Source: Gammaproteobacteria bacterium
GTDB lineage: Bacteria; Pseudomonadota; Gammaproteobacteria; Burkholderiales; Burkholderiaceae_C
Direction of reading: 5' to 3'
Assembly (NCBI GenBank): GCA_018828125.1
Contig: JAHJWB010000009.1
Coordinates: forward strand, 62,001-126,000
Length of the DNA: 64,000 bases
The position numbers and the translations under genes were made by a program. This document shows, piece by piece, positions 1 to 64,000 of the stretch; positions within the stretch are counted from its first letter, which is position 1; every line of letters begins with the position of its first letter. The notes below the pieces were generated by a model that was given only the letters and a program-made list of their open reading frames with translations, ran no database searches and was not told the origin of the DNA.

Positions 1-666
1 CGCCAAAGCGTGCTCACCCTCACCACATCTGGTCGCGAGGTGTTCGAGCCGCTACAGCAGCGGTCCCGGGACGAGGCCGCGGCGTTGCTCGCCCCACTGC
101 CCGCTGCGCGCCAGCAAGAACTGGTGGCCGCCATGGAGCGCATCGAGACCTTGCTGGACCCGGCCTCCGCCGCCGCAGCAGCCCCCCGCATCGCCGTACT
201 GCGCGACCCAGTGCCTGGCGACCTCGGCTGGGTGGTGCAGCAACATGGCGAGATCTACTGGCGCGAATATGGCTGGGACAGTAGCTTTGAGGCGCTGGTC
301 GCAGAGATCGCCGCGCAATTTCTGCGCAAGTTTCAGCCCGCATGGGAGCGTTGCTGGGTGGCCGAGCTGGACGGCGAACGCGTGGGCGCTGTGTTTGTGG
401 TGCGCAAATCGACCACCACCGCCCAGCTGCGCATGCTAATCCTGTCGCCCAAGGCGCGTGGGCTGGGTCTGGGCGCGCGCCTGACGGACGAGTGCATCGC
501 GTTTGCGCGTGCCAAAGGCTACAAAAAGATGGTGCTGTGGACGAACAGCTGCCTGACGGCTGCACGGGGTATCTACGCAAAGCGGGGTTTCAAACTGATA
601 AAGTCCGAACCGTATGAAGGATTTGGCCAGCCATTGGTGGGAGAAACGTGGGAACTGAGGCTGTAG
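1..666 (+). CDS. MarR-GNAT fusion acetyltransferase, 5' partial
   Basis: The reading frame is open from the first base, so the gene starts outside the window. The first residues (RQSVLTLTTSGREVF) match the beta-wing of a MarR-type winged helix, followed by the dimerisation helix. From about residue 60 the protein is a GNAT acetyltransferase, with the acetyl-CoA loop visible as SPKARGLGLGARL and the terminal fold as ARGIYAKRGFKL. MarR-GNAT fusions are a known arrangement, usually transferring acetyl from acetyl-CoA to a small amine. The substrate cannot be told from the sequence. Confidence 0.85.
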   Translation, partial: RQSVLTLTTSGREVFEPLQQRSRDEAAALLAPLPAARQQELVAAMERIETLLDPASAAAAAPRIAVLRDPVPGDLGWVVQQHGEIYWREYGWDSSFEALVAEIAAQFLRKFQPAWERCWVAELDGERVGAVFVVRKSTTTAQLRMLILSPKARGLGLGARLTDECIAFARAKGYKKMVLWTNSCLTAARGIYAKRGFKLIKSEPYEGFGQPLVGETWELRL

Positions 667-752
667 CGCAGGGGACTGCGCAGCAAAACTGCCCAGCGCG
701 GGTGAGCCAGCGTCACGTTTTCCGCGCCCCCCTGCCAACATGGGCGGGCCAT

Positions 753-779
753 AAAAAATGGTCCCGCAGGACCAATTTT
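753..779. terminator. Bidirectional terminator
   Basis: The hairpin TGGTCC-CGCA-GGACCA (759-774) is flanked by AAAAAA on the left and ATTTT on the right. It can therefore end transcription from both sides. It lies between the rightward acetyltransferase and the leftward small gene at 823-1011, which converge here. Confidence 0.75.
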
Positions 780-822
780 GTATGAAGGTGCGACGCCTAG
801 CGGCGCATACGGGCTCCAGCCC

Positions 823-1011
823 TTACCACTCGCCCACTTCCCGCACACGCTGAGCCAAATCAAAAGGCTCTTCTTCTTCCGCTATTGTGTCCACCACGAG
901 TGCAGGAGTCGCCAAGGCGGCCGCGACCGGGGCCCGCTGAGGCATAAAACGGCCAAACACATGGCTGGCAAGGGTTTCGTGCAAGGGGGCGGAAAACGGT
1001 GTGGCAAACAT
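823..1011 (-). CDS. Small hypothetical protein (62 aa)
   Basis: A 62-codon ORF starting MFATPFSAPLHETLASHVFG. The start is chosen because AAAAGGAA lies 6-8 bases upstream of ATG. A much longer in-frame ORF extends upstream but runs antisense to yigZ and lacks such a site. The protein is Ala/Pro-rich in the middle and has an acidic EEEE patch near the C-terminus, with no signal peptide or membrane segment. I do not recognise the family. The good ribosome site and the terminator just beyond its stop support it as a real gene. Confidence 0.55.
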   Translation of the reverse strand: MFATPFSAPLHETLASHVFGRFMPQRAPVAAALATPALVVDTIAEEEEPFDLAQRVREVGEW

Positions 1012-1227
1012 GGCAGTTCCTTTTCTGATGGCCTGAGTGCTTTTAAATAGATGGCAACAGCGTAGACCACCGCAACAAGCCTCCAGTGTAGGAACGGAAG
1101 CCTTTTTAAGGTGTGACAGAACGCACAAACAACACGGTTTTGTCATTAAGGGTGTGCCTGTTGCGACAAACGGTAGGGCGCACGCCACACATCGATCATG
1201 TTGGCGCCGCCGTAAACTCGTCGCCCC

Positions 1228-1830
1228 ATGCCCCACACCCTGGCCGCGCCCGCGCACAGCGAAGTCATCATCAAGAAAAGCCGTTTCATCGGCTGCGTAC
1301 AACCCATGGCCGACCGCGCCAGCGCCCAGGCAACGGTCGATGCGCTGTGGAAGCAGCACCCCGGCGCCGCCCACATCTGCTGGGCGCTGCTGGCGGGTGG
1401 CCAGTCGGCAGCGGTGGACGATGGCGAACCGGGCGGAACCGCAGGGCGGCCCATGCTCGATGTGCTGCGCCATCAGGACCTGGAGGGGGTTTTGGCCACA
1501 GTGGTGCGTTACTTTGGCGGCGTCAAGCTGGGGGCGGGTGGCCTGGTGCGCGCCTACACCGATACCGTCGCCCAGGCCCTGCTGACTGCCCAAAAAGTAA
1601 CCCTGCAGCGCATGAAAACGCTGCAATGCCATGTGCCCTACGCGCTGGAGGGCCTGCTGCGCCGCGAGATCGAAGCCACGGGCGCAGAACTGCTGAACGT
1701 GCAACACGGCACGCTGGTGGTACTGCAATTGCGCCTGCCCGAGACGCTGGCAACCGTCTTTGTGCAGCGCATCAACGACAGCGGCCAAGGGCGCGTGGGC
1801 TGGACTGACGCAGAAAATCTTTTGGCATGA
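1228..1830 (+). CDS. YigZ/IMPACT family protein
   Basis: 200 residues with the two marks of the UPF0029/IMPACT family. These are DDGEPGGTAGRPML at about residue 70 and TVVRYFGGVKLGAGGLVRAY at about 92-111. The C-terminal third is the ferredoxin-like DUF1949-type domain. Bacterial YigZ is a cytoplasmic protein of unsettled function. The eukaryotic relative IMPACT modulates GCN1/GCN2 signalling. Length is normal for the family. Confidence 0.92.
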   Translation: MPHTLAAPAHSEVIIKKSRFIGCVQPMADRASAQATVDALWKQHPGAAHICWALLAGGQSAAVDDGEPGGTAGRPMLDVLRHQDLEGVLATVVRYFGGVKLGAGGLVRAYTDTVAQALLTAQKVTLQRMKTLQCHVPYALEGLLRREIEATGAELLNVQHGTLVVLQLRLPETLATVFVQRINDSGQGRVGWTDAENLLA

Positions 1831-1948
1831 AAGCGCAATACCCTGCACTCGTCATGCTTACAAATGCCTCTGCGCCTACAAGCACTTTAAGGCTTGGCCT
1901 GCACACTGGCGGCTCACCTGATCTGGGTGGGATACGAGGAGACACCCG

Positions 1949-3364
1949 ATGAGCCAACCGCTCGACACCATCATCATCGGCGCTGGCACGGCCGGTTTGG
2001 CCGCACTGCGCGAGGTGCGCAAGCGCACAGACCGGTACATCATCGTGAACGAAGGCCCCTGGGGCACCACCTGCGCACGTGTGGGGTGCATGCCTTCCAA
2101 AACGCTGATCGAAGCGGCCAATGCTTTTCACCGGCGCCACGCTTTTGACGAATTCGGTCTGCGCGGCGCAGACCAGCTGACGGCAGACATCCCCGCCATC
2201 CTGCAACGCGTGCGCGCCCTGCGGGACGATTTCGTGGCAGGTGCCGTCAAGGCAACTGACGAACTGGGGAGCGCCCGCATTGCAGGTCGCGCTACCCTCC
2301 TCGGCCCCCGCACCGTGGACATTGACGGCACGCCGTACACCACCAAAAGCATCATCATCGCCACCGGGTCACGCCCCCGCGTGCCAGAAGAATGGCTGGC
2401 CTTTGGCGACCGCATGCTGACCACCGACACCCTGTTCGAGCAGCCCACCCTCGGCCCGCGCATCGCGGTGATTGGCATGGGCCCCATCGGCGTGGAGCTG
2501 TCGCAAGCGCTGGCGCGGCTGGGTTTGGAGGTGGCGGCCTTCACCACGGGCGACACGCTGGCCGGTTTGGCCGACCCCGCGCTGAATGCCGAACTGACGG
2601 CGCTACTCAAAAAAGAGATGGTGCTGCACACCGGCGCTCCTGCAGAGCTGCGCGAAGTAGCAGGTGGCATTGAGGTGCGCAGTGGCACCAACCGCGTGGT
2701 GGTGGATCAGGTCGTCGCGGCCATGGGCCGGGTGCCCAATATCCAATACATGGGACTGGAGACACTGGGCGTTCCGCTGGACAAGCGCGGCATGCCCACG
2801 GTAGACCCACAGACCCAGCAGATTGGCGATTTGCCGGTGTTTCTGGCCGGAGACGCCAACACCCACACTCCGTTGCTGCACGAAGCCGCAGACGAAGGCC
2901 ATATTGCAGGCATGAACGCGCTGGCCGACACACCCACACGCTTCAAACGCCGCACGCCCCTGGGGATTGTTTTTTGCGACCCGAACATCGCCACCGTTGG
3001 CCAGCGCTTGGCGGATATGGACCCAGCCCAAACCGCCACAGGTACGGTCAGCTTTGGCAACCAGGGCCGCGCGCGCACTGCCCAACGCAATCAAGGGCGC
3101 TTGTATGTATATGCAGACAAAGCCACCGGCCAGATCCGGGGCGCTGAAATGTGCGCGCCCGATGGTGAGCACCTCGCCCACGTGTTGGCATTGGCCATCC
3201 ACCAGAAGCTGACCGTGCATGACGTGTTGGGCATGCCGTTCTATCACCCCACTCTCGAAGAAGGGCTCAGGACTGCATTACGCGACGCGGCACGCCAACT
3301 GCCCCAGGTCCGCGAGTCCGATCTGGCGGCCTGTCGTCCCATTGGAGTGGCAGCGCTGGAATAG
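1949..3364 (+). CDS. Dihydrolipoyl dehydrogenase-like flavoprotein
   Basis: 471-residue class I pyridine-nucleotide disulfide oxidoreductase. The N-terminal FAD fold is IIIGAGTAGLAAL and the redox-active disulfide is TCARVGCMPSK (about residue 42). An NAD(P) Rossmann motif VIGMGPIGVELSQAL lies near residue 173, and the C-terminal interface motif FYHPTLEE carries the His-Glu pair. In this family electrons pass between NAD(P)H, FAD and a disulfide such as dihydrolipoamide. No 2-oxoacid dehydrogenase genes are adjacent, so the true partner is unknown. Start: GAGGAGACACCCG precedes ATG. Confidence 0.88.
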   Translation: MSQPLDTIIIGAGTAGLAALREVRKRTDRYIIVNEGPWGTTCARVGCMPSKTLIEAANAFHRRHAFDEFGLRGADQLTADIPAILQRVRALRDDFVAGAVKATDELGSARIAGRATLLGPRTVDIDGTPYTTKSIIIATGSRPRVPEEWLAFGDRMLTTDTLFEQPTLGPRIAVIGMGPIGVELSQALARLGLEVAAFTTGDTLAGLADPALNAELTALLKKEMVLHTGAPAELREVAGGIEVRSGTNRVVVDQVVAAMGRVPNIQYMGLETLGVPLDKRGMPTVDPQTQQIGDLPVFLAGDANTHTPLLHEAADEGHIAGMNALADTPTRFKRRTPLGIVFCDPNIATVGQRLADMDPAQTATGTVSFGNQGRARTAQRNQGRLYVYADKATGQIRGAEMCAPDGEHLAHVLALAIHQKLTVHDVLGMPFYHPTLEEGLRTALRDAARQLPQVRESDLAACRPIGVAALE

Positions 3365-3460
3365 TCCGCAAGGTTTTCGGGCCCGGCGCTTCAGTTGTAA
3401 CGCCCTCTCAAGTCTGCGGCCAGGGTGCCGATAAACCATCATTGCTCCCAAGGAATCACC

Positions 3461-3676
3461 ATGGACGTCGCACTCTCCAACAGTATCGTCAGCACCGCCA
3501 CAGCACTGGCCAGCGCCAAGACTTCAGACGCCTTGAACATGGTGGTGCTGAAAAAAGCAATCGACATCCAGGCGTCGTCAGCAGCTACCTTGCTGGATGC
3601 GATGCAGCAATCCATGCCCCAACCCGCCCTGGCCACCAGCGGCTCTTTGGGCACCCAGGTCAATACATTCGCCTGA
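3461..3676 (+). CDS. YjfB-like putative motility protein
   Basis: 71 residues beginning MDVALSNSIVSTATALASAK, with AAGGA 5 bases before ATG. The Ser/Ala-rich start, the KKAIDIQASSAATLLDAM centre and the short polar tail resemble the YjfB family of small proteins annotated as putative motility proteins. That role is weakly supported in general. It stands alone between convergent genes. An upstream in-frame start would add 12 residues but has no ribosome site. Confidence 0.65.
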   Translation: MDVALSNSIVSTATALASAKTSDALNMVVLKKAIDIQASSAATLLDAMQQSMPQPALATSGSLGTQVNTFA

Positions 3677-3680
3677 AAGT

Positions 3681-3717
3681 AGGCTGGCGCAAGCGGTCAG
3701 GCAAGGCGCGCCAGCCT
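3681..3717. terminator. Convergent-gene hairpin
   Basis: Perfect 10-base arms AGGCTGGCGC (3681-3690) and GCGCCAGCCT (3708-3717) are separated by 17 bases. The hairpin sits between the end of the YjfB-like gene and the end of the leftward FAD oxidase gene. There is no long T run, so it is a terminator candidate by position. Confidence 0.5.
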
Positions 3718-3739
3718 TACCCCGACCCCTTACCCCCAA

Positions 3740-4885
3740 CTACCGCAGCCGCGCAGGCGACAGCCCCGCCACATCCACCTTCTCGCGCACCAACTCCTCG
3801 GCCAGCGATTCGCCCAGTAATAGTTGTCGCGCCAGTAGCGACGCACCCGCCGCGCTCTGAATCCCATACCCGCCCTGCCCGGCTAGCCAGAAGAAGCCCG
3901 GCACGTGGTTGTCCCAGCCAATCACCATGTCGCCATCAGGCACAAACGAGCGCAGCCCGGCCCAGGTGTGGGAGGGACGGCGGATCTGGAAGGTGGTCAT
4001 TTCTTCAATGTGATAAATGCCCGTGGCCACATCCAGCTCTTCGGGCACCACGTCGTGCGGGTGCGTCGGGTCGGCGTTGGCGGGTGAACCCAGCAACTGG
4101 CCTGCATCGGGCTTGAAATAAAAACTTTCGTCGATGCCGATCACCGCAGGCCAGTGGGTGGCGTCCATGCCGTCGGGCACAGCGAAGGTAAAGGCGGTGC
4201 GGCGGCGTGGCTCCAAGCCAACGAGAGGAACGCCCGCCAGGCCCGCCACCACGTCGGCCCAGGCACCTGCGGCATTCGCGATGGTTTTGGCCTGCAGCGC
4301 CCGGCCATCAGCCAAGGTCACATGCCAAACGTCGTCTTCACGCTGCAAGGCCGTGACATCCGCATTCGTCAGCACCTGCCCGCCGCGTTGCCGCAGGCCA
4401 CGCAAATAACCCTGGTGAAGCGCGTGCACATCAATATCGGAGGCTTCAGGCTCGCTCACGCCCGCAACGACGGCCTCGGGTTTCAGGCAAGGCAATTGGG
4501 CCAGCAGCGCGTCCTTTTCCACCCATTCCACGTTAGGCGATGCGGCATGGGCCTCTGCATAGGCCTGTTTCAGCAGGTCGAGCTGATCAGGCCCTGCCAC
4601 ATAGACCACACCACGGGGCGAGAGGATGGGGTCGGAGCCAAACTCAGGTGGCGGCGCGTCGTAGAAAGCACGGCTCGCCCGCGTCAGCGCCTGGATATTG
4701 GGCGTGCCATAGGTGGCCATGTACAAGGCTGCCGAACGGCCTGTTGTGTGGTAGCCGGGCTGCGACTCGCGCTCCAATAGCAGCACGCTGGCGCCCTTGA
4801 CCCCGGCGCTCTCCTGCACTAGCTGCCAGGCCAATGAGGCACCCGCGATGCCCGCACCGATGACGATGGTGTCCACTGATTGCAT
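3740..4885 (-). CDS. FAD-dependent amino acid oxidase/dehydrogenase (DAO family)
   Basis: About 381 residues. The N-terminal dinucleotide fold is TIVIGAGIAGASLAWQL and a second FAD-contacting stretch is GYHTTGRSAAL. The C-terminal DAO signature is DGDMVIGWDNHVPGFFWLAGQGGYGIQ. DAO enzymes oxidise D-amino acids, glycine or N-methyl amino acids. The start MQSVDTI is preferred because GGAG lies 8 bases upstream. An alternative start 8 codons earlier overlaps the amidase stop. It is the last gene of the leftward operon, 20 bases behind the amidase. The substrate is inferred to be a D-amino acid from the upstream D-serine lyase. Confidence 0.83.
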   Translation of the reverse strand: MQSVDTIVIGAGIAGASLAWQLVQESAGVKGASVLLLERESQPGYHTTGRSAALYMATYGTPNIQALTRASRAFYDAPPPEFGSDPILSPRGVVYVAGPDQLDLLKQAYAEAHAASPNVEWVEKDALLAQLPCLKPEAVVAGVSEPEASDIDVHALHQGYLRGLRQRGGQVLTNADVTALQREDDVWHVTLADGRALQAKTIANAAGAWADVVAGLAGVPLVGLEPRRRTAFTFAVPDGMDATHWPAVIGIDESFYFKPDAGQLLGSPANADPTHPHDVVPEELDVATGIYHIEEMTTFQIRRPSHTWAGLRSFVPDGDMVIGWDNHVPGFFWLAGQGGYGIQSAAGASLLARQLLLGESLAEELVREKVDVAGLSPARLR

Positions 4886-4905
4886 GGTTGGTCTCCAGTC
4901 TCGAT

Positions 4906-6462
4906 TCACACTGCGGACACTTGGGCCGTCGATGCAGCCCGGTCATCGCGCGGCAGGCTGCGGGCATCCCGCGCGTCCGGCGCGCCGGTCACGATGGAGG
5001 TCAGCGCGGGCTCGGCATTTGTTTGCATCAGCTTGGCGATGTCAGGCCGTGGGCGGGCCAGTCCGCCGATGCCCTTGAATGCCTGCTCCAGCGCGTGGCC
5101 TACGCCCAGAGTGTGCCGGTCGGCGCGAAAGCGCCCCACGATCTGCAGGCCAAAGGGCAAGCCAGCATCGTCCAGCCCACACGGCAGGCTGAGCGCCGGG
5201 TGGGTGGTCAGCGTGGTCACATAGGTCAGCGCTAGCCAGCGGTAGTAGTTGGCCTGCGGCTCGCCGTTGATGTGGCTGGCGAACAGCTGCGTCCACGCAA
5301 AAGGCGACACGGGCGTGGTGGGCGCCAGGATCACGTCGTACTGCTCATACAACTTCTGGAACCGCGCCAGGATGCGTGTCTGCTCGGCCTGCGCCCAGGC
5401 GCTGTCCAGCAACGTCATCGCCGCGCCCATCTCGTAGTTGGCGCGGGTGTTGGGGCCCAGGCTGGTGGGGTCGCGCTCATAGGCTTCGCGCGTGCTGGCC
5501 ACAAAGGCTTCCGCGCGCAGCACGTCAAAACAGCGGTGTACATCGCCCAGGTCGATGTCGATGGCATCGCAGCTTGCAAACAGGTGCTTCATGGCCTGCA
5601 CCTTCTGGCGGAACACAGCGCGGATGCTGTTGTCCACAGCGCAGGCGCCGAGGTCCTCGGTGTAGGCCACGCGCAGGCGGCTCAAGTCCACCATTTCGGG
5701 CAGCAGAAAACTCATCGGGTCCAGCGGGTAGCTCAGCGGGTCGCCCGCCGACATGCCCGCCGTGGCGGCCAGTTGCAGGCAAGCTTCTTCCACCGTGCGG
5801 CCCATGGGACCGACCACCGAAATGGGCGTCCAGCCCAGTAGCTTGCGCGAGCTGGGCACCACGCCGGGCGATGGCCGAAAGCCCACCACCCCACAAATGG
5901 ACGCAGGGATGCGCAGCGACCCGCCCGTGTCCGAACCTGTGCACACCGGCAGCATGTCGCACGCCAGCGCAGCGGCCGATCCACCCGAGGACCCGCCGGC
6001 GTTCAGGTTCGGGTTGAACGGATTGCCCGTGGCGCCCCACACCGTGTTGCGCGAGTTGGCGCCAGCACCCATTTCGGGGATGTTGGTCTTGCCCGCCACG
6101 ATGGCGCCCGCTGCGCGCAGGCGTGCCACCAGCACGTTGTCCTCCGCCGGGATGTTGCTGCGGTAGATCTCCGAGCCATAGGTGGTCAGCAGCCCGGCAG
6201 TGGCCTCCAGGTCCTTCACGCCCAGTGGTAGCCCGTGCAGCAGGCCCAGCGGTTCGCCACACAGCACCGCCTGCTCGGCCGCCTTGGCCTCCGAGCGAGC
6301 GCGGTCGTAGCAAGTGGCGGTGATGGCGTTCACATGCGGGTTGACGGCCTCGATGCGTTCAATGCACGCATCGAGCAGTTCCACCGGCGATACCTCACGG
6401 GTGCCGATGCGATGGCGCAGTTCGTTGGCGGTCAGCTCGACCAAGGTGTTATGGCTTGTCAT
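4906..6462 (-). CDS. Amidase (amidase signature family)
   Basis: 518 residues with the full Ser-cisSer-Lys catalytic set: Lys in GVKDLEAT, cis-Ser in GGSSGGSAAAL and the nucleophile in DTGGSLRIP. The family hydrolyses carboxamides and includes GatA. The gene is isolated from gatB and gatC and sits in a catabolic operon, so a small-molecule amide is more likely. AAGGAGA precedes the chosen ATG (MTSHNTL). It follows the Bug-protein gene by 31 bases. Product deamidation to an amino acid would feed the neighbouring oxidase or D-serine lyase (inference). Confidence 0.88.
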   Translation of the reverse strand: MTSHNTLVELTANELRHRIGTREVSPVELLDACIERIEAVNPHVNAITATCYDRARSEAKAAEQAVLCGEPLGLLHGLPLGVKDLEATAGLLTTYGSEIYRSNIPAEDNVLVARLRAAGAIVAGKTNIPEMGAGANSRNTVWGATGNPFNPNLNAGGSSGGSAAALACDMLPVCTGSDTGGSLRIPASICGVVGFRPSPGVVPSSRKLLGWTPISVVGPMGRTVEEACLQLAATAGMSAGDPLSYPLDPMSFLLPEMVDLSRLRVAYTEDLGACAVDNSIRAVFRQKVQAMKHLFASCDAIDIDLGDVHRCFDVLRAEAFVASTREAYERDPTSLGPNTRANYEMGAAMTLLDSAWAQAEQTRILARFQKLYEQYDVILAPTTPVSPFAWTQLFASHINGEPQANYYRWLALTYVTTLTTHPALSLPCGLDDAGLPFGLQIVGRFRADRHTLGVGHALEQAFKGIGGLARPRPDIAKLMQTNAEPALTSIVTGAPDARDARSLPRDDRAASTAQVSAV

Positions 6463-6493
6463 CTCGGGCTTGTCTCCTTGTTCACACGGGGGC

Positions 6494-7480
6494 TCAATCA
6501 GCCGTGATGGCCGCCCGCTGTGCAATAGCGCGCATCAGCGGCAGCTCCTTGTCTATCAACTCGCTCACGGCCTTGGCAGAAGCATAGGTCGGTTCAAACC
6601 CCACGGCGATCAGTTTGTCGCGGGTTTCAGGGTCTGCCACCACCTGCGCCAGCGTTTGCTCCAGCCGCGCCTTGACGGAGGGCGGCAGGCCACGTGGCGC
6701 CACCATGGCCAGCCAGGTGTCCATCTCCACGCCGGGGTAGCCACTTTCTGCCAGCGTGGGCACCTTGGGCAGCAGGGCCGAGCGCTTGCCCGCTGTCACG
6801 GCAATCGCCTTGATCTTGCCGTCTTTCAGCTGCGGCAGCGCGGCCGACACGGTATCGACCGTGAATGGAATCTGCCCACCCATCAGGTCCACCATGGCGG
6901 GCGAGCTGCCCTTGTAGGGCACGTGCTGGATCTTCAGCCCCGCCGCGTGGAAGAACATTTCACCCGCAAACTGCGACGTAGTGCCCGCGCCATACGAGCC
7001 ATACGAATACTTGTCGGGCCCCGCCTTCACCATGGCCACAAACTGCTTCACGTCGCTGACCGGCACGTCCTTGTTGGCCAGCAGGATCAGGCTGGTGCGC
7101 CCTGCAATGCCAATGGGCTCAAAGCTCTTGACCGGGTCGTACGGCAGCTTGGCGCGCACGGCGGGGTTGACCGTGAAGGTGGTGCCCGAACTCATCAGCA
7201 GCGTGTAGCCATCCGGCGCCGCCTTGGCCACATACGCCGCACCGATGGTGGTGCCCGCCCCCGCACGGTTGTCGATCACCACGCTCTGGCCCAACTTGTC
7301 GCCCAGCTTCTTGCCGATAAGGCGGCCCAGCACATCGGTGGCTCCACCGGGTGGGAACGGAATCACCAGCGTGATCGGCTTGGTGGGGAACGCAGCCTCC
7401 TGCGCCACGGCGGGGCCCCAAGCAGCGGCCCCCAGGGCACAAATGACAGCGGACGACAAAAGCAGTTGCTTGCGGTTCAT
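6494..7480 (-). CDS. Bug-family periplasmic solute-binding protein (TctC-like)
   Basis: 328 residues with a Sec signal peptide of about 26 residues ending near GPAVAQEA. It is followed by the Bug-family start FPTKPITLVIPFPPGGATD and the ligand-loop region DNRAGAGTTIG. Such proteins bind carboxylates, amides or amino acids in the periplasm and are greatly expanded in Comamonadaceae and Bordetella, often without linked membrane genes, as here. GGAGAG precedes the chosen ATG. The place between dsdA and the amidase suggests it binds the operon's substrate. Confidence 0.9.
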   Translation of the reverse strand: MNRKQLLLSSAVICALGAAAWGPAVAQEAAFPTKPITLVIPFPPGGATDVLGRLIGKKLGDKLGQSVVIDNRAGAGTTIGAAYVAKAAPDGYTLLMSSGTTFTVNPAVRAKLPYDPVKSFEPIGIAGRTSLILLANKDVPVSDVKQFVAMVKAGPDKYSYGSYGAGTTSQFAGEMFFHAAGLKIQHVPYKGSSPAMVDLMGGQIPFTVDTVSAALPQLKDGKIKAIAVTAGKRSALLPKVPTLAESGYPGVEMDTWLAMVAPRGLPPSVKARLEQTLAQVVADPETRDKLIAVGFEPTYASAKAVSELIDKELPLMRAIAQRAAITAD

Positions 7481-7539
7481 GGGGTGCTCTCCAAAGGTGA
7501 ACAAAGTTGCTAAATTGAGGAAACCAAAGGATGGACAAA

Positions 7540-8904
7540 TCAGACTTGCGCAGCCAGCACGGCCCGCCCGTGCTGCACAAAGCCCTGGTACTGCGCTTCG
7601 GGCACCAGCAGGCCGCCCGTGGTCCACACCAAGTGCGTGGCGTTGTGCAGCACCGCATCCACGCCGGTGTTGGCCAGCCAGGCCTGCCCGGCGGTAGTGC
7701 CCGTCAGCATGGCCGGGCCGCTGAAGCCAGCGGCGGCCGATGGCTCGATGCGCTCGCCCAGGGCATCCAGCACTAGCACCAGCTGCGCAAACAAGGTGTC
7801 GTCGGCTACGGTGAACACGCCCGACAGCAGCGGCCGCATCAGCTCGGCCGCCAGCAGTGACGCACGCGGCACGGCCAGGCCATCGGCCTCGGTGCGGTTG
7901 GTCAGGCCCCAGTCGTACACCGACGGGTGGTTGCCCATGCCGTGTGTTGAATCCGCCAGCATTTGCACCATGAAGCAAGACGACTGAACAGGTTCGGCAA
8001 AGAAACAATGCACATGGGCCCCCAGCAACTGTCGCAGGCCAAACGTGATGCCCGCTGGCGCGCCGCCTACCCCGCAAGGCAGGTACACGATGAGCGGGTG
8101 CTCGGCATCCACCGCCACGCCCTGCTCCACCAATTGGTTCTGTAAATGCAACGCCGCAGCGCTATAGCCCAGCAGCAGCGAGAAGGATTGCTCGTCGTCC
8201 ACAAAGTGGCACAGGGGGTTGCCGGCCGCCTCGGCACGGCCTGAAGCCACGGCGCGTTCGTAGTCGCCCGCGTGTTCCACCACCGTCACTCCGCGCTGCC
8301 GCAGGCGGTCTTTCTTCCATTCCTTGGCATCGGCCGACATGTGCACCGTCGCCTGAAAGCCCAGCGCCGACGCCACCACGCCAATGCTCATCCCCAGGTT
8401 GCCGGTCGAGCCCACCGCCACTTGGTAGCGGCCCAGTACCTCGCGCGCAGCCGGGGTGGCCAGCGCACGGTAGTCACCACCAGCCTCGACCAGACCGTGC
8501 TCTAGCGCAAGCCGCTCAGCAAACTCCAGCACCTCGTGCATGCCGCCCCGGGCCTTGATGGAACCCGCCACCGGCAGGCTGTGGTCGGCCTTGATGAACA
8601 AACGCCCCTGCCCTTCGACCAATCCGAGTGCGGGCCGCAGCGCGGCAGCAGGCCGCAGGGGCGACTCCACAACGCCCCCGGTGGCGCCCAGTTCAGGAAA
8701 CACGTCCGCCAGCAGCCCTGCAAAACGCGCCATGCGGGCGGCAGCGGCGTTCGTATCATCCAGACTAATGCTGCGCTCCAAGGCCCGCAAAGCAGCGGCG
8801 GGATGCGCGTGCCGAGCCGGATTGGTCCACAGGGCGGGCTGGGCATTTCTCAATCGGCTGGCGAGCAGAGCATCCACAGCAGGCGTTGGTTTGTCAGGCG
8901 TCAT
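7540..8904 (-). CDS. dsdA: D-serine ammonia-lyase
   Basis: About 454 residues of fold-type II PLP enzyme. The PLP lysine is in [19 protein letters not shown], the phosphate loop is [12 protein letters not shown], and the motif [16 protein letters not shown] follows. The family converts D-serine to pyruvate and ammonia. Length matches DsdA. Two Met starts are possible (8937 or 8904); neither has a strong ribosome site, and 8904 ([11 protein letters not shown]) fits the usual family length. It is the first gene of the operon, and the LysR gene at 8999 diverges from it in the manner of dsdC. Confidence 0.88.
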
Positions 8905-8998
8905 ACAAGGGCAAAGCGTTGGGGGTCTTGGCTGCATTCTTCGCCGGTCGCGCCTCCATCACAAACCATTTATATTGAGCAAAGCATTAGTATTAATA
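8905..8998. promoter_or_regulatory. Divergent dsdA/LysR promoter region
   Basis: A 94-base gap between divergent starts. The LysR-proximal 35 bases (about 8964-8998) are strongly A/T-rich compared with the flanking coding DNA, as expected for promoters and a LysR operator. I cannot pick a single operator with confidence. Confidence 0.4.
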
Positions 8999-9961
8999 AT
9001 GGACTTTCGCCTCTCCCCCTCCCTGCTCGCCTGGCTGCGCAGCTTTGATGCTGCCGCCCGCCACGGCAGCTTTACCAAGGCCGCAGCCGAGCTGTGCATC
9101 ACCCAGGGCGCCGTCAGCCAGCAGGTCAAGCAGCTGGAAGACTGGCTGCGCCGCCCCCTGTTCTTGCGCACCCCCCGCGCCCTGGTGCCCACCCCCGAGG
9201 GCAAATGGCTGGCCGTGGTGCTGCGCGAGAGCTTTGACGCCATCGAAAGCACCCTGGCCCAGATGCGCCAGCCGCCCGAGGCGGCCACCGCCACCCTGAG
9301 CTGTTCGCCCTCGTTTGCCATGAGCTGGCTCACCCCCCGGTTGGGCGACTTCTTTCGCCAGCACCCGCACACAGGCCTGCGCGTGTTTGGCGAGTTCCAC
9401 ACCCTGGACCGCACCCGCATGGTGCAGGGCGGCATCGAGGCCGCCGTGCGGTTCGATTTAGGCGGCTACCACGACCTGAACGCCACCGTGTTTCTGGACG
9501 AGTGGCTCATCCCCGTGGCCAGCCCCGAGTTCCTGGCCCGCCACCCGCCCATCACCCAGCCGCAAGACCTGCACGGCGACTGGCTGCTGCACGACGGCAG
9601 CGCCTGGGACGGCGCCGACACGTACGAAGAATGGCAACACTGGTTTGCACAGGTAGGCGCCACACCGCCACCCTGGGCAGGCGGCCAGCAGTTCAACCTG
9701 TCGCAACTGGCCCTGGGCGCTGCGCTGGCCGGCCAAGGCATTGCCATGGGCCGCGCGGCGCTGGTGCTGCAGGACGTGAAGGCCGGGCGCCTGGTGCCGC
9801 TGCTGGGGCGCAGCGTGTTGTCGCGGGCGGCGTATTCGTTTGTGACCACGACACACCCCAGCCCGGCGATGCAGCTGGTGCGGGATTGGTTGGGGGATGA
9901 GGCGCTGCGGTTTTGTGGGGAGCGGGGGCAGGTGCTTCCAGCGCCGCAGGATGCCAGGTAG
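8999..9961 (+). CDS. LysR-family regulator (DsdC/GcvA type)
   Basis: 320 residues. The N-terminal winged helix-turn-helix reads SFDAAARHGSFTKAAAELCITQGAVSQQVKQLED, cited here only in part: FTKAAAELCITQGAVSQQV. A LysR substrate-binding domain covers about residues 90-305 with the closing motif LALGAALAGQGIAMG. The ATG at 8999 begins MDFRLSPSLLAWL. Divergence from dsdA predicts that it controls that operon and itself, probably in response to a D-amino acid or amide. Confidence 0.88.
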   Translation: MDFRLSPSLLAWLRSFDAAARHGSFTKAAAELCITQGAVSQQVKQLEDWLRRPLFLRTPRALVPTPEGKWLAVVLRESFDAIESTLAQMRQPPEAATATLSCSPSFAMSWLTPRLGDFFRQHPHTGLRVFGEFHTLDRTRMVQGGIEAAVRFDLGGYHDLNATVFLDEWLIPVASPEFLARHPPITQPQDLHGDWLLHDGSAWDGADTYEEWQHWFAQVGATPPPWAGGQQFNLSQLALGAALAGQGIAMGRAALVLQDVKAGRLVPLLGRSVLSRAAYSFVTTTHPSPAMQLVRDWLGDEALRFCGERGQVLPAPQDAR

Positions 9962-10065
9962 CTGGGTAGGTCAGGTAGCAACGCCCAACCGGCGCACTAC
10001 CCAGCAACTAGGTGTCAGGTTGTACCCAGCGAGTCACCGTGAATACTACGACTAAATATTCGGTG

Positions 10066-10117
10066 TTTTTGGCCTCTAACGCTTATTGAGCAAGCGCTAG
10101 CAGCTATTATTTTTTGA
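10066..10117 (-). repeat. Dispersed palindromic repeat, copy 1
   Basis: Reads GGCCTCTAACGCTTATTG then AGCAAGCGCTAGCAGCTATT. It is the reverse orientation of the other copies near 18.4, 20.2, 34.8 and 43.9 kb. The core forms a stem of CGCTT with AAGCG. It lies in the 298-base gap between the LysR gene and the c-di-GMP gene. I see nothing else in that gap. Confidence 0.8.
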
Positions 10118-10259
10118 CCGATTCTTGGCTGTTCCCTGCCAAGGAATCCTGAGACAACTGGCCCTGTAACGCGGTCCGCTCACTCACTGGTCATCCTCGC
10201 GTGGGCCGCTAACCGCTCGTCGCTTTCCACGGGCTGGTGGCGGCCAGGCGATGGTAGCC

Positions 10260-13200
10260 TTACAAGGCAGTCGCCCCGGCCCTGGTCGCAATACCTGTCA
10301 AGCGGTCGATGGGCTCGGGGCGGTGCTCTAGGTATCCCTGCGCATAGTCCACCCCCATCTCCTTGAGGCGCTCCAGCACTTCTGGGCTTTCTACAAACTC
10401 TGCCACTGTTTCCAATCCCATCAGTCTGGCGACATCGGCAAAGCAGCGAACCGCCGCTTCGTCCAGTGGATTGCTCAGGAGGGTTCGAATGAACTGCCCG
10501 TCAATCTTGAGGTAGTCAACGGGCAGGGCTTTGAGATACCCGAACGACGATGCGCCAGCACCGAAGTCGTCCAGCGCGACTTTCACGCCGACTGCGCGAA
10601 CATGGCCGATGAAGATTGCCGCATCTGCAAGGTTTGTGACGGCGGCTGTTTCGGTGATCTCCAGGCAGAGCCTGGAACACGTTGCAGCACCTGCTGCGGC
10701 GAACAGTGCGAGCGCCCATGCGTGAAAGGCCCTGTCGCCCACGGACTGGCCCGAGAGATTGACGCTGAGGCTGTCGATAGCGTCGGGCTCGTCCAAGCAT
10801 TGCAGCCACCGGACCGCGTTTTGTAGGACCCAGCGGTCGATGCGCGACGCCAGATGAAAGCGCTCGGCGGCAGGTAGAAACACTCCGGGCTGCACCAAGG
10901 ATCCATCGTCGTTTCTCAAGCGCAGCAGAACTTCGGCATGAATGCCCAGCGCTTGATCCCTCAGGCAATGGATGCGCTGCGCAAACAACACAAAGCAATC
11001 GTGGTCCAGCGCGTGCTGGATCCGGGTCGTCCACTGCATCTCATGGTTTCTTTCGCGCATGGTTACGTCGGTTTCAAACCACGCATGGACGCGATTCCTG
11101 CCAGCCTCCTTGGCTGCGTAGCACGAGGCATCGGCAGCCTGCTGGATGGCTGCGGCATTGGCCCAACGCTTGTCCAGCGGAACGAGGCCAATGCTGGTAC
11201 CGATCCGAAAGCGTCGCTCCCCATGTATGAATCGAAAATCGTTCATGCGGTCACAGATCTTCTGGGCAACTCGGCTCGCCTGTTCCATGGTGCAGTGTTC
11301 AAGGATGATGGCGAATTCGTCACCCCCCAGGCGAGCAAGGGTGTCGAGCGTACGGATCGAGTCCCCCAGCAGCTTGCTGACCTGCTGCAACAACTGGTCC
11401 CCGATGGCGTGACCACACGCATCGTTGACCAGCTTGAATTGGTCCAGATCGATATAGAGCAGCGCATGGTTGCTGTCGTTCTCCTGCGCATGGCGCAGTG
11501 TTCGGAGCAATCGTGACTCGAACTCCGCGCGGTTTACAAGGCCGGTCAGCGAGTCGTGCGTGGCGCGATAGGTCATCTCGCCACTGAGCCTGCGCTGCTC
11601 GCTGACATCATGGAAGACGAGGACGACGCCGAGCATTTCGCCCTGCGGACTGCGAATGGGGGCCGCTGAGTCCTGGATGCCGTATTCAGTGCCGTCTCGC
11701 GCAATGAGCAAGGTTTTGGGGGCCAGGCCCACCGTCTTGCCTTCAGCCAAACAAGCGGCAACCGGGTCGGGTGCAGGCTCGCGCGTTTCTTCGTTGATGA
11801 TGTGAAAAACCTGCAGCAGGGGACGCCCAATCGATTCCGAAGATAGCCACCCTGTCATTCGCTCGGCCACCGGGTTGAGCCAGCTGACCAGCCCATCGGC
11901 ATTGGTGGTGATGACGGCGTCCCCAATCGACTGGAGTGTGACCCTCATCAGTTCGTGCTGCTGAGCCAGTTCGGCGCTGAGCCGCAGCATGGCATCGTCA
12001 CGGCGTTTTCTCTCGGAAATGTCGACGTGAATACCAAACACCCACTCGGGCTTGCCGTCGGCGGTGCGTGTGATGAGCCGCCCCCGGTCCTCGACCCAGA
12101 TCCAGGAGCCGTCGCGATGGCGCAGGCGCAGCTCGGACACATAGGCATCGCTGCGGCCCGCAAAATGCTCGCGCAGCAACTGCTGGGTCTGGGGCAGTTC
12201 GTCCGGGTGGGCGATGTCCGCGCGGTACTGGTTCGTTATTTCGCCCAGTTCTTCGACGGTCCAGCCGATGATCTCTGCCCAGCGGGGGTTGACGATCACC
12301 TCGCCGGTTCGGACGTTCCATTCCCAGGTGCCTGCGTTGGTGCCCTCTATCAGGTTGCGCAAGCGCTCGTGTTCCCTTTGGAGCTCGCGTTCTGCACGCC
12401 TGCGAAGGGTCACATCCTCGACCACAGCCAAGCTGCGCATAGGCAGGCCTTGACCGTCTCGCTCCAGAATGGCTGATAGCAGCACATCGATGATCTCTCC
12501 GTGGCTCGTGACCATTTGATAGGGCACTGCATCACATCGGCCCTTAGCGAAAAAGGTCGGAAGTACTTCTTCTTTGGCGCGTCTACGGGATTCGTCGGTG
12601 AGGAAGTCTGAAGACAGTCTGCCGATGACGTTGTCCCGACGGTATCCAAGGCAAGCGAGCCACGCATCGCTCACATGCAGAATTCGGCCCTGGGCATCAA
12701 TCGAGTGCAGCATGGCGGGCGTGGTCTCGTACATCGCCTGCAGTCGGCCTTGGGCAACCACTAGCGCCAGTTCTTGCTCTCGCCGCTGCGTGATTTCCTG
12801 AAGCGTGCCGCGCAGGCCACTGATGCTCCCTGACGCATCGCGCACAGCCTCGCCGCGCGCCTCCACCCAGCCTGGGTGGCCGTCCGGTCGTCGGTACCGC
12901 AGGTCCAGGGTGTAGTCCTCGCCGGTATGCAGCGCATTGGATACCCGCTCCGCGAGCCTGGCATAGTCTTCTGGCTGGTAAATGCGAGATTGCTCTTCAA
13001 AACTGGGGGCAGGCGCCTGCGGGTCGCCGCCGAGCATCGAGTACATCTGGGGAGACCAAGTAACGACATCCCCCTCGACTTGCCAGCTCCAACTGCCCGT
13101 TTGGCCGAGCCTCTGGGCTTCTTCCAGCGCCAACTGCGTTGTCTTAAGTGCCGTAACGTCACTGACATTGACGAAGAAGCCCAGTACCTCGCTGCCTGCG

Positions 13201-13892
13201 ATATCGGGGACGTAGTGCGCCAGGATGTGCCGGCGACTTCCATCAAAGTTGGTCACTGCACGTTCGAAATTCTGTTCGTGTCCTGCCAGCGCAGCGTGGG
13301 CATATTCCTCGTTCCATTCAACGATGCGTTCACCCAGCAGCTCTTCGCGCGACATGCCGATCAACTCGTGCGGCTGCCTGCCGAACCATTGCGCGTAGGC
13401 ATGGTTGGCAAAGCGGCATCGCCGATCCTTACCCCAGTAAGCCACCATGCCTGGGATCGCGTCAGTGATGGCGCGAATAAAGCGCTGGCTTTCGCCGAGC
13501 GCCAAGCCCGCCGACTCCGCCAGGTTGCGCTGTTCAATCAGTTCAGCCTCGAAGCGGTGGCGCTCGTGGGTGGAAACAAGGCTCCAAAAATAGGCGGGAA
13601 CGCCCTGGTATTCCCCCCGGCGACTATTGAGTAGCACAGGCACCCGGGCTCTGTCGCAACCGCTGACTTGCAAATGGATCTCGCTGATCTGCCCATCCCG
13701 CAGCAACGTGGGCCAAATATGGGTCTGCAGAAAAATGCGGCTGGCTGGCGGCAGCAGTTCCTCAAACAATGCCCCGATACGATTCTCTCGTTCCCCCCCC
13801 GCAAGAGCGAGAAGGGCAGCATTGACGTCGAGCAGGAGGCCCGCTTCGTTCGTGACAACCACCGCGCAGGGCAATTGGTCCAGCAGATTCAT
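10260..13892 (-). CDS. Multi-PAS GGDEF-EAL cyclic-di-GMP protein with RsbP-like PAS
   Basis: 1210 residues without membrane segments. Six PAS domains can be traced at about 1-120, 135-250, 255-370, 380-500, 505-635 and 645-770. They are followed by GGDEF (775-940; intact LARLGGDEFAIIL with inhibitory-site RTLD before it) and EAL (950-1200). The EAL domain keeps the metal and catalytic residues: E in HAEVLLRL, NLS, EITET, DDFGAG, KIDG and QGY. The first PAS (WPTLLRDGQISEIHLQV, then VPVLLNSRRGEY) resembles the PAS of Bacillus RsbP. It starts 21 bases after the RsbQ-like gene, so the two form an operon. It could make or degrade c-di-GMP; both sites look usable. Confidence 0.9.
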   Translation of the reverse strand: MNLLDQLPCAVVVTNEAGLLLDVNAALLALAGGERENRIGALFEELLPPASRIFLQTHIWPTLLRDGQISEIHLQVSGCDRARVPVLLNSRRGEYQGVPAYFWSLVSTHERHRFEAELIEQRNLAESAGLALGESQRFIRAITDAIPGMVAYWGKDRRCRFANHAYAQWFGRQPHELIGMSREELLGERIVEWNEEYAHAALAGHEQNFERAVTNFDGSRRHILAHYVPDIAGSEVLGFFVNVSDVTALKTTQLALEEAQRLGQTGSWSWQVEGDVVTWSPQMYSMLGGDPQAPAPSFEEQSRIYQPEDYARLAERVSNALHTGEDYTLDLRYRRPDGHPGWVEARGEAVRDASGSISGLRGTLQEITQRREQELALVVAQGRLQAMYETTPAMLHSIDAQGRILHVSDAWLACLGYRRDNVIGRLSSDFLTDESRRRAKEEVLPTFFAKGRCDAVPYQMVTSHGEIIDVLLSAILERDGQGLPMRSLAVVEDVTLRRRAERELQREHERLRNLIEGTNAGTWEWNVRTGEVIVNPRWAEIIGWTVEELGEITNQYRADIAHPDELPQTQQLLREHFAGRSDAYVSELRLRHRDGSWIWVEDRGRLITRTADGKPEWVFGIHVDISERKRRDDAMLRLSAELAQQHELMRVTLQSIGDAVITTNADGLVSWLNPVAERMTGWLSSESIGRPLLQVFHIINEETREPAPDPVAACLAEGKTVGLAPKTLLIARDGTEYGIQDSAAPIRSPQGEMLGVVLVFHDVSEQRRLSGEMTYRATHDSLTGLVNRAEFESRLLRTLRHAQENDSNHALLYIDLDQFKLVNDACGHAIGDQLLQQVSKLLGDSIRTLDTLARLGGDEFAIILEHCTMEQASRVAQKICDRMNDFRFIHGERRFRIGTSIGLVPLDKRWANAAAIQQAADASCYAAKEAGRNRVHAWFETDVTMRERNHEMQWTTRIQHALDHDCFVLFAQRIHCLRDQALGIHAEVLLRLRNDDGSLVQPGVFLPAAERFHLASRIDRWVLQNAVRWLQCLDEPDAIDSLSVNLSGQSVGDRAFHAWALALFAAAGAATCSRLCLEITETAAVTNLADAAIFIGHVRAVGVKVALDDFGAGASSFGYLKALPVDYLKIDGQFIRTLLSNPLDEAAVRCFADVARLMGLETVAEFVESPEVLERLKEMGVDYAQGYLEHRPEPIDRLTGIATRAGATAL

Positions 13893-13913
13893 GAAAAGGG
13901 CCTTGCCTTTGCG

Positions 13914-14732
13914 TCAAGCAGCGACGGCAGCGTGATCAAGGTAGTCACGCATGGCGTTGATCACGAGGGATGGGTTGCTCATGTGCGCGCAATGGCCGGC
14001 AACGTCGAGCACTTGCAGCGTGCTGTCCGGCAGGTGGGCATGCAGATACTCCCCGACGGAGAGGGGCGCCAGAGTGTCGCTGCGGTGTTGCAATAGCAGT
14101 GATGGCCGCGAGACCTTGGCCAGGTCAGCCCGGTTGTCCGCGAAGAATGTGGCCCTGGCGAACACCTTTGCAACTGCCGGGTCCGTCGAGCAAAAACTGT
14201 CTGTCAGCGTGCTAGCGACGTCGCCGGCTCCTGCATTCCCCGCAACCACCGGCGCCAAGTAGTTGGCCCATCCCATGTAGTTCTGATCCATCAGCGCCAG
14301 CAGACCTTCCAGGTCGTCGCGCTCGAAGCCCCCCGCGTAGCCGGGCGGGTCATTCAGGAAGCATGGAGACGGGCCCAGCAAAATCAGCCGGTCAAACAGC
14401 GAAGGCCGCTCGATGGACGCGAGCATGCCGATGCTGCAGCTGACCGAATGACCCACAAAGGTCACTCCCTCGTCCAGACCAAGGGCATCACACACTTCCA
14501 GGACATCCAGCGCGTAGCCCCGAAGATCGGCATACCGCAACCGGTCAAACGCCGCGCGGTCCGAGCCGCCGCTGCCCACATAGTCGAACAGCACTTGGCG
14601 GTGCGTAGCTCTGAACGCAGGTGTAATCAAGCTCCACATATCTTGATTGCACCCAAAGCCGTGCGCGTACATCATCACGGGGCCTTCGTCGCCCAGAACT
14701 TTGACATTGTTTCGTTTCAAAACGCTGCTCAT
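13914..14732 (-). CDS. RsbQ-family alpha/beta hydrolase
   Basis: 272 residues. The start RNNVKVLGDEGPVMMYAHGFGCNQDMW is typical of RsbQ and KAI2/D14-type hydrolases (cited in part: MMYAHGFGCNQDMW). The catalytic triad is visible as Ser in GHSVSCSIG (near residue 96), Asp in QHRSDTLAP and His in VAGHCAHMSNP. In Bacillus, RsbQ is needed for PAS-protein RsbP to sense energy stress, probably by supplying a small ligand. Here the neighbour is a PAS-GGDEF-EAL protein. GAGGAAA precedes ATG. Two palindromes lie in its 5' region. Confidence 0.85.
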   Translation of the reverse strand: MSSVLKRNNVKVLGDEGPVMMYAHGFGCNQDMWSLITPAFRATHRQVLFDYVGSGGSDRAAFDRLRYADLRGYALDVLEVCDALGLDEGVTFVGHSVSCSIGMLASIERPSLFDRLILLGPSPCFLNDPPGYAGGFERDDLEGLLALMDQNYMGWANYLAPVVAGNAGAGDVASTLTDSFCSTDPAVAKVFARATFFADNRADLAKVSRPSLLLQHRSDTLAPLSVGEYLHAHLPDSTLQVLDVAGHCAHMSNPSLVINAMRDYLDHAAVAA

Positions 14733-14749
14733 GGCGCATTTCCTCGGGT

Positions 14750-14791
14750 TGATACGGTATCAGGGCAAACCGGTTCCTACCATTTCGTAGG
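14750..14791. promoter_or_regulatory. Two palindromes upstream of the RsbQ-like gene
   Basis: TGATAC-G-GTATCA (14750-14762) and CCTAC-CATTTC-GTAGG (14776-14791) lie 18-59 bases before the start codon. Both are perfect inverted repeats and are operator candidates. A third, TCTCAC-TAGT-GTGAGA (14910-14925), lies further upstream. No binding protein can be named. Confidence 0.4.
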
Positions 14792-14954
14792 TTGCCATGC
14801 ACTATAGCGACGCAGGCGCTGATTGGCCGGGTGAGATGGGCGGTGGTGCGGCCAAACCCCGCGGTTGACAATAGTTTGCAGTTCGCCCGTGAATCCGGGT
14901 GCAACGCCATCTCACTAGTGTGAGACGGGCAAGATCACGCCGTCATAGCTAAGA

Positions 14955-15122
14955 GTGGCGGCCGGTATCTCGGGTGCGATCCAGCACTTGGCCGACATGA
15001 AAGACTCCAAGGTGATCGTAGCGATCAACAAGGCCACAGAGACGCCGATCTGCGGCGTGGCCGCCTATGGGTTGGACGCTGACCTTTTCTCCGTTGTGCC
15101 AGAACTGGTCTCAGCGCCCTGA
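14955..15122 (+). pseudogene. C-terminal remnant of electron transfer flavoprotein alpha subunit
   Basis: The frame reads [20 protein letters not shown], then [21 protein letters not shown], ending LFSVVPELV and a stop. This is the FAD-binding C-terminal part of EtfA ([16 protein letters not shown]..., INKD...ADYGLVGDLF). Only about 55 codons remain. An in-frame stop lies just upstream (14946-14948), and no etfB or start is present. It is a dead fragment, probably left by a rearrangement involving an intact etfBA elsewhere. Confidence 0.8.
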
Positions 15123-15380
15123 TACAGCCCAGTGCATCTGCTGGTAAAAGCCTGAAGGTATCGCTTGCAATGCCTTTTCTATCGGACCAGCGTCGGGCAA
15201 TGACTGCTGTGAGCCACATAGCGTCAGTTCGTCAATCCGAGACCGGTGGCCGCAGTCGCTGCATTGCCACCGTTCCGGGCAGTCCCGGTGTCTAAGACAT
15301 CAAAAGCCAAGGAACAGTGGCAGAGACTGGACTGACTTACCGCGGCCATACCTACTACTTTCCGCTAGGCTGTGACGAAA
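15123..15380. other. Non-coding stretch without recognised features
   Basis: 258 bases between the etfA remnant and the hipBA control region. Short ORFs on both strands have no ribosome site and no recognisable protein. It may contain further decayed DNA from the same event that left the etfA fragment. I see nothing that can be named. Confidence 0.5.
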
Positions 15381-15420
15381 ATCTCGCAGCGAGATAAATA
15401 CTATGATCTTTTTTAGTATT
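15381..15420. promoter_or_regulatory. hipBA operator/promoter candidate
   Basis: Two inverted repeats precede hipB: ATCTCG-CAG-CGAGAT (15381-15395) and AATACT-N12-AGTATT (15397-15420). The second is in strongly A/T-rich DNA that also looks like a promoter. HipB proteins bind paired palindromes upstream of their own operon, so autoregulation is expected. Confidence 0.55.
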
Positions 15421-15438
15421 AAGAGTATAAATATCATC

Positions 15439-15741
15439 ATGTCTACCGACCTCATCTCCACCCTTGCCGCCGCCCGCAAAGCCCACCAGATGACCCAGGC
15501 CCAGCTTGCCGAAAGCGCGGGCCTCAGCCGCATGACGGTGCAGCGCACCGAAGGCGGCGACCTGGACCCGCGCTACTCCACCCTGGCCGAGATGGCGCGG
15601 GTGCTGGGCATGGACATCATTGCCGTGCCCAGCAGCCTGCGGCCCAGCCTGGAGGCGTTCATTCAGGCGGGGGGCAAGTTTCTGGGCCAGCCGGAGGGTG
15701 TGGATGCGCCGCCCTCCGTGGTGGACGGTCTGCGCCGCTAA
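15439..15741 (+). CDS. hipB: HipB-type XRE antitoxin
   Basis: About 100 residues with an XRE helix-turn-helix (TQAQLAESAGLSRMTVQRTE) and a tail ending PSVVDGLRR. The start MSTDLIST is preferred; an in-frame ATG 12 codons upstream lies inside the operator-like DNA. It precedes hipA by 15 bases. As in other HipB proteins it should neutralise the HipA kinase and repress the operon. Confidence 0.85.
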   Translation: MSTDLISTLAAARKAHQMTQAQLAESAGLSRMTVQRTEGGDLDPRYSTLAEMARVLGMDIIAVPSSLRPSLEAFIQAGGKFLGQPEGVDAPPSVVDGLRR

Positions 15742-15756
15742 CGGTAGCAACACTCC

Positions 15757-17088
15757 ATGAGCACCTCGATCCGCTACCTGCGCCTGTACCTGCACCGCCC
15801 GGCGAAGGCGGACGGGGCGGCGGGCGGTCGCGAAGCCATTGGCTACCTCTCGCAGTACGGCGACATCCTGCGCGTGTCGTTTGACGAAAGCTACATCCGC
15901 AACCCGCAGCGCCCCACCCTCTCACTCAGCTTTCAGGGTGCGGACGAGGCCGCGACGCAGCAGATCCTCGCGTCGGCGCGGGATGCGCGGCTGGTGCGCA
16001 CTGATGGGCGCTGGCCGGTGTACTTTCAGAACCTGCTGCCCGAGGGCCACAACCGCGAGCGGCTTGCGCGCGAGCGTGGCTGCAGCCCCGATGACGAGTT
16101 CGAGCTGCTGGCCGCCGCAGGCCACGACCTGATGGGCGCGCTGGAGGTGGAGCCCATGCCCGCGCAAGACGGCATTCCGGACGTGGTGCGGCACTGGCAC
16201 ACCACGCAGGGGCTCGATGTGCTGGAGCCGGGGTTTGTCGAGTTCCCGGTGGAAGACGCTGCATCGCTGCCCGGCGTGGTGACCAAGTTCAGCGCAGTGC
16301 AGGACGGCCGCCGTTACACAGTGCACCGCCAGGGCGCGGCGGGCAGCGTGATCTTGAAACTGCCCACCACCGCCCACCCCGACCTCGTGGCCAACGAGTA
16401 CACGGGCTACCAGTTGTGCCGGGCGCTGGGCCTGCACTGCGCTGACGTAAGCGTCATCACCCGCGCCGAGGCCGAGCTGCCCGATGCCGTGCCCTTCAAC
16501 GAAATTCTGGCCGTGCAGCGTTTTGACCACCTGCCCGGCGGCGCCCGCGTGCACATGGAAGAGTTCAACCAGGTTCTGGGCTACACCCCACGCCAAAAAT
16601 ACGGCAAGACCCATGGCAAGGGTGTGCTGCACGACTGGGCCACCATGTTGCGCGTGCTCAACCGTCTGAGCCGCCAGCCTGTGCAGGACACGCGCGAGTT
16701 TCTGGCGCGCATGGTGGCCTTCATCCTGATGGGCAACACCGACGCACACCTGAAAAACTGGGCCCTGGTCTACCCCGATGGCCGCGTGCCGCAGTTGGCG
16801 CCGGTGTACGACCCGGTGTGTGTGGCTGCGTTTTTTGAGGGCGTGCCCGACAGCCAGTACGCCGTGAACCGGGCCATCGACAAAACCTTGTTGGCGCTGA
16901 CCTGGGACGACCTGGAAGGCCTGATGAAAACCGCCGGGCTGTTGCGCGTGCCGCGGCACCTGGCGCTGCTGCGGGGGGTTGTCAGGCAGGCGCAGGCGGA
17001 CTGGCCTGCGCTGCTGCAGGATGCGCCGCAATCCGTGCGAGCCGTGGTGACCCAAAGGCTTGGCGGGGCGGTTGCTCTGGGGCGCTGA
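15757..17088 (+). CDS. hipA: HipA-type serine/threonine kinase toxin
   Basis: 443 residues. N-subdomain 1 (Couple_hipA) covers about 1-115 with VYFQNLLPEGHNRERLA. The ATP-binding lysine is in GSVILKLPTTAHP, the catalytic loop is MGNTDAHLKNWALVY and the metal-binding Asp is in APVYDPV. HipA kinases phosphorylate glutamyl-tRNA synthetase or other targets, which halts growth. The P-loop region reads PGVVTKFSA, a variant of the usual GVQxKxSA. All key residues appear present, so the toxin is probably active. Confidence 0.88.
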   Translation: MSTSIRYLRLYLHRPAKADGAAGGREAIGYLSQYGDILRVSFDESYIRNPQRPTLSLSFQGADEAATQQILASARDARLVRTDGRWPVYFQNLLPEGHNRERLARERGCSPDDEFELLAAAGHDLMGALEVEPMPAQDGIPDVVRHWHTTQGLDVLEPGFVEFPVEDAASLPGVVTKFSAVQDGRRYTVHRQGAAGSVILKLPTTAHPDLVANEYTGYQLCRALGLHCADVSVITRAEAELPDAVPFNEILAVQRFDHLPGGARVHMEEFNQVLGYTPRQKYGKTHGKGVLHDWATMLRVLNRLSRQPVQDTREFLARMVAFILMGNTDAHLKNWALVYPDGRVPQLAPVYDPVCVAAFFEGVPDSQYAVNRAIDKTLLALTWDDLEGLMKTAGLLRVPRHLALLRGVVRQAQADWPALLQDAPQSVRAVVTQRLGGAVALGR

Positions 17089-17178
17089 AACGCTGAGGAT
17101 GTTGGGAACCCCGACGCTGCCTGCGTTCGGATCTCTTTGTGGGCGTGAAGGGCTTCTTACATCTCGATAAGATGCGCC

Positions 17179-18264
17179 ATGGAATCACCTCCCCCGATCC
17201 CTGCCGATGAGGCACGCATCCAGACAGTGCTGACAGACCCGCAGCGCTTGGCAGCGGTGTTCAACACCGGTCTCCTGGACACACCTTCCGAAGAGGGCTT
17301 TGACCGGCTGACCCGACTGGCGGCCAAGCTCACCGGGGCGCCGGTCACCTTTGTGTCGCTGGTTGATGCGGACCGGGATTTCTACAAAAGCACTTTTGGC
17401 ATGAGCGAGGCGTTGAACAGCGCCCGCGAGCTGAATGGGCGCACGTTTTGTCACCATGTCCTGGTGTCTGAAGACGCCTTGATTCTGGAAGACGTCGCGC
17501 AGCTGCCGGTCTTTCGCGATGTGCCTGCGGTGGCGTCGTTGGGGGTCAGGGCCTATGCGGGCATTCCGCTCAAAACAGAAGCGGGAGAAATGCTGGGCAG
17601 CTTCTGTGCGGTGGATTTCCAACCCAAACAGTGGAGCAAGCGGGATATTGAAATCCTCGTAGAGCTGGCCCACTCTGCCATGCGCGAGATACGGCTGCGC
17701 AAGGCGCTGCACGAAGCAGAGGTGCTCAATCAGCAGTTGCTGGCACAGGTCAAGCGGGTGGATGAATTGAACCAAGCGCTCAGCGAACTGGCGACCACCG
17801 ACGCGTTGACGGGCCTGAACAACCGGCGGGCCTTTGACCACAGCCTGCAGCTGGAGATGGCCGTTGTGGAGCGCAGAAACATACCCTTGAGCCTGCTGAT
17901 GCTGGACGTGGACCACTTCAAGCACATCAACGACCAGTTCGGCCATGACGCAGGCGACAAGGTGCTGATCGCCATCGCCCAGATGCTGAACGGCTGCGCC
18001 CGGGTGGTCGATGTGGTGGCCCGGGTGGGTGGCGAGGAGTTCGCGGTCATCCTGCCCAACACCGACGCCGACGGCGCGCTGGAGGTCGCCGAACGCATGC
18101 GCACCACAGTGGCCCAGGCCAAGTGGCTCGCGCACCCGGCAACGATCAGCATTGGCGTTGCCACCCTGCAGATCAAGGAGTCTGCGAGCCGCCTTTATTC
18201 GCGCGCAGATGCCGCGCTCTACGACGCGAAGGCAACAGGGCGAAACCGGGTGGTCATGGGGTAG
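17179..18264 (+). CDS. GAF-GGDEF diguanylate cyclase
   Basis: 361 residues. A GAF domain covers about 25-175 (GRTFCHHVL, AGIPLKTEAGEMLGSFCAVD) and a short coiled linker leads into GGDEF at about 205-361. The active-site loop is ARVGGEEFAVIL, preceded by the inhibitory RVVD motif. It predicts synthesis of c-di-GMP from two GTP, with feedback inhibition. No signal peptide or membrane segment is seen, so the GAF domain should respond to a cytoplasmic ligand. Confidence 0.9.
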   Translation: MESPPPIPADEARIQTVLTDPQRLAAVFNTGLLDTPSEEGFDRLTRLAAKLTGAPVTFVSLVDADRDFYKSTFGMSEALNSARELNGRTFCHHVLVSEDALILEDVAQLPVFRDVPAVASLGVRAYAGIPLKTEAGEMLGSFCAVDFQPKQWSKRDIEILVELAHSAMREIRLRKALHEAEVLNQQLLAQVKRVDELNQALSELATTDALTGLNNRRAFDHSLQLEMAVVERRNIPLSLLMLDVDHFKHINDQFGHDAGDKVLIAIAQMLNGCARVVDVVARVGGEEFAVILPNTDADGALEVAERMRTTVAQAKWLAHPATISIGVATLQIKESASRLYSRADAALYDAKATGRNRVVMG

Positions 18265-18347
18265 ACCAGGGTGAGGCCCGTTCCACCCGCGTCGCCAGGC
18301 ATCCAACTCGCTGGGGCGCAACCGATACGACGCGAGGCATCGGTTGA

Positions 18348-18391
18348 TGTCGCAATAAAAGTATTGCGACACGAAAAAAGACTATTGCGAC
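18348..18391. promoter_or_regulatory. Perfect 10-bp palindrome with a third half-site
   Basis: TGTCGCAATA-AAAG-TATTGCGACA occupies 18348-18371. A third half-site TATTGCGAC is at 18383-18391, exactly 21 bases (two helical turns) after the previous one on the same face. The arrangement resembles an operator array rather than a terminator, since no T run follows. It lies between a GGDEF gene and the DUF6150-like gene, 232 bases before the latter's start. Confidence 0.5.
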
Positions 18392-18433
18392 GTCAAACAC
18401 ATTGCCGCGCGTCCAAACATGGCATCAATTTAT

Positions 18434-18486
18434 GAAAATTGATAGCTACCAGCGCTTATCTACCAAGCGCCAGAGGCCAATTTGGC
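18434..18486 (+). repeat. Dispersed palindromic repeat, copy 2
   Basis: Reads AATTGATAGCTACCAGCGCT, then TATCTACCAAGCGCCAGAGG and CCAATTTGGC. It is the forward orientation of the family, between the palindrome at 18348 and the DUF6150-like gene. The longest ORF of that gene would begin inside this repeat, which argues for the later GTG start. Confidence 0.8.
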
Positions 18487-18622
18487 TCAAAAAATTACAT
18501 TCACAAGCACCCTAACGAGCCCGCAGACCGCGTTTTTGGATACCCTCAGAGCGTTTGTGCGACCGGTCAGCGAGATCGGTCGTCACCCACCCTCATCGCG
18601 CAACCGCCAGAAAGGGAGCCCT

Positions 18623-18907
18623 GTGGCCAAGATCTTGGAAGTGAAATACGAAAACCAGGCCCAAGCCCGCGTGTGCGAAGTGGCCTATGAGAGCCAGGCC
18701 GACTTGTGCTTCCACGAAGTGGCCTACGACACCCAGGCCGTCGGCGACGCTGCGTGGTTCTTCGTGGCCTACGATAAACAGGCCAGCTTTCGGATCTTCA
18801 AGGTGAAGTACGAAACCCAGGCCGACCTGAAAGTCTTCAAGGTCAAGTACCCCGAACAAGCGGGCTGGCGCACCACGGGGCACGCGCTGAAGGGCAAACT
18901 GGGGTGA
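18623..18907 (+). CDS. DUF6150-like tandem-repeat protein
   Basis: 94 residues built almost wholly of six repeats of about 13-15 residues: VKYENQAQARVCE, VAYESQADLCFHE, VAYDTQAVGDAAW, VAYDKQASFRIFK, VKYETQADLKVFK and VKYPEQAGWRT. The common pattern is V-x-Y-x-x-Q-A. The GTG at 18623 is chosen because AAAGGGAG lies 4-11 bases upstream. The in-frame ATG at 18482 lies against the dispersed repeat. The pattern matches what I know as the DUF6150 family, whose function is unknown. Alternating polar and aromatic residues suggest a small beta structure. Confidence 0.7.
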   Translation: MAKILEVKYENQAQARVCEVAYESQADLCFHEVAYDTQAVGDAAWFFVAYDKQASFRIFKVKYETQADLKVFKVKYPEQAGWRTTGHALKGKLG

Positions 18908-18941
18908 TCGGCCTCTCGCGGTTCCACCACGAGGTTGCCGC

Positions 18942-19787
18942 TTAGCCCCCTACGAACCTCTGCACCTGCTCGCCCAGTCCGGTTGCGCCCAACCGCACCA
19001 CATCGCCCGCCTTCAGAAACCACGGCGCGGGTTTCTGGCCCAGGCCTACGCCTGCGGGCGTGCCGGTCAGGACCAGGTCGCCGGGCTCCAGCGTCATGAA
19101 CTGGCTGATGTACGACACCACGGTGGGCACACCAAAGATGAAGTTGCGCGTGCTGCCGTTTTGCACGCGCTGGCCGTTCACCTCCAGCCACAGGTCGATG
19201 GCGTGCGGGTCGCGCACCTCGTCGGCCGTGGCCAGCCAGGGGCCGATGGGGGCGAAGGTGTCGTAGCTTTTGCCTTTGTCCCACTGGCCGCCGCGCTCCA
19301 TCTGCCAGGCGCGTTCCGACACGTCGTTGGCCAGCACATACCCGGCCACATGCGCCAGCGCGTCGGCTTCGGTCACGTGGCTGGCGCGGGTGCCGATGAC
19401 GATGCCCAGCTCGACCTCCCAATCCGTTTTGACAGCACCGGGTGGTATGCGCACATCGTCGTTCGGGCCGCTGAGCGCGGTGACCGCCTTCATGAACAGC
19501 ACGGGTTCGGCAGGTGCTTGCATGCCGGCCTCTTGGGCGTGGTCGGCGTAGTTCAGTCCCACGCACACGATCTTGCCGACACCTCCCACGGGGCTGCCCA
19601 GGCGGGGGGCGCCGTCTACCACCGGCAGGCGGCTGGTGTCGATGGCGGCCAATGCGGCCAGGGTGCGGGGGTTGAGCTGGGCGGGGCCGATGTCGGACAA
19701 CAACATGGACAGGTCGCGCAGGGTGCCTTGGGCGTCCACCAACCCGGGGCGTTCGGCGCCGGGCTGGCCGTAGCGAATGAGTTTCAT
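18942..19787 (-). CDS. Fumarylacetoacetate hydrolase family protein
   Basis: 281 residues. It has the FAH fold with the family start KIVCVGLNYADHAQEAG. The metal-binding acidic residues are in DWEVELGIVIG and a later D in YVLANDVSERAWQ. The closing motif is LTGTPAGVGLG. Members include ureidoglycolate lyase, 2-hydroxyhepta-2,4-diene-1,7-dioate isomerase and acylpyruvases. The neighbours do not decide between them. The gene is isolated, with the palindromic element upstream of it. Confidence 0.88.
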   Translation of the reverse strand: MKLIRYGQPGAERPGLVDAQGTLRDLSMLLSDIGPAQLNPRTLAALAAIDTSRLPVVDGAPRLGSPVGGVGKIVCVGLNYADHAQEAGMQAPAEPVLFMKAVTALSGPNDDVRIPPGAVKTDWEVELGIVIGTRASHVTEADALAHVAGYVLANDVSERAWQMERGGQWDKGKSYDTFAPIGPWLATADEVRDPHAIDLWLEVNGQRVQNGSTRNFIFGVPTVVSYISQFMTLEPGDLVLTGTPAGVGLGQKPAPWFLKAGDVVRLGATGLGEQVQRFVGG

Positions 19788-19898
19788 GAAGATCCTTGAG
19801 GGGGTGAAAAACGGCGGCGCCAGGAGCTAGCGAAACCGGTCGCGCAAAGCGCGCAGCATACCCACCGCAGCGATCCCGCGCAGACGCCAAACGCTAGC

Positions 19899-20053
19899 GC
19901 AGTGTTTCACGCTTGATGGCACAAATAATAAGGACGGATTTTTGGCTCTGGCAAGGCGCAAACCGGAGCGATACCGGGTGTATCGCGAGGATTTGCAACG
20001 CCGCCAGGGGCGAAAAGACGCCTTTTTATGTGCCAGATAGCGCGAAACACTGC
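19899..20053. repeat. 155-bp imperfect palindromic element (MITE-like)
   Basis: The outer arms match over 25 bases with few mismatches: GCAGTGTTTCACGCTTGATG on the left and, read in reverse complement, GCAGTGTTTCGCGCTATCTG on the right, each followed by GCACA. Inner blocks CTGGC, GCAAA and GCGATAC also recur symmetrically, and the centre is GCGATACCGGGTGTATCGC. The whole unit could fold into one long hairpin. It lies in the 461-base gap between the divergent FAH and chrA genes and carries no convincing ORF. It differs from the dispersed repeat family. Confidence 0.65.
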
Positions 20054-20183
20054 ACTGGTGCCATGCCGCATCACGACGCCTGCCGGGGCGACCGGCTGCG
20101 GGCCGTGCGGCGTAACATCCTGCGGGCGATCAGGCCTGCAACAAGCCTGTCGAACCTCCCCCGAAGCGCGATCACGAGAATTC

Positions 20184-20234
20184 CTGAATTGATAGCTGCT
20201 AGCGCTTATCCATAAAGCGTTAGAGGCCTTTTTG
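20184..20234 (+). repeat. Dispersed palindromic repeat, copy 3
   Basis: Reads TGAATTGATAGCTGCTAGCG, then CTTATCCATAAAGCGTTAGA and GGCCTTTTTGA. It lies directly upstream of the chrA start at 20249, so it will be in the chrA leader or promoter. Confidence 0.8.
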
Positions 20235-20248
20235 ACCAATATTTTGAT

Positions 20249-20866
20249 ATGGCCGACCATGCCTTGCCCCCCTCCCCCGATCCTCTGGCTACGGAGCAGT
20301 CCAAGCAGCCCGAGCGCCCCCAGCCCCGCAACCCCGCTGACCTGTTCTGGTCGTTTACCTGGCTGGCGCTGCAAGGTTTTGGTGGCGTGCTGGCGGTGGT
20401 GCAGCGCGAACTGGTGGAGAAAAAGCGCTGGATGACGAACGAAGAGTTTGTCGAGGACTGGGCAGTGGCGCAGATCATGCCGGGGCCCAACGTGGTCAAC
20501 CTCAGCATCATGATCGGCGACCGCTACTTTGGTCTGCGCGGCGCGTTTGCGGCACTGGCCGGCATGCTGACGTTTCCGCTGATGCTGGTGCTGACACTGG
20601 CCGTGGTGTATGCCCAATTTGCCAGCCACCCTGCCGTGGCGGGCGCGTTGCGTGGCATGGGCGCGGTGGCTGCGGGGCTGATTGCGGGGGTGGGCATCAA
20701 GCTGTTTGTGTCCATCAAGAACCACCCCCTGGGGCGACCGCTGTGTGTGGCGCTGGCGGGGCTGACCATTGTGGCCATGGCGGTGCTTCGGCTGCCGCTG
20801 TTCTGGATCTTGCCAGTGCTGGGCGGCGCGGCCTGCGTGCTTACGTTTCGAAAGATCAAGCCATGA
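20249..20866 (+). CDS. chrA: Chromate transporter, N-terminal-type subunit
   Basis: 205 residues with about six hydrophobic segments. The ChrA half-domain signature is visible as FTWLALQGFGGVLAVVQREL and VAQIMPGPNVVNLSIMIG. Two-gene ChrA systems encode each half of the long transporter separately, and both halves are needed to export chromate. Its stop overlaps the start of the partner gene (ATGA), which indicates translational coupling. Confidence 0.88.
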   Translation: MADHALPPSPDPLATEQSKQPERPQPRNPADLFWSFTWLALQGFGGVLAVVQRELVEKKRWMTNEEFVEDWAVAQIMPGPNVVNLSIMIGDRYFGLRGAFAALAGMLTFPLMLVLTLAVVYAQFASHPAVAGALRGMGAVAAGLIAGVGIKLFVSIKNHPLGRPLCVALAGLTIVAMAVLRLPLFWILPVLGGAACVLTFRKIKP

Positions 20867-21468
20867 CCGACGCGGCGCAACAGGTGGCCGCCCTCGGTGT
20901 CGCCGACTGGCTCAATCTTTTTCTGTATTACATGTCGCTGTCGCTGCTGGCGGTGGGCGGCGCCATTGCCACCGCGCCCGACATGCACCGCTATCTGGTC
21001 GAGCGCCAGGTCTGGCTGACCGACCCGCAGTTCAGCGCATCCATCGCCATCGCCCAGGCCGCCCCTGGCCCCAACGTGCTGTTTGTGGCCCTGCTGGGCT
21101 GGAATGTGGGCCTGAACGCAGGCGGCAGCGGGGCCATGGGCTGGCTGCTGGGCGCCCTGGGCATGGCGGTGTGCATGCTGGGCGTGATGCTGCCCAGCAG
21201 CCTGCTGACCTGGACGGCCACCCGCTGGGGCCACCGCAACCGCGAGCGGCGTGCGGTGCGCGCATTCAAGCAAGGCATGGCGCCCGTGGTCATCGGCCTG
21301 CTGCTGGCCACATCCTGGGTACTGGCCCGCGCACATGGCGACCCCACACAGGACTGGCCCCTGTGGCTGCTGACGGCCACGACCATGGTGCTGGTATGGC
21401 GCACCAAGCTGCACTTGTTGTGGATGCTCGGGGCTGGGGCGGTGCTGGGTGCAATGGGCTGGGTGTGA
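20863..21468 (+). CDS. chrA: Chromate transporter, C-terminal-type subunit
   Basis: 201 residues and several membrane segments. The half-domain motifs are YYMSLSLLAVGGAIATAPDM and IAIAQAAPGPNVLFVALLG. It is the second half of the short-chain chromate transporter pair. ATG overlaps the upstream TGA by the ATGA arrangement. Sulfate or chromate is the expected ion; no chrB regulator is next to it. Confidence 0.88.
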   Translation: MTDAAQQVAALGVADWLNLFLYYMSLSLLAVGGAIATAPDMHRYLVERQVWLTDPQFSASIAIAQAAPGPNVLFVALLGWNVGLNAGGSGAMGWLLGALGMAVCMLGVMLPSSLLTWTATRWGHRNRERRAVRAFKQGMAPVVIGLLLATSWVLARAHGDPTQDWPLWLLTATTMVLVWRTKLHLLWMLGAGAVLGAMGWV

Positions 21469-21492
21469 CGGAGCACACCCAGGTGCGCCGTT

Positions 21493-22854
21493 TCACGATG
21501 GGCGCTTGAGCCCAGCCAACTGCGCCATGGGCACGGCCTGCAGCGCAGCTTGCAGATCGGCCATGGGCAGGTTGCCGCTGCCTTCCAGCAAGACCCCATT
21601 GGGCATCAGCATGACCAGGCTCGCGCTGGTGCCGTCCTTGCGGTAGTTCTCCTTGATGGCCACGCCATCGCGGCGGAAGACGCGCTCGACCTCCTCGGGC
21701 GTTTCACGATCCACCGTGCTGCTGGACCAGCCCGCCATTCCCAATGCCAGCGCAGGCACTGCTCCGATGTCTTGCATACGCACCTCTATCAGGCGTTCGC
21801 CCTCGGAATACTGTGCGCTGACCTTGGTGAACTGCACGCCCAACGCCGCTTCGCTGCGCGCCTCCACTGCTGTGCGTGGGATGGTTCCCAACGCCTCAGG
21901 CAGCAGCGCGCGAAGTGTTTCAGGCGCCAAGGGCGCTCCCCCCTTGCCGCCCAGCGCGGCGCTCATCATGTCGCCCATGGCCTGGCCTGCGGCCTCGGTG
22001 TCGCCCCTGGCCTGCGCTTCTTCCATGCGGCGGCTGGCAGCCTCGACTTTGGCGGTGTCGATGCTGATGTCCGTCCCAGGCACTTTGACACTGACAGGAG
22101 CGCCCTGTGCAGGCGCGCGGCCCAGCGCGCCTGTACCCACCACACTGCCGAGGCCTCCAAGGCCACCTGTGCTGCCCAAGCCAGACAGGCCGCCCGGACG
22201 CGGCGTAACCAGCGAGGTCACCAGCCCCACCACCAGGGCAGCTACCACGCCACATGCGATGAGCGCAGCGGTGTAGCCCACGGCACGGGCTTGCGGCACA
22301 CGCATAAGCACCGGAACGCCAAGGTAGACGAGGTAGACCGAGTACAACGCCGTAATCACCCCCAGCATGCCCAGCGAAGGGAGCACGCTGAACACCCCGC
22401 CCAGCCAGCCCGCCGTGCAGCCGTAGGCGATGAGCTGAAACGCCTTGAACAATTGCGCCTGGCCGCCAAACCGTGGAGCCAGTGCGTTGGCCACCACGGC
22501 CATCACAAACACCATGGCAAGTGACATTGCGTAGCCCACCACCATGCCCACCAGGCCCTGCACGATCGGTACACGCACCGAGATGCCAAATGCCCCCACG
22601 CCCACCAGGCTGTAGCCAATGAAGCCTGCCACCGCAGGTATCGCCGCCAGAAAAACGAGGTAGCTGAGGTAGATGCCGCCAATGGAGCCGCTTTCGCGGT
22701 CCGCCGCATGCCAAGTTTCGCGCGGCTTGAGCAGTATGCCCATCACGCGCTCCAGCATGGCCTTCGCAGTGGCGTGGCTGGCAGGCGCGGTGCCTGCTGC
22801 AGACGCACTCACAGACGGGTCGGGATCGAGGGCGGTGTCATTGGGACGAGTCAT
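21493..22854 (-). CDS. Yip1-domain membrane protein with C-terminal extension
   Basis: 453 residues. The N-terminal 50 are cytoplasmic. The next 200 hold about five membrane helices of the Yip1 type (MLERVMGILLKPRETWH, then hydrophobic segments). A Gly-rich linker GGLSGLGSTGGLGGLGSV follows, and then about 200 soluble residues with a final DUF-like lobe. In bacteria Yip1 proteins are of unknown role. AGGAG precedes ATG. It is the last of seven leftward genes for envelope proteins. The long soluble tail is unusual for a Yip1 protein. Confidence 0.75.
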   Translation of the reverse strand: MTRPNDTALDPDPSVSASAAGTAPASHATAKAMLERVMGILLKPRETWHAADRESGSIGGIYLSYLVFLAAIPAVAGFIGYSLVGVGAFGISVRVPIVQGLVGMVVGYAMSLAMVFVMAVVANALAPRFGGQAQLFKAFQLIAYGCTAGWLGGVFSVLPSLGMLGVITALYSVYLVYLGVPVLMRVPQARAVGYTAALIACGVVAALVVGLVTSLVTPRPGGLSGLGSTGGLGGLGSVVGTGALGRAPAQGAPVSVKVPGTDISIDTAKVEAASRRMEEAQARGDTEAAGQAMGDMMSAALGGKGGAPLAPETLRALLPEALGTIPRTAVEARSEAALGVQFTKVSAQYSEGERLIEVRMQDIGAVPALALGMAGWSSSTVDRETPEEVERVFRRDGVAIKENYRKDGTSASLVMLMPNGVLLEGSGNLPMADLQAALQAVPMAQLAGLKRPS

Positions 22855-22994
22855 GAAAATCTCCTGGGTTGAATGAATCGCGCAGGCACTGGAGCGGCGT
22901 CCATGCAACGCTCTGCAGGCCACGCAATGCCCGCTTTCCAACCACCGTCGGCCCACCACCACAGGCAGCGGCACCGACGACGGACGCCAGCGCG

Positions 22995-23801
22995 TTACTT
23001 GCTGCGGATCGGGACTTCCTGAAAATCAAAACGCCCAGAGACTGATGCCAGCGTCTGGCCTTTGAGGCTTTTGGCCAGCACCGCGGCGGGCAAATCGGTC
23101 GCCTTGAAGCTGCCCGACAACACCAGTGTCTTGTCGTCCTTGCGCTCGATTTTTTCAATCGTGACGTCGGCGGGTGATATCTTCTTTTTGTAGCTTTCAA
23201 ACAATTTGCCACCGTCCGGATAGAACTCGACCGTGGCAGCGCTGAGGGCCATGTCGGTCTCAGACAATGTAAGGTTGACCTGCATGCGCGGACCGCCTTT
23301 GGTGTCTGACTTGGCATCCAGCGAAACGCCATACGCCTTGATGACGTCGATATGGGTCGCCTGGCTGGTGTACATAGTGCGGCCGGCCATGGAATTGGCC
23401 AGGTCCTGGATGTCGGAGCCGCTTACCTTGGCCTGCGCGCTGGCATTGGCGCTGTCCAACGCCTGCTGACCCTGTGCGGTGCCCAGCTTGGCTGCAGTCT
23501 TTTCTCCCAGCTTGGCATCGATGACCGTTGCCATTGAACGCATTGGTACTGCGCCCTGCCCCGCATCGACCTGCATGGTGCCCTGCAACCGAAGTGTGTT
23601 GCCGTCTGCTGTTTTGTTGGAGTCACCCTGCGCTGCCGCGGATGTCTTTGTGGCAGCCGCCTTGACATCTGCTGCAATCTTGGCGGGCGCGGCCGCCGCG
23701 CCCGCGCTTTGAGCTTCATCGTTTTTGCCGCAGCCCGTCAGCGTAGCAGCCAGCACGGCCAAGCCTGCCGTCGTCCAAAGGCGGTTTTGAAAAGGGGTCA
23801 T
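22995..23801 (-). CDS. Putative lipoprotein of unknown function
   Basis: 268 residues with signal peptide LAVLAATLTGC and a lipobox Cys at about residue 24. An Ala/Lys-rich low-complexity tether follows to about residue 65, then a folded domain with DMALSAATVEFYPDGGKLFE and ADVTIEKIERKDDKTLVLSGSF. The domain looks like a beta-sandwich but I do not recognise it. GGAGG lies before ATG. It precedes the Yip1 gene in the same cluster and is separated from it by 140 bases. Confidence 0.75.
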   Translation of the reverse strand: MTPFQNRLWTTAGLAVLAATLTGCGKNDEAQSAGAAAAPAKIAADVKAAATKTSAAAQGDSNKTADGNTLRLQGTMQVDAGQGAVPMRSMATVIDAKLGEKTAAKLGTAQGQQALDSANASAQAKVSGSDIQDLANSMAGRTMYTSQATHIDVIKAYGVSLDAKSDTKGGPRMQVNLTLSETDMALSAATVEFYPDGGKLFESYKKKISPADVTIEKIERKDDKTLVLSGSFKATDLPAAVLAKSLKGQTLASVSGRFDFQEVPIRSK

Positions 23802-23880
23802 CGCATCGATCCTCCAAAAGGTGATTGCCGCCCTGCGGACGCAGGGGGTGTCGAAAGGGGCGAGGCCTGAGGGCCCGCTT

Positions 23881-24879
23881 TCACTTCTTCTCTTCCAGCA
23901 CGTCCTCTTCCTCGGAGAACGTACCGAAATAGATGTATGAACTGGCCACCGCGCCAAGGTTGGTCATCTCTGCACCGTCGCCGGTCATGATGTATTCGCC
24001 TTCGCGGTTGTTGTCGTTGTAGAGGTAAAGGCCAGACCGCGTGCTGCACTTGAGCGAGCGCACCCGGTTGTCCCACCCCGGCGGCATTTCGTTGTCGTAG
24101 CCGCTGGCGCCCAGCAGCACGGTCTCGCCCTTGTAGTTGTCCTGGTCATACAGCAGGCAGCCCTTTGGCGGCTTGAGGTTGGCGATGACCTTGGGTTTGG
24201 CGGCCACCACGGGGGGTGCCTTGGCCACTTCGCCCAGCGCCTTGTTCAGCTCGCCCGCGTCACGCGCGTCGATGTAGCGTCCGCCGGTTGAGCTGGCCAG
24301 GCACTGCAGCTGAATATGGGCCTTGCTGCCCTTCTGGATGTCAAAACCGATCACGTGCGCCGTGAAGTCAACGCCCAGCTTTTCGAGCTCTTGCCCCACT
24401 GCGCAGGGGTCTGCGTGGCAGGTCTCTTCGCCATCGCTCACCAGAATGACCGTGGCCTTGCGTTCGCTGAACTTGAGTTGCTCTGCCGCCATGCGCACTG
24501 AGGCGGAGATCGGTGTCATGCCTTTGGGCTGCAGCGCATTCACGGACTGCTGCATCGCATTGGCGTCGAGCGCGCCAGGGGCTTTGAGCATTTCAATATC
24601 CGCACAGTTGCCCTTGCTACGGTGCCCATAAGCCATGAGCCCAAGTTGCTGGTTGCGAGGCCAACTTTGCAGCATGGTGCCCACCGCTTCACGCGCAATT
24701 TCGATCTTGGTGCGGCCCTGGATCTGGCCCCACATCGACCCTGAGGCGTCCAGAACCAGCATGGCGGTACCGGGACCGCTCGGCACTGCAGAGGCTGGGG
24801 CCGTTTTTTGCGCCCAGGCGGGGTTCAACGCGCTGGCAACAACCACGGCGGCAGCGGCCATCAAAGGGGAGAGTTTCAT
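23881..24879 (-). CDS. Secreted vWA protein with beta/gamma-crystallin-like domain
   Basis: 332 residues. There is a signal peptide of about 23 residues (ends NPAWAQ). The von Willebrand A domain covers about 38-205 with a complete MIDAS: DASGSMWG, Thr in KGMTPIS and Asp in VSDGEETC. After a Pro/Ala linker, residues 240-320 carry CLLYDQDNYKGETVLLG and LYLYNDNNREGEYIMTG. These are two crystallin-like units of the kind seen in the I36 inhibitor and beta/gamma-crystallin families. vWA domains bind protein partners through a metal ion. The C-terminus is acidic (EEEDVLEEKK). Confidence 0.8.
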   Translation of the reverse strand: MKLSPLMAAAAVVVASALNPAWAQKTAPASAVPSGPGTAMLVLDASGSMWGQIQGRTKIEIAREAVGTMLQSWPRNQQLGLMAYGHRSKGNCADIEMLKAPGALDANAMQQSVNALQPKGMTPISASVRMAAEQLKFSERKATVILVSDGEETCHADPCAVGQELEKLGVDFTAHVIGFDIQKGSKAHIQLQCLASSTGGRYIDARDAGELNKALGEVAKAPPVVAAKPKVIANLKPPKGCLLYDQDNYKGETVLLGASGYDNEMPPGWDNRVRSLKCSTRSGLYLYNDNNREGEYIMTGDGAEMTNLGAVASSYIYFGTFSEEEDVLEEKK

Positions 24880-24918
24880 GGTGATTTTCTCGGGCAAAGT
24901 GAATGAAAAAGGAAGTGA

Positions 24919-25803
24919 TCAGGAACCCTGGCGCAGATAAGAAAGTGGGGTGGTGATGGTGCACACCGGCTGGCCGGGAATGCGCACTGTCACCACCGAT
25001 TGCCATTGCATCTGCGTGGAGCTGGCCACGCGCACGTCGTACCCCATCGCCATGGCCGTGCTGGGGGCGACCAGTTGCGCTGAATAGTGGTTGGCCCCCA
25101 AACGTTTCCAGGTGATCTTGTCGCTCTTGATCAACTGACGCGCATTGAACGGTTTTTCGAAGGTGACCGGCCCGCTTTGTGGCGCTGGCATACCACGCGC
25201 CACCGACTGCGCAATGCCTGCCATGCAACCTACCGCCCGGGGCGTGCCGGGGCTCAATGTCCAGACGCCATCCTGAGGCTGAATGTCGCCAGCAACTGAA
25301 GCCGTGCCGCTTTCCGTCAAAGGCACTTCTCGGTACCCACCCGGTCCGGGTGTTGGGAGGGACTCCACCGCCACGCCGAGCTTGCCCGCAGTGCCGGGGG
25401 GCCGGGGTGTCTGCGCCGGGGATTTAATTGAGCTGGCCGGGTTGTTGGGCGTGGCTGGCCCGCGTTCACGCAATTGCTCTGCAGGGCCGTAGGCTGCCTC
25501 CGGCAGCCCAATCAAAATCTGGGCGTCCATCTGACTCAAGTGGCCGCAAGTACGGCCACCCGCTGCACACCGCCAAACCGTGGCGTCCCAGTCCTGGCTG
25601 GCGTCGATGAACTGCGACTGCGCTTGTTCAGGCGTGAGGCCAAGTACGACCTGGGCGTCTTCCGATGTAATACCGCTCACGCAGTGCACACCGGCTGCAC
25701 AGGCAAGTTGGTTGAGCGAATCGGCCATCACCGCAAAGGGCACCCAAAGGCCGCAGGCGAGCACAGCGGGCAGCCAGGGCGACAAGTTCAGGGATTTAGT
25801 CAT
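24919..25803 (-). CDS. Secreted hypothetical protein with duplicated Cys motif
   Basis: 294 residues with a signal peptide ending near FAVMA. Two copies of a motif of about 40 residues are visible: LACAAGVHCVSGITSEDAQV and RCAAGGRTCGHLSQMDAQIL, each followed by GL and a helical stretch. A Pro-rich linker (about 105-140) leads to a C-terminal domain with ITWKRLGANHYSAQLV. The family is not recognised. It begins 3 bases after the upstream lipoprotein gene ends, so the two are probably co-translated. Confidence 0.7.
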   Translation of the reverse strand: MTKSLNLSPWLPAVLACGLWVPFAVMADSLNQLACAAGVHCVSGITSEDAQVVLGLTPEQAQSQFIDASQDWDATVWRCAAGGRTCGHLSQMDAQILIGLPEAAYGPAEQLRERGPATPNNPASSIKSPAQTPRPPGTAGKLGVAVESLPTPGPGGYREVPLTESGTASVAGDIQPQDGVWTLSPGTPRAVGCMAGIAQSVARGMPAPQSGPVTFEKPFNARQLIKSDKITWKRLGANHYSAQLVAPSTAMAMGYDVRVASSTQMQWQSVVTVRIPGQPVCTITTPLSYLRQGS

Positions 25804-25806
25804 CGC

Positions 25807-26964
25807 TCAGAACGTGCTGTGATATTGCACTACTGGCACTCCGTTGATGCGCGAGCTTGCCCGCATCTCGAAGCGCACGCGGTTCCCTTCGCCATCGCTG
25901 CCCACAATGACCAGCGGCAATCCACTGCCTTTGGCCACGTACGCATCCAGGGGCTCTTCAGGGAACAGCGATCGGAATTGGCAGGCCGTGAACGTGCCCG
26001 CAGGCACAGTGATCTGGGTCTGTCCCAGATAGGTGACGGTGTAGCTGTCGGTGACTGTCTCGGTGGTGTTCACACCAGCAAATGTGGTGGTGTTCACCGA
26101 CGTGCTCGCATAGACATAACTTTCACCAAGCCCCAACGTGAAATCGCGTTGCCGGGCCGGCGGCGTATAGATTGATCGAGTGCCTATGGTGCCAACGCCT
26201 CCAATTAAAGTCATTTCAGACTGGATGCCGTAGGTGACCAAAACAGGTCCCGCCGTTTCGTCGAGCTGCAGATAGTCGCGGATGTTCTGGGATGAGACGG
26301 CCGTTCCATTGACCTCCATGGTGAGAGTGCGGTGGGTTTCAACCAGTCCAGAGGCTCCTTCAAATGACGCACCGCCAAACACTGTCCCGACATCGGACCA
26401 GGCGAGGCTCGCACCTGACGACTGCCCTTGCATATCCCACTGATAGGACGTTCCGGGCGTGATGAGTGCCCGGTTGAAGCATTCCGAGGCCCCTCCCACC
26501 TGACTACCACCACCTCCATTCCCTGGCCCTGGTGTGGGCGTACCACCACCAGGCACCACGCCTCCGCCAGCGCCACCGCCACCACCAGGGCCGGATGCAA
26601 GCGCAGCACAATCCACCTGAACATTGGTCACATCAGACTGCGCGTTACCAACGCCCTGGGTGACAGTGCAGAGCAATCCCCCCGGCTGATTTTTGACTGC
26701 CACGTCATATCCAGAGCCAGCGATCACACGGGCAGGAAACACGAAGCTGGTGTCCCCTGCGGACAATGTGACTTCGTCGGCACCATTGTTGATGAGAACC
26801 AGACCTGGCGCGCTCAGACCTGACACTTTGCCGCTGATGACAATACCTGTCGGGTCATTGCCGCCACCGCAGGCCGAAAGCGCAACAGCCGCAGCGCAAA
26901 CCATGGTGGCCTTGAAAGAATGCGAACGCAGCGCCAGCGCCGCAAGATCCTTGGATGGGGACAT
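25807..26964 (-). CDS. Putative lipoprotein with Gly-rich linker
   Basis: 385 residues. The lipobox is in AAVALSACGGG, near residue 28. Residues 35-120 form a beta domain (GIVISGKVSGLSAPGLVLIN, later VTNVQVDC) that recurs in many comamonad surface proteins. A Gly/Pro-rich linker spans about 125-160. The C-terminal 225 residues form a second beta-rich domain with ITVPAGTFTACQFRS. AAGAGG precedes ATG. Probably anchored at the outer membrane and displaying the C-terminal domain; function unknown. Confidence 0.72.
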   Translation of the reverse strand: MSPSKDLAALALRSHSFKATMVCAAAVALSACGGGNDPTGIVISGKVSGLSAPGLVLINNGADEVTLSAGDTSFVFPARVIAGSGYDVAVKNQPGGLLCTVTQGVGNAQSDVTNVQVDCAALASGPGGGGGAGGGVVPGGGTPTPGPGNGGGGSQVGGASECFNRALITPGTSYQWDMQGQSSGASLAWSDVGTVFGGASFEGASGLVETHRTLTMEVNGTAVSSQNIRDYLQLDETAGPVLVTYGIQSEMTLIGGVGTIGTRSIYTPPARQRDFTLGLGESYVYASTSVNTTTFAGVNTTETVTDSYTVTYLGQTQITVPAGTFTACQFRSLFPEEPLDAYVAKGSGLPLVIVGSDGEGNRVRFEMRASSRINGVPVVQYHSTF

Positions 26965-27074
26965 GGAAAAACCTCTTGAAATGGAATCCAAAAAACAAAG
27001 CGATATGAGGATGAACGGCGCCGAGTTCAGCTCACCGCTGTGCGCTGCAGACTCCATCGCAAGACCTCATCGAG

Positions 27075-27647
27075 TCATGGCCGTTGCGCCTCCAGCGTGT
27101 AGGCCAAATCACCCCGGGCACTGATCAACGTGCCCCTGGCCGACCGACCTTCTTGTGGACGCTCGAGCCAGACCACCATGGGATCACTATCGTCAGCAGA
27201 AACCTGCAGCACCATCAACAGGTGCCCATTCACCACACGAACCGCAGAAGCGACGCCACGGCTACCCACCCATTCGCAGGGGGCCGCTACAGGGGACTCG
27301 CACAATGCGCGATCTGCCATCCACCGCACACGCGGTGAGGCGCTGCTTTGACCGTGCTGAATGTCAAGCTGCAGGGCCAATGCGCCGGCCCGCGTACGAA
27401 TTTGCGGATGGTCCCGCGTGACCTCCCATCGTCCTTGCCAGAGCCCGGTCGGGTCTGCGGTTGCGCCCTTACGCACTGCCCCCATGGGCGTTGCCTGCAT
27501 GGTTTCTGGATTCTCATAGGACCATGCAACCTGCGACAAGCAAACCAGCATCGCAACCGAAACCGCACAAAAGCGCAGCGCCGTTGCACGGCAAAGTTCC
27601 GACAGGGTCGTGTGATCCAAATGGTGGGCGGACAGAAGGGCCTTCAT
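27075..27647 (-). CDS. Hypothetical exported protein (190 aa)
   Basis: 190 residues. The start MKALLSAHHL is chosen because its ATG overlaps the stop of the upstream gene (ATGA). A hydrophobic signal-like segment CAVSVAMLVCLSQVAWS is at about residues 28-44. The rest is soluble and begins with a GLWQGRWEV strand typical of small beta-barrel export proteins. The family is not recognised. It is the second gene of the leftward cluster. Confidence 0.65.
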   Translation of the reverse strand: MKALLSAHHLDHTTLSELCRATALRFCAVSVAMLVCLSQVAWSYENPETMQATPMGAVRKGATADPTGLWQGRWEVTRDHPQIRTRAGALALQLDIQHGQSSASPRVRWMADRALCESPVAAPCEWVGSRGVASAVRVVNGHLLMVLQVSADDSDPMVVWLERPQEGRSARGTLISARGDLAYTLEAQRP

Positions 27648-28141
27648 TGGACCGGCGCCACCATGGAAGCCACGCCCTTGTGCGCTACAGCAATCGAAGA
27701 ACACTTGCGGCCACCCACAACGCATGACAGCTTGGAAAAGCGGACCGCCACGTTGGCGCAACGCGTCTCTTGCACATTCAGCGGCCATGGCTTGCTGACA
27801 GACTGCGGCGCCAGCTTGCCGCCCACAATTCCAACCACCGGGAGACTCACGGTTTCAAGCGCCTTGCCGGTCACAGAATCGGCAGCGCGCAGTTCTGTGG
27901 CAAACAACGTGACCTCGTCGCTCGTTGGATTGTTGACCTGCAGGGTCACCCAGCACGATGGCTTGTCCAGAAACATTCCGTCTTTGCCGGTGGCACTTAG
28001 CACCAGTTGCTCAGCAGCCTTGGCTGGATTGCACTGGAAGGCGACGACACCAACCAGGACGGCAATATCAGCCATCTGAACCATTCGATAGCGGCGCGGG
28101 GGAGTGACGTGGGCGACTCGTGCAGCGTCGGACTGGCGCAT
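27644..28141 (-). CDS. Hypothetical membrane-anchored/exported protein (165 aa)
   Basis: 165 residues. The strong site AAGGAG lies 5 bases before ATG at 28141, which makes it the first gene of the seven-gene leftward cluster. One hydrophobic segment (ADIAVLVGVVAFQCNPAKA) at about 23-41 is followed by a soluble domain with three Cys near the C-terminus (RCANVAVRFSKLSCVVGGRKC). No family is recognised. The response-regulator gene diverges from it 251 bases away. Confidence 0.65.
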   Translation of the reverse strand: MRQSDAARVAHVTPPRRYRMVQMADIAVLVGVVAFQCNPAKAAEQLVLSATGKDGMFLDKPSCWVTLQVNNPTSDEVTLFATELRAADSVTGKALETVSLPVVGIVGGKLAPQSVSKPWPLNVQETRCANVAVRFSKLSCVVGGRKCSSIAVAHKGVASMVAPVQ

Positions 28142-28392
28142 GGGGACTCCTTTTGGTGGCCTGGGCGGCATGCAATGCAACCGCTTGACAGTGGGCGCAA
28201 GTGTCAAACGGACTCCGAGCAGGGTCCATAGGCCGTTCGGACTATCGGCGTGTGATATGTCACGAATGCGCCGACATTGGCCAAGCAGGGCTCCAATCAG
28301 CGCCGCGAAAGGTTAACTGGTGGGTCATCCGGCCTATGGGGCAAGCAGTCACCCTGCGCTATGCTTTGCGGCATTCAGAGGGGGCTACTGCA

Positions 28393-29037
28393 GTGAATGC
28401 ACTTGACGACTTTGGTCTGCTGCTGGTTGACGATCACCCGCTTTTCCGGGACGGGCTCACGATGGCGCTACAAAGCCGGGCACCGGGTTTGCGGGTGAGA
28501 GCGGTGTCCTCCGCTGAAGAAGCCGACCAGTTGTTATCGGACGAAGCGCAGATGTTCGATCTGGTCTTGCTGGACTATCGGCTGCAAGGCACCGATGGTC
28601 TGCGCTGCGCCCTCAGTCTGCGAACTCGCCATTGCAACGTGAGCTTCGGGCTGATGTCAGGCCTTGATGACGCCAACCTTCCCGCACGCGTGCGCGACGC
28701 AGGCTTGGTGGCCTACTTGCCAAAAGCGCTAGAGATTGATGCGCTTATCGAATCTCTGCAGTTGCTTGCAGCAGGAGAAACCGTGTTCTGCGAGGCAGCC
28801 GAAACAGTCATCCCTCAAGACACGCCAACGCAGCAATTTGGACTGACTGCGCGGCAACTTGCGGTATTACAACTGCTTGCCACTGGCGCCACCAACAAGG
28901 TCATCGCGCAGAACCTTGGTATCTCGCCAGCCACTGTCAAGAATCACCTGGATGCCATTTTCGAGAAGATGGGGGCCACCAACCGACTGCAGGCCGTCAT
29001 GATGGCCAGCGCTACAACCTCACAAGATGGGCTCTAA
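28393..29037 (+). CDS. NarL/LuxR-type response regulator
   Basis: 214 residues. The receiver domain covers about 6-125 with the acidic pair in LLVDDHPLF, the phospho-Asp in LVLLDYRLQG and the Lys in YLPKA. The LuxR helix-turn-helix is LTARQLAVLQLLATGATNKV, continuing to SPATVKNHLDAIF. GTG at 28393 is preferred because AGAGGGGG lies 7 bases upstream; an ATG 19 codons earlier is possible. It overlaps the kinase gene by 11 bases and diverges from the envelope cluster, which it may control. Confidence 0.85.
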   Translation: MNALDDFGLLLVDDHPLFRDGLTMALQSRAPGLRVRAVSSAEEADQLLSDEAQMFDLVLLDYRLQGTDGLRCALSLRTRHCNVSFGLMSGLDDANLPARVRDAGLVAYLPKALEIDALIESLQLLAAGETVFCEAAETVIPQDTPTQQFGLTARQLAVLQLLATGATNKVIAQNLGISPATVKNHLDAIFEKMGATNRLQAVMMASATTSQDGL

Positions 29038-30829
29038 AAACCCACCGCAGGGCGCCGCACCCAAGCCACCTTTGTCGCAGCGCCTCATGCTGACGGCAGA
29101 CAGCATGTTTGCCCAGGTGACTGACCCAGGGCAGCGCCAGCAATTAGAGCTGCGCGCGCTCACCCTTTTGGTGGCGGGCATGCGCACCACGTTGATCACC
29201 GCAATGATCGGCCCGGCGTTGATCGCGTGGCTGTCTGCTCCGTACATCGGTTTGATACCAGCGCTCGTGCCAGCGGCGGTGTTGTATTGCATCAGCGTGG
29301 AGCGATTCATTGTGGTGAGGCGCGCCAGTCGCCAGTTGCAGCGCAAGACCGTTGACACCCGCCAATGGCTACGTGCTTTCACCTGGCGAACGGGTTTGTC
29401 AGCCTTCGTTGTCGCCTCGTGGGGCTACCCCATCGTGGGGACTGAGAACAACACCCTGATCTTCATGATTCTCGCGCTGGCGACCATTGTCTCGGCCAGT
29501 TCGATGGCGCAGTTCTGCTGCTGGCCACCTGCCATGTGGGCCTCTTTCACGCCCATCTTGCTGGGCCTGGGGCTGCAACTGTTCATATTTGGCGGTGGAG
29601 ACCAATTGTTTGGCGCGGTGTTTACCTGTCTGCTGTGGGTCACGCTGGTGATGGCCGGGCTGCGGTTTGCGCGCACGCTGCACAACGACATGACCACGCG
29701 CTTGCTCAATGAAAACCTGATGCGGGAACTGGACGAAAAACGCGCCCAGGCCGAGGCCGCCAATGAGGCGAAATCGCGATTTTTTGCGGCCGCCAGCCAT
29801 GACCTGCGCCAGCCATTGCAGGCCATGGGCCTGTACCTGAGTGTGCTGGAAGGTGGGCGCAATGACCCCACCACGCTGGCGCGCCTGAATGAATGCATGA
29901 CGTCTCTGGACGGTTTGCTGGAGGTGGTGATGGATCTGTCGCGACTGGAAAGCGGACAGATCACACCCCACCCCCGCGCGTTTGCCCTGCAACCGCTGTT
30001 ATCCCGACTGGCGTGGATGTACGAGGGCAGTGCAAGGCAAAAAGGGCTGCAGTTGCGTGTTCACCCTACATCGGCCTGGGCGCTCAGCGACGCTACCTTG
30101 TTGGAGCGTGTGTTGTCCAACCTGATCGCCAACGCAATCCGATACACCACACGCGGTGGCGTGCTGCTGGCCGTGCGCAGGTGCAAGGCCGGGGTGCGTG
30201 TCTGCGTGATCGATACCGGGATCGGTATTCCAGAAAGCGCGCACCAAAGCGTCTTTGAAGAGTTCGTACAGCTCAACAATCCGGAACGCGATCCCACTCG
30301 GGGCTCTGGTCTGGGGCTTTCCACCGTTCGGCGGGTAACCGCGCTGCTGGGGCATCCGCTGTCGCTACGATCCGCAGTGGGGCGCGGCACGGCCTTCACC
30401 ATAGAACTCCCCCGGGCCAAACCCGAACTGGAGGCCCTCCACCCTCTGGCGTCTTCGGCGGACCCCGTGCGACTGGTCGGCACGGTGCTCCTTGTAGAAG
30501 ACAACGCCGCTGTGCGTGACGCGCTGCTGCAGCTGCTGGCCAAATGGGGGCTATCCGCCACCGCGGTCCGCAATGGCGAAGAAGCCAGTGTCGCAATGGC
30601 CAGTGCAGGTTTCGATGTCGTGCTGAGCGATTGGCGTCTACCTGGCGACCAGGACGGTCTGGCTGTGCTGCACGAGGCCCGCGCGCGCCTGCCGCACCTG
30701 CGGCTGGGCTTGCTCATTACAGGCGAAGACGTGCAGATGCTGCCCAAGGCGGGACAGGAGTTCCTGGTACTGCGCAAGCCCGTGCGGCCGCTGCGCCTGC
30801 GGGCTTTATTGCAAGCGCATTTGCGGTGA
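29027..30829 (+). CDS. Hybrid sensor histidine kinase with C-terminal receiver
   Basis: 600 residues. About six membrane helices occupy residues 45-215 with no large periplasmic loop. A coiled linker (ELDEKRAQAEAANEAKSRF) and the HisKA box AASHDLRQPLQAMG follow. The ATPase domain shows NLIANAIRY, DTGIGIPE and GSGLGLSTV. A receiver (about 485-600) carries the phospho-Asp in VLSDWRLPG. The layout matches RpfC/BarA-like and membrane-sensing kinases in Burkholderiales. The signal is probably sensed in the membrane. It forms a pair with the overlapping response regulator. Confidence 0.87.
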   Translation: MGSKNPPQGAAPKPPLSQRLMLTADSMFAQVTDPGQRQQLELRALTLLVAGMRTTLITAMIGPALIAWLSAPYIGLIPALVPAAVLYCISVERFIVVRRASRQLQRKTVDTRQWLRAFTWRTGLSAFVVASWGYPIVGTENNTLIFMILALATIVSASSMAQFCCWPPAMWASFTPILLGLGLQLFIFGGGDQLFGAVFTCLLWVTLVMAGLRFARTLHNDMTTRLLNENLMRELDEKRAQAEAANEAKSRFFAAASHDLRQPLQAMGLYLSVLEGGRNDPTTLARLNECMTSLDGLLEVVMDLSRLESGQITPHPRAFALQPLLSRLAWMYEGSARQKGLQLRVHPTSAWALSDATLLERVLSNLIANAIRYTTRGGVLLAVRRCKAGVRVCVIDTGIGIPESAHQSVFEEFVQLNNPERDPTRGSGLGLSTVRRVTALLGHPLSLRSAVGRGTAFTIELPRAKPELEALHPLASSADPVRLVGTVLLVEDNAAVRDALLQLLAKWGLSATAVRNGEEASVAMASAGFDVVLSDWRLPGDQDGLAVLHEARARLPHLRLGLLITGEDVQMLPKAGQEFLVLRKPVRPLRLRALLQAHLR

Positions 30830-30963
30830 TCTGAGCGCCGGAGAAAACGCCCTCCCCTCACGCCGAGGGGTGTACCGGTAGCAATCACGATGGCCGAAGG
30901 CCAAATTCGCTCGCCTATGCCGGCCAGATAATCACCCGCAACAACACGACTGAGGGAGCCCGG

Positions 30964-31943
30964 ATGATCGCTCCATCGTTCTGGGCTGAAGCCCGCGGAC
31001 AGATTCGCCAAGGAAAACGTCAAATCTCGGTGCGCCGGCGGGGCTGGTCGGACACCAGCGAGGCCGATGCGCAAGCCATGGCCGAAGCCCGGGCGGACGA
31101 AGCCCTCGCCTTGGCGCAGACTGACAGCGCCGTGTAGCGCCGAGAACGCAAGGTGGCCTACAACGGCGCGCAGGGTGTTCCGATCCGCGAAGAAGTGCTG
31201 GAGCGCCACGGCGACACAGTCATCACCCGCAATGGCTATGGCGCCAAATGCCTGAACACCCCCGATGTGTTGTTTGCCGACGTGGACTTTGACACCGCCC
31301 TGCCCCCGGGCTGTATCTGGCAGCGTTGTGTCTGCTGGCGGTCGCCGTGCTACTGCCCGCGCGGTGGTTGCTCGGATCGTGGGGCTGGCTGGCAGGGGGA
31401 CTGATCGTCATTTTGGGCACCGCATTGCTGGCAAGAGTTTTGCAGCGCTTGAACCTGGCGCGCCAAGGCGGCCCGCAGTTGGCAGCAATGGCGCGTTTGC
31501 GCGCTTTTGTGCAAGCACACCCCACGTGGGCCGTGCGGGTGTACAGCACGCCAGCAGGCCTGCGGCTATTGGCCACCCATAGTCCGGTTGAGCCAGGCAC
31601 TGCTGAGGCGCAAGCCTTCTTCAGCGCCGTAGGCGCGGACCCCTTGTACGTGCGCATGTGCGTAAACCAGCATTGCTTTCGGGCCCGGCTGACAGGCAAG
31701 CCGTGGCGGATGGGCATTGACAAACACTTGCGCCCTAGCCCAGGGGTGTGGCCGGTGAGCGCAGAGCGGCTACCGGAACGCGAAGCATGGATACGCCACT
31801 ACGACGCGCGTGCGGCAGACTTTGCCGCGTGCGAGTGGATCGAATCGGTGGGCAGCGGCGCAGTGCACATCAGCGTTCAACCCGTGGTGGACCTGCACGA
31901 CCGCGTGAGCCAGGCCTTGCAGACCGGCAAGCCGCTGGCCTGA
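30964..31943 (+). pseudogene. Disrupted membrane protein gene
   Basis: The original frame starts MIAPSFWAEARGQIRQGKRQ and is cut by an amber codon at 31135-31137 (codon 58; a CAG-to-TAG change would explain it). It then continues open with ERKVAYNGAQGVPIREEV and NTPDVLFADVDFD to about 31310. There it shifts frame to LCLLAVAVLLPARWLLGSWG and a further 195 codons ending at 31943. The joined product would be a roughly 325-residue protein with two central membrane helices, known to me only as an uncharacterised Comamonadaceae membrane protein. Two separate lesions indicate real decay. Confidence 0.7.
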
Positions 31944-31992
31944 AAAGCCTCGCCCTGGGGCTTGACGTTGGCTGAACTTCCGACGCGCGGCG

Positions 31993-33159
31993 TCAGCTCA
32001 GCCGACGTCCGTTCTCCGCGTAGATCGCCAGATAGATGGAGTCCGAGCCAATGTACGGAGCCTTGTTTCCAAAACCCACATTGAAATCGCCAAACGACAA
32101 CGAGCGGATGCCAGCCAGCCCTGCACGCAAGCGCTCGCGGGTGAGGTCTTTGCCCGCATTTTTGAGGCCTTCAATCATGATCTGGCCGTTGAGCCAGCCT
32201 TCGAGTGCGCTGCCGCTGTTGACGAACGCGGGGTTGGCTCCGGTGGCCTTCATGGTGCTCTGGAACTTGCGCACCACCACCGACTTTTGAGAGTTCGCGT
32301 CGGGGAACACCTGCACCAGCGCCAATCCGCGGGTGGCGGCCGCCAGCTTGGGCAGTTCGGACGAGATCACAGTCACCGAGATCCCCGCCAGTGGAACGCC
32401 CTGCGCCTTGGCGCGGAACGCCTGCACAAACGCGGTGTTGGCGGTACCCGTGGTGGCCAGCAGCACGGCGCCGGGGCGCTCTGCTGCCACTTTGTCGGCC
32501 AGCTCGGCGCCGTTCTTGCCATCGACCGCCAGCGCAAATTCACCGGCGCGTTCGACCTTGATGTCGTCCAGCGCCTTGGCCATGTCTTTGAGCACCTCTT
32601 TGCCAAACGGGTTGTCCAGGTACACCACGGCAATGCGCTTGAGGCCCATATCCACTACCTGCTTGACCAGGCGTTGGGTTTCTTCACGGTATGTAGGGCG
32701 TAAGAAGAACACATGGCGGGCCTCAGCGCTGCGCAGTGAGGTGGCGCCCGTCACAGGCCCCACGGTGGGAATGCCTTTGGATTCGATCAGCGGGAGGATG
32801 GCCGCGGTGTTGGCCGTGCCAAGGGGAGAGATCAGCGCAAAGATCGACTGCGAATCCACCATCTCGGTCACGTTCTTCAGCGTGCGGGCGGCCACGTAGC
32901 CGTCGTCCTTGGGTTCCATGCGGATCTCGCGGCCATGGACGCCGCCCGCCTGGTTCACTTCGGCAAATGCGGCCTTCATGCCTGCCACCTGCTCGATGCC
33001 CGCCTGCCCCAGAGGGCCGGTGAGCGCAATGGAGCAGCCCAGGGTCAAGGATTTCGGCGTCAGCGCCTCTTCAGCCGCCGCAGCGGTGTGGGCCCATGTG
33101 GGCAGGCCCGTAGCAGCAGCAACTTGGGTGGCGCGCAGGAGAAATTGACGACGGCTCAT
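31993..33159 (-). CDS. ABC transporter substrate-binding protein (LivK-like)
   Basis: 388 residues with a Tat-like start MSRRQFLLRATQVAAATGLP and a signal region to about residue 30. The periplasmic-binding fold type I shows LGCSIALTGPLGQAG and GGVHGREIRMEPKDDGY, typical of branched-chain amino acid or aromatic/amide binding proteins. No permease or ATPase genes are adjacent, so it is an orphan component. The ligand cannot be deduced. Confidence 0.87.
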   Translation of the reverse strand: MSRRQFLLRATQVAAATGLPTWAHTAAAAEEALTPKSLTLGCSIALTGPLGQAGIEQVAGMKAAFAEVNQAGGVHGREIRMEPKDDGYVAARTLKNVTEMVDSQSIFALISPLGTANTAAILPLIESKGIPTVGPVTGATSLRSAEARHVFFLRPTYREETQRLVKQVVDMGLKRIAVVYLDNPFGKEVLKDMAKALDDIKVERAGEFALAVDGKNGAELADKVAAERPGAVLLATTGTANTAFVQAFRAKAQGVPLAGISVTVISSELPKLAAATRGLALVQVFPDANSQKSVVVRKFQSTMKATGANPAFVNSGSALEGWLNGQIMIEGLKNAGKDLTRERLRAGLAGIRSLSFGDFNVGFGNKAPYIGSDSIYLAIYAENGRRLS

Positions 33160-33281
33160 GGTAGGGGTCTGACGGAAGAGTGCAAAGGAGGCGGAGGCTA
33201 CAGGCTAAGGCCCCATCCGCCTGTCAGTTCTGCGACAGGAAACCACCAAACAACAGATGAAGCGGAACCACCTGCCCTCCG

Positions 33282-34019
33282 TCAATCCGCCAGCAACGAC
33301 GGCAGGACCGACGCAGCGGTACCCCGCAGCACTCTGTGGGCGACGCCATCGAGCGCGCTGGGGGAAGGGTTCAGCACCGCCACCCTGCCCCCAGCAGCGC
33401 GGGTCACGTGCGCCAGTCTGGCCGCGGGGTACACCGCACCGGCGGTGCCCACCACCAGCATCACGTCACACCGCTCGGCGGCGCACTGTGCGGCGTCCAG
33501 CTTGGCCGAAGGCAAGGATTCGCCAAACCACACCACACCGGGGCGCACGCGGTTGCAGCAGCCAGCGCAGTGCGGCGGGTGGCCTGGTACGGCGTGGTCG
33601 ATGCGGCAGCATTCGCGCGGGGGTTCAAGCCAGCGGTCCTCAAAAATATCTCCGTGCAAGCACAACACGGCGGAGCTACCGGCCCGCTGGTGCAGGCCGT
33701 CCACGTTCTGCGTGATGAGCGTCAGGCGGTCGGGATGCTGCTGTTGGAATACGGCCAGGGCCTGGTGCCCCGCATTGGGCAACACGCCCGCGAGCAGATC
33801 ACGCCGGTACTGGTACCAGTCCCACACCCGTTGCGGGTGGGCACGGAACCCAGCTTCTGTGGCCATGTCCTCGGGGCTGACCTGCGCCCAGTAGCCGGTC
33901 TGCGCATCGCGAAAGGTGGGCACACCGGATTCGGCGCTGATGCCTGCGCCGGTCAGCACGGCGATGTGGTGCGCCTGCTGCACCCATGTCTTTACGGTGT
34001 CAAATGAAGTGCCGTCCAT
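33282..34019 (-). CDS. Sirtuin NAD-dependent deacylase (CobB-like)
   Basis: 245 residues. NAD-binding motifs GAGISAESGVPTFRD and TQNVDGLHQRAGS are present, as are the catalytic His in CLHGDIFEDRW, a Cys-rich zinc site (ECC and CAGCC) and the motif RPGVVWFGE. WYQYRR near residue 65 places Tyr and Arg at the spots that favour succinyl or malonyl lysine in CobB/SIRT5 enzymes. It removes acyl groups from lysine using NAD. It lies 18 bases after rlmB and is probably co-transcribed with it. Confidence 0.92.
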   Translation of the reverse strand: MDGTSFDTVKTWVQQAHHIAVLTGAGISAESGVPTFRDAQTGYWAQVSPEDMATEAGFRAHPQRVWDWYQYRRDLLAGVLPNAGHQALAVFQQQHPDRLTLITQNVDGLHQRAGSSAVLCLHGDIFEDRWLEPPRECCRIDHAVPGHPPHCAGCCNRVRPGVVWFGESLPSAKLDAAQCAAERCDVMLVVGTAGAVYPAARLAHVTRAAGGRVAVLNPSPSALDGVAHRVLRGTAASVLPSLLAD

Positions 34020-34037
34020 GGCCTTCTGGGGAGCCCA

Positions 34038-34784
34038 TCAGGACCGCTGGCGCATCGCCTCGTACAGGCACACGCCGCTGGCGACCGACACATTCAGGCT
34101 TTCAACCGCGCCCTTCATCGGGATGCTGACCAGCTCGTCGCAAGTCTTGCGTGTGAGCTGGCGCATGCCATCGCCCTCGGCCCCCAGCACCAGGGCGACG
34201 GGGCCTTTCAGGTCGACCTGGTAGATGGTCTTGGGCGCATCGTCGCTGGTGCCGATGCACCAGATGTTGCGCTCCTTGAGTTCGTTCAAGGTGCGCGAGA
34301 GGTTGGTGACCATGAAATACGGCATGGTCTCGGCCGCGCCGCTGGCCACCTTGGCCACGGTGGCGTTGATGCCCACGGCGTGGTCCTTGGGGGCGATCAC
34401 CGCATGCGCGCCCGCACCGTCAGCCACCCGCAGGCAGGCGCCCAGGTTGTGCGGGTCGGTCACGCCGTCGAGCACCAGCAGCAGCGGGTTTTCGACGCCA
34501 GCGGCCTCAAGGTTTTCCAGCAGCTCATCGAGCGAGGTGATCTGCGCCACAGCCTCGACCCGCGCGGCCACGCCCTGATGGCCATGGCTTCCGGCCAGCT
34601 TGGCAATGCGTTCGCTGTCGGCTTCGATCAAGCGGGCACCGGCCTCGCGGGCGCGGTCGAGAAACTGGCGCATGCGGGCGTCGCGCCGCGTGACTTCGTA
34701 ATAAATCTCGATGACGGATTTCGGTGCGGTCTTCAGACGGACACCCACGGCGTGAAAGCCGAAGAGAACTTTGGGGCTGGACAT
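34038..34784 (-). CDS. rlmB: 23S rRNA (guanosine-2251-2'-O)-methyltransferase
   Basis: 248 residues of SPOUT methyltransferase. A substrate-binding N-terminal domain covers about 1-80. The knotted C-terminal domain shows LDGVTDPHNLGACLRVADGA, LVLGAEGDGM and PMKGAVESLNVSVASGVCL, which form the AdoMet site. It methylates G2251 in the peptidyl-transferase P loop of 23S rRNA. The rnr gene often found next to it is absent here. Confidence 0.93.
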   Translation of the reverse strand: MSSPKVLFGFHAVGVRLKTAPKSVIEIYYEVTRRDARMRQFLDRAREAGARLIEADSERIAKLAGSHGHQGVAARVEAVAQITSLDELLENLEAAGVENPLLLVLDGVTDPHNLGACLRVADGAGAHAVIAPKDHAVGINATVAKVASGAAETMPYFMVTNLSRTLNELKERNIWCIGTSDDAPKTIYQVDLKGPVALVLGAEGDGMRQLTRKTCDELVSIPMKGAVESLNVSVASGVCLYEAMRQRS

Positions 34785-34820
34785 GGGGAGGGATTATCCG
34801 CTGCCGGCAAGCACCTGTTT

Positions 34821-34890
34821 AGAAAACTATCAATTTCATAGCTACCAGCGCTTATTGGATAAGCGCTAGAGGCCAAAAACACTCAAAATT
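34821..34890 (+). repeat. Dispersed palindromic repeat, copy 4
   Basis: Reads ACTATCAATTTCATAGCTAC, then CAGCGCTTATTGGATAAGCG and CTAGAGGCCAAAAAC. This is the most complete copy, with the stem AGCGCTTAT / ATAAGCGCT and TTGG between. It lies between rlmB and the ABC ATPase gene, upstream of the first and downstream of the second. Confidence 0.85.
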
Positions 34891-34926
34891 TTGCCGTGCA
34901 TTCGTTGCACGGCTTCACACAGGCGC

Positions 34927-35628
34927 TCAGACCACCCGACCTGCTTCGATGGTGATGCGCCGTTCGCACTGCTCGGCAATGGCGCGGTCATGCGTTACCA
35001 GCACCAGCGTTGTGCCCTGTTCGCGGTTCAGGTCGAACATCAGCTTCATGATGGTTTCGCCGGTCGCAAAGTCGAGGCTGCCGGTCGGCTCGTCGGCCAG
35101 CAACACGGCAGGTTGCACCACAAAAGCCCGCGCCAGCGCAACACGCTGCTGTTCACCGCCCGACAGCACTTTGGGGTAGTGCGACAAACGCTGCCCAAGA
35201 CCCACGCGCGACAGCATGTCGGCGGCGGCTTTGCGGGCATCCCGTCGGTCCGCCAGCTCCAGCGGCAGCATCACGTTTTCCAGTGCGGTGAGGTTGCCCA
35301 TGAGCTGAAAGCTCTGAAACACAAAACCCACCTTCTGGGCGCGCAATGCGGCGCGTGCGTCTTCGTCGATGGCAAAGAGGTCATGGCCGTCAAGGCGCAC
35401 CGTGCCGCGCGTGGGGGTGTCCAGGCCCGCGATGATGGACAGCAAGGTGCTTTTACCCGACCCTGAGGCACCCACAATCGCCGCGGTTTCCCTTGGTGCC
35501 AGGCGGAAATCGATATCCCGCAGAATGTCGAGTGTTCCGGTGGAATCCGTTACCGACTTGAAGACATGCTCCACAGCGATGATGGATGTGGCAGAGGGTG
35601 TCTTGGGCAAGGGGGAGGATTCGGACAT
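34927..35628 (-). CDS. ABC transporter ATP-binding protein (YbbA/LolD type)
   Basis: 233 residues. Walker A is VGASGSGKSTLLS, the Q loop FVFQSFQL, the signature LSGGEQQRVALARA and Walker B VLLADEPTG. It belongs to the MacB/LolD/YbbA branch, which drives extraction or export rather than import. In E. coli ybbA is also divergent from tesA, as here. The partner permease (ybbP) is not next to this gene. The start MSESSPLP is chosen; AAAGAG precedes it. Confidence 0.88.
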   Translation of the reverse strand: MSESSPLPKTPSATSIIAVEHVFKSVTDSTGTLDILRDIDFRLAPRETAAIVGASGSGKSTLLSIIAGLDTPTRGTVRLDGHDLFAIDEDARAALRAQKVGFVFQSFQLMGNLTALENVMLPLELADRRDARKAAADMLSRVGLGQRLSHYPKVLSGGEQQRVALARAFVVQPAVLLADEPTGSLDFATGETIMKLMFDLNREQGTTLVLVTHDRAIAEQCERRITIEAGRVV

Positions 35629-35643
35629 GAAAGGCTCTTTACT

Positions 35644-36327
35644 TTGATTCGATATCTGCAACGGCGCCACTTTATCCTGAGCGCCTCTATCGGGCTTCTG
35701 GTGGGGCTTTCAGCGCCCCACGCCATGGCCCAGACAACTGCCAAGGCAGCGACCACGACACCGGCGCGCGAACCCGTGATTCTGGTGCTGGGCGATTCAC
35801 TCAGTGCTGAATATGGATTGGCTCGGGGCACTGGCTGGGTGGCCCTGCTGGAAAAGCAGTTGGCGCAGGACAAGCTAAACGCCACAGTGGTCAACGCCAG
35901 TGTGAGCGGCGAGACCACGTCAGGCGGCCGATCGCGCCTCGCAGCACTGCTGGCGCAGCACAAGCCCAGCCATGTGGTGATCGAACTGGGGGGCAATGAT
36001 GCGTTGCGGGGACTGCCGCTTAAAAACACGGAAGAGAACTTGACCGCCATGACGCAGTCGGCACAAAAGGCCGGGGCCAAGGTCTTGCTGGTGGGGATGC
36101 AGGTGCCGCCCAACTATGGAACGGACTACGCCAACCGGTTTGCTGACCTGTTTACCGCCGTGGCAAAAGCCCAGAAGGCCGCTGTGGTGCCCTTCTTTCT
36201 GAAGGGCGTGGCCGACGGGCCCGACCCGACCCGTCTGTTCCAGCCTGACCGCATTCACCCGCGCGCCGAGGCGCATCCGCAAATGCTGGCCAATGTATGG
36301 CCGGAACTGAAAAAAATGCTGCGCTGA
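35644..36327 (+). CDS. tesA: TesA-like arylesterase / lysophospholipase
   Basis: About 227 residues. A signal peptide (about 1-28, ends HAMAQ) precedes the SGNH hydrolase blocks: VLGDSLSAEYG with the catalytic Ser, ELGGNDALRG, and DRIHPRAEAH with Asp and His. The periplasmic enzyme hydrolyses acyl-CoA, lysophospholipids and aryl esters. The likely start is TTG at 35644 with AAAGG before it. Longer in-frame ATG starts would run into the divergent ABC gene. Confidence 0.88.
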   Translation: MIRYLQRRHFILSASIGLLVGLSAPHAMAQTTAKAATTTPAREPVILVLGDSLSAEYGLARGTGWVALLEKQLAQDKLNATVVNASVSGETTSGGRSRLAALLAQHKPSHVVIELGGNDALRGLPLKNTEENLTAMTQSAQKAGAKVLLVGMQVPPNYGTDYANRFADLFTAVAKAQKAAVVPFFLKGVADGPDPTRLFQPDRIHPRAEAHPQMLANVWPELKKMLR

Positions 36328-36330
36328 AAC

Positions 36331-36525
36331 TCAGGCGCCGGGAGCGCCTGGAGCCTGGTCTGGGGCAGCTGAGTCGCCGGTGGGTTGACCGTCCGCAGGC
36401 TGATCTTCTCCTTGCGGATCGTCTGGCCTGCGCGGTGTTGTTTTGGAGCGCAGCTTCTCTTCCTTTTTTTTCTTTTTGGCGAGTTCGCGCTGGCGTTTTT
36501 CGTATCCGTAGTTGGGTGTTGCCAA
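36331..36525 (-). CDS. Small conserved basic protein (64 aa)
   Basis: 64 residues starting MATPNYGYEKRQRELAKKKK. A strongly basic helix is followed by a Pro/Asp/Gln-rich disordered tail. AGGAAG lies 8 bases before ATG. I recognise it as a small uncharacterised protein widespread in Burkholderiales. The basic helix could bind nucleic acid (inference). Its stop is 3 bases from the tesA stop, so the two genes converge. Confidence 0.72.
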   Translation of the reverse strand: MATPNYGYEKRQRELAKKKKKEEKLRSKTTPRRPDDPQGEDQPADGQPTGDSAAPDQAPGAPGA

Positions 36526-36590
36526 GGTAATTGCTTCCTGAAGTAGAGACTCACTGTAACAGCATGGACTTTTGGAACCGCACTACGCGG

Positions 36591-37430
36591 TCATGCTGCC
36601 GCGGGTGGCAATGGGGTGACGGAGGCCCGGTACGCATGCCAGCTGGCAAAGCCCAGCACGGGTCCTGCCAAAAGCAGCCCCACACCCCAGAACCAGAGTG
36701 AAACGGCCACGGTGCCGGTGATGAGCGCGCCCCACAGCAGCATGACGGCGGGGTTCTCAAGCACCACCCGCACACTGGTGATGCCTGCGGTCAATGCGTC
36801 GGTGTCACGGTCCAGAATCATTGGAATGGATACGACGGACGTGGAAAACACCAACGCCGCAAACGCACCACCCACCAGGGCGTATACCGCCACAAAGCTC
36901 CAGTTCTGCGGATTGAAAATTGCCTGCAGAACGCCTGTGGTCGATGGCATGCCGGTGTTGAAGAACACCGCAAACACCACCAGTGAGGCCCGGCCCCACA
37001 GCAGCTCCAGCACCACCAGCACCAGAACCAGCATGCCCATGCTGCCCATGTGACTGTCCCAGCATGTGAGTGACTCACTCAGTTGGGGCTTCAAGCCTGC
37101 CTCGCGCCTACGGCTGGTGTCATACAAACCCATGGCCAGAAACGGCCCCACCAGCAAACAACCGCTGGCGAGCGACATCGCATATTCGGGTTTGGTGCGA
37201 AAAACCCAGCCCAGTACCAGCGCCATGCACCAAAAGCACACACCGTAAAACACGGCAATACCTGGCGCCGCACGCACGTCTAACAGGCCTTTTGCCAGCC
37301 AGCGAAACGGGTCTGCCAACCGAAGCGGTTGCAGCGTGACGGGCGCACCCGGCTCTTTCTGCGGGATGGATGACGGGAGAGCGTCAACCGGATCAGACAC
37401 CAAAGGTGTGGGGTTAGGGGTGTCGGACAT
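36591..37430 (-). CDS. DUF2189 / BPSS1780-type membrane protein
   Basis: About 279 residues. A Pro-rich cytoplasmic start of about 45 residues (PLRLADPFRWLAKGLLDVRA) is followed by six hydrophobic helices. The stretch GLYDTSRRREAGLKP after the second helix is typical of the DUF2189 family. The function is unknown. The start MSDTPNPT is preferred over one 12 codons upstream, though neither has a strong ribosome site. Confidence 0.78.
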   Translation of the reverse strand: MSDTPNPTPLVSDPVDALPSSIPQKEPGAPVTLQPLRLADPFRWLAKGLLDVRAAPGIAVFYGVCFWCMALVLGWVFRTKPEYAMSLASGCLLVGPFLAMGLYDTSRRREAGLKPQLSESLTCWDSHMGSMGMLVLVLVVLELLWGRASLVVFAVFFNTGMPSTTGVLQAIFNPQNWSFVAVYALVGGAFAALVFSTSVVSIPMILDRDTDALTAGITSVRVVLENPAVMLLWGALITGTVAVSLWFWGVGLLLAGPVLGFASWHAYRASVTPLPPAAA

Positions 37431-37580
37431 GCAGGCGGTGGTTGGGAAGTGGTTGGCAGCAGGCAATCAGCTACCTCTCACACTAAGCCACGCACCGACA
37501 GGGCGCCACTGAGGAAACTACCACTTTGACGGCAGAAACGAGGCGCGCGCGGCATAGCAGGCCCCGTTTCTTGACCAGCA

Positions 37581-38819
37581 TCAAGTCGGAGAGAAAGCGC
37601 GCTCCATGGCCTGCTGCAAATCCCGGCGCAGGTCTTCCACGGACTCAAGCCCGATCGAAAACCGCACCAGCGTGCCGGGCTTGAGGTGTGATGAAGGCCG
37701 GGCGCGCATGCTGGCCAGCTGGTAGGGCACAACGAGGCTCATGGGGCCACCCCAGCTATAGCCGAGCTTGAACAGACGCAAACTGTCGCAGAACAGATCC
37801 ACTTGGTCCTGGTTGTAGCGCGCGTCAATCATCACGCTGAATAATCCCGCTGCAGCCCCCGCCCCCCCCTGCGCAGCCCCACACAAGGCCTTCCAGTGGT
37901 CATGGCCCGGCGAACCCGCCAGTGCAGGATGCAGAACCTGCGCAATGGCAGGCTGCTGCTGCATCCACAACGCCAGCGCGCGTGCAGCTTCGTCATGGGC
38001 GCGATAGCGCAGGCCGATGCTGGGCAAAGAGCGCAACACCGCCTCGGCGTCGTTCACGCCGACGCCCAAGCCCAAACGCATGTGGGTGAGCTTGATCTTC
38101 ATGTGCAGCGCCAGATCCCGCGTGATCACGCTGCCCATCAACACATCACCGCCGCCGCTGGGGTATTTGGTCAGGGCATGGGCCGAAATGTCCACTCCCA
38201 GGCTACCGTTCCCAGTCAGGTCGAAGGGCGCAAACGCCAGCCCTGCACCCCAAGTGTTGTCAAGGGCTGTGGTAATGCCCCGCGCCCGGCAAATTCGCAC
38301 CTGCTCACACAGGTCCGGAAACTCCATGGTGACGGAACCGGGGGCCTCCAGCCACACAAGCTTGGTCGCGGGTGTGATGCGGGCTGCCAGATCGGCAGCG
38401 TCCAGGGGGTCGTACAACACATGGGTGATGCCAAACCGCGCGAGCTCCCCATTCGCCAAGTCCTTGCTGGGCCCGTAGGCGTTGTCGGGGATGAGCACCT
38501 CGTCGCCGGGCTTCAACAGTGCCAGCGCCACATTGGCGATGGCCGCGAGCCCACTGGGAACCAGCACGCACTGCAGGCCGCCTTCCAGCGTACACAAGCG
38601 CTCTTCCAGAATGAACGTGGTGGGTGTGCCGTGCAACCCATAGGTGTAGCCACTCTTGTCCTTCCAATCCCGCCTGCGCATGGCGGCCACACTGGGAAAG
38701 ATGACGGTCGATGCCTTGTAAACCCCCGGTTGCGGCGCGGCAAAACCAGCAGGCGGAAGGTAGTCGTGGTGGACGATACGGGTGGCGAGGTCAGTGTCGA
38801 GATCTTTCATGCCGGGCAT
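37581..38819 (-). CDS. metC: Cystathionine beta-lyase
   Basis: 412 residues of Cys/Met-metabolism PLP enzyme. The PLP lysine is in SAHALTKYPSGGGDVLMGS, the Tyr/Arg phosphate contact in SGYTYGLHGTPTT, and LDNTWGAGLAF holds the cofactor Asp. The pattern HALTKY and the lack of a gamma-family GG loop favour MetC, which splits cystathionine into homocysteine, pyruvate and ammonia. Start at 38819 or 38810 (MKDLDTD). No ribosome site is visible, and a 14-bp hairpin stands 5 bases upstream. Confidence 0.87.
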   Translation of the reverse strand: MPGMKDLDTDLATRIVHHDYLPPAGFAAPQPGVYKASTVIFPSVAAMRRRDWKDKSGYTYGLHGTPTTFILEERLCTLEGGLQCVLVPSGLAAIANVALALLKPGDEVLIPDNAYGPSKDLANGELARFGITHVLYDPLDAADLAARITPATKLVWLEAPGSVTMEFPDLCEQVRICRARGITTALDNTWGAGLAFAPFDLTGNGSLGVDISAHALTKYPSGGGDVLMGSVITRDLALHMKIKLTHMRLGLGVGVNDAEAVLRSLPSIGLRYRAHDEAARALALWMQQQPAIAQVLHPALAGSPGHDHWKALCGAAQGGAGAAAGLFSVMIDARYNQDQVDLFCDSLRLFKLGYSWGGPMSLVVPYQLASMRARPSSHLKPGTLVRFSIGLESVEDLRRDLQQAMERAFSPT

Positions 38820-38824
38820 GTTAG

Positions 38825-38856
38825 CGCGCCGCCCAGGGCGAACCCTGGGCGGCGCG
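38825..38856. terminator. 14-bp perfect GC hairpin upstream of metC
   Basis: CGCGCCGCCCAGGG-CGAA-CCCTGGGCGGCGCG. The loop is CGAA, and TTTG follows on the plus side. By position it could terminate the leftward BON-domain gene, but there is no T run in that direction. It ends 5 bases before the annotated metC start and so occupies the place of a ribosome site. Confidence 0.55.
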
Positions 38857-38888
38857 TTTGTAGTACCCGGTCATGAAAAACTCAGGTG

Positions 38889-39380
38889 TTAGCTAGCGGT
38901 TACCACCAGTTGGTTATTGACAGAGGTCACGCCCTCCACGGCCTTGGCGATGGTTTCTGCGCGGTCACGTGCCACAGTCGTAGGAGCTGGACCATTCAAG
39001 GTCACCTTGCCATCTACCGTATCCACATTGATCTTAAGCGCGCTCAAGTCAGGATCCTTGGCCAAGCTGGCGTTGACCCGGGCAGTGATGGTGGCGTCAT
39101 CAATGGCCTCCATGGCGCTGTTGGCCGCGTTTTTGGTTGCAGATTCTGCGCTTGCAGCACCCTGCTCCATCTTGGTCTCAGCGCTCTGCATTGCGCTGGA
39201 GGTGTTGGCACGCGCTTCAGCAGCGGCTTGTTCCGTTTTCTCTACAGCAGAGTCCAGCCGTTGACCCACTGTGGGATCTTCGGTTTTGCCACAGGCGGCC
39301 AAACCCAAAGCCAGCGCACTGACGGCGAGGATGCTGACGACACGGTGGGCGGGACGGTGGGAAATTTCAGGGGTGTTCAT
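38889..39380 (-). CDS. BON-domain lipoprotein
   Basis: 163 residues. The lipobox is in LALGLAACGK, near residue 30. An Ala/Glu-rich coiled stretch (about 40-90) leads to a BON domain (about 95-160) with ITARVNASLAKDPDLSALKI and VKVTLNGPA-type motifs. BON proteins such as OsmY and DolP sit in the periplasm or outer membrane and bind phospholipid. AAGGAG precedes ATG. Response to envelope or osmotic stress is inferred from the family. Confidence 0.85.
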   Translation of the reverse strand: MNTPEISHRPAHRVVSILAVSALALGLAACGKTEDPTVGQRLDSAVEKTEQAAAEARANTSSAMQSAETKMEQGAASAESATKNAANSAMEAIDDATITARVNASLAKDPDLSALKINVDTVDGKVTLNGPAPTTVARDRAETIAKAVEGVTSVNNQLVVTAS

Positions 39381-39565
39381 TGCGGTTACTCCTTGCGGTT
39401 GAAACATGAGCTCACTGTAGGCAGCGCCGCATGCCGCCAGGGTCGGACGTGGCCGAAGTCGCTGTAGGACGGTGACCCCGGCGCCCATTGCTCCCATATG
39501 CCGCATGCGGACAGGGCAGCCTCCGCATTCGAGCCGGGGGGCGTGTGAGGCGCGACAATTGCGAG

Positions 39566-41254
39566 ATGTCACTGTCTTCGCTCTCTCGCTGGCTTCCGTT
39601 TCTTGCCTGGCCTCGGCCCGACCGTGCCCTGATCCAGGGAGAGTTCTGGGCCGGCATGACCGTTGGGCTGATGCTGGTGCCGCAAGGTGTGGCCTACGCC
39701 GCGCTGGCTGGCATGCCGCTGATCACCGGCATTTATGCTTCCTTGATACCCGCATTGGTGGCCGTGCTGTTCAGTTCGTCCACCCGACTGGGGGTGGGTC
39801 CCACGGCCCTGACGAGTCTGTTGATTGGAGCGTCCCTCACCGGCCTGGCTGAGCCCGGCAGTGCTCAATGGGTGGCGTTGGCCGCCTGGATGGCGCTGAT
39901 GTCCGGAGCGCTGCAGCTGGTGATGGGCCTGGCGCGATTTGGCTGGCTGCTCAATTTGGTCACATCGCCCGTGCTCAGCGGCTTCACGCAGGCAGCGGCG
40001 CTGCTCATCCTGGGGTCGCAATTGGGCGCATTGACGGGGCTTCGTGCATCCGATTGGGGTGCGCTGCTGTCGACGCCATCCCCAGGGCTCTTTGACCTTA
40101 CCGCAGCCGCGTTCGGACTGGGGAGTCTTGTGCTGCTTATGCTGGCTCGCCGCTGGCGCCCCAACTTCCCTGCGGCCATCATTGTGGTGGGCGCTGCAGG
40201 TGCGTTGAGCTGGGCGCTGGGCTACGCCGATGCCGGTGGTGCCGTGGTGGGCGCGCTTCCGTCAGGCCTGCCTGCGCTCTACTGGCCCGGGATGCTGCCG
40301 TGGTCCGGGTTCTCTGCTCTCGTGATGCCCGTGCTGGTGGTCACGCTGGTGAGTTTTCTGGAGACAGCGTCGAGCGCCAAGGTCGAAAGCCAGCGGTCAG
40401 GTGAACAATGGAACGAGAACCAGGACCTGATCGGCCAAGGTCTCGCCAAAATCAGCAGCGGCCTGGTGGGCAGCTTTGCCACCAGCGCATCGTTCTCTCG
40501 CTCCGCCATCAACCTTTATGCGGGCGCCAAAAGTGGCTGGGCCACCCTGTTTGCGATCAGTCTGGTGCTGGTGGTGTTGCTCTGGCTCACGCCAGCGCTG
40601 TACCACGTGCCTCAATCGGTGCTGGCTGCCGTGGTGGTCACAGCCGTGACCAGCCTCATCAAGCCCGGCACGCTGTTGCGGCTGTGGAAGGTGTCGAGGG
40701 TGGAGGCCATTATCGGCGGAGTCACCTTTGCGCTGACGCTTGCCACGGCACCCCGGATGTACTGGGGCGTGCTGGTGGGCCTGCTGATGAACCTGAGCCA
40801 CTTCTTGTATCAGCGGCTGCACCCTCGCATCATCGAAGTCAGCCTGCACCCCGACGGCAGCATGCGCGACCGCCATCTGTGGCACCTGCCGCCGCTCGCG
40901 CCCCGGCTGCTGGCATTGCGCATGGACGCCGAACTGGACTTTGCGTCTGCCAGCGCCCTGGAGCGTCGCGTGACCAGTCACCTCGCAGATCATCCGGACG
41001 TGGTGCATCTGTGCCTGCTGGCCCAGCCCATTAACCGCATCGACGTGACAGGCGTTGAAACCTTTGCGCAGCTGCTGGCTCTCATGCAATCGAGGGGAGG
41101 CACTTTGCACCTGAGCGGCCTGAAACTGCCAGTGGAGCAGGTGCTCCGGCAAGCCGGGCTTCTGGCACCCCATTCGGGCCTGGCGATGTACCGCACCGAT
41201 AACGATGCGCTGCTGGCGTTGCAGCAGCTCCCCGAGCCAGTCGCGCGGGTGTAG
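39566..41254 (+). CDS. SulP-family anion transporter with STAS domain
   Basis: 562 residues. It has ten or more membrane helices with the SulP signatures MTVGLMLVPQGVAYAALAGM and TGIYASLIPALVAVLFSSS. The C-terminal STAS domain (about 450-560) contains RIDVTGVETFAQLL. The family imports sulfate, bicarbonate or dicarboxylates with proton or sodium. The substrate is not clear; no cysteine biosynthesis or carbonic anhydrase gene is adjacent. The start MSLSSLSRW is preferred over an ATG 26 codons upstream. Confidence 0.9.
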   Translation: MSLSSLSRWLPFLAWPRPDRALIQGEFWAGMTVGLMLVPQGVAYAALAGMPLITGIYASLIPALVAVLFSSSTRLGVGPTALTSLLIGASLTGLAEPGSAQWVALAAWMALMSGALQLVMGLARFGWLLNLVTSPVLSGFTQAAALLILGSQLGALTGLRASDWGALLSTPSPGLFDLTAAAFGLGSLVLLMLARRWRPNFPAAIIVVGAAGALSWALGYADAGGAVVGALPSGLPALYWPGMLPWSGFSALVMPVLVVTLVSFLETASSAKVESQRSGEQWNENQDLIGQGLAKISSGLVGSFATSASFSRSAINLYAGAKSGWATLFAISLVLVVLLWLTPALYHVPQSVLAAVVVTAVTSLIKPGTLLRLWKVSRVEAIIGGVTFALTLATAPRMYWGVLVGLLMNLSHFLYQRLHPRIIEVSLHPDGSMRDRHLWHLPPLAPRLLALRMDAELDFASASALERRVTSHLADHPDVVHLCLLAQPINRIDVTGVETFAQLLALMQSRGGTLHLSGLKLPVEQVLRQAGLLAPHSGLAMYRTDNDALLALQQLPEPVARV

Positions 41255-41359
41255 TGGACGGGTCCAGCGCGCAGGGTGCCCGGGTTTAACCTATATCCTT
41301 TGCTGGCGCTGTTCTTGCAAGTGCACTGGTACACTTAACCAACTTTTTTTGCTCTATTT

Positions 41360-42133
41360 GTGTCTGATTCTGCGGCCTCCCATCTTGTAGATCTGCGCGA
41401 CCTCCGCCTGGATACTGCACACGCACTGGTGGCCCAGGCCGGCGGCAGCGAAGCAGCATTGCACCGCGAGGTGCCTTCGCACTACCTGCAGAGCCTGATC
41501 GACGGCCTGTGCGAGCTTTCCCTCAAAGATCCCCTGACTGGCTTGGCCAACCGCAGGCACTTTCGCGCCGTGCTGGAGCGCGAAATCGATCGCGTGACCC
41601 GTTCGGGCGAGGCCGCCTTGCTGCTCATGCTGGACATCGATCACTTCAAAAAGGTGAACGACACCCACGGCCATCTGGCGGGTGATGTGGTGCTGCAGTC
41701 GGTGGCGCGCACGCTGGCGGCCTGCGTTCGCCCCATGGACACCCTGGCGCGCTATGGCGGTGAGGAGTTTGCTGTGGTGCTACCCGCTTGCCAGGCCGCT
41801 TTTGGCCGTGTGGTGGCCGAGCGCATTCGGCGTGCAGTGGCCAACACGCCCATCCGGATTTCCCCCTCGGTGGAGTTGAATGTGTCAATCAGCATTGGCG
41901 GCGCCTTCGCTATGCAATGGATCCGGTCCACCACCTTGCTGTGGACCGATCGTGCCGACCACCAGCTTTACCAGGCCAAGGCGGCCGGCCGCAACCGTGT
42001 CAGCCTCGAGGAGCAACCCGACAGCACCGTCAGTGCCGAAGAGAAAAGCCTGTTGTTTGGCCCGCTCTACACCCCCTCGGGTTGGGGCGACCTGCCTCCG
42101 CTGGACCCTGGTCCAACAGGCAGCGCCTACTGA
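41360..42133 (+). CDS. GGDEF diguanylate cyclase
   Basis: 257 residues, GTG start. A short N-terminal helical region of about 60 residues precedes GGDEF (about 65-225). The active loop is ARYGGEEFAVVL and the inhibitory motif RPMD precedes it by five residues. It is a soluble, probably constitutive or partner-controlled cyclase. It ends 7 bases before the FlhG/MinD-like gene, suggesting co-transcription and a link to polar or flagellar control (inference). Confidence 0.87.
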   Translation: MSDSAASHLVDLRDLRLDTAHALVAQAGGSEAALHREVPSHYLQSLIDGLCELSLKDPLTGLANRRHFRAVLEREIDRVTRSGEAALLLMLDIDHFKKVNDTHGHLAGDVVLQSVARTLAACVRPMDTLARYGGEEFAVVLPACQAAFGRVVAERIRRAVANTPIRISPSVELNVSISIGGAFAMQWIRSTTLLWTDRADHQLYQAKAAGRNRVSLEEQPDSTVSAEEKSLLFGPLYTPSGWGDLPPLDPGPTGSAY

Positions 42134-42140
42134 AAGTTAG

Positions 42141-42998
42141 ATGATGAGCGACGCGCTGTCCCCCCCACCCACTTCGCCAGCCACCCCTGCTGGTCCCGCC
42201 ACACCCTCGGCCCCTGGCGCCACGGGTGCCCGCATCATTGCGGTCACCAGCGGCAAGGGCGGCGTGGGCAAAACCTTTGTGTCTGCCAACCTCGCAGCCG
42301 CACTCACACGACGTGGCCAGCGTGTGCTGGTGCTCGACGCCGACCTTGGCCTCGCTAATCTGGATGTGGTGCTGAACCTGCACCCCAAGATCACTTTGCA
42401 CGACGTGTTTACCGGCAAAGCTTCGCTGGAAGACGCAGTCATATTGGCGCCCGGCGGCTTTGACGTGCTGCTGGCCGGTTCCGGCATGGTGGAGTATTCG
42501 CGCCTGACGCCCGAGGTACGCAACCAGTTTCTCAGCGTCATTCAGGCCCTTACCCCCCGCTATGACGTGGTGCTGCTCGACACCGGCGCCGGCATTTCGG
42601 ACGTGGTGCTGTTCTCGATCTCGCTGGCCTCTGAAGTGCTGATCGTGGCCACGCCCGAGCCGACCTCGCTGACCGATGCCTATGCCGCGATCAAGGTGCT
42701 GGCCATGCAGCAAAAACGCCAGCATGTGCGCATGGTCATCAACCAGGCCGCACGCCCGGGCGATGGCCGCGCCATCACCAGCCAGTTGCAACAGGTGCTG
42801 GACCGCTTTGTCACCACGGAGTCGGGCCGCCCCATGCGCCTGATTCACATGGGCGACATCCCGGCCGATCCATCGGTGCGCGATGCCGTCATGCGCCGCC
42901 AGTTGCTGCTGTTGCAAACCCCCGGCTGCCCCGCAGCCCTGGCAATTGCGCAGTTGGCCAACAAGATCGAATCCACGCTGCTGACGCCCGCTGCGTGA
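42141..42998 (+). CDS. MinD/ParA-family ATPase (FlhG/YlxH-like)
   Basis: 285 residues. A Pro/Ala-rich lead of about 28 residues precedes the deviant Walker A TSGKGGVGKTFVSANLA. Switch I is LDADLGLANLDVVL and Walker B is DVVLLDTGAGISD. The phrase LGLANLDVVLNL is typical of FlhG/YlxH, which set flagellar number, rather than MinD. No flagellar genes are in view, so the cellular role is inferred. It follows the GGDEF gene closely. Confidence 0.85.
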   Translation: MMSDALSPPPTSPATPAGPATPSAPGATGARIIAVTSGKGGVGKTFVSANLAAALTRRGQRVLVLDADLGLANLDVVLNLHPKITLHDVFTGKASLEDAVILAPGGFDVLLAGSGMVEYSRLTPEVRNQFLSVIQALTPRYDVVLLDTGAGISDVVLFSISLASEVLIVATPEPTSLTDAYAAIKVLAMQQKRQHVRMVINQAARPGDGRAITSQLQQVLDRFVTTESGRPMRLIHMGDIPADPSVRDAVMRRQLLLLQTPGCPAALAIAQLANKIESTLLTPAA

Positions 42999-43057
42999 CA
43001 TTCTCCTAGACCCTCCTTCGGGCGACCCCCGTGGCGCCTCGAGGTTGACAGATCAAC

Positions 43058-43090
43058 AGGCCCGCCAGCGGGCCTTTGTGCATTTTTTAA
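43058..43090 (+). terminator. Rho-independent terminator
   Basis: AGGCCCGC-CA-GCGGGCCT (43058-43075) is followed by TTTGTGCATTTTTT. It should end the GGDEF/FlhG-like transcript just before the GTG start of trhO. Confidence 0.8.
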
Positions 43091-43094
43091 CGCC

Positions 43095-43868
43095 GTGAGT
43101 CACCCAACCGTTCTCAATATCTCCTGCTACAAGTTTGTGCCCCTGCCCGATGCTGCAGCGCTGCGCGACCTGCTGAGCGCGCGGGCTGTAGCTGCCGATC
43201 TGAAGGGCACCATCCTTCTCGCCGAGGAAGGCATCAACTTCTTTTTGGCAGGATCCGCGGACGCCGTGCGTGGTTTTGTCGATGCACTGCGAATCGATGC
43301 CCGGTTTGCAGACCTTGCACCCAAAGAAAGCTGGTCAGCCAGCGTGCCGTTTCGCAAGATGCTGGTCAAGGTCAAGCGCGAGATCATTCGCATGGACCAT
43401 CCCACCATTGCACCCGCACACGGCCGCGCTCCGTCGGTGGACCCCGCCACGCTGCAGCGCTGGCTTGCGCAAGGCCATGACGACGAGGGGCGCGAAGTGG
43501 TCACGTTGGACACGCGCAATGCCTTTGAGGTGGACCATGGCACGTTCGACAACGCCATTGACTGGCGCATCGACAAGTTCACCGAATTTCCTCCTGCACT
43601 GCGCGCCCACAAAGCCGCGCTGCAAGACAAGACGGTGGTGAGCTTCTGCACCGGGGGCATCCGCTGCGAGAAAGCGGCCATCCTGATGCGAGAGGAAGGT
43701 TTGAACAACGTCTACCAACTGGAGGGCGGAATCCTGAAGTACTTTGAACTCACCGATGGTTCGCACTACCACGGCGGCTGTTTTGTGTTCGATGAACGCA
43801 GGGTGCTGGCAGCGGACCTCTCCACCGAGCCACAGCCTGCTGCCAAAGAAAATACTATCAATAAGTGA
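43095..43868 (+). CDS. trhO: tRNA uridine(34) hydroxylase
   Basis: 257 residues, GTG start. The N-terminal acylphosphatase-like domain shows [16 protein letters not shown]. The rhodanese domain (about 130-240) carries the catalytic Cys in [14 protein letters not shown]. TrhO (formerly YceA) hydroxylates U34 of tRNAs on the way to 5-methoxyuridine or 5-carboxymethoxyuridine, using oxygen. The last codons (ENTINK and stop) are supplied by the start of dispersed repeat copy 5, so the natural C-terminus has been replaced or trimmed. Confidence 0.9.
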
Positions 43869-43915
43869 GCTACCAGCGCTTATCCAATAAGCGCCAGAGG
43901 CCAATTTGGCTTAAA
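43852..43915 (+). repeat. Dispersed palindromic repeat, copy 5
   Basis: Reads ACTATCAATAAGTGAGCTAC, then CAGCGCTTATCCAATAAGCG and CCAGAGGCCAATTTGGC. It overlaps the end of trhO: the trhO stop TGA (43866-43868) lies inside the repeat. The stem is AGCGCTTAT with ATAAGCGC. Confidence 0.85.
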
Positions 43916-43951
43916 TTTCCGCAATCCGGGCTCTGTCAGCCATGCCCAAAG

Positions 43952-44836
43952 TCAGCCCTTGAACCGGTGCTCCGGCAGGGGTATCCACTCCACTTCACCG
44001 GGCACCTGGCCCATCGCCTGGGCCTCCCAGTCGCTGGCGGCCTGCACGATGCGCTCCTTTCGGCTGGACACAAAGTTCCACCACATGTGGCGCGGTGCAT
44101 CCAGTGCATCGCCCCCAATGACCATCAGGCGCACAGCGCTATCGCCCGCCACAAGGCGCATGGGCTGCCCGGCCGCCATCACCGCCAGCAGTTGTGCATC
44201 CAGAAGCTCTGCATTGAGCTGCACGGGCGCATCCACCGCATAGACGGCCATCTCCTGCACCAGCGCCGGGATCTCCAGCGTCGCGCCCGCGGGCAGCTGC
44301 ACGTCAAGGTAGAGCGTGGGTGAATACGTGGCCACTGGCGATGTCTGGCCAAACGCTTCGCCAATGAGCACGCGCACGGTGGCATCACCCACTTGCACCT
44401 CGGGGATCGCCTCGGTGGGTGTATGCACAAACGATGGCTCTGCCTCCTCATGGGCCAGAGGCAAGGCCGCCCACAGCTGAATACCGTGGTTCACAAACGA
44501 CTGGTTTGCCAGGCTCTCAGGCCGGCGCTCGGAGTGCACGATGCCGCGCCCCGCAGTCATCCAGTTGATGGCACCAGGCTCGATCTGCTGCACGTAGCCC
44601 AGGCTGTCGCGGTGCATGATGGCGCCCGAGAACAGGTAGGTCACAGTGGCCAGGCCAATGTGCGGATGGGGCCGCACATCGTGGCCTGCGCCGGGCTCCA
44701 CCGTCACGGGACCGAAGTGGTCAAAAAACAGGAACGGCCCTACGGCCTGGCGCTGCACTGCGGGCAACAGGCGCCGCACCTTGAACCCGCCGCCCAGGTC
44801 TTTGGCATGACCCGCCAGACGCAAGGCAGCGCTCAT
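43952..44836 (-). CDS. Pirin-family protein
   Basis: 294 residues of bicupin. The metal site begins RPHPHIGLATVTYLFSGAI and continues IVHSERRPE. The C-terminal cupin (about 170-270) carries EMAVYAVD. Bacterial pirins include quercetin dioxygenases and redox-sensing regulators. The start MSAALRLAG is supported by GGGAG 6 bases upstream and by the ATGA overlap with the leader ORF. Two further redox-type genes and a second pirin follow upstream on the same strand. Confidence 0.88.
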   Translation of the reverse strand: MSAALRLAGHAKDLGGGFKVRRLLPAVQRQAVGPFLFFDHFGPVTVEPGAGHDVRPHPHIGLATVTYLFSGAIMHRDSLGYVQQIEPGAINWMTAGRGIVHSERRPESLANQSFVNHGIQLWAALPLAHEEAEPSFVHTPTEAIPEVQVGDATVRVLIGEAFGQTSPVATYSPTLYLDVQLPAGATLEIPALVQEMAVYAVDAPVQLNAELLDAQLLAVMAAGQPMRLVAGDSAVRLMVIGGDALDAPRHMWWNFVSSRKERIVQAASDWEAQAMGQVPGEVEWIPLPEHRFKG

Positions 44837-44892
44837 GACGGCACTCCCACAAGGGTCGGAACGGCAACAACGGGGCAGACACGGTGATTCAT
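44833..44892 (-). CDS. 19-codon leader ORF coupled to the pirin gene
   Basis: ATG at 44892 is preceded by CCAGGAG at 8 bases and begins a 19-residue ORF, MNHRVCPVVAVPTLVGVPS. Its TGA overlaps the pirin ATG as ATGA. The pirin ribosome site GGGAG lies inside it. The arrangement suggests that translating the leader governs pirin expression. It could also be a chance ORF, but the strong ribosome site and exact overlap argue against that. Confidence 0.5.
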   Translation of the reverse strand: MNHRVCPVVAVPTLVGVPS

Positions 44893-44972
44893 GGGGCGGC
44901 TCCTGGGTGAACAGACAGGCGGTACAGGCTGACGAGACAGGCTGGCGGAACAACCGCGCCAGCCTACCAGCT

Positions 44973-45527
44973 TCAACTGCCCAGCTTGGCGGCAATGTCT
45001 GCCACGCGCTGGCCAAACTGTTTGCCGGTTTCCAGGTCGCCCGGGAACATCTCGGCAGCAGAGGCGTCGGACGGCGACTGCGACATGGCACCGCTGAACG
45101 AGCCCATCCAGTTCACGTCGTTGCGGGTGGCCGCCTTGGAGTTGGCCGGCATCATGCCGTTGCCCACCCACAGGCCGCCGTGCTGCATGGCCAGGTGGAA
45201 CAGATAGTCCAGCGTGATCTGCTTGTCGCCATTGATGCTGCCGCTGTTGGTAAAGCCTGCAAACAGCTTGTTTTTCCAGGCTTGGCTGAACCAGGGCTTG
45301 GACGAGGCATCCGCAAATTTCTTGAACTGCCAGCTGGGGCCGGCCATGTAGGTGGGCGACCCAAAGATGATGGCGCTGGCACTCGCCAAGGTCTCCCAGC
45401 CGCCTTCCGGCAGATTGCCATCGGCATCGATGGCAATCAATTGGGCGCCTGCGCCCTCTGCCACGGCTTGGGCCAGGCGCTGTGTGTGACCGTAACCCGA
45501 GTGATAAACAACTGCGATGTGTGCCAT
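44973..45527 (-). CDS. Flavodoxin-fold NAD(P)H:quinone reductase-like protein
   Basis: 184 residues. The FMN phosphate loop is VVYHSGYGHTQRLAQ, the flavin-contact loop is FGSPTYMAGPSWQFKKF, and LFAGFTNSGSINGDK lies in the centre. The fold is that of WrbA and the FMN reductases, which reduce quinones by two electrons and avoid radical formation. AGGAG precedes ATG. It lies in a leftward set with DoxX and two pirins, all linked by redox roles. Confidence 0.87.
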   Translation of the reverse strand: MAHIAVVYHSGYGHTQRLAQAVAEGAGAQLIAIDADGNLPEGGWETLASASAIIFGSPTYMAGPSWQFKKFADASSKPWFSQAWKNKLFAGFTNSGSINGDKQITLDYLFHLAMQHGGLWVGNGMMPANSKAATRNDVNWMGSFSGAMSQSPSDASAAEMFPGDLETGKQFGQRVADIAAKLGS

Positions 45528-45644
45528 GAGAAAACTCCTGTGGAAAAGAGGAAACGAGACAAAGAACGAACGACGGGAAACCGGATTGAACGCCTGCGGC
45601 AGCAATCTTGCTGCCAGCAGGTCATTGACAACGCTCTGTGCAGA

Positions 45645-46058
45645 TCAGCGGCCCGACTGGCGCGCGTCCACGCTCCAGCCCCCTGCGCCAAATGCCGCCA
45701 GAGCCAGCAGCCCGCCGGTCACGCCAATGTTCTTGAAGAACATGAGCTGCTGCACCATTTGCTTGTCGGCCGGCAAATCCCAGAACGCATGAAAGAAGAA
45801 GCTGGCCACGAGCGTGAAGAACGCCAGCGCCAGAGCCGCAAAACGCGTTCCGAAGCCAAGGATCAGCGCCAGGCCGCCCAGCACCTCGACGGCCACAGCC
45901 AACGCGGCAGCCACGGTCGGCATGGGCAGACCCACCGAGCTGATATAGCCCACGGTGCCCGCAAAACCGGTGATTTTGCTGATGCCCGCAGGCAGGAACA
46001 GGGCCGCCAGCAGCAGGCGTGCCGCCAGGGCCAAGGGGTTTTGCAGGGATGTGAACAT
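45645..46058 (-). CDS. DoxX-family membrane protein
   Basis: 137 residues with four helices of the DoxX fold: RLLLAALFLPAGISKITGF, then a conserved loop and VEVLGGLALILGFGTRFAAL. The family is found with redox enzymes and is often linked to oxidative or sulfur stress. It starts 57 bases after the upstream pirin gene ends and ends 117 bases before the flavodoxin-fold gene. Confidence 0.87.
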   Translation of the reverse strand: MFTSLQNPLALAARLLLAALFLPAGISKITGFAGTVGYISSVGLPMPTVAAALAVAVEVLGGLALILGFGTRFAALALAFFTLVASFFFHAFWDLPADKQMVQQLMFFKNIGVTGGLLALAAFGAGGWSVDARQSGR

Positions 46059-46115
46059 GGTGAATTACTCCGGGGTGAAGATGGGTTGAAAACGGATGGA
46101 CAAAAACGTCAAATG

Positions 46116-46817
46116 TCAGGCGGCCAGGTCGAACACCAGCACCTCGGCGTCGTGGCCATCGGTCAACGACAAGGCGGTTTCTTTTTCGATCAGCACGGCA
46201 TCGCCGGTGGACAGCGCATTGCCGTTGACCGACAGCGCTCCGCGCACCAGATGCACATAGGTCTTGCGGGCGGGGTCCAGCGCTAGCTTGACGGACTCAT
46301 CCCCATCCAGCAAGCCCGCGTACAACGCCGCATCGGCGTGGAGCTTGACCGAGCCCTGTGCGCCATCTGGCGAAGCGACCAGGCGCAGCGCGCCGCGCTT
46401 TTCCGACTCAGCAAAGGTCTTTTGCTCGTAGCTGGGGGGGATCCCCCGCACATTGGGCTCGATCCATATCTGCAAGAAGTGGGTGGTCTGGCCTTCAGCG
46501 TGGTTGAACTCACTGTGCTGCACGCCGGTGCCTGCGCTCATGCGCTGCACATCACCCGGCGGGATGCCTTTGATGTTGCCCATGCTGTCCTTGTGGGCCA
46601 GCTCGCCCGACATCACGTAGCTGATGATTTCCATGTCGCGGTGGCCATGGGTGCCAAAACCCGTGCCAGGCGCAATGCGGTCCTCGTTGATGACCCGCAG
46701 GTTGCCAAAGCCCATGTGCGCCGGGTCGTAATACCCCGCAAACGAGAAGCTGTGGAAGGAATTGAGCCAGCCATGATCAGCGTGGCCCCGGTCTTGCGAT
46801 TTACGAACAGTCAGCAT
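46116..46817 (-). CDS. Pirin-family protein (YhhW-like)
   Basis: 233 residues. The N-terminal cupin has FNLR-type motif GNLRVINEDRIAPGTGFGTH with metal-binding His in THGHRDMEIISYV and HSEFNHAE. The C-terminal cupin is degenerate. It resembles YhhW, a quercetin 2,3-dioxygenase. The LysR gene at 46923 diverges from it with 105 bases between, so that regulator probably controls this leftward set. Confidence 0.9.
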   Translation of the reverse strand: MLTVRKSQDRGHADHGWLNSFHSFSFAGYYDPAHMGFGNLRVINEDRIAPGTGFGTHGHRDMEIISYVMSGELAHKDSMGNIKGIPPGDVQRMSAGTGVQHSEFNHAEGQTTHFLQIWIEPNVRGIPPSYEQKTFAESEKRGALRLVASPDGAQGSVKLHADAALYAGLLDGDESVKLALDPARKTYVHLVRGALSVNGNALSTGDAVLIEKETALSLTDGHDAEVLVFDLAA

Positions 46818-46922
46818 GTGGATTGCTCCTTTGAAGACTCGACTTTAGGCCTCTGTGCCACCGTGCAGGGGCAGATGAATTGATGGAATTATTCAAATAA
46901 TCTGAATTAACATGGCGCCACC

Positions 46923-47861
46923 ATGCAAAACGCACGCGATGTTCTCACCCCCGATGCGCTGACCATGCTGCAGGTGATTGCCGAGGCGGGCAGCTTTGCC
47001 GCCGCCGCCCGGCAGCTGGGCCTGGTGCCCAGCGCCCTCACCTACCGCGTGCGACAGATTGAAGACGCGCTGGATGTGCTGCTGTTTGACCGCAGCGCCC
47101 GCCAGGCCCGCCCCACCGAGGCCGGTGTGGAGCTGCTGCGCGAAGGCGCCCGGCTGCTGCAGGACATCGATGCAGTGGCAAACCGCGTGCGCCGCGTCGC
47201 CACGGGCTGGGAGCCGCAGCTCACGCTGTCCATCGACGGCATCATCTCGCCGCACACCATGCTGGAGCTGGTGGATGCGTTTTACGCCATGCAGCCTCCC
47301 ACGCGCCTGAAGCTGCGCGACGGGATCATGACCGGCACGCTGGAGGCGCTGACCTCCGGCCGGGCCGATCTGGCCATCGGTGTCTCGGTGGCGGGCAGCA
47401 ACGTGGCGGGCCTGCAGCAGGGCACGCTGGGTGATGTTTTATTCATCTATGTCGTCGCGCCCCACCACCCGCTGGCGTCTGTGCCCGAACCCATCACCGA
47501 CGCCACCCTGCTGGAGCACCGCGCCGTGGCCGTGGCCGATTCCGCCACCCGCGGCGGCGCCACGATGGGCCTGCTGGGCGGGCAGGACGTGCTGACGGTG
47601 GACACCATGCAAGCCAAGGTGCGCGTGCAGCTGCGCGGGCTGGGCGGCGGTTTTCTGCCTGAACCCATGGTGCGCCCGTATCTGGAGGCTGGCCGCCTGG
47701 TCGAGCGCCGTGTGGCCCGGCCCGAGCGCAACGTGCGCGTGCATTACGCATGGGGCGGCCCGGGCTTTACCGCGCCAGGCCGGGCGCTGCAATGGTGGCT
47801 GAACCAGCTGCAAAGCCCCACCACACGCCGCGCTCTGCTGGAAAACCACCATCATTTCTGA
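46923..47861 (+). CDS. LysR-family regulator of the pirin/DoxX cluster
   Basis: 312 residues. The helix-turn-helix is EAGSFAAAARQLGLVPSALT, and the effector domain covers about 95-300. Divergence from the pirin gene is the usual LysR geometry. The inducer is unknown; quinones or electrophiles would fit the target genes (inference). A 6-bp palindrome CTGATC-TT-GATCAG overlaps its stop codon but is short. Confidence 0.87.
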   Translation: MQNARDVLTPDALTMLQVIAEAGSFAAAARQLGLVPSALTYRVRQIEDALDVLLFDRSARQARPTEAGVELLREGARLLQDIDAVANRVRRVATGWEPQLTLSIDGIISPHTMLELVDAFYAMQPPTRLKLRDGIMTGTLEALTSGRADLAIGVSVAGSNVAGLQQGTLGDVLFIYVVAPHHPLASVPEPITDATLLEHRAVAVADSATRGGATMGLLGGQDVLTVDTMQAKVRVQLRGLGGGFLPEPMVRPYLEAGRLVERRVARPERNVRVHYAWGGPGFTAPGRALQWWLNQLQSPTTRRALLENHHHF

Positions 47862-47958
47862 TCTTGATCAGGTGTCCGCCCCCCTGCCGCGCGTGTAGAG
47901 TGGTCCCTGTTGGTTCTGTATTGCATCTCGCTAGCCGACCGTCCCCGAAAGGCCTTCC

Positions 47959-49095
47959 ATGAGCAAACCCGATCCCCTCCCCGCCAAACGGCTCCGACGC
48001 ACCAACGCCCCGGCACCTGCGGCCGCACCAGTGGCTCCCAAGGCACTGTCTGGCAAGGCCCAGCGCCATTTCGCCATCATCGGTGCTGGCATGGCGGGCA
48101 TTGCCTGCGCACGTACGCTGGTGCAGGCCGGGCACCGCGTCACGGTTTTCGAAAAATCCTCCCAGGCCGGTGGCCGTACGGCCACCATCGACAGTCCCTT
48201 TGGCAGTTTTGACGCAGGAGCCCAATATTTCACCGTGCGCGACCCGAGGTTTGCCCGCGCCATCGACACCGTGCCCGGTATCTGCAAGCGCTGGAGCGCC
48301 AACTCCGTTCAGGTGCTCGATGCCGCAGGCCGGGTCGCAGCAGTTGGCCTGCCCCACCGCGAAGCGCACTGGGTCGCCAGCCCCGGCATGCAGTCGCTGG
48401 TGACCACCTGGGCAGATCCACTGGCCAAGGCGGGTCAGCTCATCACCCACACACGCGTCACACGCATCGAACCCGACTCGCTCAATACCCCCGGCTGGCA
48501 GTTGCGCACCGAAGGGCCCGGCGGCACACAGCATGTTTACGCCGGATTTGATGCGGTGCTGCTCGCCCAGCCCTCCGTGCCCGCCCAGGCGCTGATCTCC
48601 AGCTCCGGGCTGGACACCTCGTTGACCGATGCCCTGTCTGCCGTCGCCATTGCGCCCTGCTGGACGTTGATGCTGGCCTACCCCCAGGCGGTGCGCCCGG
48701 GCCTGACCACCCTGGGGCCCCAGTGGAACGCGGCACGTAGCACCCACCACCGCATCGCATGGCTGGCCCGCGAATCCTCCAAACCCGGCCGCAGCGTGAT
48801 CGAACGCTGGACCATCCAGGCCAGCCCAGCCTGGTCCGCAGAACACCTCGAAGACGACGAAGCCCGCGTGCAGGCCAAGCTGATCAAGGCCTTTGCCGAG
48901 GTCACCGGCATCCGCGCACAACCGTCGCATGCCGACACCCGCCGCTGGCGCTACGCCCAAACCACCCACCCCCTGGGCAAGAGCCACCTGTGGGACGCCA
49001 GCACGGGTCTGGGCGCCTGTGGCGATTGGTGCCTGGGGCATCGGTTGGAGGATGCGTTTGTGTCGGGGCTGGAACTGGCGCTCAAGGTGGCATGA
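47959..49095 (+). CDS. Renalase-like NAD(P)/FAD-dependent oxidoreductase
   Basis: 378 residues. An Ala/Pro-rich lead of about 35 residues precedes the FAD fold [20 protein letters not shown], continuing [30 protein letters not shown] and the C-terminal [19 protein letters not shown] follow. The pattern is that of bacterial renalase-like proteins, which oxidise 2- or 6-dihydro forms of NAD(P)H, or of a related amine oxidase. Its stop overlaps the start of gluQ (ATGA), so the two are co-translated. Confidence 0.85.
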
Positions 49096-50069
49096 CGGTC
49101 GGCGTGGGCGCAGCGCCGCGCTATATAGGGCGGTTTGCGCCCTCCCCTACGGGCCCGCTGCATGCGGGCTCGTTGGTTGCAGCCCTTGCCAGCTGGCTGG
49201 ATGCGCGGGCGAATGGGGGCCAGTGGCTGATGCGCATTGAAGACGTGGACACCCCGCGCTGCGTGTCGGGCGCAGCGGAGTTCATACTGCAGCAACTGGC
49301 TGCTTGTGGGCTACTGCCCGACGCTCCCCCTCAGTGGCAGTCGGCCCGGGGCGCCCTGTACCAGCGGGCGCTGGATCAGCTAGTGAGCCAAGGCCACGCC
49401 TACCCCTGCGCCTGCTCGCGCAAGGACATCGAAGACGCCCAGGCTGCCCTCGGCCATGCCCGAGAGCGGCATGCCGCGCTACCCTACCCAGGCACCTGTC
49501 GCCATGGGCTGCAGGGCCGCACGGGGCGGTCCTGGCGGTTCAATGTGACAGATTTCAAGCAAAAACGGGCTCTAGCGCTTGATAGTAAAGCACTAATAGC
49601 TATTTATTCAGTAGCAATCAACCTGTTGCAGTGGCATGACCGCCGACTGGGCCCGCAGCAGCAGGACGTTGCCAGCGCCGTGGGCGACTTTGTGCTGCGC
49701 CGCGCCGATGGGTTTTGGGCCTACCAGCTGGCCGTGGTGGTGGACGATGCCAACCAGGGCATCACCGACGTGGTGCGCGGAGAAGACCTGGCCGACAACA
49801 CACCGCGGCAGATCCTGCTGCAGCAAGCCTTGGGTGTGCCCACGCCCCGGTATCTGCACACGCCGCTGGTATGCGGCGACAACGGCGAGAAGCTGTCCAA
49901 ACAAAACGGTGCGCAAGCCCTTGATCTGACCGAGCCGCTGCATGCCTTGTCGGACGCAGCACGGGTGCTGGGACTGCCCCCATTGGCACATCCACACAAC
50001 AATTGCATCTCTGACGCATTGGCACTATGGGTGGCGGCGTGGCGACGAAACTACAATGGCCCATCGTGA
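49092..50069 (+). CDS. gluQ: Glutamyl-Q tRNA(Asp) synthetase with repeat-derived insert
   Basis: 325 residues. The class I HIGH-type motif is [14 protein letters not shown], the zinc ligands are near YPCACSRKD and CRHG, and the KMSKS-type loop is [10 protein letters not shown]. GluQRS attaches glutamate to queuosine at position 34 of tRNA-Asp. Between WRFNVTDF and LQWHDRRLG there are about 20 extra residues ([20 protein letters not shown]). These are encoded by a copy of the dispersed repeat (49561-49612), in frame. Without it the enzyme would have the usual length of about 300. It overlaps trmB by GTGA. Confidence 0.9.
49561..49612 (-). repeat. Dispersed palindromic repeat, copy 6, inside gluQ
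   Basis: GGGCTCTAGCGCTTGATAGT then AAAGCACTAATAGCTATTTA. It aligns to copy 1 (CTCTAACGCTTATTGAGCAA, then GCGCTAGCAGCTATTAT) over the whole core. It is diverged, but the end blocks CTCTAGCGCTT and TAGCTATT are kept. It is the only copy lying wholly within a coding sequence, and it keeps the frame. Confidence 0.75.
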
Positions 50070-50824
50070 CCGAACTGACCACTGCACCCAACCCCTTGAG
50101 CGCTGCACCCGCTGCAGCCCCCCGCGCGCACGGCGAAGCCCCCGCGGGCGTCACCCATCCCAAAACCATCAAGAGCTTTGTGCGCCGCGCAGGCCGCACC
50201 ACCACCGGCCAAGCCAAGGCGTTTGAAGACCTGGGCCCCCGCTTTGTCTTGCGCTATGCCGCAGCCCCGCTGGACGCAAATGCCGCATTCGGCCGCAGCG
50301 CGCCACTGGTGCTGGAGATCGGATTTGGCATGGGCGAGGCCACGGCCCACATCGCCCGGGTGCGGCCCGACGACAACTTTCTGTGCTGCGAAGTCCATGA
50401 ACCCGGAGTTGGAGCGCTGCTTAAGCGCATTGGCGAGCAAGACCTGACCAACATCCGCATCCTTCAGCACGATGCCGTCGAGGTGATTGACCACATGCTG
50501 CCCGAAGGCTGCCTGGATGGGGTGCACATTTTCTTCCCAGACCCCTGGCACAAGACCAAACACAACAAGCGCCGCCTGATCCAGTCGCCTCTGGTGGCCA
50601 AGCTGGCTGCCCGACTCAAACCCGGCGGCTACCTTCACTGCGCCACCGACTGGCAACCCTACGCAGAGCAGATCCTGCAGGTGCTGAGCGCCGAGCCTCT
50701 GCTCCAGAACACCACCTCCGGCTTTGCACCACAGCCCGACTACCGCCCCCTGACCAAGTTCGAGAACCGCGGCTTGCGGCTCGGGCATGGGGTGTGGGAT
50801 GTCGTGTTCGTACGCCGCAACTAA
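50066..50824 (+). CDS. trmB: tRNA (guanine-N7-)-methyltransferase
   Basis: 252 residues, GTG start overlapping the gluQ stop (GTGA). The AdoMet motif I is [17 protein letters not shown] and the substrate motif is [18 protein letters not shown]. It methylates G46 in the variable loop of tRNA. An Ala/Pro-rich lead of about 35 residues is longer than in E. coli. It is the third tRNA-modifying gene in the window, after trhO and gluQ. Confidence 0.92.
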
Positions 50825-50833
50825 CCTGACGAC

Positions 50834-51913
50834 ATGCCCCGACAGGACTCCCGAACACAGCCCATGAAACCCATCCTGCAAAATTTGGTGGAGATGACGG
50901 GTCACCGCGATCACCTGCGGTTGGAGGTGTCGGTGTTGTCTACGCTGCAAAAGCTCAGCAGCATCATTGAGGTGCGGGCGCTGGAGCTGTTCACCGATGC
51001 CGGAGTGCCTTACGTGCGCCCCCGCACCTGGGTGGAAGACGGACAATTGGTGTCCACCGACTCGGAAGCTGCTGCCGACCCGCGCCGCGAAACCCTGGAC
51101 CAATACCCCGCCCTGCGCGTTTGCGTCGAAGACCATACCGACAGCGCACTGGCCTCGCCGCGCAAGGGCCGCTACGTGTTGTGGCTGCCGGTATGGATGC
51201 ACGACAAGGTGAATACCTGCCTGGAGATCACGCAGTCGCGCCCGTTCTCGGCGCACAAGCTGGATGTGCTGATGGGGGTGTTCCAGGTCTACCAGAACTA
51301 CCAGAGCCTGCTGGACTACAGCGAGCGCGATGCGCTCACCGGCCTGTTCAACCGCAAGACCTTTGACGAGCAGTTCTCCCGCCACACGATGCACGCCGTC
51401 GGCGGGCGCCCCAGCGCCATCACCGAATCGTTTGCAAACGATGATGGCGCCACGCCATCCGAACCCGTGCTGCAGTGGCTGGCGGTGGTGGACATTGACC
51501 ATTTCAAACAGGTCAACGACCGCTTTGGGCATCTGTATGGCGACGAGGTGCTCATCCTGATCGCCAACATCCTGCGCACTTCGTTCCGCAGCCACGACCG
51601 CATCTTCCGTTTTGGCGGTGAAGAGTTTGTGGTGTTGCTGCGTTCGACCACGCTGACCACAGCACACAAGGTGTTTAACCGGTTTCGCCAGGCCGTGCAG
51701 GAATACAGCTTCCCGCAGGTCGGGCAGGTCACGGTCAGCCTCGGATTTGTGAGCACCTCCAAGGGCGCGCCTGTTGAAATCCTGGGCCAGGCCGACCAGG
51801 CGCTTTACTACGCCAAGGAACATGGCCGCAACCAGGTCTGCTTCTACGACGACTTGGTGGCAGGTGGCCATCTGGCGGCCAAAGTGGCCAACGACGATGT
51901 CGAGCTGTTTTAG
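50834..51913 (+). CDS. GAF-like/GGDEF diguanylate cyclase
   Basis: 359 residues, or 349 if it starts at 50864 (MKPILQNL); neither has a clear ribosome site. The N-terminal 150 residues look like a GAF-type sensory domain. GGDEF covers about 165-330 with the loop FRFGGEEFVVLL and inhibitory RSHD before it. An insertion of about 25 residues lies between the first GGDEF helix and the metal-binding strand (around SFANDDGATPSEP). It converges with the HD-GYP gene 51 bases away, placing a predicted synthesis gene and a degradation gene side by side. Confidence 0.87.
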   Translation: MPRQDSRTQPMKPILQNLVEMTGHRDHLRLEVSVLSTLQKLSSIIEVRALELFTDAGVPYVRPRTWVEDGQLVSTDSEAAADPRRETLDQYPALRVCVEDHTDSALASPRKGRYVLWLPVWMHDKVNTCLEITQSRPFSAHKLDVLMGVFQVYQNYQSLLDYSERDALTGLFNRKTFDEQFSRHTMHAVGGRPSAITESFANDDGATPSEPVLQWLAVVDIDHFKQVNDRFGHLYGDEVLILIANILRTSFRSHDRIFRFGGEEFVVLLRSTTLTTAHKVFNRFRQAVQEYSFPQVGQVTVSLGFVSTSKGAPVEILGQADQALYYAKEHGRNQVCFYDDLVAGGHLAAKVANDDVELF

Positions 51914-51964
51914 GCAGACTCAGCCCGGCGCGGCATGTGGACCTTTTCAGTTCAGTCTGAGCCA

Positions 51965-53428
51965 TCAGGTCAGCGTCTGCAGAATTGCCTCCACATCCAC
52001 CGCATCCTGCTGTGACATCGGCAGAAACTTTTCTGCATAGTCGCGCCACACCCCGCTGACGAGGAAGAAGCGGAACACGTCGGCATCGATGTGCCGGTCC
52101 CGCACCATGTGGGCCATGATCTTGAGTGACTCCGACAAGGTTTTGGGAGGCTTATAAGGGCGGTCAGAGGCCGTCAGCGCCTCAAAGATGTCCGCCAGGG
52201 TCATCACGCGGTCTGCCAGCGTCAGATCTGCGGCTTTCAGACGCCGGGGATAGCCGGTGCCGTCCAGCTTTTCGTGGTGCGACCCGGCGATGGACGGAAC
52301 ACGCGCCAGATGCGGCGGAAAAGGCAGACCGCTGAGCATGACGATGGTCTGGACAATGTGGTCGTTGATCTTGAACCGGTCTTCTGCCGTCAGTGTGCCG
52401 CGGCGTATCGACAGGTTGTGCAGCTCGCCCAGGTGCGCCTCTTGAGGCGGAAGCACCATGTCAAAGCCCCAGCGATTGGCCGGGTTGCCCACCTCTACCG
52501 GGGGCTTGCGTGAGCCCCAAGGGACGATGTGCTCAGGCCGGTCTGCCAGCAACGGTTCATTGGCAGGCGTGGGGCGCGTCGGCACCCTGGCCAGTCGCGC
52601 CATCTCGGCTTGCGACAGGCCCAAGCGGTCATCAAAGTGGCGCTGCCATATTTGCCGCCCGATGGTGGCCAGCCTCTGCACATCGGCATCGCCCATGAAC
52701 TCGCCGCCCACATTGCTGCGGGCGACAAAGGCAAAGTCGTCCAGCAGGTGTTCGCGGCGCTGCAGCAGTTCGCGCTGCAAGCGCACCGGGTCAACCCCCG
52801 CAACCTGCTGTTTCCAGTAGTCCAGCTCGGCATCGCGCCACAGCACCTCAAACCGCATGCGCACCTCGTGGATGCGGTTGTAGAGCGTCTCCAGCTTGGT
52901 GGCCTTGTCGATGATATGCTCAGGGCTGGTGACCTTGCCGCAGTCATGCAGCCAGGCACCCAGGCGAAACTCGTAGCGCTCGGCGTCTGTCATGGCGACC
53001 AGTGCAAACGGGCCCTCCTTGGCATCGCACAGCTGCTGCATGAGCGATTCAGCCAGTTGCGGCACACGCTCGCAGTGGCCGCCGGTATAAGGGCTTTTGG
53101 CATCAATGGCATCGGCCAGCAGCCGGATGACGGCATCGAACAGCTTCTTTTGCCCCTCGATCAGGCTGCGCGTCTCGATGGCCACAGACAGGGTGCCGGA
53201 GAGCTTTTCGACAAACGCCCGGAAATGAACATCGTCCTGCAGGTGGTCTGCCACGTAGCGCAGCACCAGCAAACCCAGCGGCCGTCCGTCGCGGGTGCGC
53301 AACTGTACGCGCAGCACACGCTGGGGTTGCACATCTGCGTCGTCGTCGGTGCTGTCGCCTTCCTGAGCCTCCGTATGGTTGATGAAATGAATCATTCCCA
53401 TGAAGGGAGTTGAGATAGACAAACCCAA
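51965..53428 (-). CDS. HD-GYP c-di-GMP phosphodiesterase, probably 5'-truncated
   Basis: 487 codons if counted from a TTG. Residues 20-95 look like the second half of a GAF domain (RVLRVQLRTRDGRPLGLLVL). The HD-GYP part begins SPYTGGHCERVPQLAE and has RLGAWLHDCGKV, GSHHEKLDGTGYP and ADIFEALTASDRPY, so the metal site is complete. There is no proper start: the frame stays open back into the prophage edge, with no ribosome site, and the GAF domain lacks its first half. I infer that the prophage inserted into this gene. The missing 5' part should lie beyond the far end of the phage. Confidence 0.75.
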   Translation of the reverse strand: MGLSISTPFMGMIHFINHTEAQEGDSTDDDADVQPQRVLRVQLRTRDGRPLGLLVLRYVADHLQDDVHFRAFVEKLSGTLSVAIETRSLIEGQKKLFDAVIRLLADAIDAKSPYTGGHCERVPQLAESLMQQLCDAKEGPFALVAMTDAERYEFRLGAWLHDCGKVTSPEHIIDKATKLETLYNRIHEVRMRFEVLWRDAELDYWKQQVAGVDPVRLQRELLQRREHLLDDFAFVARSNVGGEFMGDADVQRLATIGRQIWQRHFDDRLGLSQAEMARLARVPTRPTPANEPLLADRPEHIVPWGSRKPPVEVGNPANRWGFDMVLPPQEAHLGELHNLSIRRGTLTAEDRFKINDHIVQTIVMLSGLPFPPHLARVPSIAGSHHEKLDGTGYPRRLKAADLTLADRVMTLADIFEALTASDRPYKPPKTLSESLKIMAHMVRDRHIDADVFRFFLVSGVWRDYAEKFLPMSQQDAVDVEAILQTLT

Positions 53429-53515
53429 AACGGCGCGATAAATCGGGATTTGGGGGGATGAGGCGGGATGGATCGAAACGGGCCGCTGTAATTGCGTTGC
53501 AACCCGTGGAATTGC

Positions 53516-53905
53516 TCAGAGTGGCTCTGGCGGCTCCAGCATGTCCAGTTGGCCAGGTGCCGCGTCGGCCTCGCGGGCGGCCTTGATCTTGGAGCGAATG
53601 CGGTTGAGGAGCTTATTCATCCCACGCAGGGACATATGGTACTTACGGGCCAGCTCGGCCGTGTTGTCCCCAGTGTGCTGATCGTAGATTTCCAGCTCAC
53701 GCATGGTGAGCATGTATCGCACATCCTTGGGGATGCTGATCACCTGGCCGCCCCAGTGATTGACTATGTGATCGACAAGGCCGGAAGCTGTCACGCTGGC
53801 CGCCTCTGGCGCGAGGTCCTGTTCAAGCAGCCACCGCTCTGCCGTCGCGAACAGGTCGGACAGCAGCTCATGGCGCCGAACGGCGGCACGTGACGTTACG
53901 CTCAC
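53516..53905 (-). CDS. Mor-family transcription activator
   Basis: 129 residues with GTG start overlapping the gemA stop (GTGA). The dimerisation half contains LVDHIVNHWGGQVISIPKD and the helix-turn-helix NTAELARKYHMSLRGMNKLL. Mor turns on the middle promoter of Mu. Its place at the outer edge of the prophage, last in the early operon, differs from Mu. The stop is only 30 bases from the inferred phage terminus. Confidence 0.88.
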   Translation of the reverse strand: MSVTSRAAVRRHELLSDLFATAERWLLEQDLAPEAASVTASGLVDHIVNHWGGQVISIPKDVRYMLTMRELEIYDQHTGDNTAELARKYHMSLRGMNKLLNRIRSKIKAAREADAAPGQLDMLEPPEPL

Positions 53906-54561
53906 GCCTTGGCCTCTTGCCCGAGGACCTGGATGTCGCCCGCCACCGGCTGTTCAAGAGCCTGCATGAGGGCCTCCCATGCCCACCAATGCAAATCGAA
54001 GCCCTGGCCACGGTGTAGGCAGAGCTGCGCATATTCCACGCGCTCAATCTGCGCAGCCGAAAGCGGGCTCGCCCGGTGCAGCTGCACCACTTCCTGGCGC
54101 AGCGCCGCCACGGCGGCTGGTAGGCGGCGCATCGCCCATTTTTTGAGCGTCTCGATCAGGTTCTCGATGGACCGGGAACCGGCCCAACGCAGGTCGTCCA
54201 CCTTCGCAATGCGATTCACATATGCCGCCAACGCCTTCTCGGACGGGTCGCGCACCTCGCCCAGAACATGCAGGAACAGCCACAGAGCCCGGACCTTGCG
54301 CGCATCTGGCGTGACGGCCAGCGGCCTGCCCCCCGCCTTTGGACGCACCTGAAACCCCTTCGACTTCATGTGCGCCAAAACCCGCTCCATGTTTGGAACG
54401 TCCATCGCGGCGAGCGATTCGGTGTTTCCAATCGCGCGCAGGATGTCGCGATAGGCGAGATCGTCCAGACCAGACTTCTGGCCCAATTCTCGCTTCGCCA
54501 CATGGATCAGCTTGATCAACGTGGCGCGACGATTGTTTGCGGGGGCTTTGGCAGTGGTCAT
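53902..54561 (-). CDS. GemA/gp16-family regulatory protein (DUF1018)
   Basis: 219 residues. It has the DUF1018 core: LIHVAKRELGQKSGLDDLAY with RDILRAIGN, then RVLAHMKSKGFQ and RKVRALWLFLH. In Mu, GemA (gp16) modulates host gene expression and DNA supercoiling. The C-terminal third (about 140-219) is a helical extension. It is translationally coupled to mor. Confidence 0.88.
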   Translation of the reverse strand: MTTAKAPANNRRATLIKLIHVAKRELGQKSGLDDLAYRDILRAIGNTESLAAMDVPNMERVLAHMKSKGFQVRPKAGGRPLAVTPDARKVRALWLFLHVLGEVRDPSEKALAAYVNRIAKVDDLRWAGSRSIENLIETLKKWAMRRLPAAVAALRQEVVQLHRASPLSAAQIERVEYAQLCLHRGQGFDLHWWAWEALMQALEQPVAGDIQVLGQEAKA

Positions 54562-54623
54562 AAACGGTGTTCCAGGTGGCTCACCAGAGCCCCCAGGTCG
54601 GGGGCTCCAGAAAACCGGCTGGA

Positions 54624-54896
54624 TCAGTTCAACGCTTCCTTGAACGCCTTGCCCGGCATGAACTTAGGCGCCTTGCTGGCTTTGATCTTGACCGGATCGC
54701 CAGTGCGCGGATTGCGGCCAGTGCGTGCCGAGCGTTTCGTCACCGTAAATGAGCCAAAGCCCACCAAAGTGACAGAGCCGCCCTTCTTCAGCGTGCCCTT
54801 GATGGTCTCGGTTGCCGCGTCCAGGGCTGCACCCGCTGCGATCTTGGAAATACCGGCCTGGTCGGCCATGCGTTCGATCAATTCAGACTTGTTCAT
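54624..54896 (-). CDS. HU-family DNA-binding protein
   Basis: 90 residues, a complete HU/IHF fold. It begins MNKSELIERMADQAGISK and has the arm region FTVTKRSARTGRNPRTGDPV. Mu transposition needs host HU to assemble the transposase complex, and this phage appears to carry its own copy. It follows the non-coding gap and precedes gemA by 62 bases. Confidence 0.93.
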   Translation of the reverse strand: MNKSELIERMADQAGISKIAAGAALDAATETIKGTLKKGGSVTLVGFGSFTVTKRSARTGRNPRTGDPVKIKASKAPKFMPGKAFKEALN

Positions 54897-55073
54897 TGTT
54901 CACTTTCAATGGTTGAGGTGATCCTGGTGAGGCGGCACCAAGCACCGAGGCGCTCAATGGTGAGAGGCCATCGCGCCCTGCGGTAGTTACGGCCAAGTGA
55001 TGGCGGCCGGGGCACCCACCGCTTGCCCCGCGTACGGTCAAAATGGAACGACTAATTCACTGAGGAGGCGGGA

Positions 55074-55643
55074 ATGGGAGATGTCTTTGGAGCATTTACG
55101 CAATGGCTTGGAGCTGCTATTGCCCCTGCTACGTGGGCGAGCTGGGCGGCGGCTGGAGCTACCTTCTGCGCCGCCTGGTTTGCCATGAAACTTGCGAGAA
55201 CCGCTCAGCGCGACCAAAGAAATCAAGAAAAAATCAGAGCTGAGTTGACCGCAGCCAGGTTCGCGCCTTTGATCGAACGGGATGCGCAAACTCTCCGGGC
55301 AGCATGTATGGATTTCGAGCTCCATCCCACCGAAGCGACAGTCTTGCTTGATCGGGAGATGATTCTTGTGCACTCGCTGCGCCGGATGCACTTCTCCATC
55401 CAGAGCGATGACCTCGCAGCGCTGGTGCCTCTGGGGGAACAATGTGCGACTCGTATCGCTAGGGCATACAGCTTGTTGAGTATTACGATGGCCGATATGG
55501 AGCGGTTCTCCCAAATTCGACACCTGCTGAAAGATGAATGGCATGAGGCAATGGCAGAGGCTGAAGATCTGCTCACCAGAGCAGCTGCGACCTGCGCAAA
55601 ACACGGACAGGTGGAGCGCTTCGACACTGTCGACGTCAAGTAG
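55074..55643 (+). CDS. Membrane-anchored hypothetical protein, moron candidate
   Basis: 189 residues, rightward within a leftward operon. GAGGAGG lies 5 bases before ATG. One N-terminal helix (APATWASWAAAGATFCAAWF) anchors it. The rest is a soluble helical domain of about 145 residues with RNQEKIRAELTAARFAPLIE, facing the cytoplasm by the positive-inside rule. Its codon use is less GC-biased than its neighbours. Its own orientation and strong ribosome site suggest independent expression in the lysogen. The family is not recognised; superinfection exclusion or defence is a guess. Confidence 0.7.
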   Translation: MGDVFGAFTQWLGAAIAPATWASWAAAGATFCAAWFAMKLARTAQRDQRNQEKIRAELTAARFAPLIERDAQTLRAACMDFELHPTEATVLLDREMILVHSLRRMHFSIQSDDLAALVPLGEQCATRIARAYSLLSITMADMERFSQIRHLLKDEWHEAMAEAEDLLTRAAATCAKHGQVERFDTVDVK

Positions 55644-55645
55644 TC

Positions 55646-56263
55646 TCATACCGCCACCATGTCCAAAGCAATGGGGACATAGCGGTCCGAGTCGCCCACG
55701 CGCTCGTAGAGCCGCACGTACTGCTTGGTGCCAATCACCTGCACCGACTCGCTGATGGCCTTCATGGCCTCCTGCCAGCGTGCGTCGGCGATCTCAAGGC
55801 GGCGCAGCCCCAGGATGCGGCCCACGTTGAGGTTGCCCTCCTTGTCGGTCTGGAATGCCTGCTGCACCAGCACCATGATCTCGGGGCGGCTCCCCTTGGC
55901 CCATTCATTGATGCACTCGTCGATCAGGGTCTTGGCCGCCTGCAGGCGCTCGTCGAAGGTCACGTTCTCAGCCGTGGCGATCTGCAGCTTGAAGGCGCCG
56001 TCGTAGGTGGGCAGCGTGACATTGCCCTTGGCGCCGCCGCGCTTCACGCCGTACTGCTCGGCGCTCAGTTCAACGAAGGCGGCGACATCGCCGAACATCT
56101 TGGACTTGCCTGCAACCAGGCGCGCGTTGAGGTCCTTCGCCAGGGCCACCAGTTCGCGCACCAGACGGTCGCGTTCCTGATCAATGGGCTTCACCAGTTC
56201 AAAGGGGACAAGATGGCCCTGCGCGTTGCGCATGTAGCCATCGGGGACGTTGGATTGATTCAT
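55646..56263 (-). CDS. DUF3164 phage protein
   Basis: 205 residues. It begins MNQSNVPDGYMRNAQGHLVP and shows DQERDRLVRELVALAKDLNA and VQVIGTKQYVRLYER, typical of DUF3164, a family found in Mu-like early regions. The function is unknown. It converges with the moron candidate, with 2 bases between the stop codons. Confidence 0.85.
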   Translation of the reverse strand: MNQSNVPDGYMRNAQGHLVPFELVKPIDQERDRLVRELVALAKDLNARLVAGKSKMFGDVAAFVELSAEQYGVKRGGAKGNVTLPTYDGAFKLQIATAENVTFDERLQAAKTLIDECINEWAKGSRPEIMVLVQQAFQTDKEGNLNVGRILGLRRLEIADARWQEAMKAISESVQVIGTKQYVRLYERVGDSDRYVPIALDMVAV

Positions 56264-56275
56264 GGGCTATTCCTG

Positions 56276-56461
56276 TCAGCACCGAAAGCCACGGCTCTCG
56301 ATGCGGGTGTGGTTGAGGGCACCGGCCCGACTGGGCGCGGCGGGGTTTGCGGTCCAGACAGGCGCACGCATGCGGTCGTACTGGGCCGGGGGCACTGCAT
56401 CAGCAGGCCGGGGCGGCACTTGGCGGCGGCCTGGCGGGCGGCCCTTGCGGAGTTCGGTCAT
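56276..56461 (-). CDS. Small phage protein (61 aa)
   Basis: 61 residues, Pro/Arg-rich (MTELRKGRPPGRRQVPPRPA). ATG overlaps the stop of the upstream gene as ATGA, and DUF3164 begins 12 bases after its stop. This supports it as a real coupled gene although the sequence is low in complexity. The family is unknown. Confidence 0.55.
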   Translation of the reverse strand: MTELRKGRPPGRRQVPPRPADAVPPAQYDRMRAPVWTANPAAPSRAGALNHTRIESRGFRC

Positions 56462-57096
56462 TGCTGTGGCCCCTTCTTAGCGAGCAACTCTGCGACCTTG
56501 GCGCGCACGTCCGAGGTCATCGGTGCCGCCTTCTGGCTGCGGGCGTCGATCTCGGCCAGTGCCGGGTCTTTGCCGCCGTAGACCACCTGCAGGGCCTCGC
56601 CGATGGGCAAGGTTTGCCCGCGCACCTGCACCGTGTCGCGCTGCGGTGTAACGCGGCGCTCCAGCTCGCGCTGCGCTTCTTGCTCGCCCTCGGCCCTGTC
56701 GGACTTGCGCATGAGCACGCTGTACAGGTAGCCGTTACCGGTCAACGGCACCGCAAGGGTTCCTTTCTCCACGGCAGTGAACACCGCAGCAAAGGCGCCT
56801 TTCCAGTCCTCAACCGACACCAGCCAGTTGCGCCCGTTGCGCTCTATGGCATTGCGCTGCACATCCGGCACCAGCTCGGCCAACAGGCGGGCGACCTTGT
56901 CCATGCGTAGCTGCTGCTTGAGCGGCTTGTGCAGGCGTAGGTAGCGCACCACGATGCCGCCCAGGGGAAAGGACGCGGTCAAAACATCAGCAATCAGGCG
57001 GCGCACCGTGTCGTCGTCGATCATCCGCAGCAGCAGCGCATCCAGGCTTTCCTCCGCGCCGCAGCTCGGGCAGGTGTTGATAAACAACGTGGCCAT
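56458..57096 (-). CDS. Phage early protein of unknown function (212 aa)
   Basis: 212 residues. A single CPSCG pair near the start could hold zinc with other ligands. The middle is helical (LLLRMIDDDTVRRLIADVLT). The ATG lies in TGATG over the stop of the upstream gene. Such proteins are common in BcepMu-like early operons, but I cannot name a family. Confidence 0.7.
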   Translation of the reverse strand: MATLFINTCPSCGAEESLDALLLRMIDDDTVRRLIADVLTASFPLGGIVVRYLRLHKPLKQQLRMDKVARLLAELVPDVQRNAIERNGRNWLVSVEDWKGAFAAVFTAVEKGTLAVPLTGNGYLYSVLMRKSDRAEGEQEAQRELERRVTPQRDTVQVRGQTLPIGEALQVVYGGKDPALAEIDARSQKAAPMTSDVRAKVAELLAKKGPQQ

Positions 57097-57338
57097 CACA
57101 GCAGCCCCCCGCGTTGCGTTTGGGCCGACGCTTCGGCGGGCCGTGCGCCGCGTTCCATTTCAGAGCGAAAGCCCAGGCACATCTGCTGCCCCAGCTCCAT
57201 CCCGGCCCAGTGCGCGCGGTTGAGCTGCGTGTCGGCAACATCACGTTGGGCAACGACCCACACCAGGGCGAGCAGAGCGGCCAGGAGAGCGACGGCGAGC
57301 CAGACCACTAGCCAAGTCATAGGGTGACGGCGCTTCAT
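57096..57338 (-). CDS. Small membrane protein of the phage (80 aa)
   Basis: 80 residues with one strong membrane helix (WLVVWLAVALLAALLALVWV) near the N-terminus and a soluble tail of about 50 residues. ATG overlaps the stop of the upstream 48-residue ORF (ATGA). Function unknown. Confidence 0.62.
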   Translation of the reverse strand: MKRRHPMTWLVVWLAVALLAALLALVWVVAQRDVADTQLNRAHWAGMELGQQMCLGFRSEMERGARPAEASAQTQRGGLL

Positions 57339-57481
57339 GCAGCCTCCCTGCGAGGCACAACAGAAACCACGCCTTCCAGCCTCATGCCAGCGTCGATGGC
57401 TTCCCAGTCGGTGTGGAAAGAGCCGCGCATGCGACCCCTGCTACCGTCATCCATGGTGATGAGTACAAGGTAGTGGCGCAT
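57335..57481 (-). CDS. Small phage protein (48 aa)
   Basis: 48 codons beginning MRHYLVLITMDDGSRGRMRG and ending EGVVSVVPRREAA. It starts 2 bases after the stop of the B ATPase gene, and its stop overlaps the start of the next gene (ATGA). The sequence, with a strand LVLITMDDGSRG and GSFHTDWEAIDAGM, looks like a compact folded protein. It is short and easy to miss. Confidence 0.6.
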   Translation of the reverse strand: MRHYLVLITMDDGSRGRMRGSFHTDWEAIDAGMRLEGVVSVVPRREAA

Positions 57482-57483
57482 GC

Positions 57484-58725
57484 TCAGCTCCCTCGCACCG
57501 CCGCCGCAATCAGGGCTGCGGTCACCTTGGGCGCGCCGATCTTCACCGCCTCATTCATCGCCCGCGTGACGAGGTTATTGATCGCCAGCGGATAGCACAG
57601 CGACTGCTCGCGCGCTTGGCGCTGCCCGCGCACCGTTTCCGAGACCGCTTGGCGCAGGGTGGACCGGATCGCGTCCATCGCATCCGATGCAAATATCGCC
57701 TCAAATTGCAAGCCCGCACGCTCGACCTTGTGGCGCAGATAGCCCTCCACATGGTTGTCCAGTGGAGGCAGCTTCACCAGCTCGCAGCGCTGCACCACCT
57801 CCCGCACCTCCGGGTTGTGCTCGCTCAGCTTTTTCTCCAACTCGGTCTGACCAACTAGGATGATCGACAGCAGCTTCTTGAACCCGTCCTGCAGCTCATA
57901 GAACCTCTTCAAGTGCTTGAGGGTAGGGATCGCCAGGGCATGGGCTTCTTCGATGATCAGCACATGCCGCTGCCCCACCTGCGCGCTGGCCTTCAGAATG
58001 TTGTGCATCTGCGCGGCGCGGTCCTGCAGCACCTGGCGCAGCGATGTGCCCGGCGACACGGTGCGAATCACCGCTCCGGTGATGTCTGCCGCCATCAGCG
58101 CCTTGCCCTTGCGGTGGCTGTCCTCCATGCCTATCACATAGGGCTCAATCACCGTCACGCGTTCGCCCGTGGTGTTGATCCAATCAATCATGTCCTGGCG
58201 CAGGGTGGACTTGCCCCCGCCAGACTCGGCCACCACTGCCAGCATGCCGCCGTGTCGCGCCGTATGGCGCATGGCCGCGCGCACGTAGCGGATGTCGTCA
58301 GTAATGAAAACGTCGGCGTCTTCATTGAGCTCGTTCACGAACGGGTCGCGCAGAATCTTGAAGTGCTGCCGGGCGGCAGATGAAAGCGAGTGATGTCGTA
58401 GTAGCATGAAAGGGTCCTCTCCTTGGTTGTCGCCGGGCTGGGGGCCGGAGTTATTGGCTTTCGCCATCGCCTGCAGCTCCGCGTTGGCGCGCGGTGCTGC
58501 AGGTGCTTCGTCAAAGGTCCGTGCCAGCCGCTCGGCGGGCAGGCCCTTTGCTGTCAGAAATGCGGTGATGCGCTCTTTGAGCAACTTCTCGCTCAGGCCA
58601 CGCGTTGCGGGCCATATCCGGTACTTCACGATCTGGGTGACCGCCGCGCGCGAAATCCCGACATGGCGGGCGAGCTGCGACTGATTGCTGTCCACGTAAG
58701 CGAGGTCCTGCGGCAAATTCATCAT
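57484..58725 (-). CDS. MuB-like AAA ATPase (transposition protein B)
   Basis: 413 residues. An N-terminal helix-turn-helix (SQLARHVGISRAAVTQIVKY) precedes the AAA domain: Walker A VVAESGGGKSTLRQD, Walker B HVLIIEEAHAL and sensor ILVGQTELEKKL. MuB-type ATPases coat target DNA and stimulate the transposase. GAGGTG lies 7 bases before the chosen ATG. It follows the transposase gene by 10 bases. Confidence 0.9.
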   Translation of the reverse strand: MMNLPQDLAYVDSNQSQLARHVGISRAAVTQIVKYRIWPATRGLSEKLLKERITAFLTAKGLPAERLARTFDEAPAAPRANAELQAMAKANNSGPQPGDNQGEDPFMLLRHHSLSSAARQHFKILRDPFVNELNEDADVFITDDIRYVRAAMRHTARHGGMLAVVAESGGGKSTLRQDMIDWINTTGERVTVIEPYVIGMEDSHRKGKALMAADITGAVIRTVSPGTSLRQVLQDRAAQMHNILKASAQVGQRHVLIIEEAHALAIPTLKHLKRFYELQDGFKKLLSIILVGQTELEKKLSEHNPEVREVVQRCELVKLPPLDNHVEGYLRHKVERAGLQFEAIFASDAMDAIRSTLRQAVSETVRGQRQAREQSLCYPLAINNLVTRAMNEAVKIGAPKVTAALIAAAVRGS

Positions 58726-58735
58726 TGCTAGCACC

Positions 58736-60529
58736 TCACACCGCGCGCAGGCCACCAGCGGCCCGCATGGGTTGTTGATCCATAGCCGGTGTCAGGTACT
58801 GCCCAATCAGCGCAACCACTTGGTCCTCGGGCACGCCGTCTGCGTACCGCTTCATGAAGAAGGCGTTTTCTTCCGGGGCAAGATTGCGGCCTATGGCCCC
58901 CACGATGCGCAACATCGCGGTCACAGGGTCCAGCAACTCGGGGCCTGCAGGTTCAGCACAGGCGGGCGTTTCAATGGCCGTGCCTTGGCGTGGCAGATAC
59001 GCAGGCATCTCAATGTCTTGCAGGTACTGATGGGCGTTGATCTGCCCGCCAAATGGCGTGGCGCGCTTTTGCCGCGCTGCCTGCACTTCATCGGCAGTCA
59101 TGCCCGGATAGGCCGCCCCATCCATCGCCGTCGCTGCGTGCTCAGCCTCCGTCTTGGCCGCGCGCTTGTACTCACTGCCGATCACCGCGCCGTCAGCGCG
59201 CTGGCCGAAGGCGTCAAACTCAACATTGGGCTCAACGCGGTAGATCAGCGGCTCGCCGTCGTATCTCAGCACCTGCACCTGTACAGCGCACTCGCCATAG
59301 ATCAGCCCGCGTACCAACACCACATCGCCCACATTGATTCCGTCCAGACCACGCAGGCTGTAGGGCATCGTGCGCTCCGCAGCGGGGTGCCGAAAGGTGA
59401 TCGTCAGATCGGGTTTGACCTGCCGCTCCTCTTCCTTGCTGCGCATGAATGCTTGGCATACTTCCACCGCAGGCAAAACCCGCAACTGCTCGGCGGTGAT
59501 GAGCTGCCACAGGTCATAGCGCGCTACTGGCGCTGGTAACCCTGCCCGGCGCAAGCGCGTGTCCTGTCCGGGGATCAAGTTCGCGTTGTAGGCATTTGCC
59601 CATGCACCCGCTGCAGCGTTTAGCTGCTCTACGTTGTCTACAGGCTGAAAGCGCAGGCGGCTCTCAAACTGCGTTTCCACGATGTTGTTGCCATTCTCCG
59701 CGCCGCCTTTGGCGCGTGAATTGCCTGCCTTGTGCGTCTCATGATTGACACCCAAGGCATCCAGCATTGACCGAATCGCAGTGCTCTGGTTGGCGCTGCC
59801 TTTGTCCCACAACAGATTGAACGGCACCCCGTGAAACGGGCGCCCAGACTGCAGCCCCCAAGAGAACATCAAGAACTTGAACAGGTTGTGTTGGTCTTCC
59901 CCTGCAGCCTCTGTGTACCAAGGCACCACACACGCACTGGCCCGGTCATAGGCCACATAGCGGTAGCACTTGAACTTGACCTGCGCCAGCTTGTCCAGCT
60001 TGTTCTTGTAGAACTCGTCGTCCCGAATGATGTACTGCCTGCCCTTGAGGTAGTACACCAGGCACAGCGAAGGGTCCACCTCATGCGTATGGTTCGGGTG
60101 CGGCGCCCGCAATGCCTGCACAGGCGTGGCAATGCGCTGCGCGGCCACGTTCAATTTACGGTCGCGCATCAGCTTGTTTAGTTGCCCATTACTCACCCCA
60201 AAGGCGTGCCCGTTCTGCTCCAGAATGCCGCGCGCAGTGGTGGTGAACAGGGTTTGCTTGCCATTGGCACGAATCGCCTCGCGCTGCGCCGCGCCCATGG
60301 TCACCAGCGACTCGGCAGACACGCTGGTGCTGCCTTTGTCACACCGCGCCTTGCGCCCCGAGGACCAGCCCGCAACGGCCTTCAGGTGGCGATAGACGGT
60401 CTGCACCGACACCCCCAGGAACTCCCCAGCCTCGCGCACCATGGCCGTTCCATTGCCATGCTCCGAGTCGTCAAGGCGGCGGGCAAGCTGGCGCACATAG
60501 TCGCAGGCTTCAGGAGAAAGTGCGGCCAT
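58736..60529 (-). CDS. Mu-like transposase A (DDE/rve family)
   Basis: 597 residues. An N-terminal helix-turn-helix (VREAGEFLGVSVQTVYRHLK) leads to an RNase H-fold core. The probable DDE residues are Asp in HEVDPSLCLVY, Asp in NLLWDKGSANQ and Glu in AKGGAENGNNIV. A beta-barrel follows (VGDVVLVRGLIYGECAVQVQ). The C-terminal tail is suited to contact the B protein. It cuts and joins phage ends. Start at 60529 (MAALSPEAC) is supported by GAGGTGAG; an earlier ATG at 60556 overlaps the upstream gene. Confidence 0.9.
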   Translation of the reverse strand: MAALSPEACDYVRQLARRLDDSEHGNGTAMVREAGEFLGVSVQTVYRHLKAVAGWSSGRKARCDKGSTSVSAESLVTMGAAQREAIRANGKQTLFTTTARGILEQNGHAFGVSNGQLNKLMRDRKLNVAAQRIATPVQALRAPHPNHTHEVDPSLCLVYYLKGRQYIIRDDEFYKNKLDKLAQVKFKCYRYVAYDRASACVVPWYTEAAGEDQHNLFKFLMFSWGLQSGRPFHGVPFNLLWDKGSANQSTAIRSMLDALGVNHETHKAGNSRAKGGAENGNNIVETQFESRLRFQPVDNVEQLNAAAGAWANAYNANLIPGQDTRLRRAGLPAPVARYDLWQLITAEQLRVLPAVEVCQAFMRSKEEERQVKPDLTITFRHPAAERTMPYSLRGLDGINVGDVVLVRGLIYGECAVQVQVLRYDGEPLIYRVEPNVEFDAFGQRADGAVIGSEYKRAAKTEAEHAATAMDGAAYPGMTADEVQAARQKRATPFGGQINAHQYLQDIEMPAYLPRQGTAIETPACAEPAGPELLDPVTAMLRIVGAIGRNLAPEENAFFMKRYADGVPEDQVVALIGQYLTPAMDQQPMRAAGGLRAV

Positions 60530-60542
60530 ATCTGTGCTCACC

Positions 60543-61496
60543 TCATGCGGCTGCATCTGCGGCCTCAGGCGTTTGCATCAGATACTGCCGCGCCTCGGCC
60601 AAGTCGTCGCCAAAGCGCTCTTCAAACGCATGCTGAGCCGCGCCCACCAGCTCAGCCAGGCGGTTGATGGAGCCTTGCAGATGCAGGGCCACCAGGGCCA
60701 CACTGCGAGGCAGCGGCGCGGGCGCCTCGGGGTCATATCCCTCGGCCTGGGTCACCTCGTCCGTCCACCACTGTTCCAGGGCAATGGTGGCCTCATGGTG
60801 AGCGGCAATGCCGTTCTCAAGCAAGGCCTGCCGGTCGGCGATTTCTCCCTTGAACGGCAGAATGCGCTCATCCAGGGGCACTACCACCGGGCGCTTGCCC
60901 TGCAGCTTCTTTTCTGCCTTGTCGGCCCGCTCTTCCGCCTTGGCGCGCTTCTCGGCTGCAAACTTCACATCCTGCTCAGACTGGCGCAGCCGCTCGCGCA
61001 GTTGGCTGGCGCTCAGACGGTCGATGTCGTCCATCTCCGAGAGGTTTTCGAGAACATCGTCGTCGTGGGTGACCAGTTCCAGGAAGGCCGAAGAACTCTT
61101 CACTTGCGAAGCCAAAACGGCCAAATTGGCCGATTTGGCCGTCTTGGCCGCAGCTTGCATGAAGCGCCGCGCCGTGCGATCCGAAAAACCCAGTAGCTCT
61201 ACGCGCTGTGTGAACTCACCGTGCGGCGTGATCTCCTTCAGAAGCAAAAGCCGTTTGCCAGTTTCGAGAATCGCTTCCACGGTGCGGCGTTGATAAAACC
61301 TGATCTCGTCCTCAAGCGTGCCCACCGTCAGGGCGCCCTGGTAGCCAAGTTCTTCGGCCATCGCGGCGGCCTTCACCTCCACGACAGCGAGCGCACTCCG
61401 GGCGCTGGCCTCTTGCGCCGCCATATCGGGCGGCGTCGCACCTACAAAATCAGGCCCATGCTGCTCTGCGGGGGCCATTGGTTTGCGTCCTGCCAT
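60543..61496 (-). CDS. DUF3102-like phage protein with coiled coil
   Basis: 317 residues. AAGGAGG lies 6 bases before ATG. Residues 50-120 match DUF3102 (VEAILETGKRLLLLKEITPH followed by GFSDRTARRFMQAA). A Lys/Glu-rich coiled coil covers about 165-215 (RAKAEERADKAEKKLQGK), and a helical domain ends the protein. DUF3102 proteins resemble ParB-related regulators in mobile elements. The role in the phage is unknown. Confidence 0.75.
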   Translation of the reverse strand: MAGRKPMAPAEQHGPDFVGATPPDMAAQEASARSALAVVEVKAAAMAEELGYQGALTVGTLEDEIRFYQRRTVEAILETGKRLLLLKEITPHGEFTQRVELLGFSDRTARRFMQAAAKTAKSANLAVLASQVKSSSAFLELVTHDDDVLENLSEMDDIDRLSASQLRERLRQSEQDVKFAAEKRAKAEERADKAEKKLQGKRPVVVPLDERILPFKGEIADRQALLENGIAAHHEATIALEQWWTDEVTQAEGYDPEAPAPLPRSVALVALHLQGSINRLAELVGAAQHAFEERFGDDLAEARQYLMQTPEAADAAA

Positions 61497-61521
61497 GTTG
61501 TATTCCTCCTTGTGGTTGTGA

Positions 61522-61830
61522 TCAGATGGCGCGCGTGTAGCGCTGGTCGATGTCGTCAACACGCTGGCGCACCCGGCGCAGCTCGTCGTCATGTGCGCGC
61601 GCAAGCTGAATCAGCTTCGGCGTCAGGCGCCAGCACTCTTCGTTGCCGGGGATGCGCTCGGCTACGCCCTCATCGGCCAACAGCTCCAGGTCTCGAAAGG
61701 CCATGGGCGGCGCCACTTGGAGGGCCTCAGCCACCTGTTTCAGACGCAATCCGTCAAAGGCATGGCCCTGCAAAATCCAAAGCAGGCGTAGCGTGCGTCG
61801 GGCGGGCTGGTGGTGATTGGGGTTGCTCAT
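61522..61830 (-). CDS. Winged-helix phage regulator (102 aa)
   Basis: 102 residues. A winged helix covers about 12-70 (LRLLWILQGHAFDGLRLKQV then DLELLADEGVAERI), similar in pattern to the IclR-type N-terminal domain but without an effector domain. A charged C-terminal helix follows. ATG overlaps the start region of the coupled upstream/downstream pair (ATGA with the gene ending at 61827). Probable early regulator. Confidence 0.75.
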   Translation of the reverse strand: MSNPNHHQPARRTLRLLWILQGHAFDGLRLKQVAEALQVAPPMAFRDLELLADEGVAERIPGNEECWRLTPKLIQLARAHDDELRRVRQRVDDIDQRYTRAI

Positions 61831-62123
61831 GCCAGCGCCCCATCCAGGTTTGCATCACGGCGGGCCAACTCGGCTGCCTTGAGCTGGATTTCCAACGAAC
61901 GACGCACGGTGGCGGCAATAGCGTCGGCGTGGCGGCCGGGTTCAATCACCAGCTCGCCATAGCTGGTCTCGATGGTGAAACCGCGTTGCACCATGTCGGG
62001 CAACTTCTTAGCGATGGCATAGCTCAGCTCCAGCTCTTCAGAGCTAAGGCGATCAGGTTCTGTCCGCATTGCAAGTGGCGGCGGCGGGCGCACGCCAGCG
62101 GCGATCTGGTCAAAGTAGTCCAT
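61827..62123 (-). CDS. Phage early protein (98 aa)
   Basis: 98 residues beginning MDYFDQIAAGVRPPPPLAMR. Its stop overlaps the ATG of the winged-helix gene (ATGA), which supports the short start rather than the much longer upstream-extended frame. Helical, with two charged stretches; no recognised domain. Confidence 0.65.
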   Translation of the reverse strand: MDYFDQIAAGVRPPPPLAMRTEPDRLSSEELELSYAIAKKLPDMVQRGFTIETSYGELVIEPGRHADAIAATVRRSLEIQLKAAELARRDANLDGALA

Positions 62124-62125
62124 GG

Positions 62126-62593
62126 TCAGAGATCCAATTCCGGGTTGATGTGCTGGGCCACGTTCTGGCGGTGCCATGCCACGTGTTCCATGTGTGTGGT
62201 CAGGGCGGCTAGAACAGTCGCGGGGTCTCCCGGCTTGGCGTAGTAGCCCGTGAGCAGCTGAATCGCTCTGGCAAAGTGCTCGTGCAACTCCACGATGTCG
62301 GCATGCGCCAACTTGCGGCCTGTAGCGATCTGCACCAACATCCGACCATTGCTTGCCGCCATCCAGCGAGTCACGTAGTCCACGCCGCACGCCAACTCGT
62401 AGGGGCGCAAAAGCACGAGCGGCATGCGCCCGTTCTGCAGCCACTTGTAAAGCGACCAGTGGTCCGCAAGGCCCATGTCCTCGGCAATGCGCTCCACGCT
62501 CTTGTTCAGCCGTTCTCGGGCGTGCTCCTTGCACAGCTCCATCGCATTGCGCAGGCTGGTGGGCTGCAGGCTCTTCCAATTGCGGCGCGTCAT
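62126..62593 (-). CDS. Phage early protein (155 aa)
   Basis: 155 residues beginning MTRRNWKSLQPTSLRNAMEL. The middle (SVERIAEDMGLADHWSLYKW then LQNGRMPLVLLRPYELACGV) looks like a helix-turn-helix followed by a helical bundle. It is near the start of the leftward early operon, and the stop is 2 bases from the next start. A DNA-binding role is inferred only from the shape of the sequence. Confidence 0.68.
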   Translation of the reverse strand: MTRRNWKSLQPTSLRNAMELCKEHARERLNKSVERIAEDMGLADHWSLYKWLQNGRMPLVLLRPYELACGVDYVTRWMAASNGRMLVQIATGRKLAHADIVELHEHFARAIQLLTGYYAKPGDPATVLAALTTHMEHVAWHRQNVAQHINPELDL

Positions 62594-62659
62594 TGGATGA
62601 ACCCCGCTGAGACACTCTCCAAACAAAACGCCGGATTGCTATGCCCTGTAAGGGTTTTC

Positions 62660-62678
62660 GGGCCGTACAGTGCGGCCC
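62660..62678. promoter_or_regulatory. Inverted repeat in a divergent gap
   Basis: GGGCCG-TACAGTG-CGGCCC lies between the leftward gene starting at 62593 and the rightward gene starting at 62705. It is placed to act on both promoters. Confidence 0.45.
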
Positions 62679-62704
62679 ATACACAAACACCCGGGAGGCC
62701 ATTG

Positions 62705-63043
62705 ATGGACAACAAAGACTTCATCCAACTCAGCGACAGCGACGACGCGCTATACAGGGCCTTCGGCGTTCTGGTAGCGCAATTGCACCGTGGGCGGATC
62801 ATTGAGGCCTCCGCACTGACTTCTGATATGCGGCTGCTGGCGAGCAAGATGGCGCAGGAGGAACCTGAGCGTCCGTTGAGTGCGCAGGGCTTGCGCCAGA
62901 TCGCGGGGTCGATTGACGCTGCGACGCCGGGCTGGAGTGAGCTGCGTGCTGTGCAGGAGCTGTATCGCCCAGGTGTGCCAGGTTCAGAAAGCCTGAGAAC
63001 GGGAGGCTGCGCAGGGCACGTTCGCCCAGGCAGGGGCCAGTAA
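62705..63043 (+). CDS. Rightward phage protein (112 aa)
   Basis: 112 residues with GGGAGG 6 bases before ATG, starting MDNKDFIQLSDSDDALYRAF. A helical domain (about 1-90, FGVLVAQLHRGRIIEASALT) is followed by a Gly/Arg-rich tail that may result from a late frameshift. It is surrounded by leftward genes and faces the gp16-family gene convergently. Function unknown; a second moron candidate. Confidence 0.6.
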   Translation: MDNKDFIQLSDSDDALYRAFGVLVAQLHRGRIIEASALTSDMRLLASKMAQEEPERPLSAQGLRQIAGSIDAATPGWSELRAVQELYRPGVPGSESLRTGGCAGHVRPGRGQ

Positions 63044-63064
63044 GATGCACGCTGGACATACCGC

Positions 63065-63313
63065 TCATGCCGCCGCCAGTTGAATGCGGGGCCGCACGAT
63101 CTGCTGCGAAACCGTGCCTTGCTTCAGGCCCAGTTCCACGGCGATGTTGTGGCTCTCGCCGCGCAGACATTTGCGCTGAGGGGCGCCTTCGTTGTCATTG
63201 ACGATCATGCAGACCAAGGTAGGCGAATAGCCGCGCTGCTTGGCCCAGTCTGAGTAAGCCAGCCCACGGCTGGCGAACTCTTCGCGGACCTGTTGGCGAG
63301 TTTTTAGGGGCAT
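63065..63313 (-). CDS. BcepMu gp16-family DNA-binding protein
   Basis: 82 residues beginning MPLKTRQQVREEFASRGLAY. The helix-turn-helix DWAKQRGYSPTLVCMIVND and CLRGESHNIAVELGLK match the small DNA-binding proteins of the BcepMu gp16 family. It diverges from the CI-like repressor across 102 bases, the place of Ner in Mu. It probably limits repressor transcription and shapes the lysis-lysogeny switch. Confidence 0.85.
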   Translation of the reverse strand: MPLKTRQQVREEFASRGLAYSDWAKQRGYSPTLVCMIVNDNEGAPQRKCLRGESHNIAVELGLKQGTVSQQIVRPRIQLAAA

Positions 63314-63334
63314 GGTGGTGCGTCCTGTTTTGTG

Positions 63335-63401
63335 ATCACTTGTTGGCGCAAGTGATGAGGGTTTAAAACTTGTTGAAGCGGATTATGGTACAGAAAACTG
63401 T
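63335..63401. promoter_or_regulatory. Repressor/gp16 operator region
   Basis: Two perfect palindromes lie between the divergent regulators: ATCACTTG-TTGGCG-CAAGTGAT (63335-63356) and ACAG-AAAA-CTGT (63390-63401). The region is A/T-rich, and the repressor start is 15 bases after the second. They are likely operators of the switch. Confidence 0.6.
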
Positions 63402-63415
63402 GCCTTTCAATACAA

Positions 63416-63829
63416 ATGAATCAGAAAATTGGTATTGGGGAGCGCATCCGAACCGAGCGAGAGCGGCTGGGGCTCTCGCAGCCAGCATTCGCTGCGCTGG
63501 GTGACGCATCAAAGAATTCGCAGCTGAGCTGGGAAAAAGAGGTGGCCTACCCGAACGCCAGGGTGCTTGCCGCATGGGCAGCAGTTGGCGCAGATGTCGC
63601 CTTCATCCTCACTGGGAGAACTGCTTCCAACTCACTCTCGTCGGAAGAGGAAACGCTGGTCGGCTACTTTCGAGCAGCCGAAGTGCCTGTGCGCCGTGCC
63701 GCCCTGGGTGCGCTACTTGGTGCGGCACAGACAACCGCGCCGCCGGGCGATGTGCATATGGTCAGTAGTCGCAACAAAGGCGGCATCCAGATCGGCTACA
63801 TGGCGGGCACTGTCAACAAGACGAAATAG
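63416..63829 (+). CDS. CI-like phage repressor (XRE family)
   Basis: 137 residues. The XRE helix-turn-helix is ERIRTERERLGLSQPAFAAL, continuing KNSQLSWEKEVAYP. A short C-terminal half (about 75-137) carries no peptidase motif, so it is unlikely to be cleaved by RecA in the LexA manner. It is the rightward gene opposing the early operon and so is the probable lysogeny repressor. Confidence 0.83.
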   Translation: MNQKIGIGERIRTERERLGLSQPAFAALGDASKNSQLSWEKEVAYPNARVLAAWAAVGADVAFILTGRTASNSLSSEEETLVGYFRAAEVPVRRAALGALLGAAQTTAPPGDVHMVSSRNKGGIQIGYMAGTVNKTK

Positions 63830-63906
63830 CAGACGCTGGCGCAATAGATCGACAATTCAATTTGGTTACAAATCGCCACAATGCATCCAACACAAAAGGA
63901 GGATGG

Positions 63907-64000
63907 ATGTCGAACTTGGCGCGTCTGGATCAAGCGGAGAGAAGAAACATAACGATGCGCAACGCGGTGCTGCAGATCGGCGAGATGAACGGGTGCCTGC
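63907..64000 (+). CDS. Start of a rightward phage gene, 3' partial
   Basis: AAAGGAGG stands 3 bases before ATG at 63907, opening MSNLARLDQAERRNITMRNA to the window end. An ATG 4 bases earlier in another frame is too close to the ribosome site. It should be the first gene of the rightward set. Too short to identify. Confidence 0.5.
   Translation, partial: MSNLARLDQAERRNITMRNAVLQIGEMNGCL

Follow-up and report, generated by a model that had tools for sequence, protein, structure and literature searches.

The 64-kb window, by which we mean the whole stretch of DNA that was analyzed, contains a forward-strand open reading frame that is predicted, from family scores and a fold match, to encode the tRNA glutamyl-Q(34) synthetase GluQRS (Table 1). 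The frame scores 464.8 bits against NF004313 (cut-off 380) and 387.8 bits against TIGR03838 (cut-off 276.7), and its AlphaFold2 model (mean pLDDT 87.9) finds E. coli GluQRS as its best structure matches (4a91, E = 4.3e-26, TMt 0.83; 1nzj, TMt 0.86). The coordinates given for gluQ include the stop codon, and the start codon was picked from the open reading frame. At its 5′ end gluQ overlaps the end of the upstream ORF (47959–49095) by four bases (49092–49095), and the trmB ORF (50027–50824) begins within its 3′ end (50027–50069); the three are perhaps one operon.

In a 17-row GluQ alignment, the HAGS and KLSKQ stretches are for the most part invariant, as are C106, C108, Y132 and C136, and we take these to be the catalytic and zinc motifs; the enzyme motifs are intact, as described in the initial annotation of this DNA. 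The same annotation had proposed an in-frame insert of about 20 residues, and this figure is correct, because the stretch from WRF to WxDR comprises 37 residues in the window protein vs 17 in four Acidovorax genomes with an empty site. In the AlphaFold2 model, the extra residues sit between strands 147–150 and 179–183, with a mean pLDDT of 52 for residues 161–170 and 66 for residues 171–180; these low values and the position between two strands suggest that the loop is probably flexible.

The dispersed repeat and its copy in gluQ

The observation that a dispersed repeat is read in frame inside gluQ is confirmed. BLAST with positions 49480–49700 returned 39 further places in the same genome (best E = 1.7e-13, 84% over 67 bp), and a covariance model of the repeat, built from 38 rows with the GluQ copy of the window among them, finds six copies in the window, the gluQ copy included; the other five are those previously noted near 10.1, 18.4, 20.2, 34.8 and 43.9 kb. 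As an independent check on the gluQ copy, an nhmmer profile was built from 37 other copies of the same genome (one of them, L006, itself intragenic) with GluQ left out. It matches the window segment and, over 150 GluQ frames amounting to 141 kb of gluQ sequence, returned nothing outside the segment at E < 0.1. The repeat does lie at 49561–49612, where it was originally placed, but those limits are too narrow, the element being longer (Table 1).

The repeat is palindromic and about 65–78 bp long, with a consensus (76 copies, five genomes) of about TTTTGAGTGTTTTTGGCCTCTAGCGCTTATCCANTAAGCGCTAGCAGCTATNAAATTNATAGT and a GC content of 36–41% in the copies of the window, which has no Rfam match at the gathering score. 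At least 150 strong copies are present in the genome to which the window belongs (150 were scored and all matched). Of the 76 dispersed copies, 19 are open in the GluQ frame, 37 in another forward frame and 47 in a reverse one; LIATSAYWISARGQKHSK-like readings of the reverse frame occur, for example, at L056, L080 and L082. Along the chromosome of genome G012, the 150 scored copies lie on both strands all round, and their strands form local runs (chi-square 31.4, 9 degrees of freedom, p = 2.6e-4, ten bins), such as 12 plus and 2 minus in 0.5–1.0 Mb and 3 plus and 14 minus in 3.0–3.5 Mb, with no obvious replichore pattern.

Table 1. Features of the window, with positions in the window, and further Acidovorax proteins in which the repeat is read in the same frame, with their loci.
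Feature	Position or locus	Strand	Basis or remark
gluQ, tRNA glutamyl-Q(34) synthetase GluQRS (predicted)	49092..50069	+	NF004313 and TIGR03838 above cut-off; AlphaFold2 match to 4a91 and 1nzj
Codons 148–181 (W148 to W181), extra residues and surroundings	49533..49634	+	empty-site relatives have about 20 residues fewer
Repeat copy read in frame inside gluQ	49548..49625	+	cmsearch 62.3 bits, E = 1.2e-12; nhmmer; BLAST
Ala codon GCT of the AGCTAT core	49599..49601	+	GCT in 57/58 Ala codons of the column, 59 distinct segments
Second half of the GCTA-N9-TAGC dyad	49612..49615	+	GTA GCA here; ATA GCA in most relatives
Dispersed repeat copy	10052..10129	+	cmsearch 66.6 bits
Dispersed repeat copy	18421..18497	-	cmsearch 57.1 bits
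Dispersed repeat copy	20170..20247	-	cmsearch 61.9 bits
Dispersed repeat copy, best match to the covariance model	34816..34893	-	cmsearch 92.1 bits
Dispersed repeat copy	43844..43921	-	cmsearch 64.5 bits
WaaA/KdtA	L141; also L143, L150, L154, L124, L134		repeat within family-match span
PgeF/YfiH	L142; also L145		repeat within family-match span
PF10023 aminopeptidase	L006; also L155		repeat within family-match span
HemD	L144		repeat within family-match span
Sugar ABC ATPase	L146		repeat within family-match span
Enoyl-CoA hydratase	L147		repeat within family-match span
HrpA	L148		repeat within family-match span
YgjP-like peptidase	L149		repeat at 68–90, before the Pfam domain (141–366); stretch also in L131

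The GluQ segment in Acidovorax and the Comamonadaceae

Within the genus, 45 of 47 genomes gave a GluQ match, that of G031 being only at the level of a glutamyl-tRNA synthetase; 44 loci were fetched, and 40 were readable across the site (L044, L048, L050 and L052 were not read). The segment is repeat-like in 34 of the 40, typically with 37 residues from WRF to WxDR. Four loci (L042, L043, L049 and L051) have the short 17-residue form of an empty site, and two (L046 and L047) have another, GC-rich insert. These GC-rich inserts make segments of 41 residues in L046 (G024) and 32 in L047 (G022), and that of L046 retains TATAAIDAAG, perhaps a vestige of the repeat form. Among the loci that were not read, L048 starts as the repeat form and then enters a run of N, and L052, the GluQ of G007, continues from WRFNTTDF into a different, longer insert with RSELVEGPVHRERFERPELVQGP-like residues, which seems to be an element of another kind in this loop.

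The GluQ loci of the genus, of other genera and of named relatives, like the WaaA loci considered below, are those that scored best against insert-carrying queries, a selection that favors insert-bearing loci. All 27 loci fetched from other genera look repeat-derived by peptide and length, and 14 of the 26 classified match the repeat by DNA at E ≤ 0.01; they are the best-scoring of 199 matching genomes and not a fair sample. Judged by match length, GluQ is long in 62, middle in 3 and short in 81 of 146 family genomes outside the genus. Among the best 80 of 580 named relatives, for which the query was an alignment of mostly insert-carrying rows and the status was judged partly by eye, repeat-like GluQ occurs in Acidovorax and in some Rhodoferax, Polaromonas, Giesbergeria, Comamonas, Curvibacter, Xylophilus and Variovorax; it is lacking in other members of Rhodoferax, Polaromonas, Giesbergeria and Variovorax, and is missing from nine of ten Hydrogenophaga loci and from the Ramlibacter, Limnohabitans and Delftia loci seen. 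Beside the four empty Acidovorax genomes, 24 GluQ loci have 12 residues or fewer at the site.

The DNA profile built without GluQ matches 48 of the 91 segments of at least 28 residues at E ≤ 0.01 and a further 23 weakly (the 91 include five duplicate records), vs none of the 51 shorter segments at E ≤ 0.01; the other 20 long segments, some of which are other inserts, gave no forward match to the profile. The segments of L048, L165 and L232, which the peptide pattern did not parse, also match it. In L232, from a metagenome-assembled genome (contig JAFEES010000012.1), the stretch from WRF to WxDR spans 85 residues, with a GC-rich, proline- and glycine-rich insert upstream of the repeat-like part NMPLALYGQTQTASLSIAN. 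Repeat-derived segments thus occur in many genera at the same site of GluQ and in the same frame, mostly with equal length. The initial annotation had assumed that relatives normally lack the segment, which does not hold, given the 34 of 40 readable loci in the genus and the many other genera that carry it; on the sequences compared, the segment is more than a special local insertion, as it recurs across genera of the Comamonadaceae.

The repeat content of the genomes was compared with the state of GluQ. The four Acidovorax genomes with an empty site have 1, 2, 3 and 3 repeat copies, vs 89 to at least 101 in the genus genomes with repeat-like GluQ. No copies were found in G008, whose GluQ is distant, or in G001, in which no GluQ was found; G007 has 73, and G022 and G024, with the other insert, have 51 and 98. 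In the family, the repeat is present in 48 of 62 genomes with long GluQ, in 1 of 3 with middle and in 5 of 81 with short GluQ, counts that are not independent because the genomes are related. This cross-table takes the GluQ status from match length only, covers 146 of 200 genomes, and leaves out three genus genomes and split or unlisted matches; the repeat-positive genomes outside it are G049, G063, G071, G075, G130, G142, G153, G187, G214 and G219. A homologous segment in orthologues free of the repeat, the observation that had been named as speaking against an inserted repeat, is not the rule, since long GluQ usually occurs in repeat-bearing genomes and GluQ is mostly short where the repeat is scarce, although 14 of the 62 long-GluQ genomes gave no repeat match and stand as exceptions.

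In a tree of 137 GluQ proteins calculated with the segment removed (5 duplicate rows omitted, 8 loci unparsed for state), the repeat form is scattered over the family, and the four empty Acidovorax proteins form one clade within repeat-bearing ones. The best tree has 20 changes of state, at least 4 of them forced by well-supported branches, with states taken from segment length and six long segments (L046, L047, L175, L217, L218 and L229) moved by eye to a class of other inserts. One old gain followed by many losses and several gains at one site are both possible histories; the shared length and frame of the segment favor the former. One GluQ in the tree, L239, from a record titled Rickettsia typhi (metagenome-assembled genome HRS-ES1-bin-450), groups with Burkholderiales, and the bin is probably mislabelled.

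Other host proteins and conservation of silent positions

When the genus was searched with the peptide read in the GluQ frame only, and one locus per host was then scanned with Pfam and NCBIfam, the repeat was found in the same frame in at least eight further proteins (Table 1) and one doubtful case, so that the parallel drawn at the outset with Rickettsia palindromic elements is apt. The doubtful case is DinG (L157), in which the repeat (59–79) lies upstream of the conserved domain (113–809); it was not counted, nor were the open frames at L008, L151, L152, L153, L156, L158, L159 and L160, which, judged by eye, look like shadow or spurious frames. In PgeF, the alignment with E. coli YfiH (1z9t) breaks at the repeat, the jump being flanked by query residues 149 and 180 and by residues 154 and 158 of the structure. 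For WaaA, 35 loci were sampled (the best-scoring ones and six from the genus); most of the loci read carry the segment, L299, L307 and L309 being short forms, and 17 of the 31 read by pattern match the repeat at the DNA level (E ≤ 0.01, searched in a small database). The HemD segment was recognized by pattern in 29 of 30 fetched genus loci (the exception is L327) and by DNA at E ≤ 0.01 in 26 (the exceptions are L319, L327, L333 and L336). In Acidovorax HemD (L144, L311–L340), the repeat is the loop after FVSGNAV; measured against what we take to be the usual loop length, the protein has seemingly gained no length, and the repeat may thus stand in place of an earlier loop rather than being a plain insertion.

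The nucleotides of the GluQ segment are conserved, not the peptide alone. The segment has a GC3 of 0.44 vs 0.84 in the rest of gluQ (63 loci, two of which carry unrelated GC-rich inserts). In 59 distinct 30-codon GluQ segments, the Ala that precedes Ile, Thr or Pro is encoded by GCT in 57 of 58 cases, vs 4% of Ala codons elsewhere in the genes; at the Ile of SIA, 45 of 46 codons are ATA (2% elsewhere), and the Ala that comes next is GCA in 46 of 52 (10% elsewhere). Among 188 conserved columns, rare codons dominate three of the four inside the segment and none of the 184 outside, a control for which the codon frequencies include the segment itself; the highest share of GCT in the 27 conserved Ala columns outside the segment is 13%. 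The same Ala codon is GCT in all 27 distinct HemD segments (3.8% elsewhere) and, in the WaaA alignment (34 loci read, with L293 out of register, L307 having a gap and L299 unparsed), in 31 of the 32 loci with Ala in the column, the exception being GCC in the short L309; counted by pattern, GCT is found in 26 of 30 WaaA loci (5% elsewhere). The corresponding binomial p values (1.6e-78 for GluQ, 6e-39 for HemD and 2.9e-30 for WaaA) are too small, because related sequences are treated as independent.

The nucleotides that are kept in the genes are those kept in the dispersed copies. Conservation in genic and dispersed copies is correlated over all 78 positions (Spearman 0.49) and over the 26 third positions (Spearman 0.44, p = 0.026), and GCTA is invariant in 77 copies from five genomes, an invariance that is overstated since the dispersed copies compared are the best-scoring ones. 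WaaA and HemD keep only the first half of the dyad (GCTA), the second often being GAAGC or AGAGC, and part of the GluQ segments share letters that are uncommon in the dispersed copies, such as CAG as the ninth codon (25 of 59 segments) and CAA as the eighteenth (22 of 59).

In 76 copies from five genomes, the dyads showed no covariation beyond that of shuffled alignments (85.9% paired cells vs 86.5% in the shuffles, with 484 of 500 shuffles as high). A conserved RNA hairpin fold was therefore dropped as a candidate; that the paired positions do not covary points to recognition of the sequence rather than of an RNA fold. Of 30 Y1_Tnp loci, drawn from genomes other than that of the window and totalling 98646 bases, one has the repeat nearby, and Y1_Tnp is present in 44 of the 47 genus genomes, repeat-poor ones included. 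One genome (G046) has 37 Y1 transposase matches (PF01797), most with an identical score, vs 0–3 in the other 46, perhaps a recent IS200/IS605-like burst.

Interpretation and comparison with known repeats

The repeat copy in gluQ is translated, and the data taken as a whole make it on balance probable that this old, dispersed palindrome of the Comamonadaceae is kept there as a sequence-specific nucleic-acid site, the function being deduced from the pattern of conservation. The insertion into gluQ would date from a common ancestor of much of the family, and the copy would then have been inherited, with repeated losses or secondary changes. Tolerance of the insert would come from its position, as it lengthens a flexible loop that joins two strands and, along the sequence, is remote from the active-site motifs. 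Its letters would persist because they form a putative site, with the core CGCTT...AA.CG...AGCTA[T/C]...TAG, for a DNA- or RNA-binding factor that may act at dispersed copies both between and inside genes. On this view the site would determine the peptide, and not the reverse. More tentatively, and as a possibility to which we give somewhat less than even weight, one family-wide nucleic-acid site may dictate the loop residues in GluQ, WaaA and HemD alike, with silent positions held in many genera against the codon bias of the genes.

The shared letters could instead be the product of homogenization, the gluQ, waaA and hemD copies being functionless and overwritten by gene conversion or re-insertion from dispersed copies. 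Ten copies from each of four other genomes and 37 own copies were compared with the GluQ segments. The window segment is 0.77 identical to one copy of its own genome, the segment of G171 is closer to its own copies (0.59) than to others (0.49–0.52), and that of G152 partly so (0.56 to its own and 0.51–0.53 to three of the four others, but 0.60 to those of G171). However, the segments of G000, G036 and G216 show no preference for the copies of their own genome; the evidence, clear in G171, partial in G152 and lacking in three of the five genomes, is weak. Moreover, the best-scoring dispersed copies are as different within a genome (0.63–0.66) as between genera (0.62–0.64), which fits an old set of sites held by their motif and not a recent burst, and the CAG and CAA codons that part of the GluQ segments share are uncommon in the dispersed copies. 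We consider homogenization unlikely.

Rather unlikely, too, is a selfish coding repeat of the Rickettsia kind, whose insertions survive as harmless loop peptides and are retained through drift and slow decay. The same-frame copies in the further proteins of the genus, the position in a loop modeled with low confidence and the decay of many segments are all as expected for such a repeat, but its silent positions should drift toward GC-rich codons, whereas almost all segments read retain GCT and ATA, and the copies bear no sign of recent spread. Selection at the level of translation, for rare codons that cause pausing in the loop, would account for the conserved GCT, ATA, GCA, TCA and CCT, which are uncommon in these genes; yet the same letters are conserved in the dispersed copies, specific letters rather than rarity are kept, and 107 of the 114 copies of a matching motif in Acidovorax ebreus lie between genes (PMC5217627), which together make this reading very improbable. 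Chance resemblance or an ordinary variable loop, for which the varying length of the loop in some relatives (13–24 residues) might speak, can be set aside in view of the BLAST E value and of a repeat model that matches only within the segment.

If the reading of one family-wide site is true, the peptide is carried since the gene must carry the site, and the dispersed copies would make up one genome-wide regulon or chromosome-organizing system with a putative reader. Protein-coding palindromic repeats have so far mostly been viewed as selfish DNA that proteins tolerate; the insert described here occurs in many genera, at set positions of unrelated enzymes and with its silent positions conserved, and draws attention to a repeat that has a putative reader and, in its own genome, at least 150 copies. 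Since synonymous recoding would alter the nucleotides while leaving the peptide as it is, whether such repeats act is directly testable.

The motif GCTTAT(N)5AAGCG of Acidovorax ebreus fits letter for letter inside the repeat consensus. It was published, together with ATAGCT(N)22CAAAAG, as a potential novel motif, with 107 of its 114 copies intergenic (44 between convergent, 59 between co-oriented and 4 between divergent genes) and 5 in genes (PMC5217627); the largely intergenic placement, with few copies between divergent genes, speaks for a function at the ends of genes or in organizing the chromosome, and against promoters. The second motif, found in Polaromonas naphthalenivorans with 18 of 125 copies in genes (PMC5217627), may belong to the same family as the window repeat. 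The part of that report available to us contains nothing on in-frame protein insertions or family-wide conservation, and in the open-access literature, which leaves most subscription papers outside its scope, we found no report of this repeat inside proteins.

Repetitive extragenic palindromes (REPs) of the GTAG/CGTC type are 20–40 bp long and lie mostly between convergent or co-oriented genes, the GTAG ones often near RAYT transposases; intragenic copies are described, in Thauera among others, and other species carry them in tRNA synthetase genes (PMC3733652), so that the betaproteobacterial setting, offered as a novelty in the initial annotation, is no first. The window repeat resembles them as a short palindromic repeat inside open reading frames, but its consensus (76 copies) is longer and has no GTAG/CGTC end tag, and the internal GTAG/GCAG stands 3′ of the palindrome. 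The BRE, of about 90 bp and 69% GC in Bordetella, sometimes in tandem, is likewise a betaproteobacterial repeat with some copies wholly inside coding sequences, and has one copy in Acidovorax sp. JS42 (PMC3110155); going by the descriptions, the window repeat is set apart from it by length, by its GC content of 36–41% and by its count of at least 150 copies.

Rickettsia palindromic elements are the closest known kind on our analysis. They are dispersed, open-frame palindromes found in frame inside unrelated conserved enzymes, where they are apparently tolerated (PMC2229807). The window repeat is likewise dispersed and palindromic and is also found in frame in unrelated protein genes, and orthologues without the insert exist for GluQ, for PgeF (compared with YfiH) and for WaaA (L299, L307 and L309). 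It differs, by description, in its length of about 65–78 bp vs 105–146 bp, and in its occurrence in free-living betaproteobacteria, at the same site across many genera, with conserved silent positions. What is new in comparison with the known protein-coding palindromic repeats is the combination of old, fixed sites in several enzymes with conservation at silent positions.
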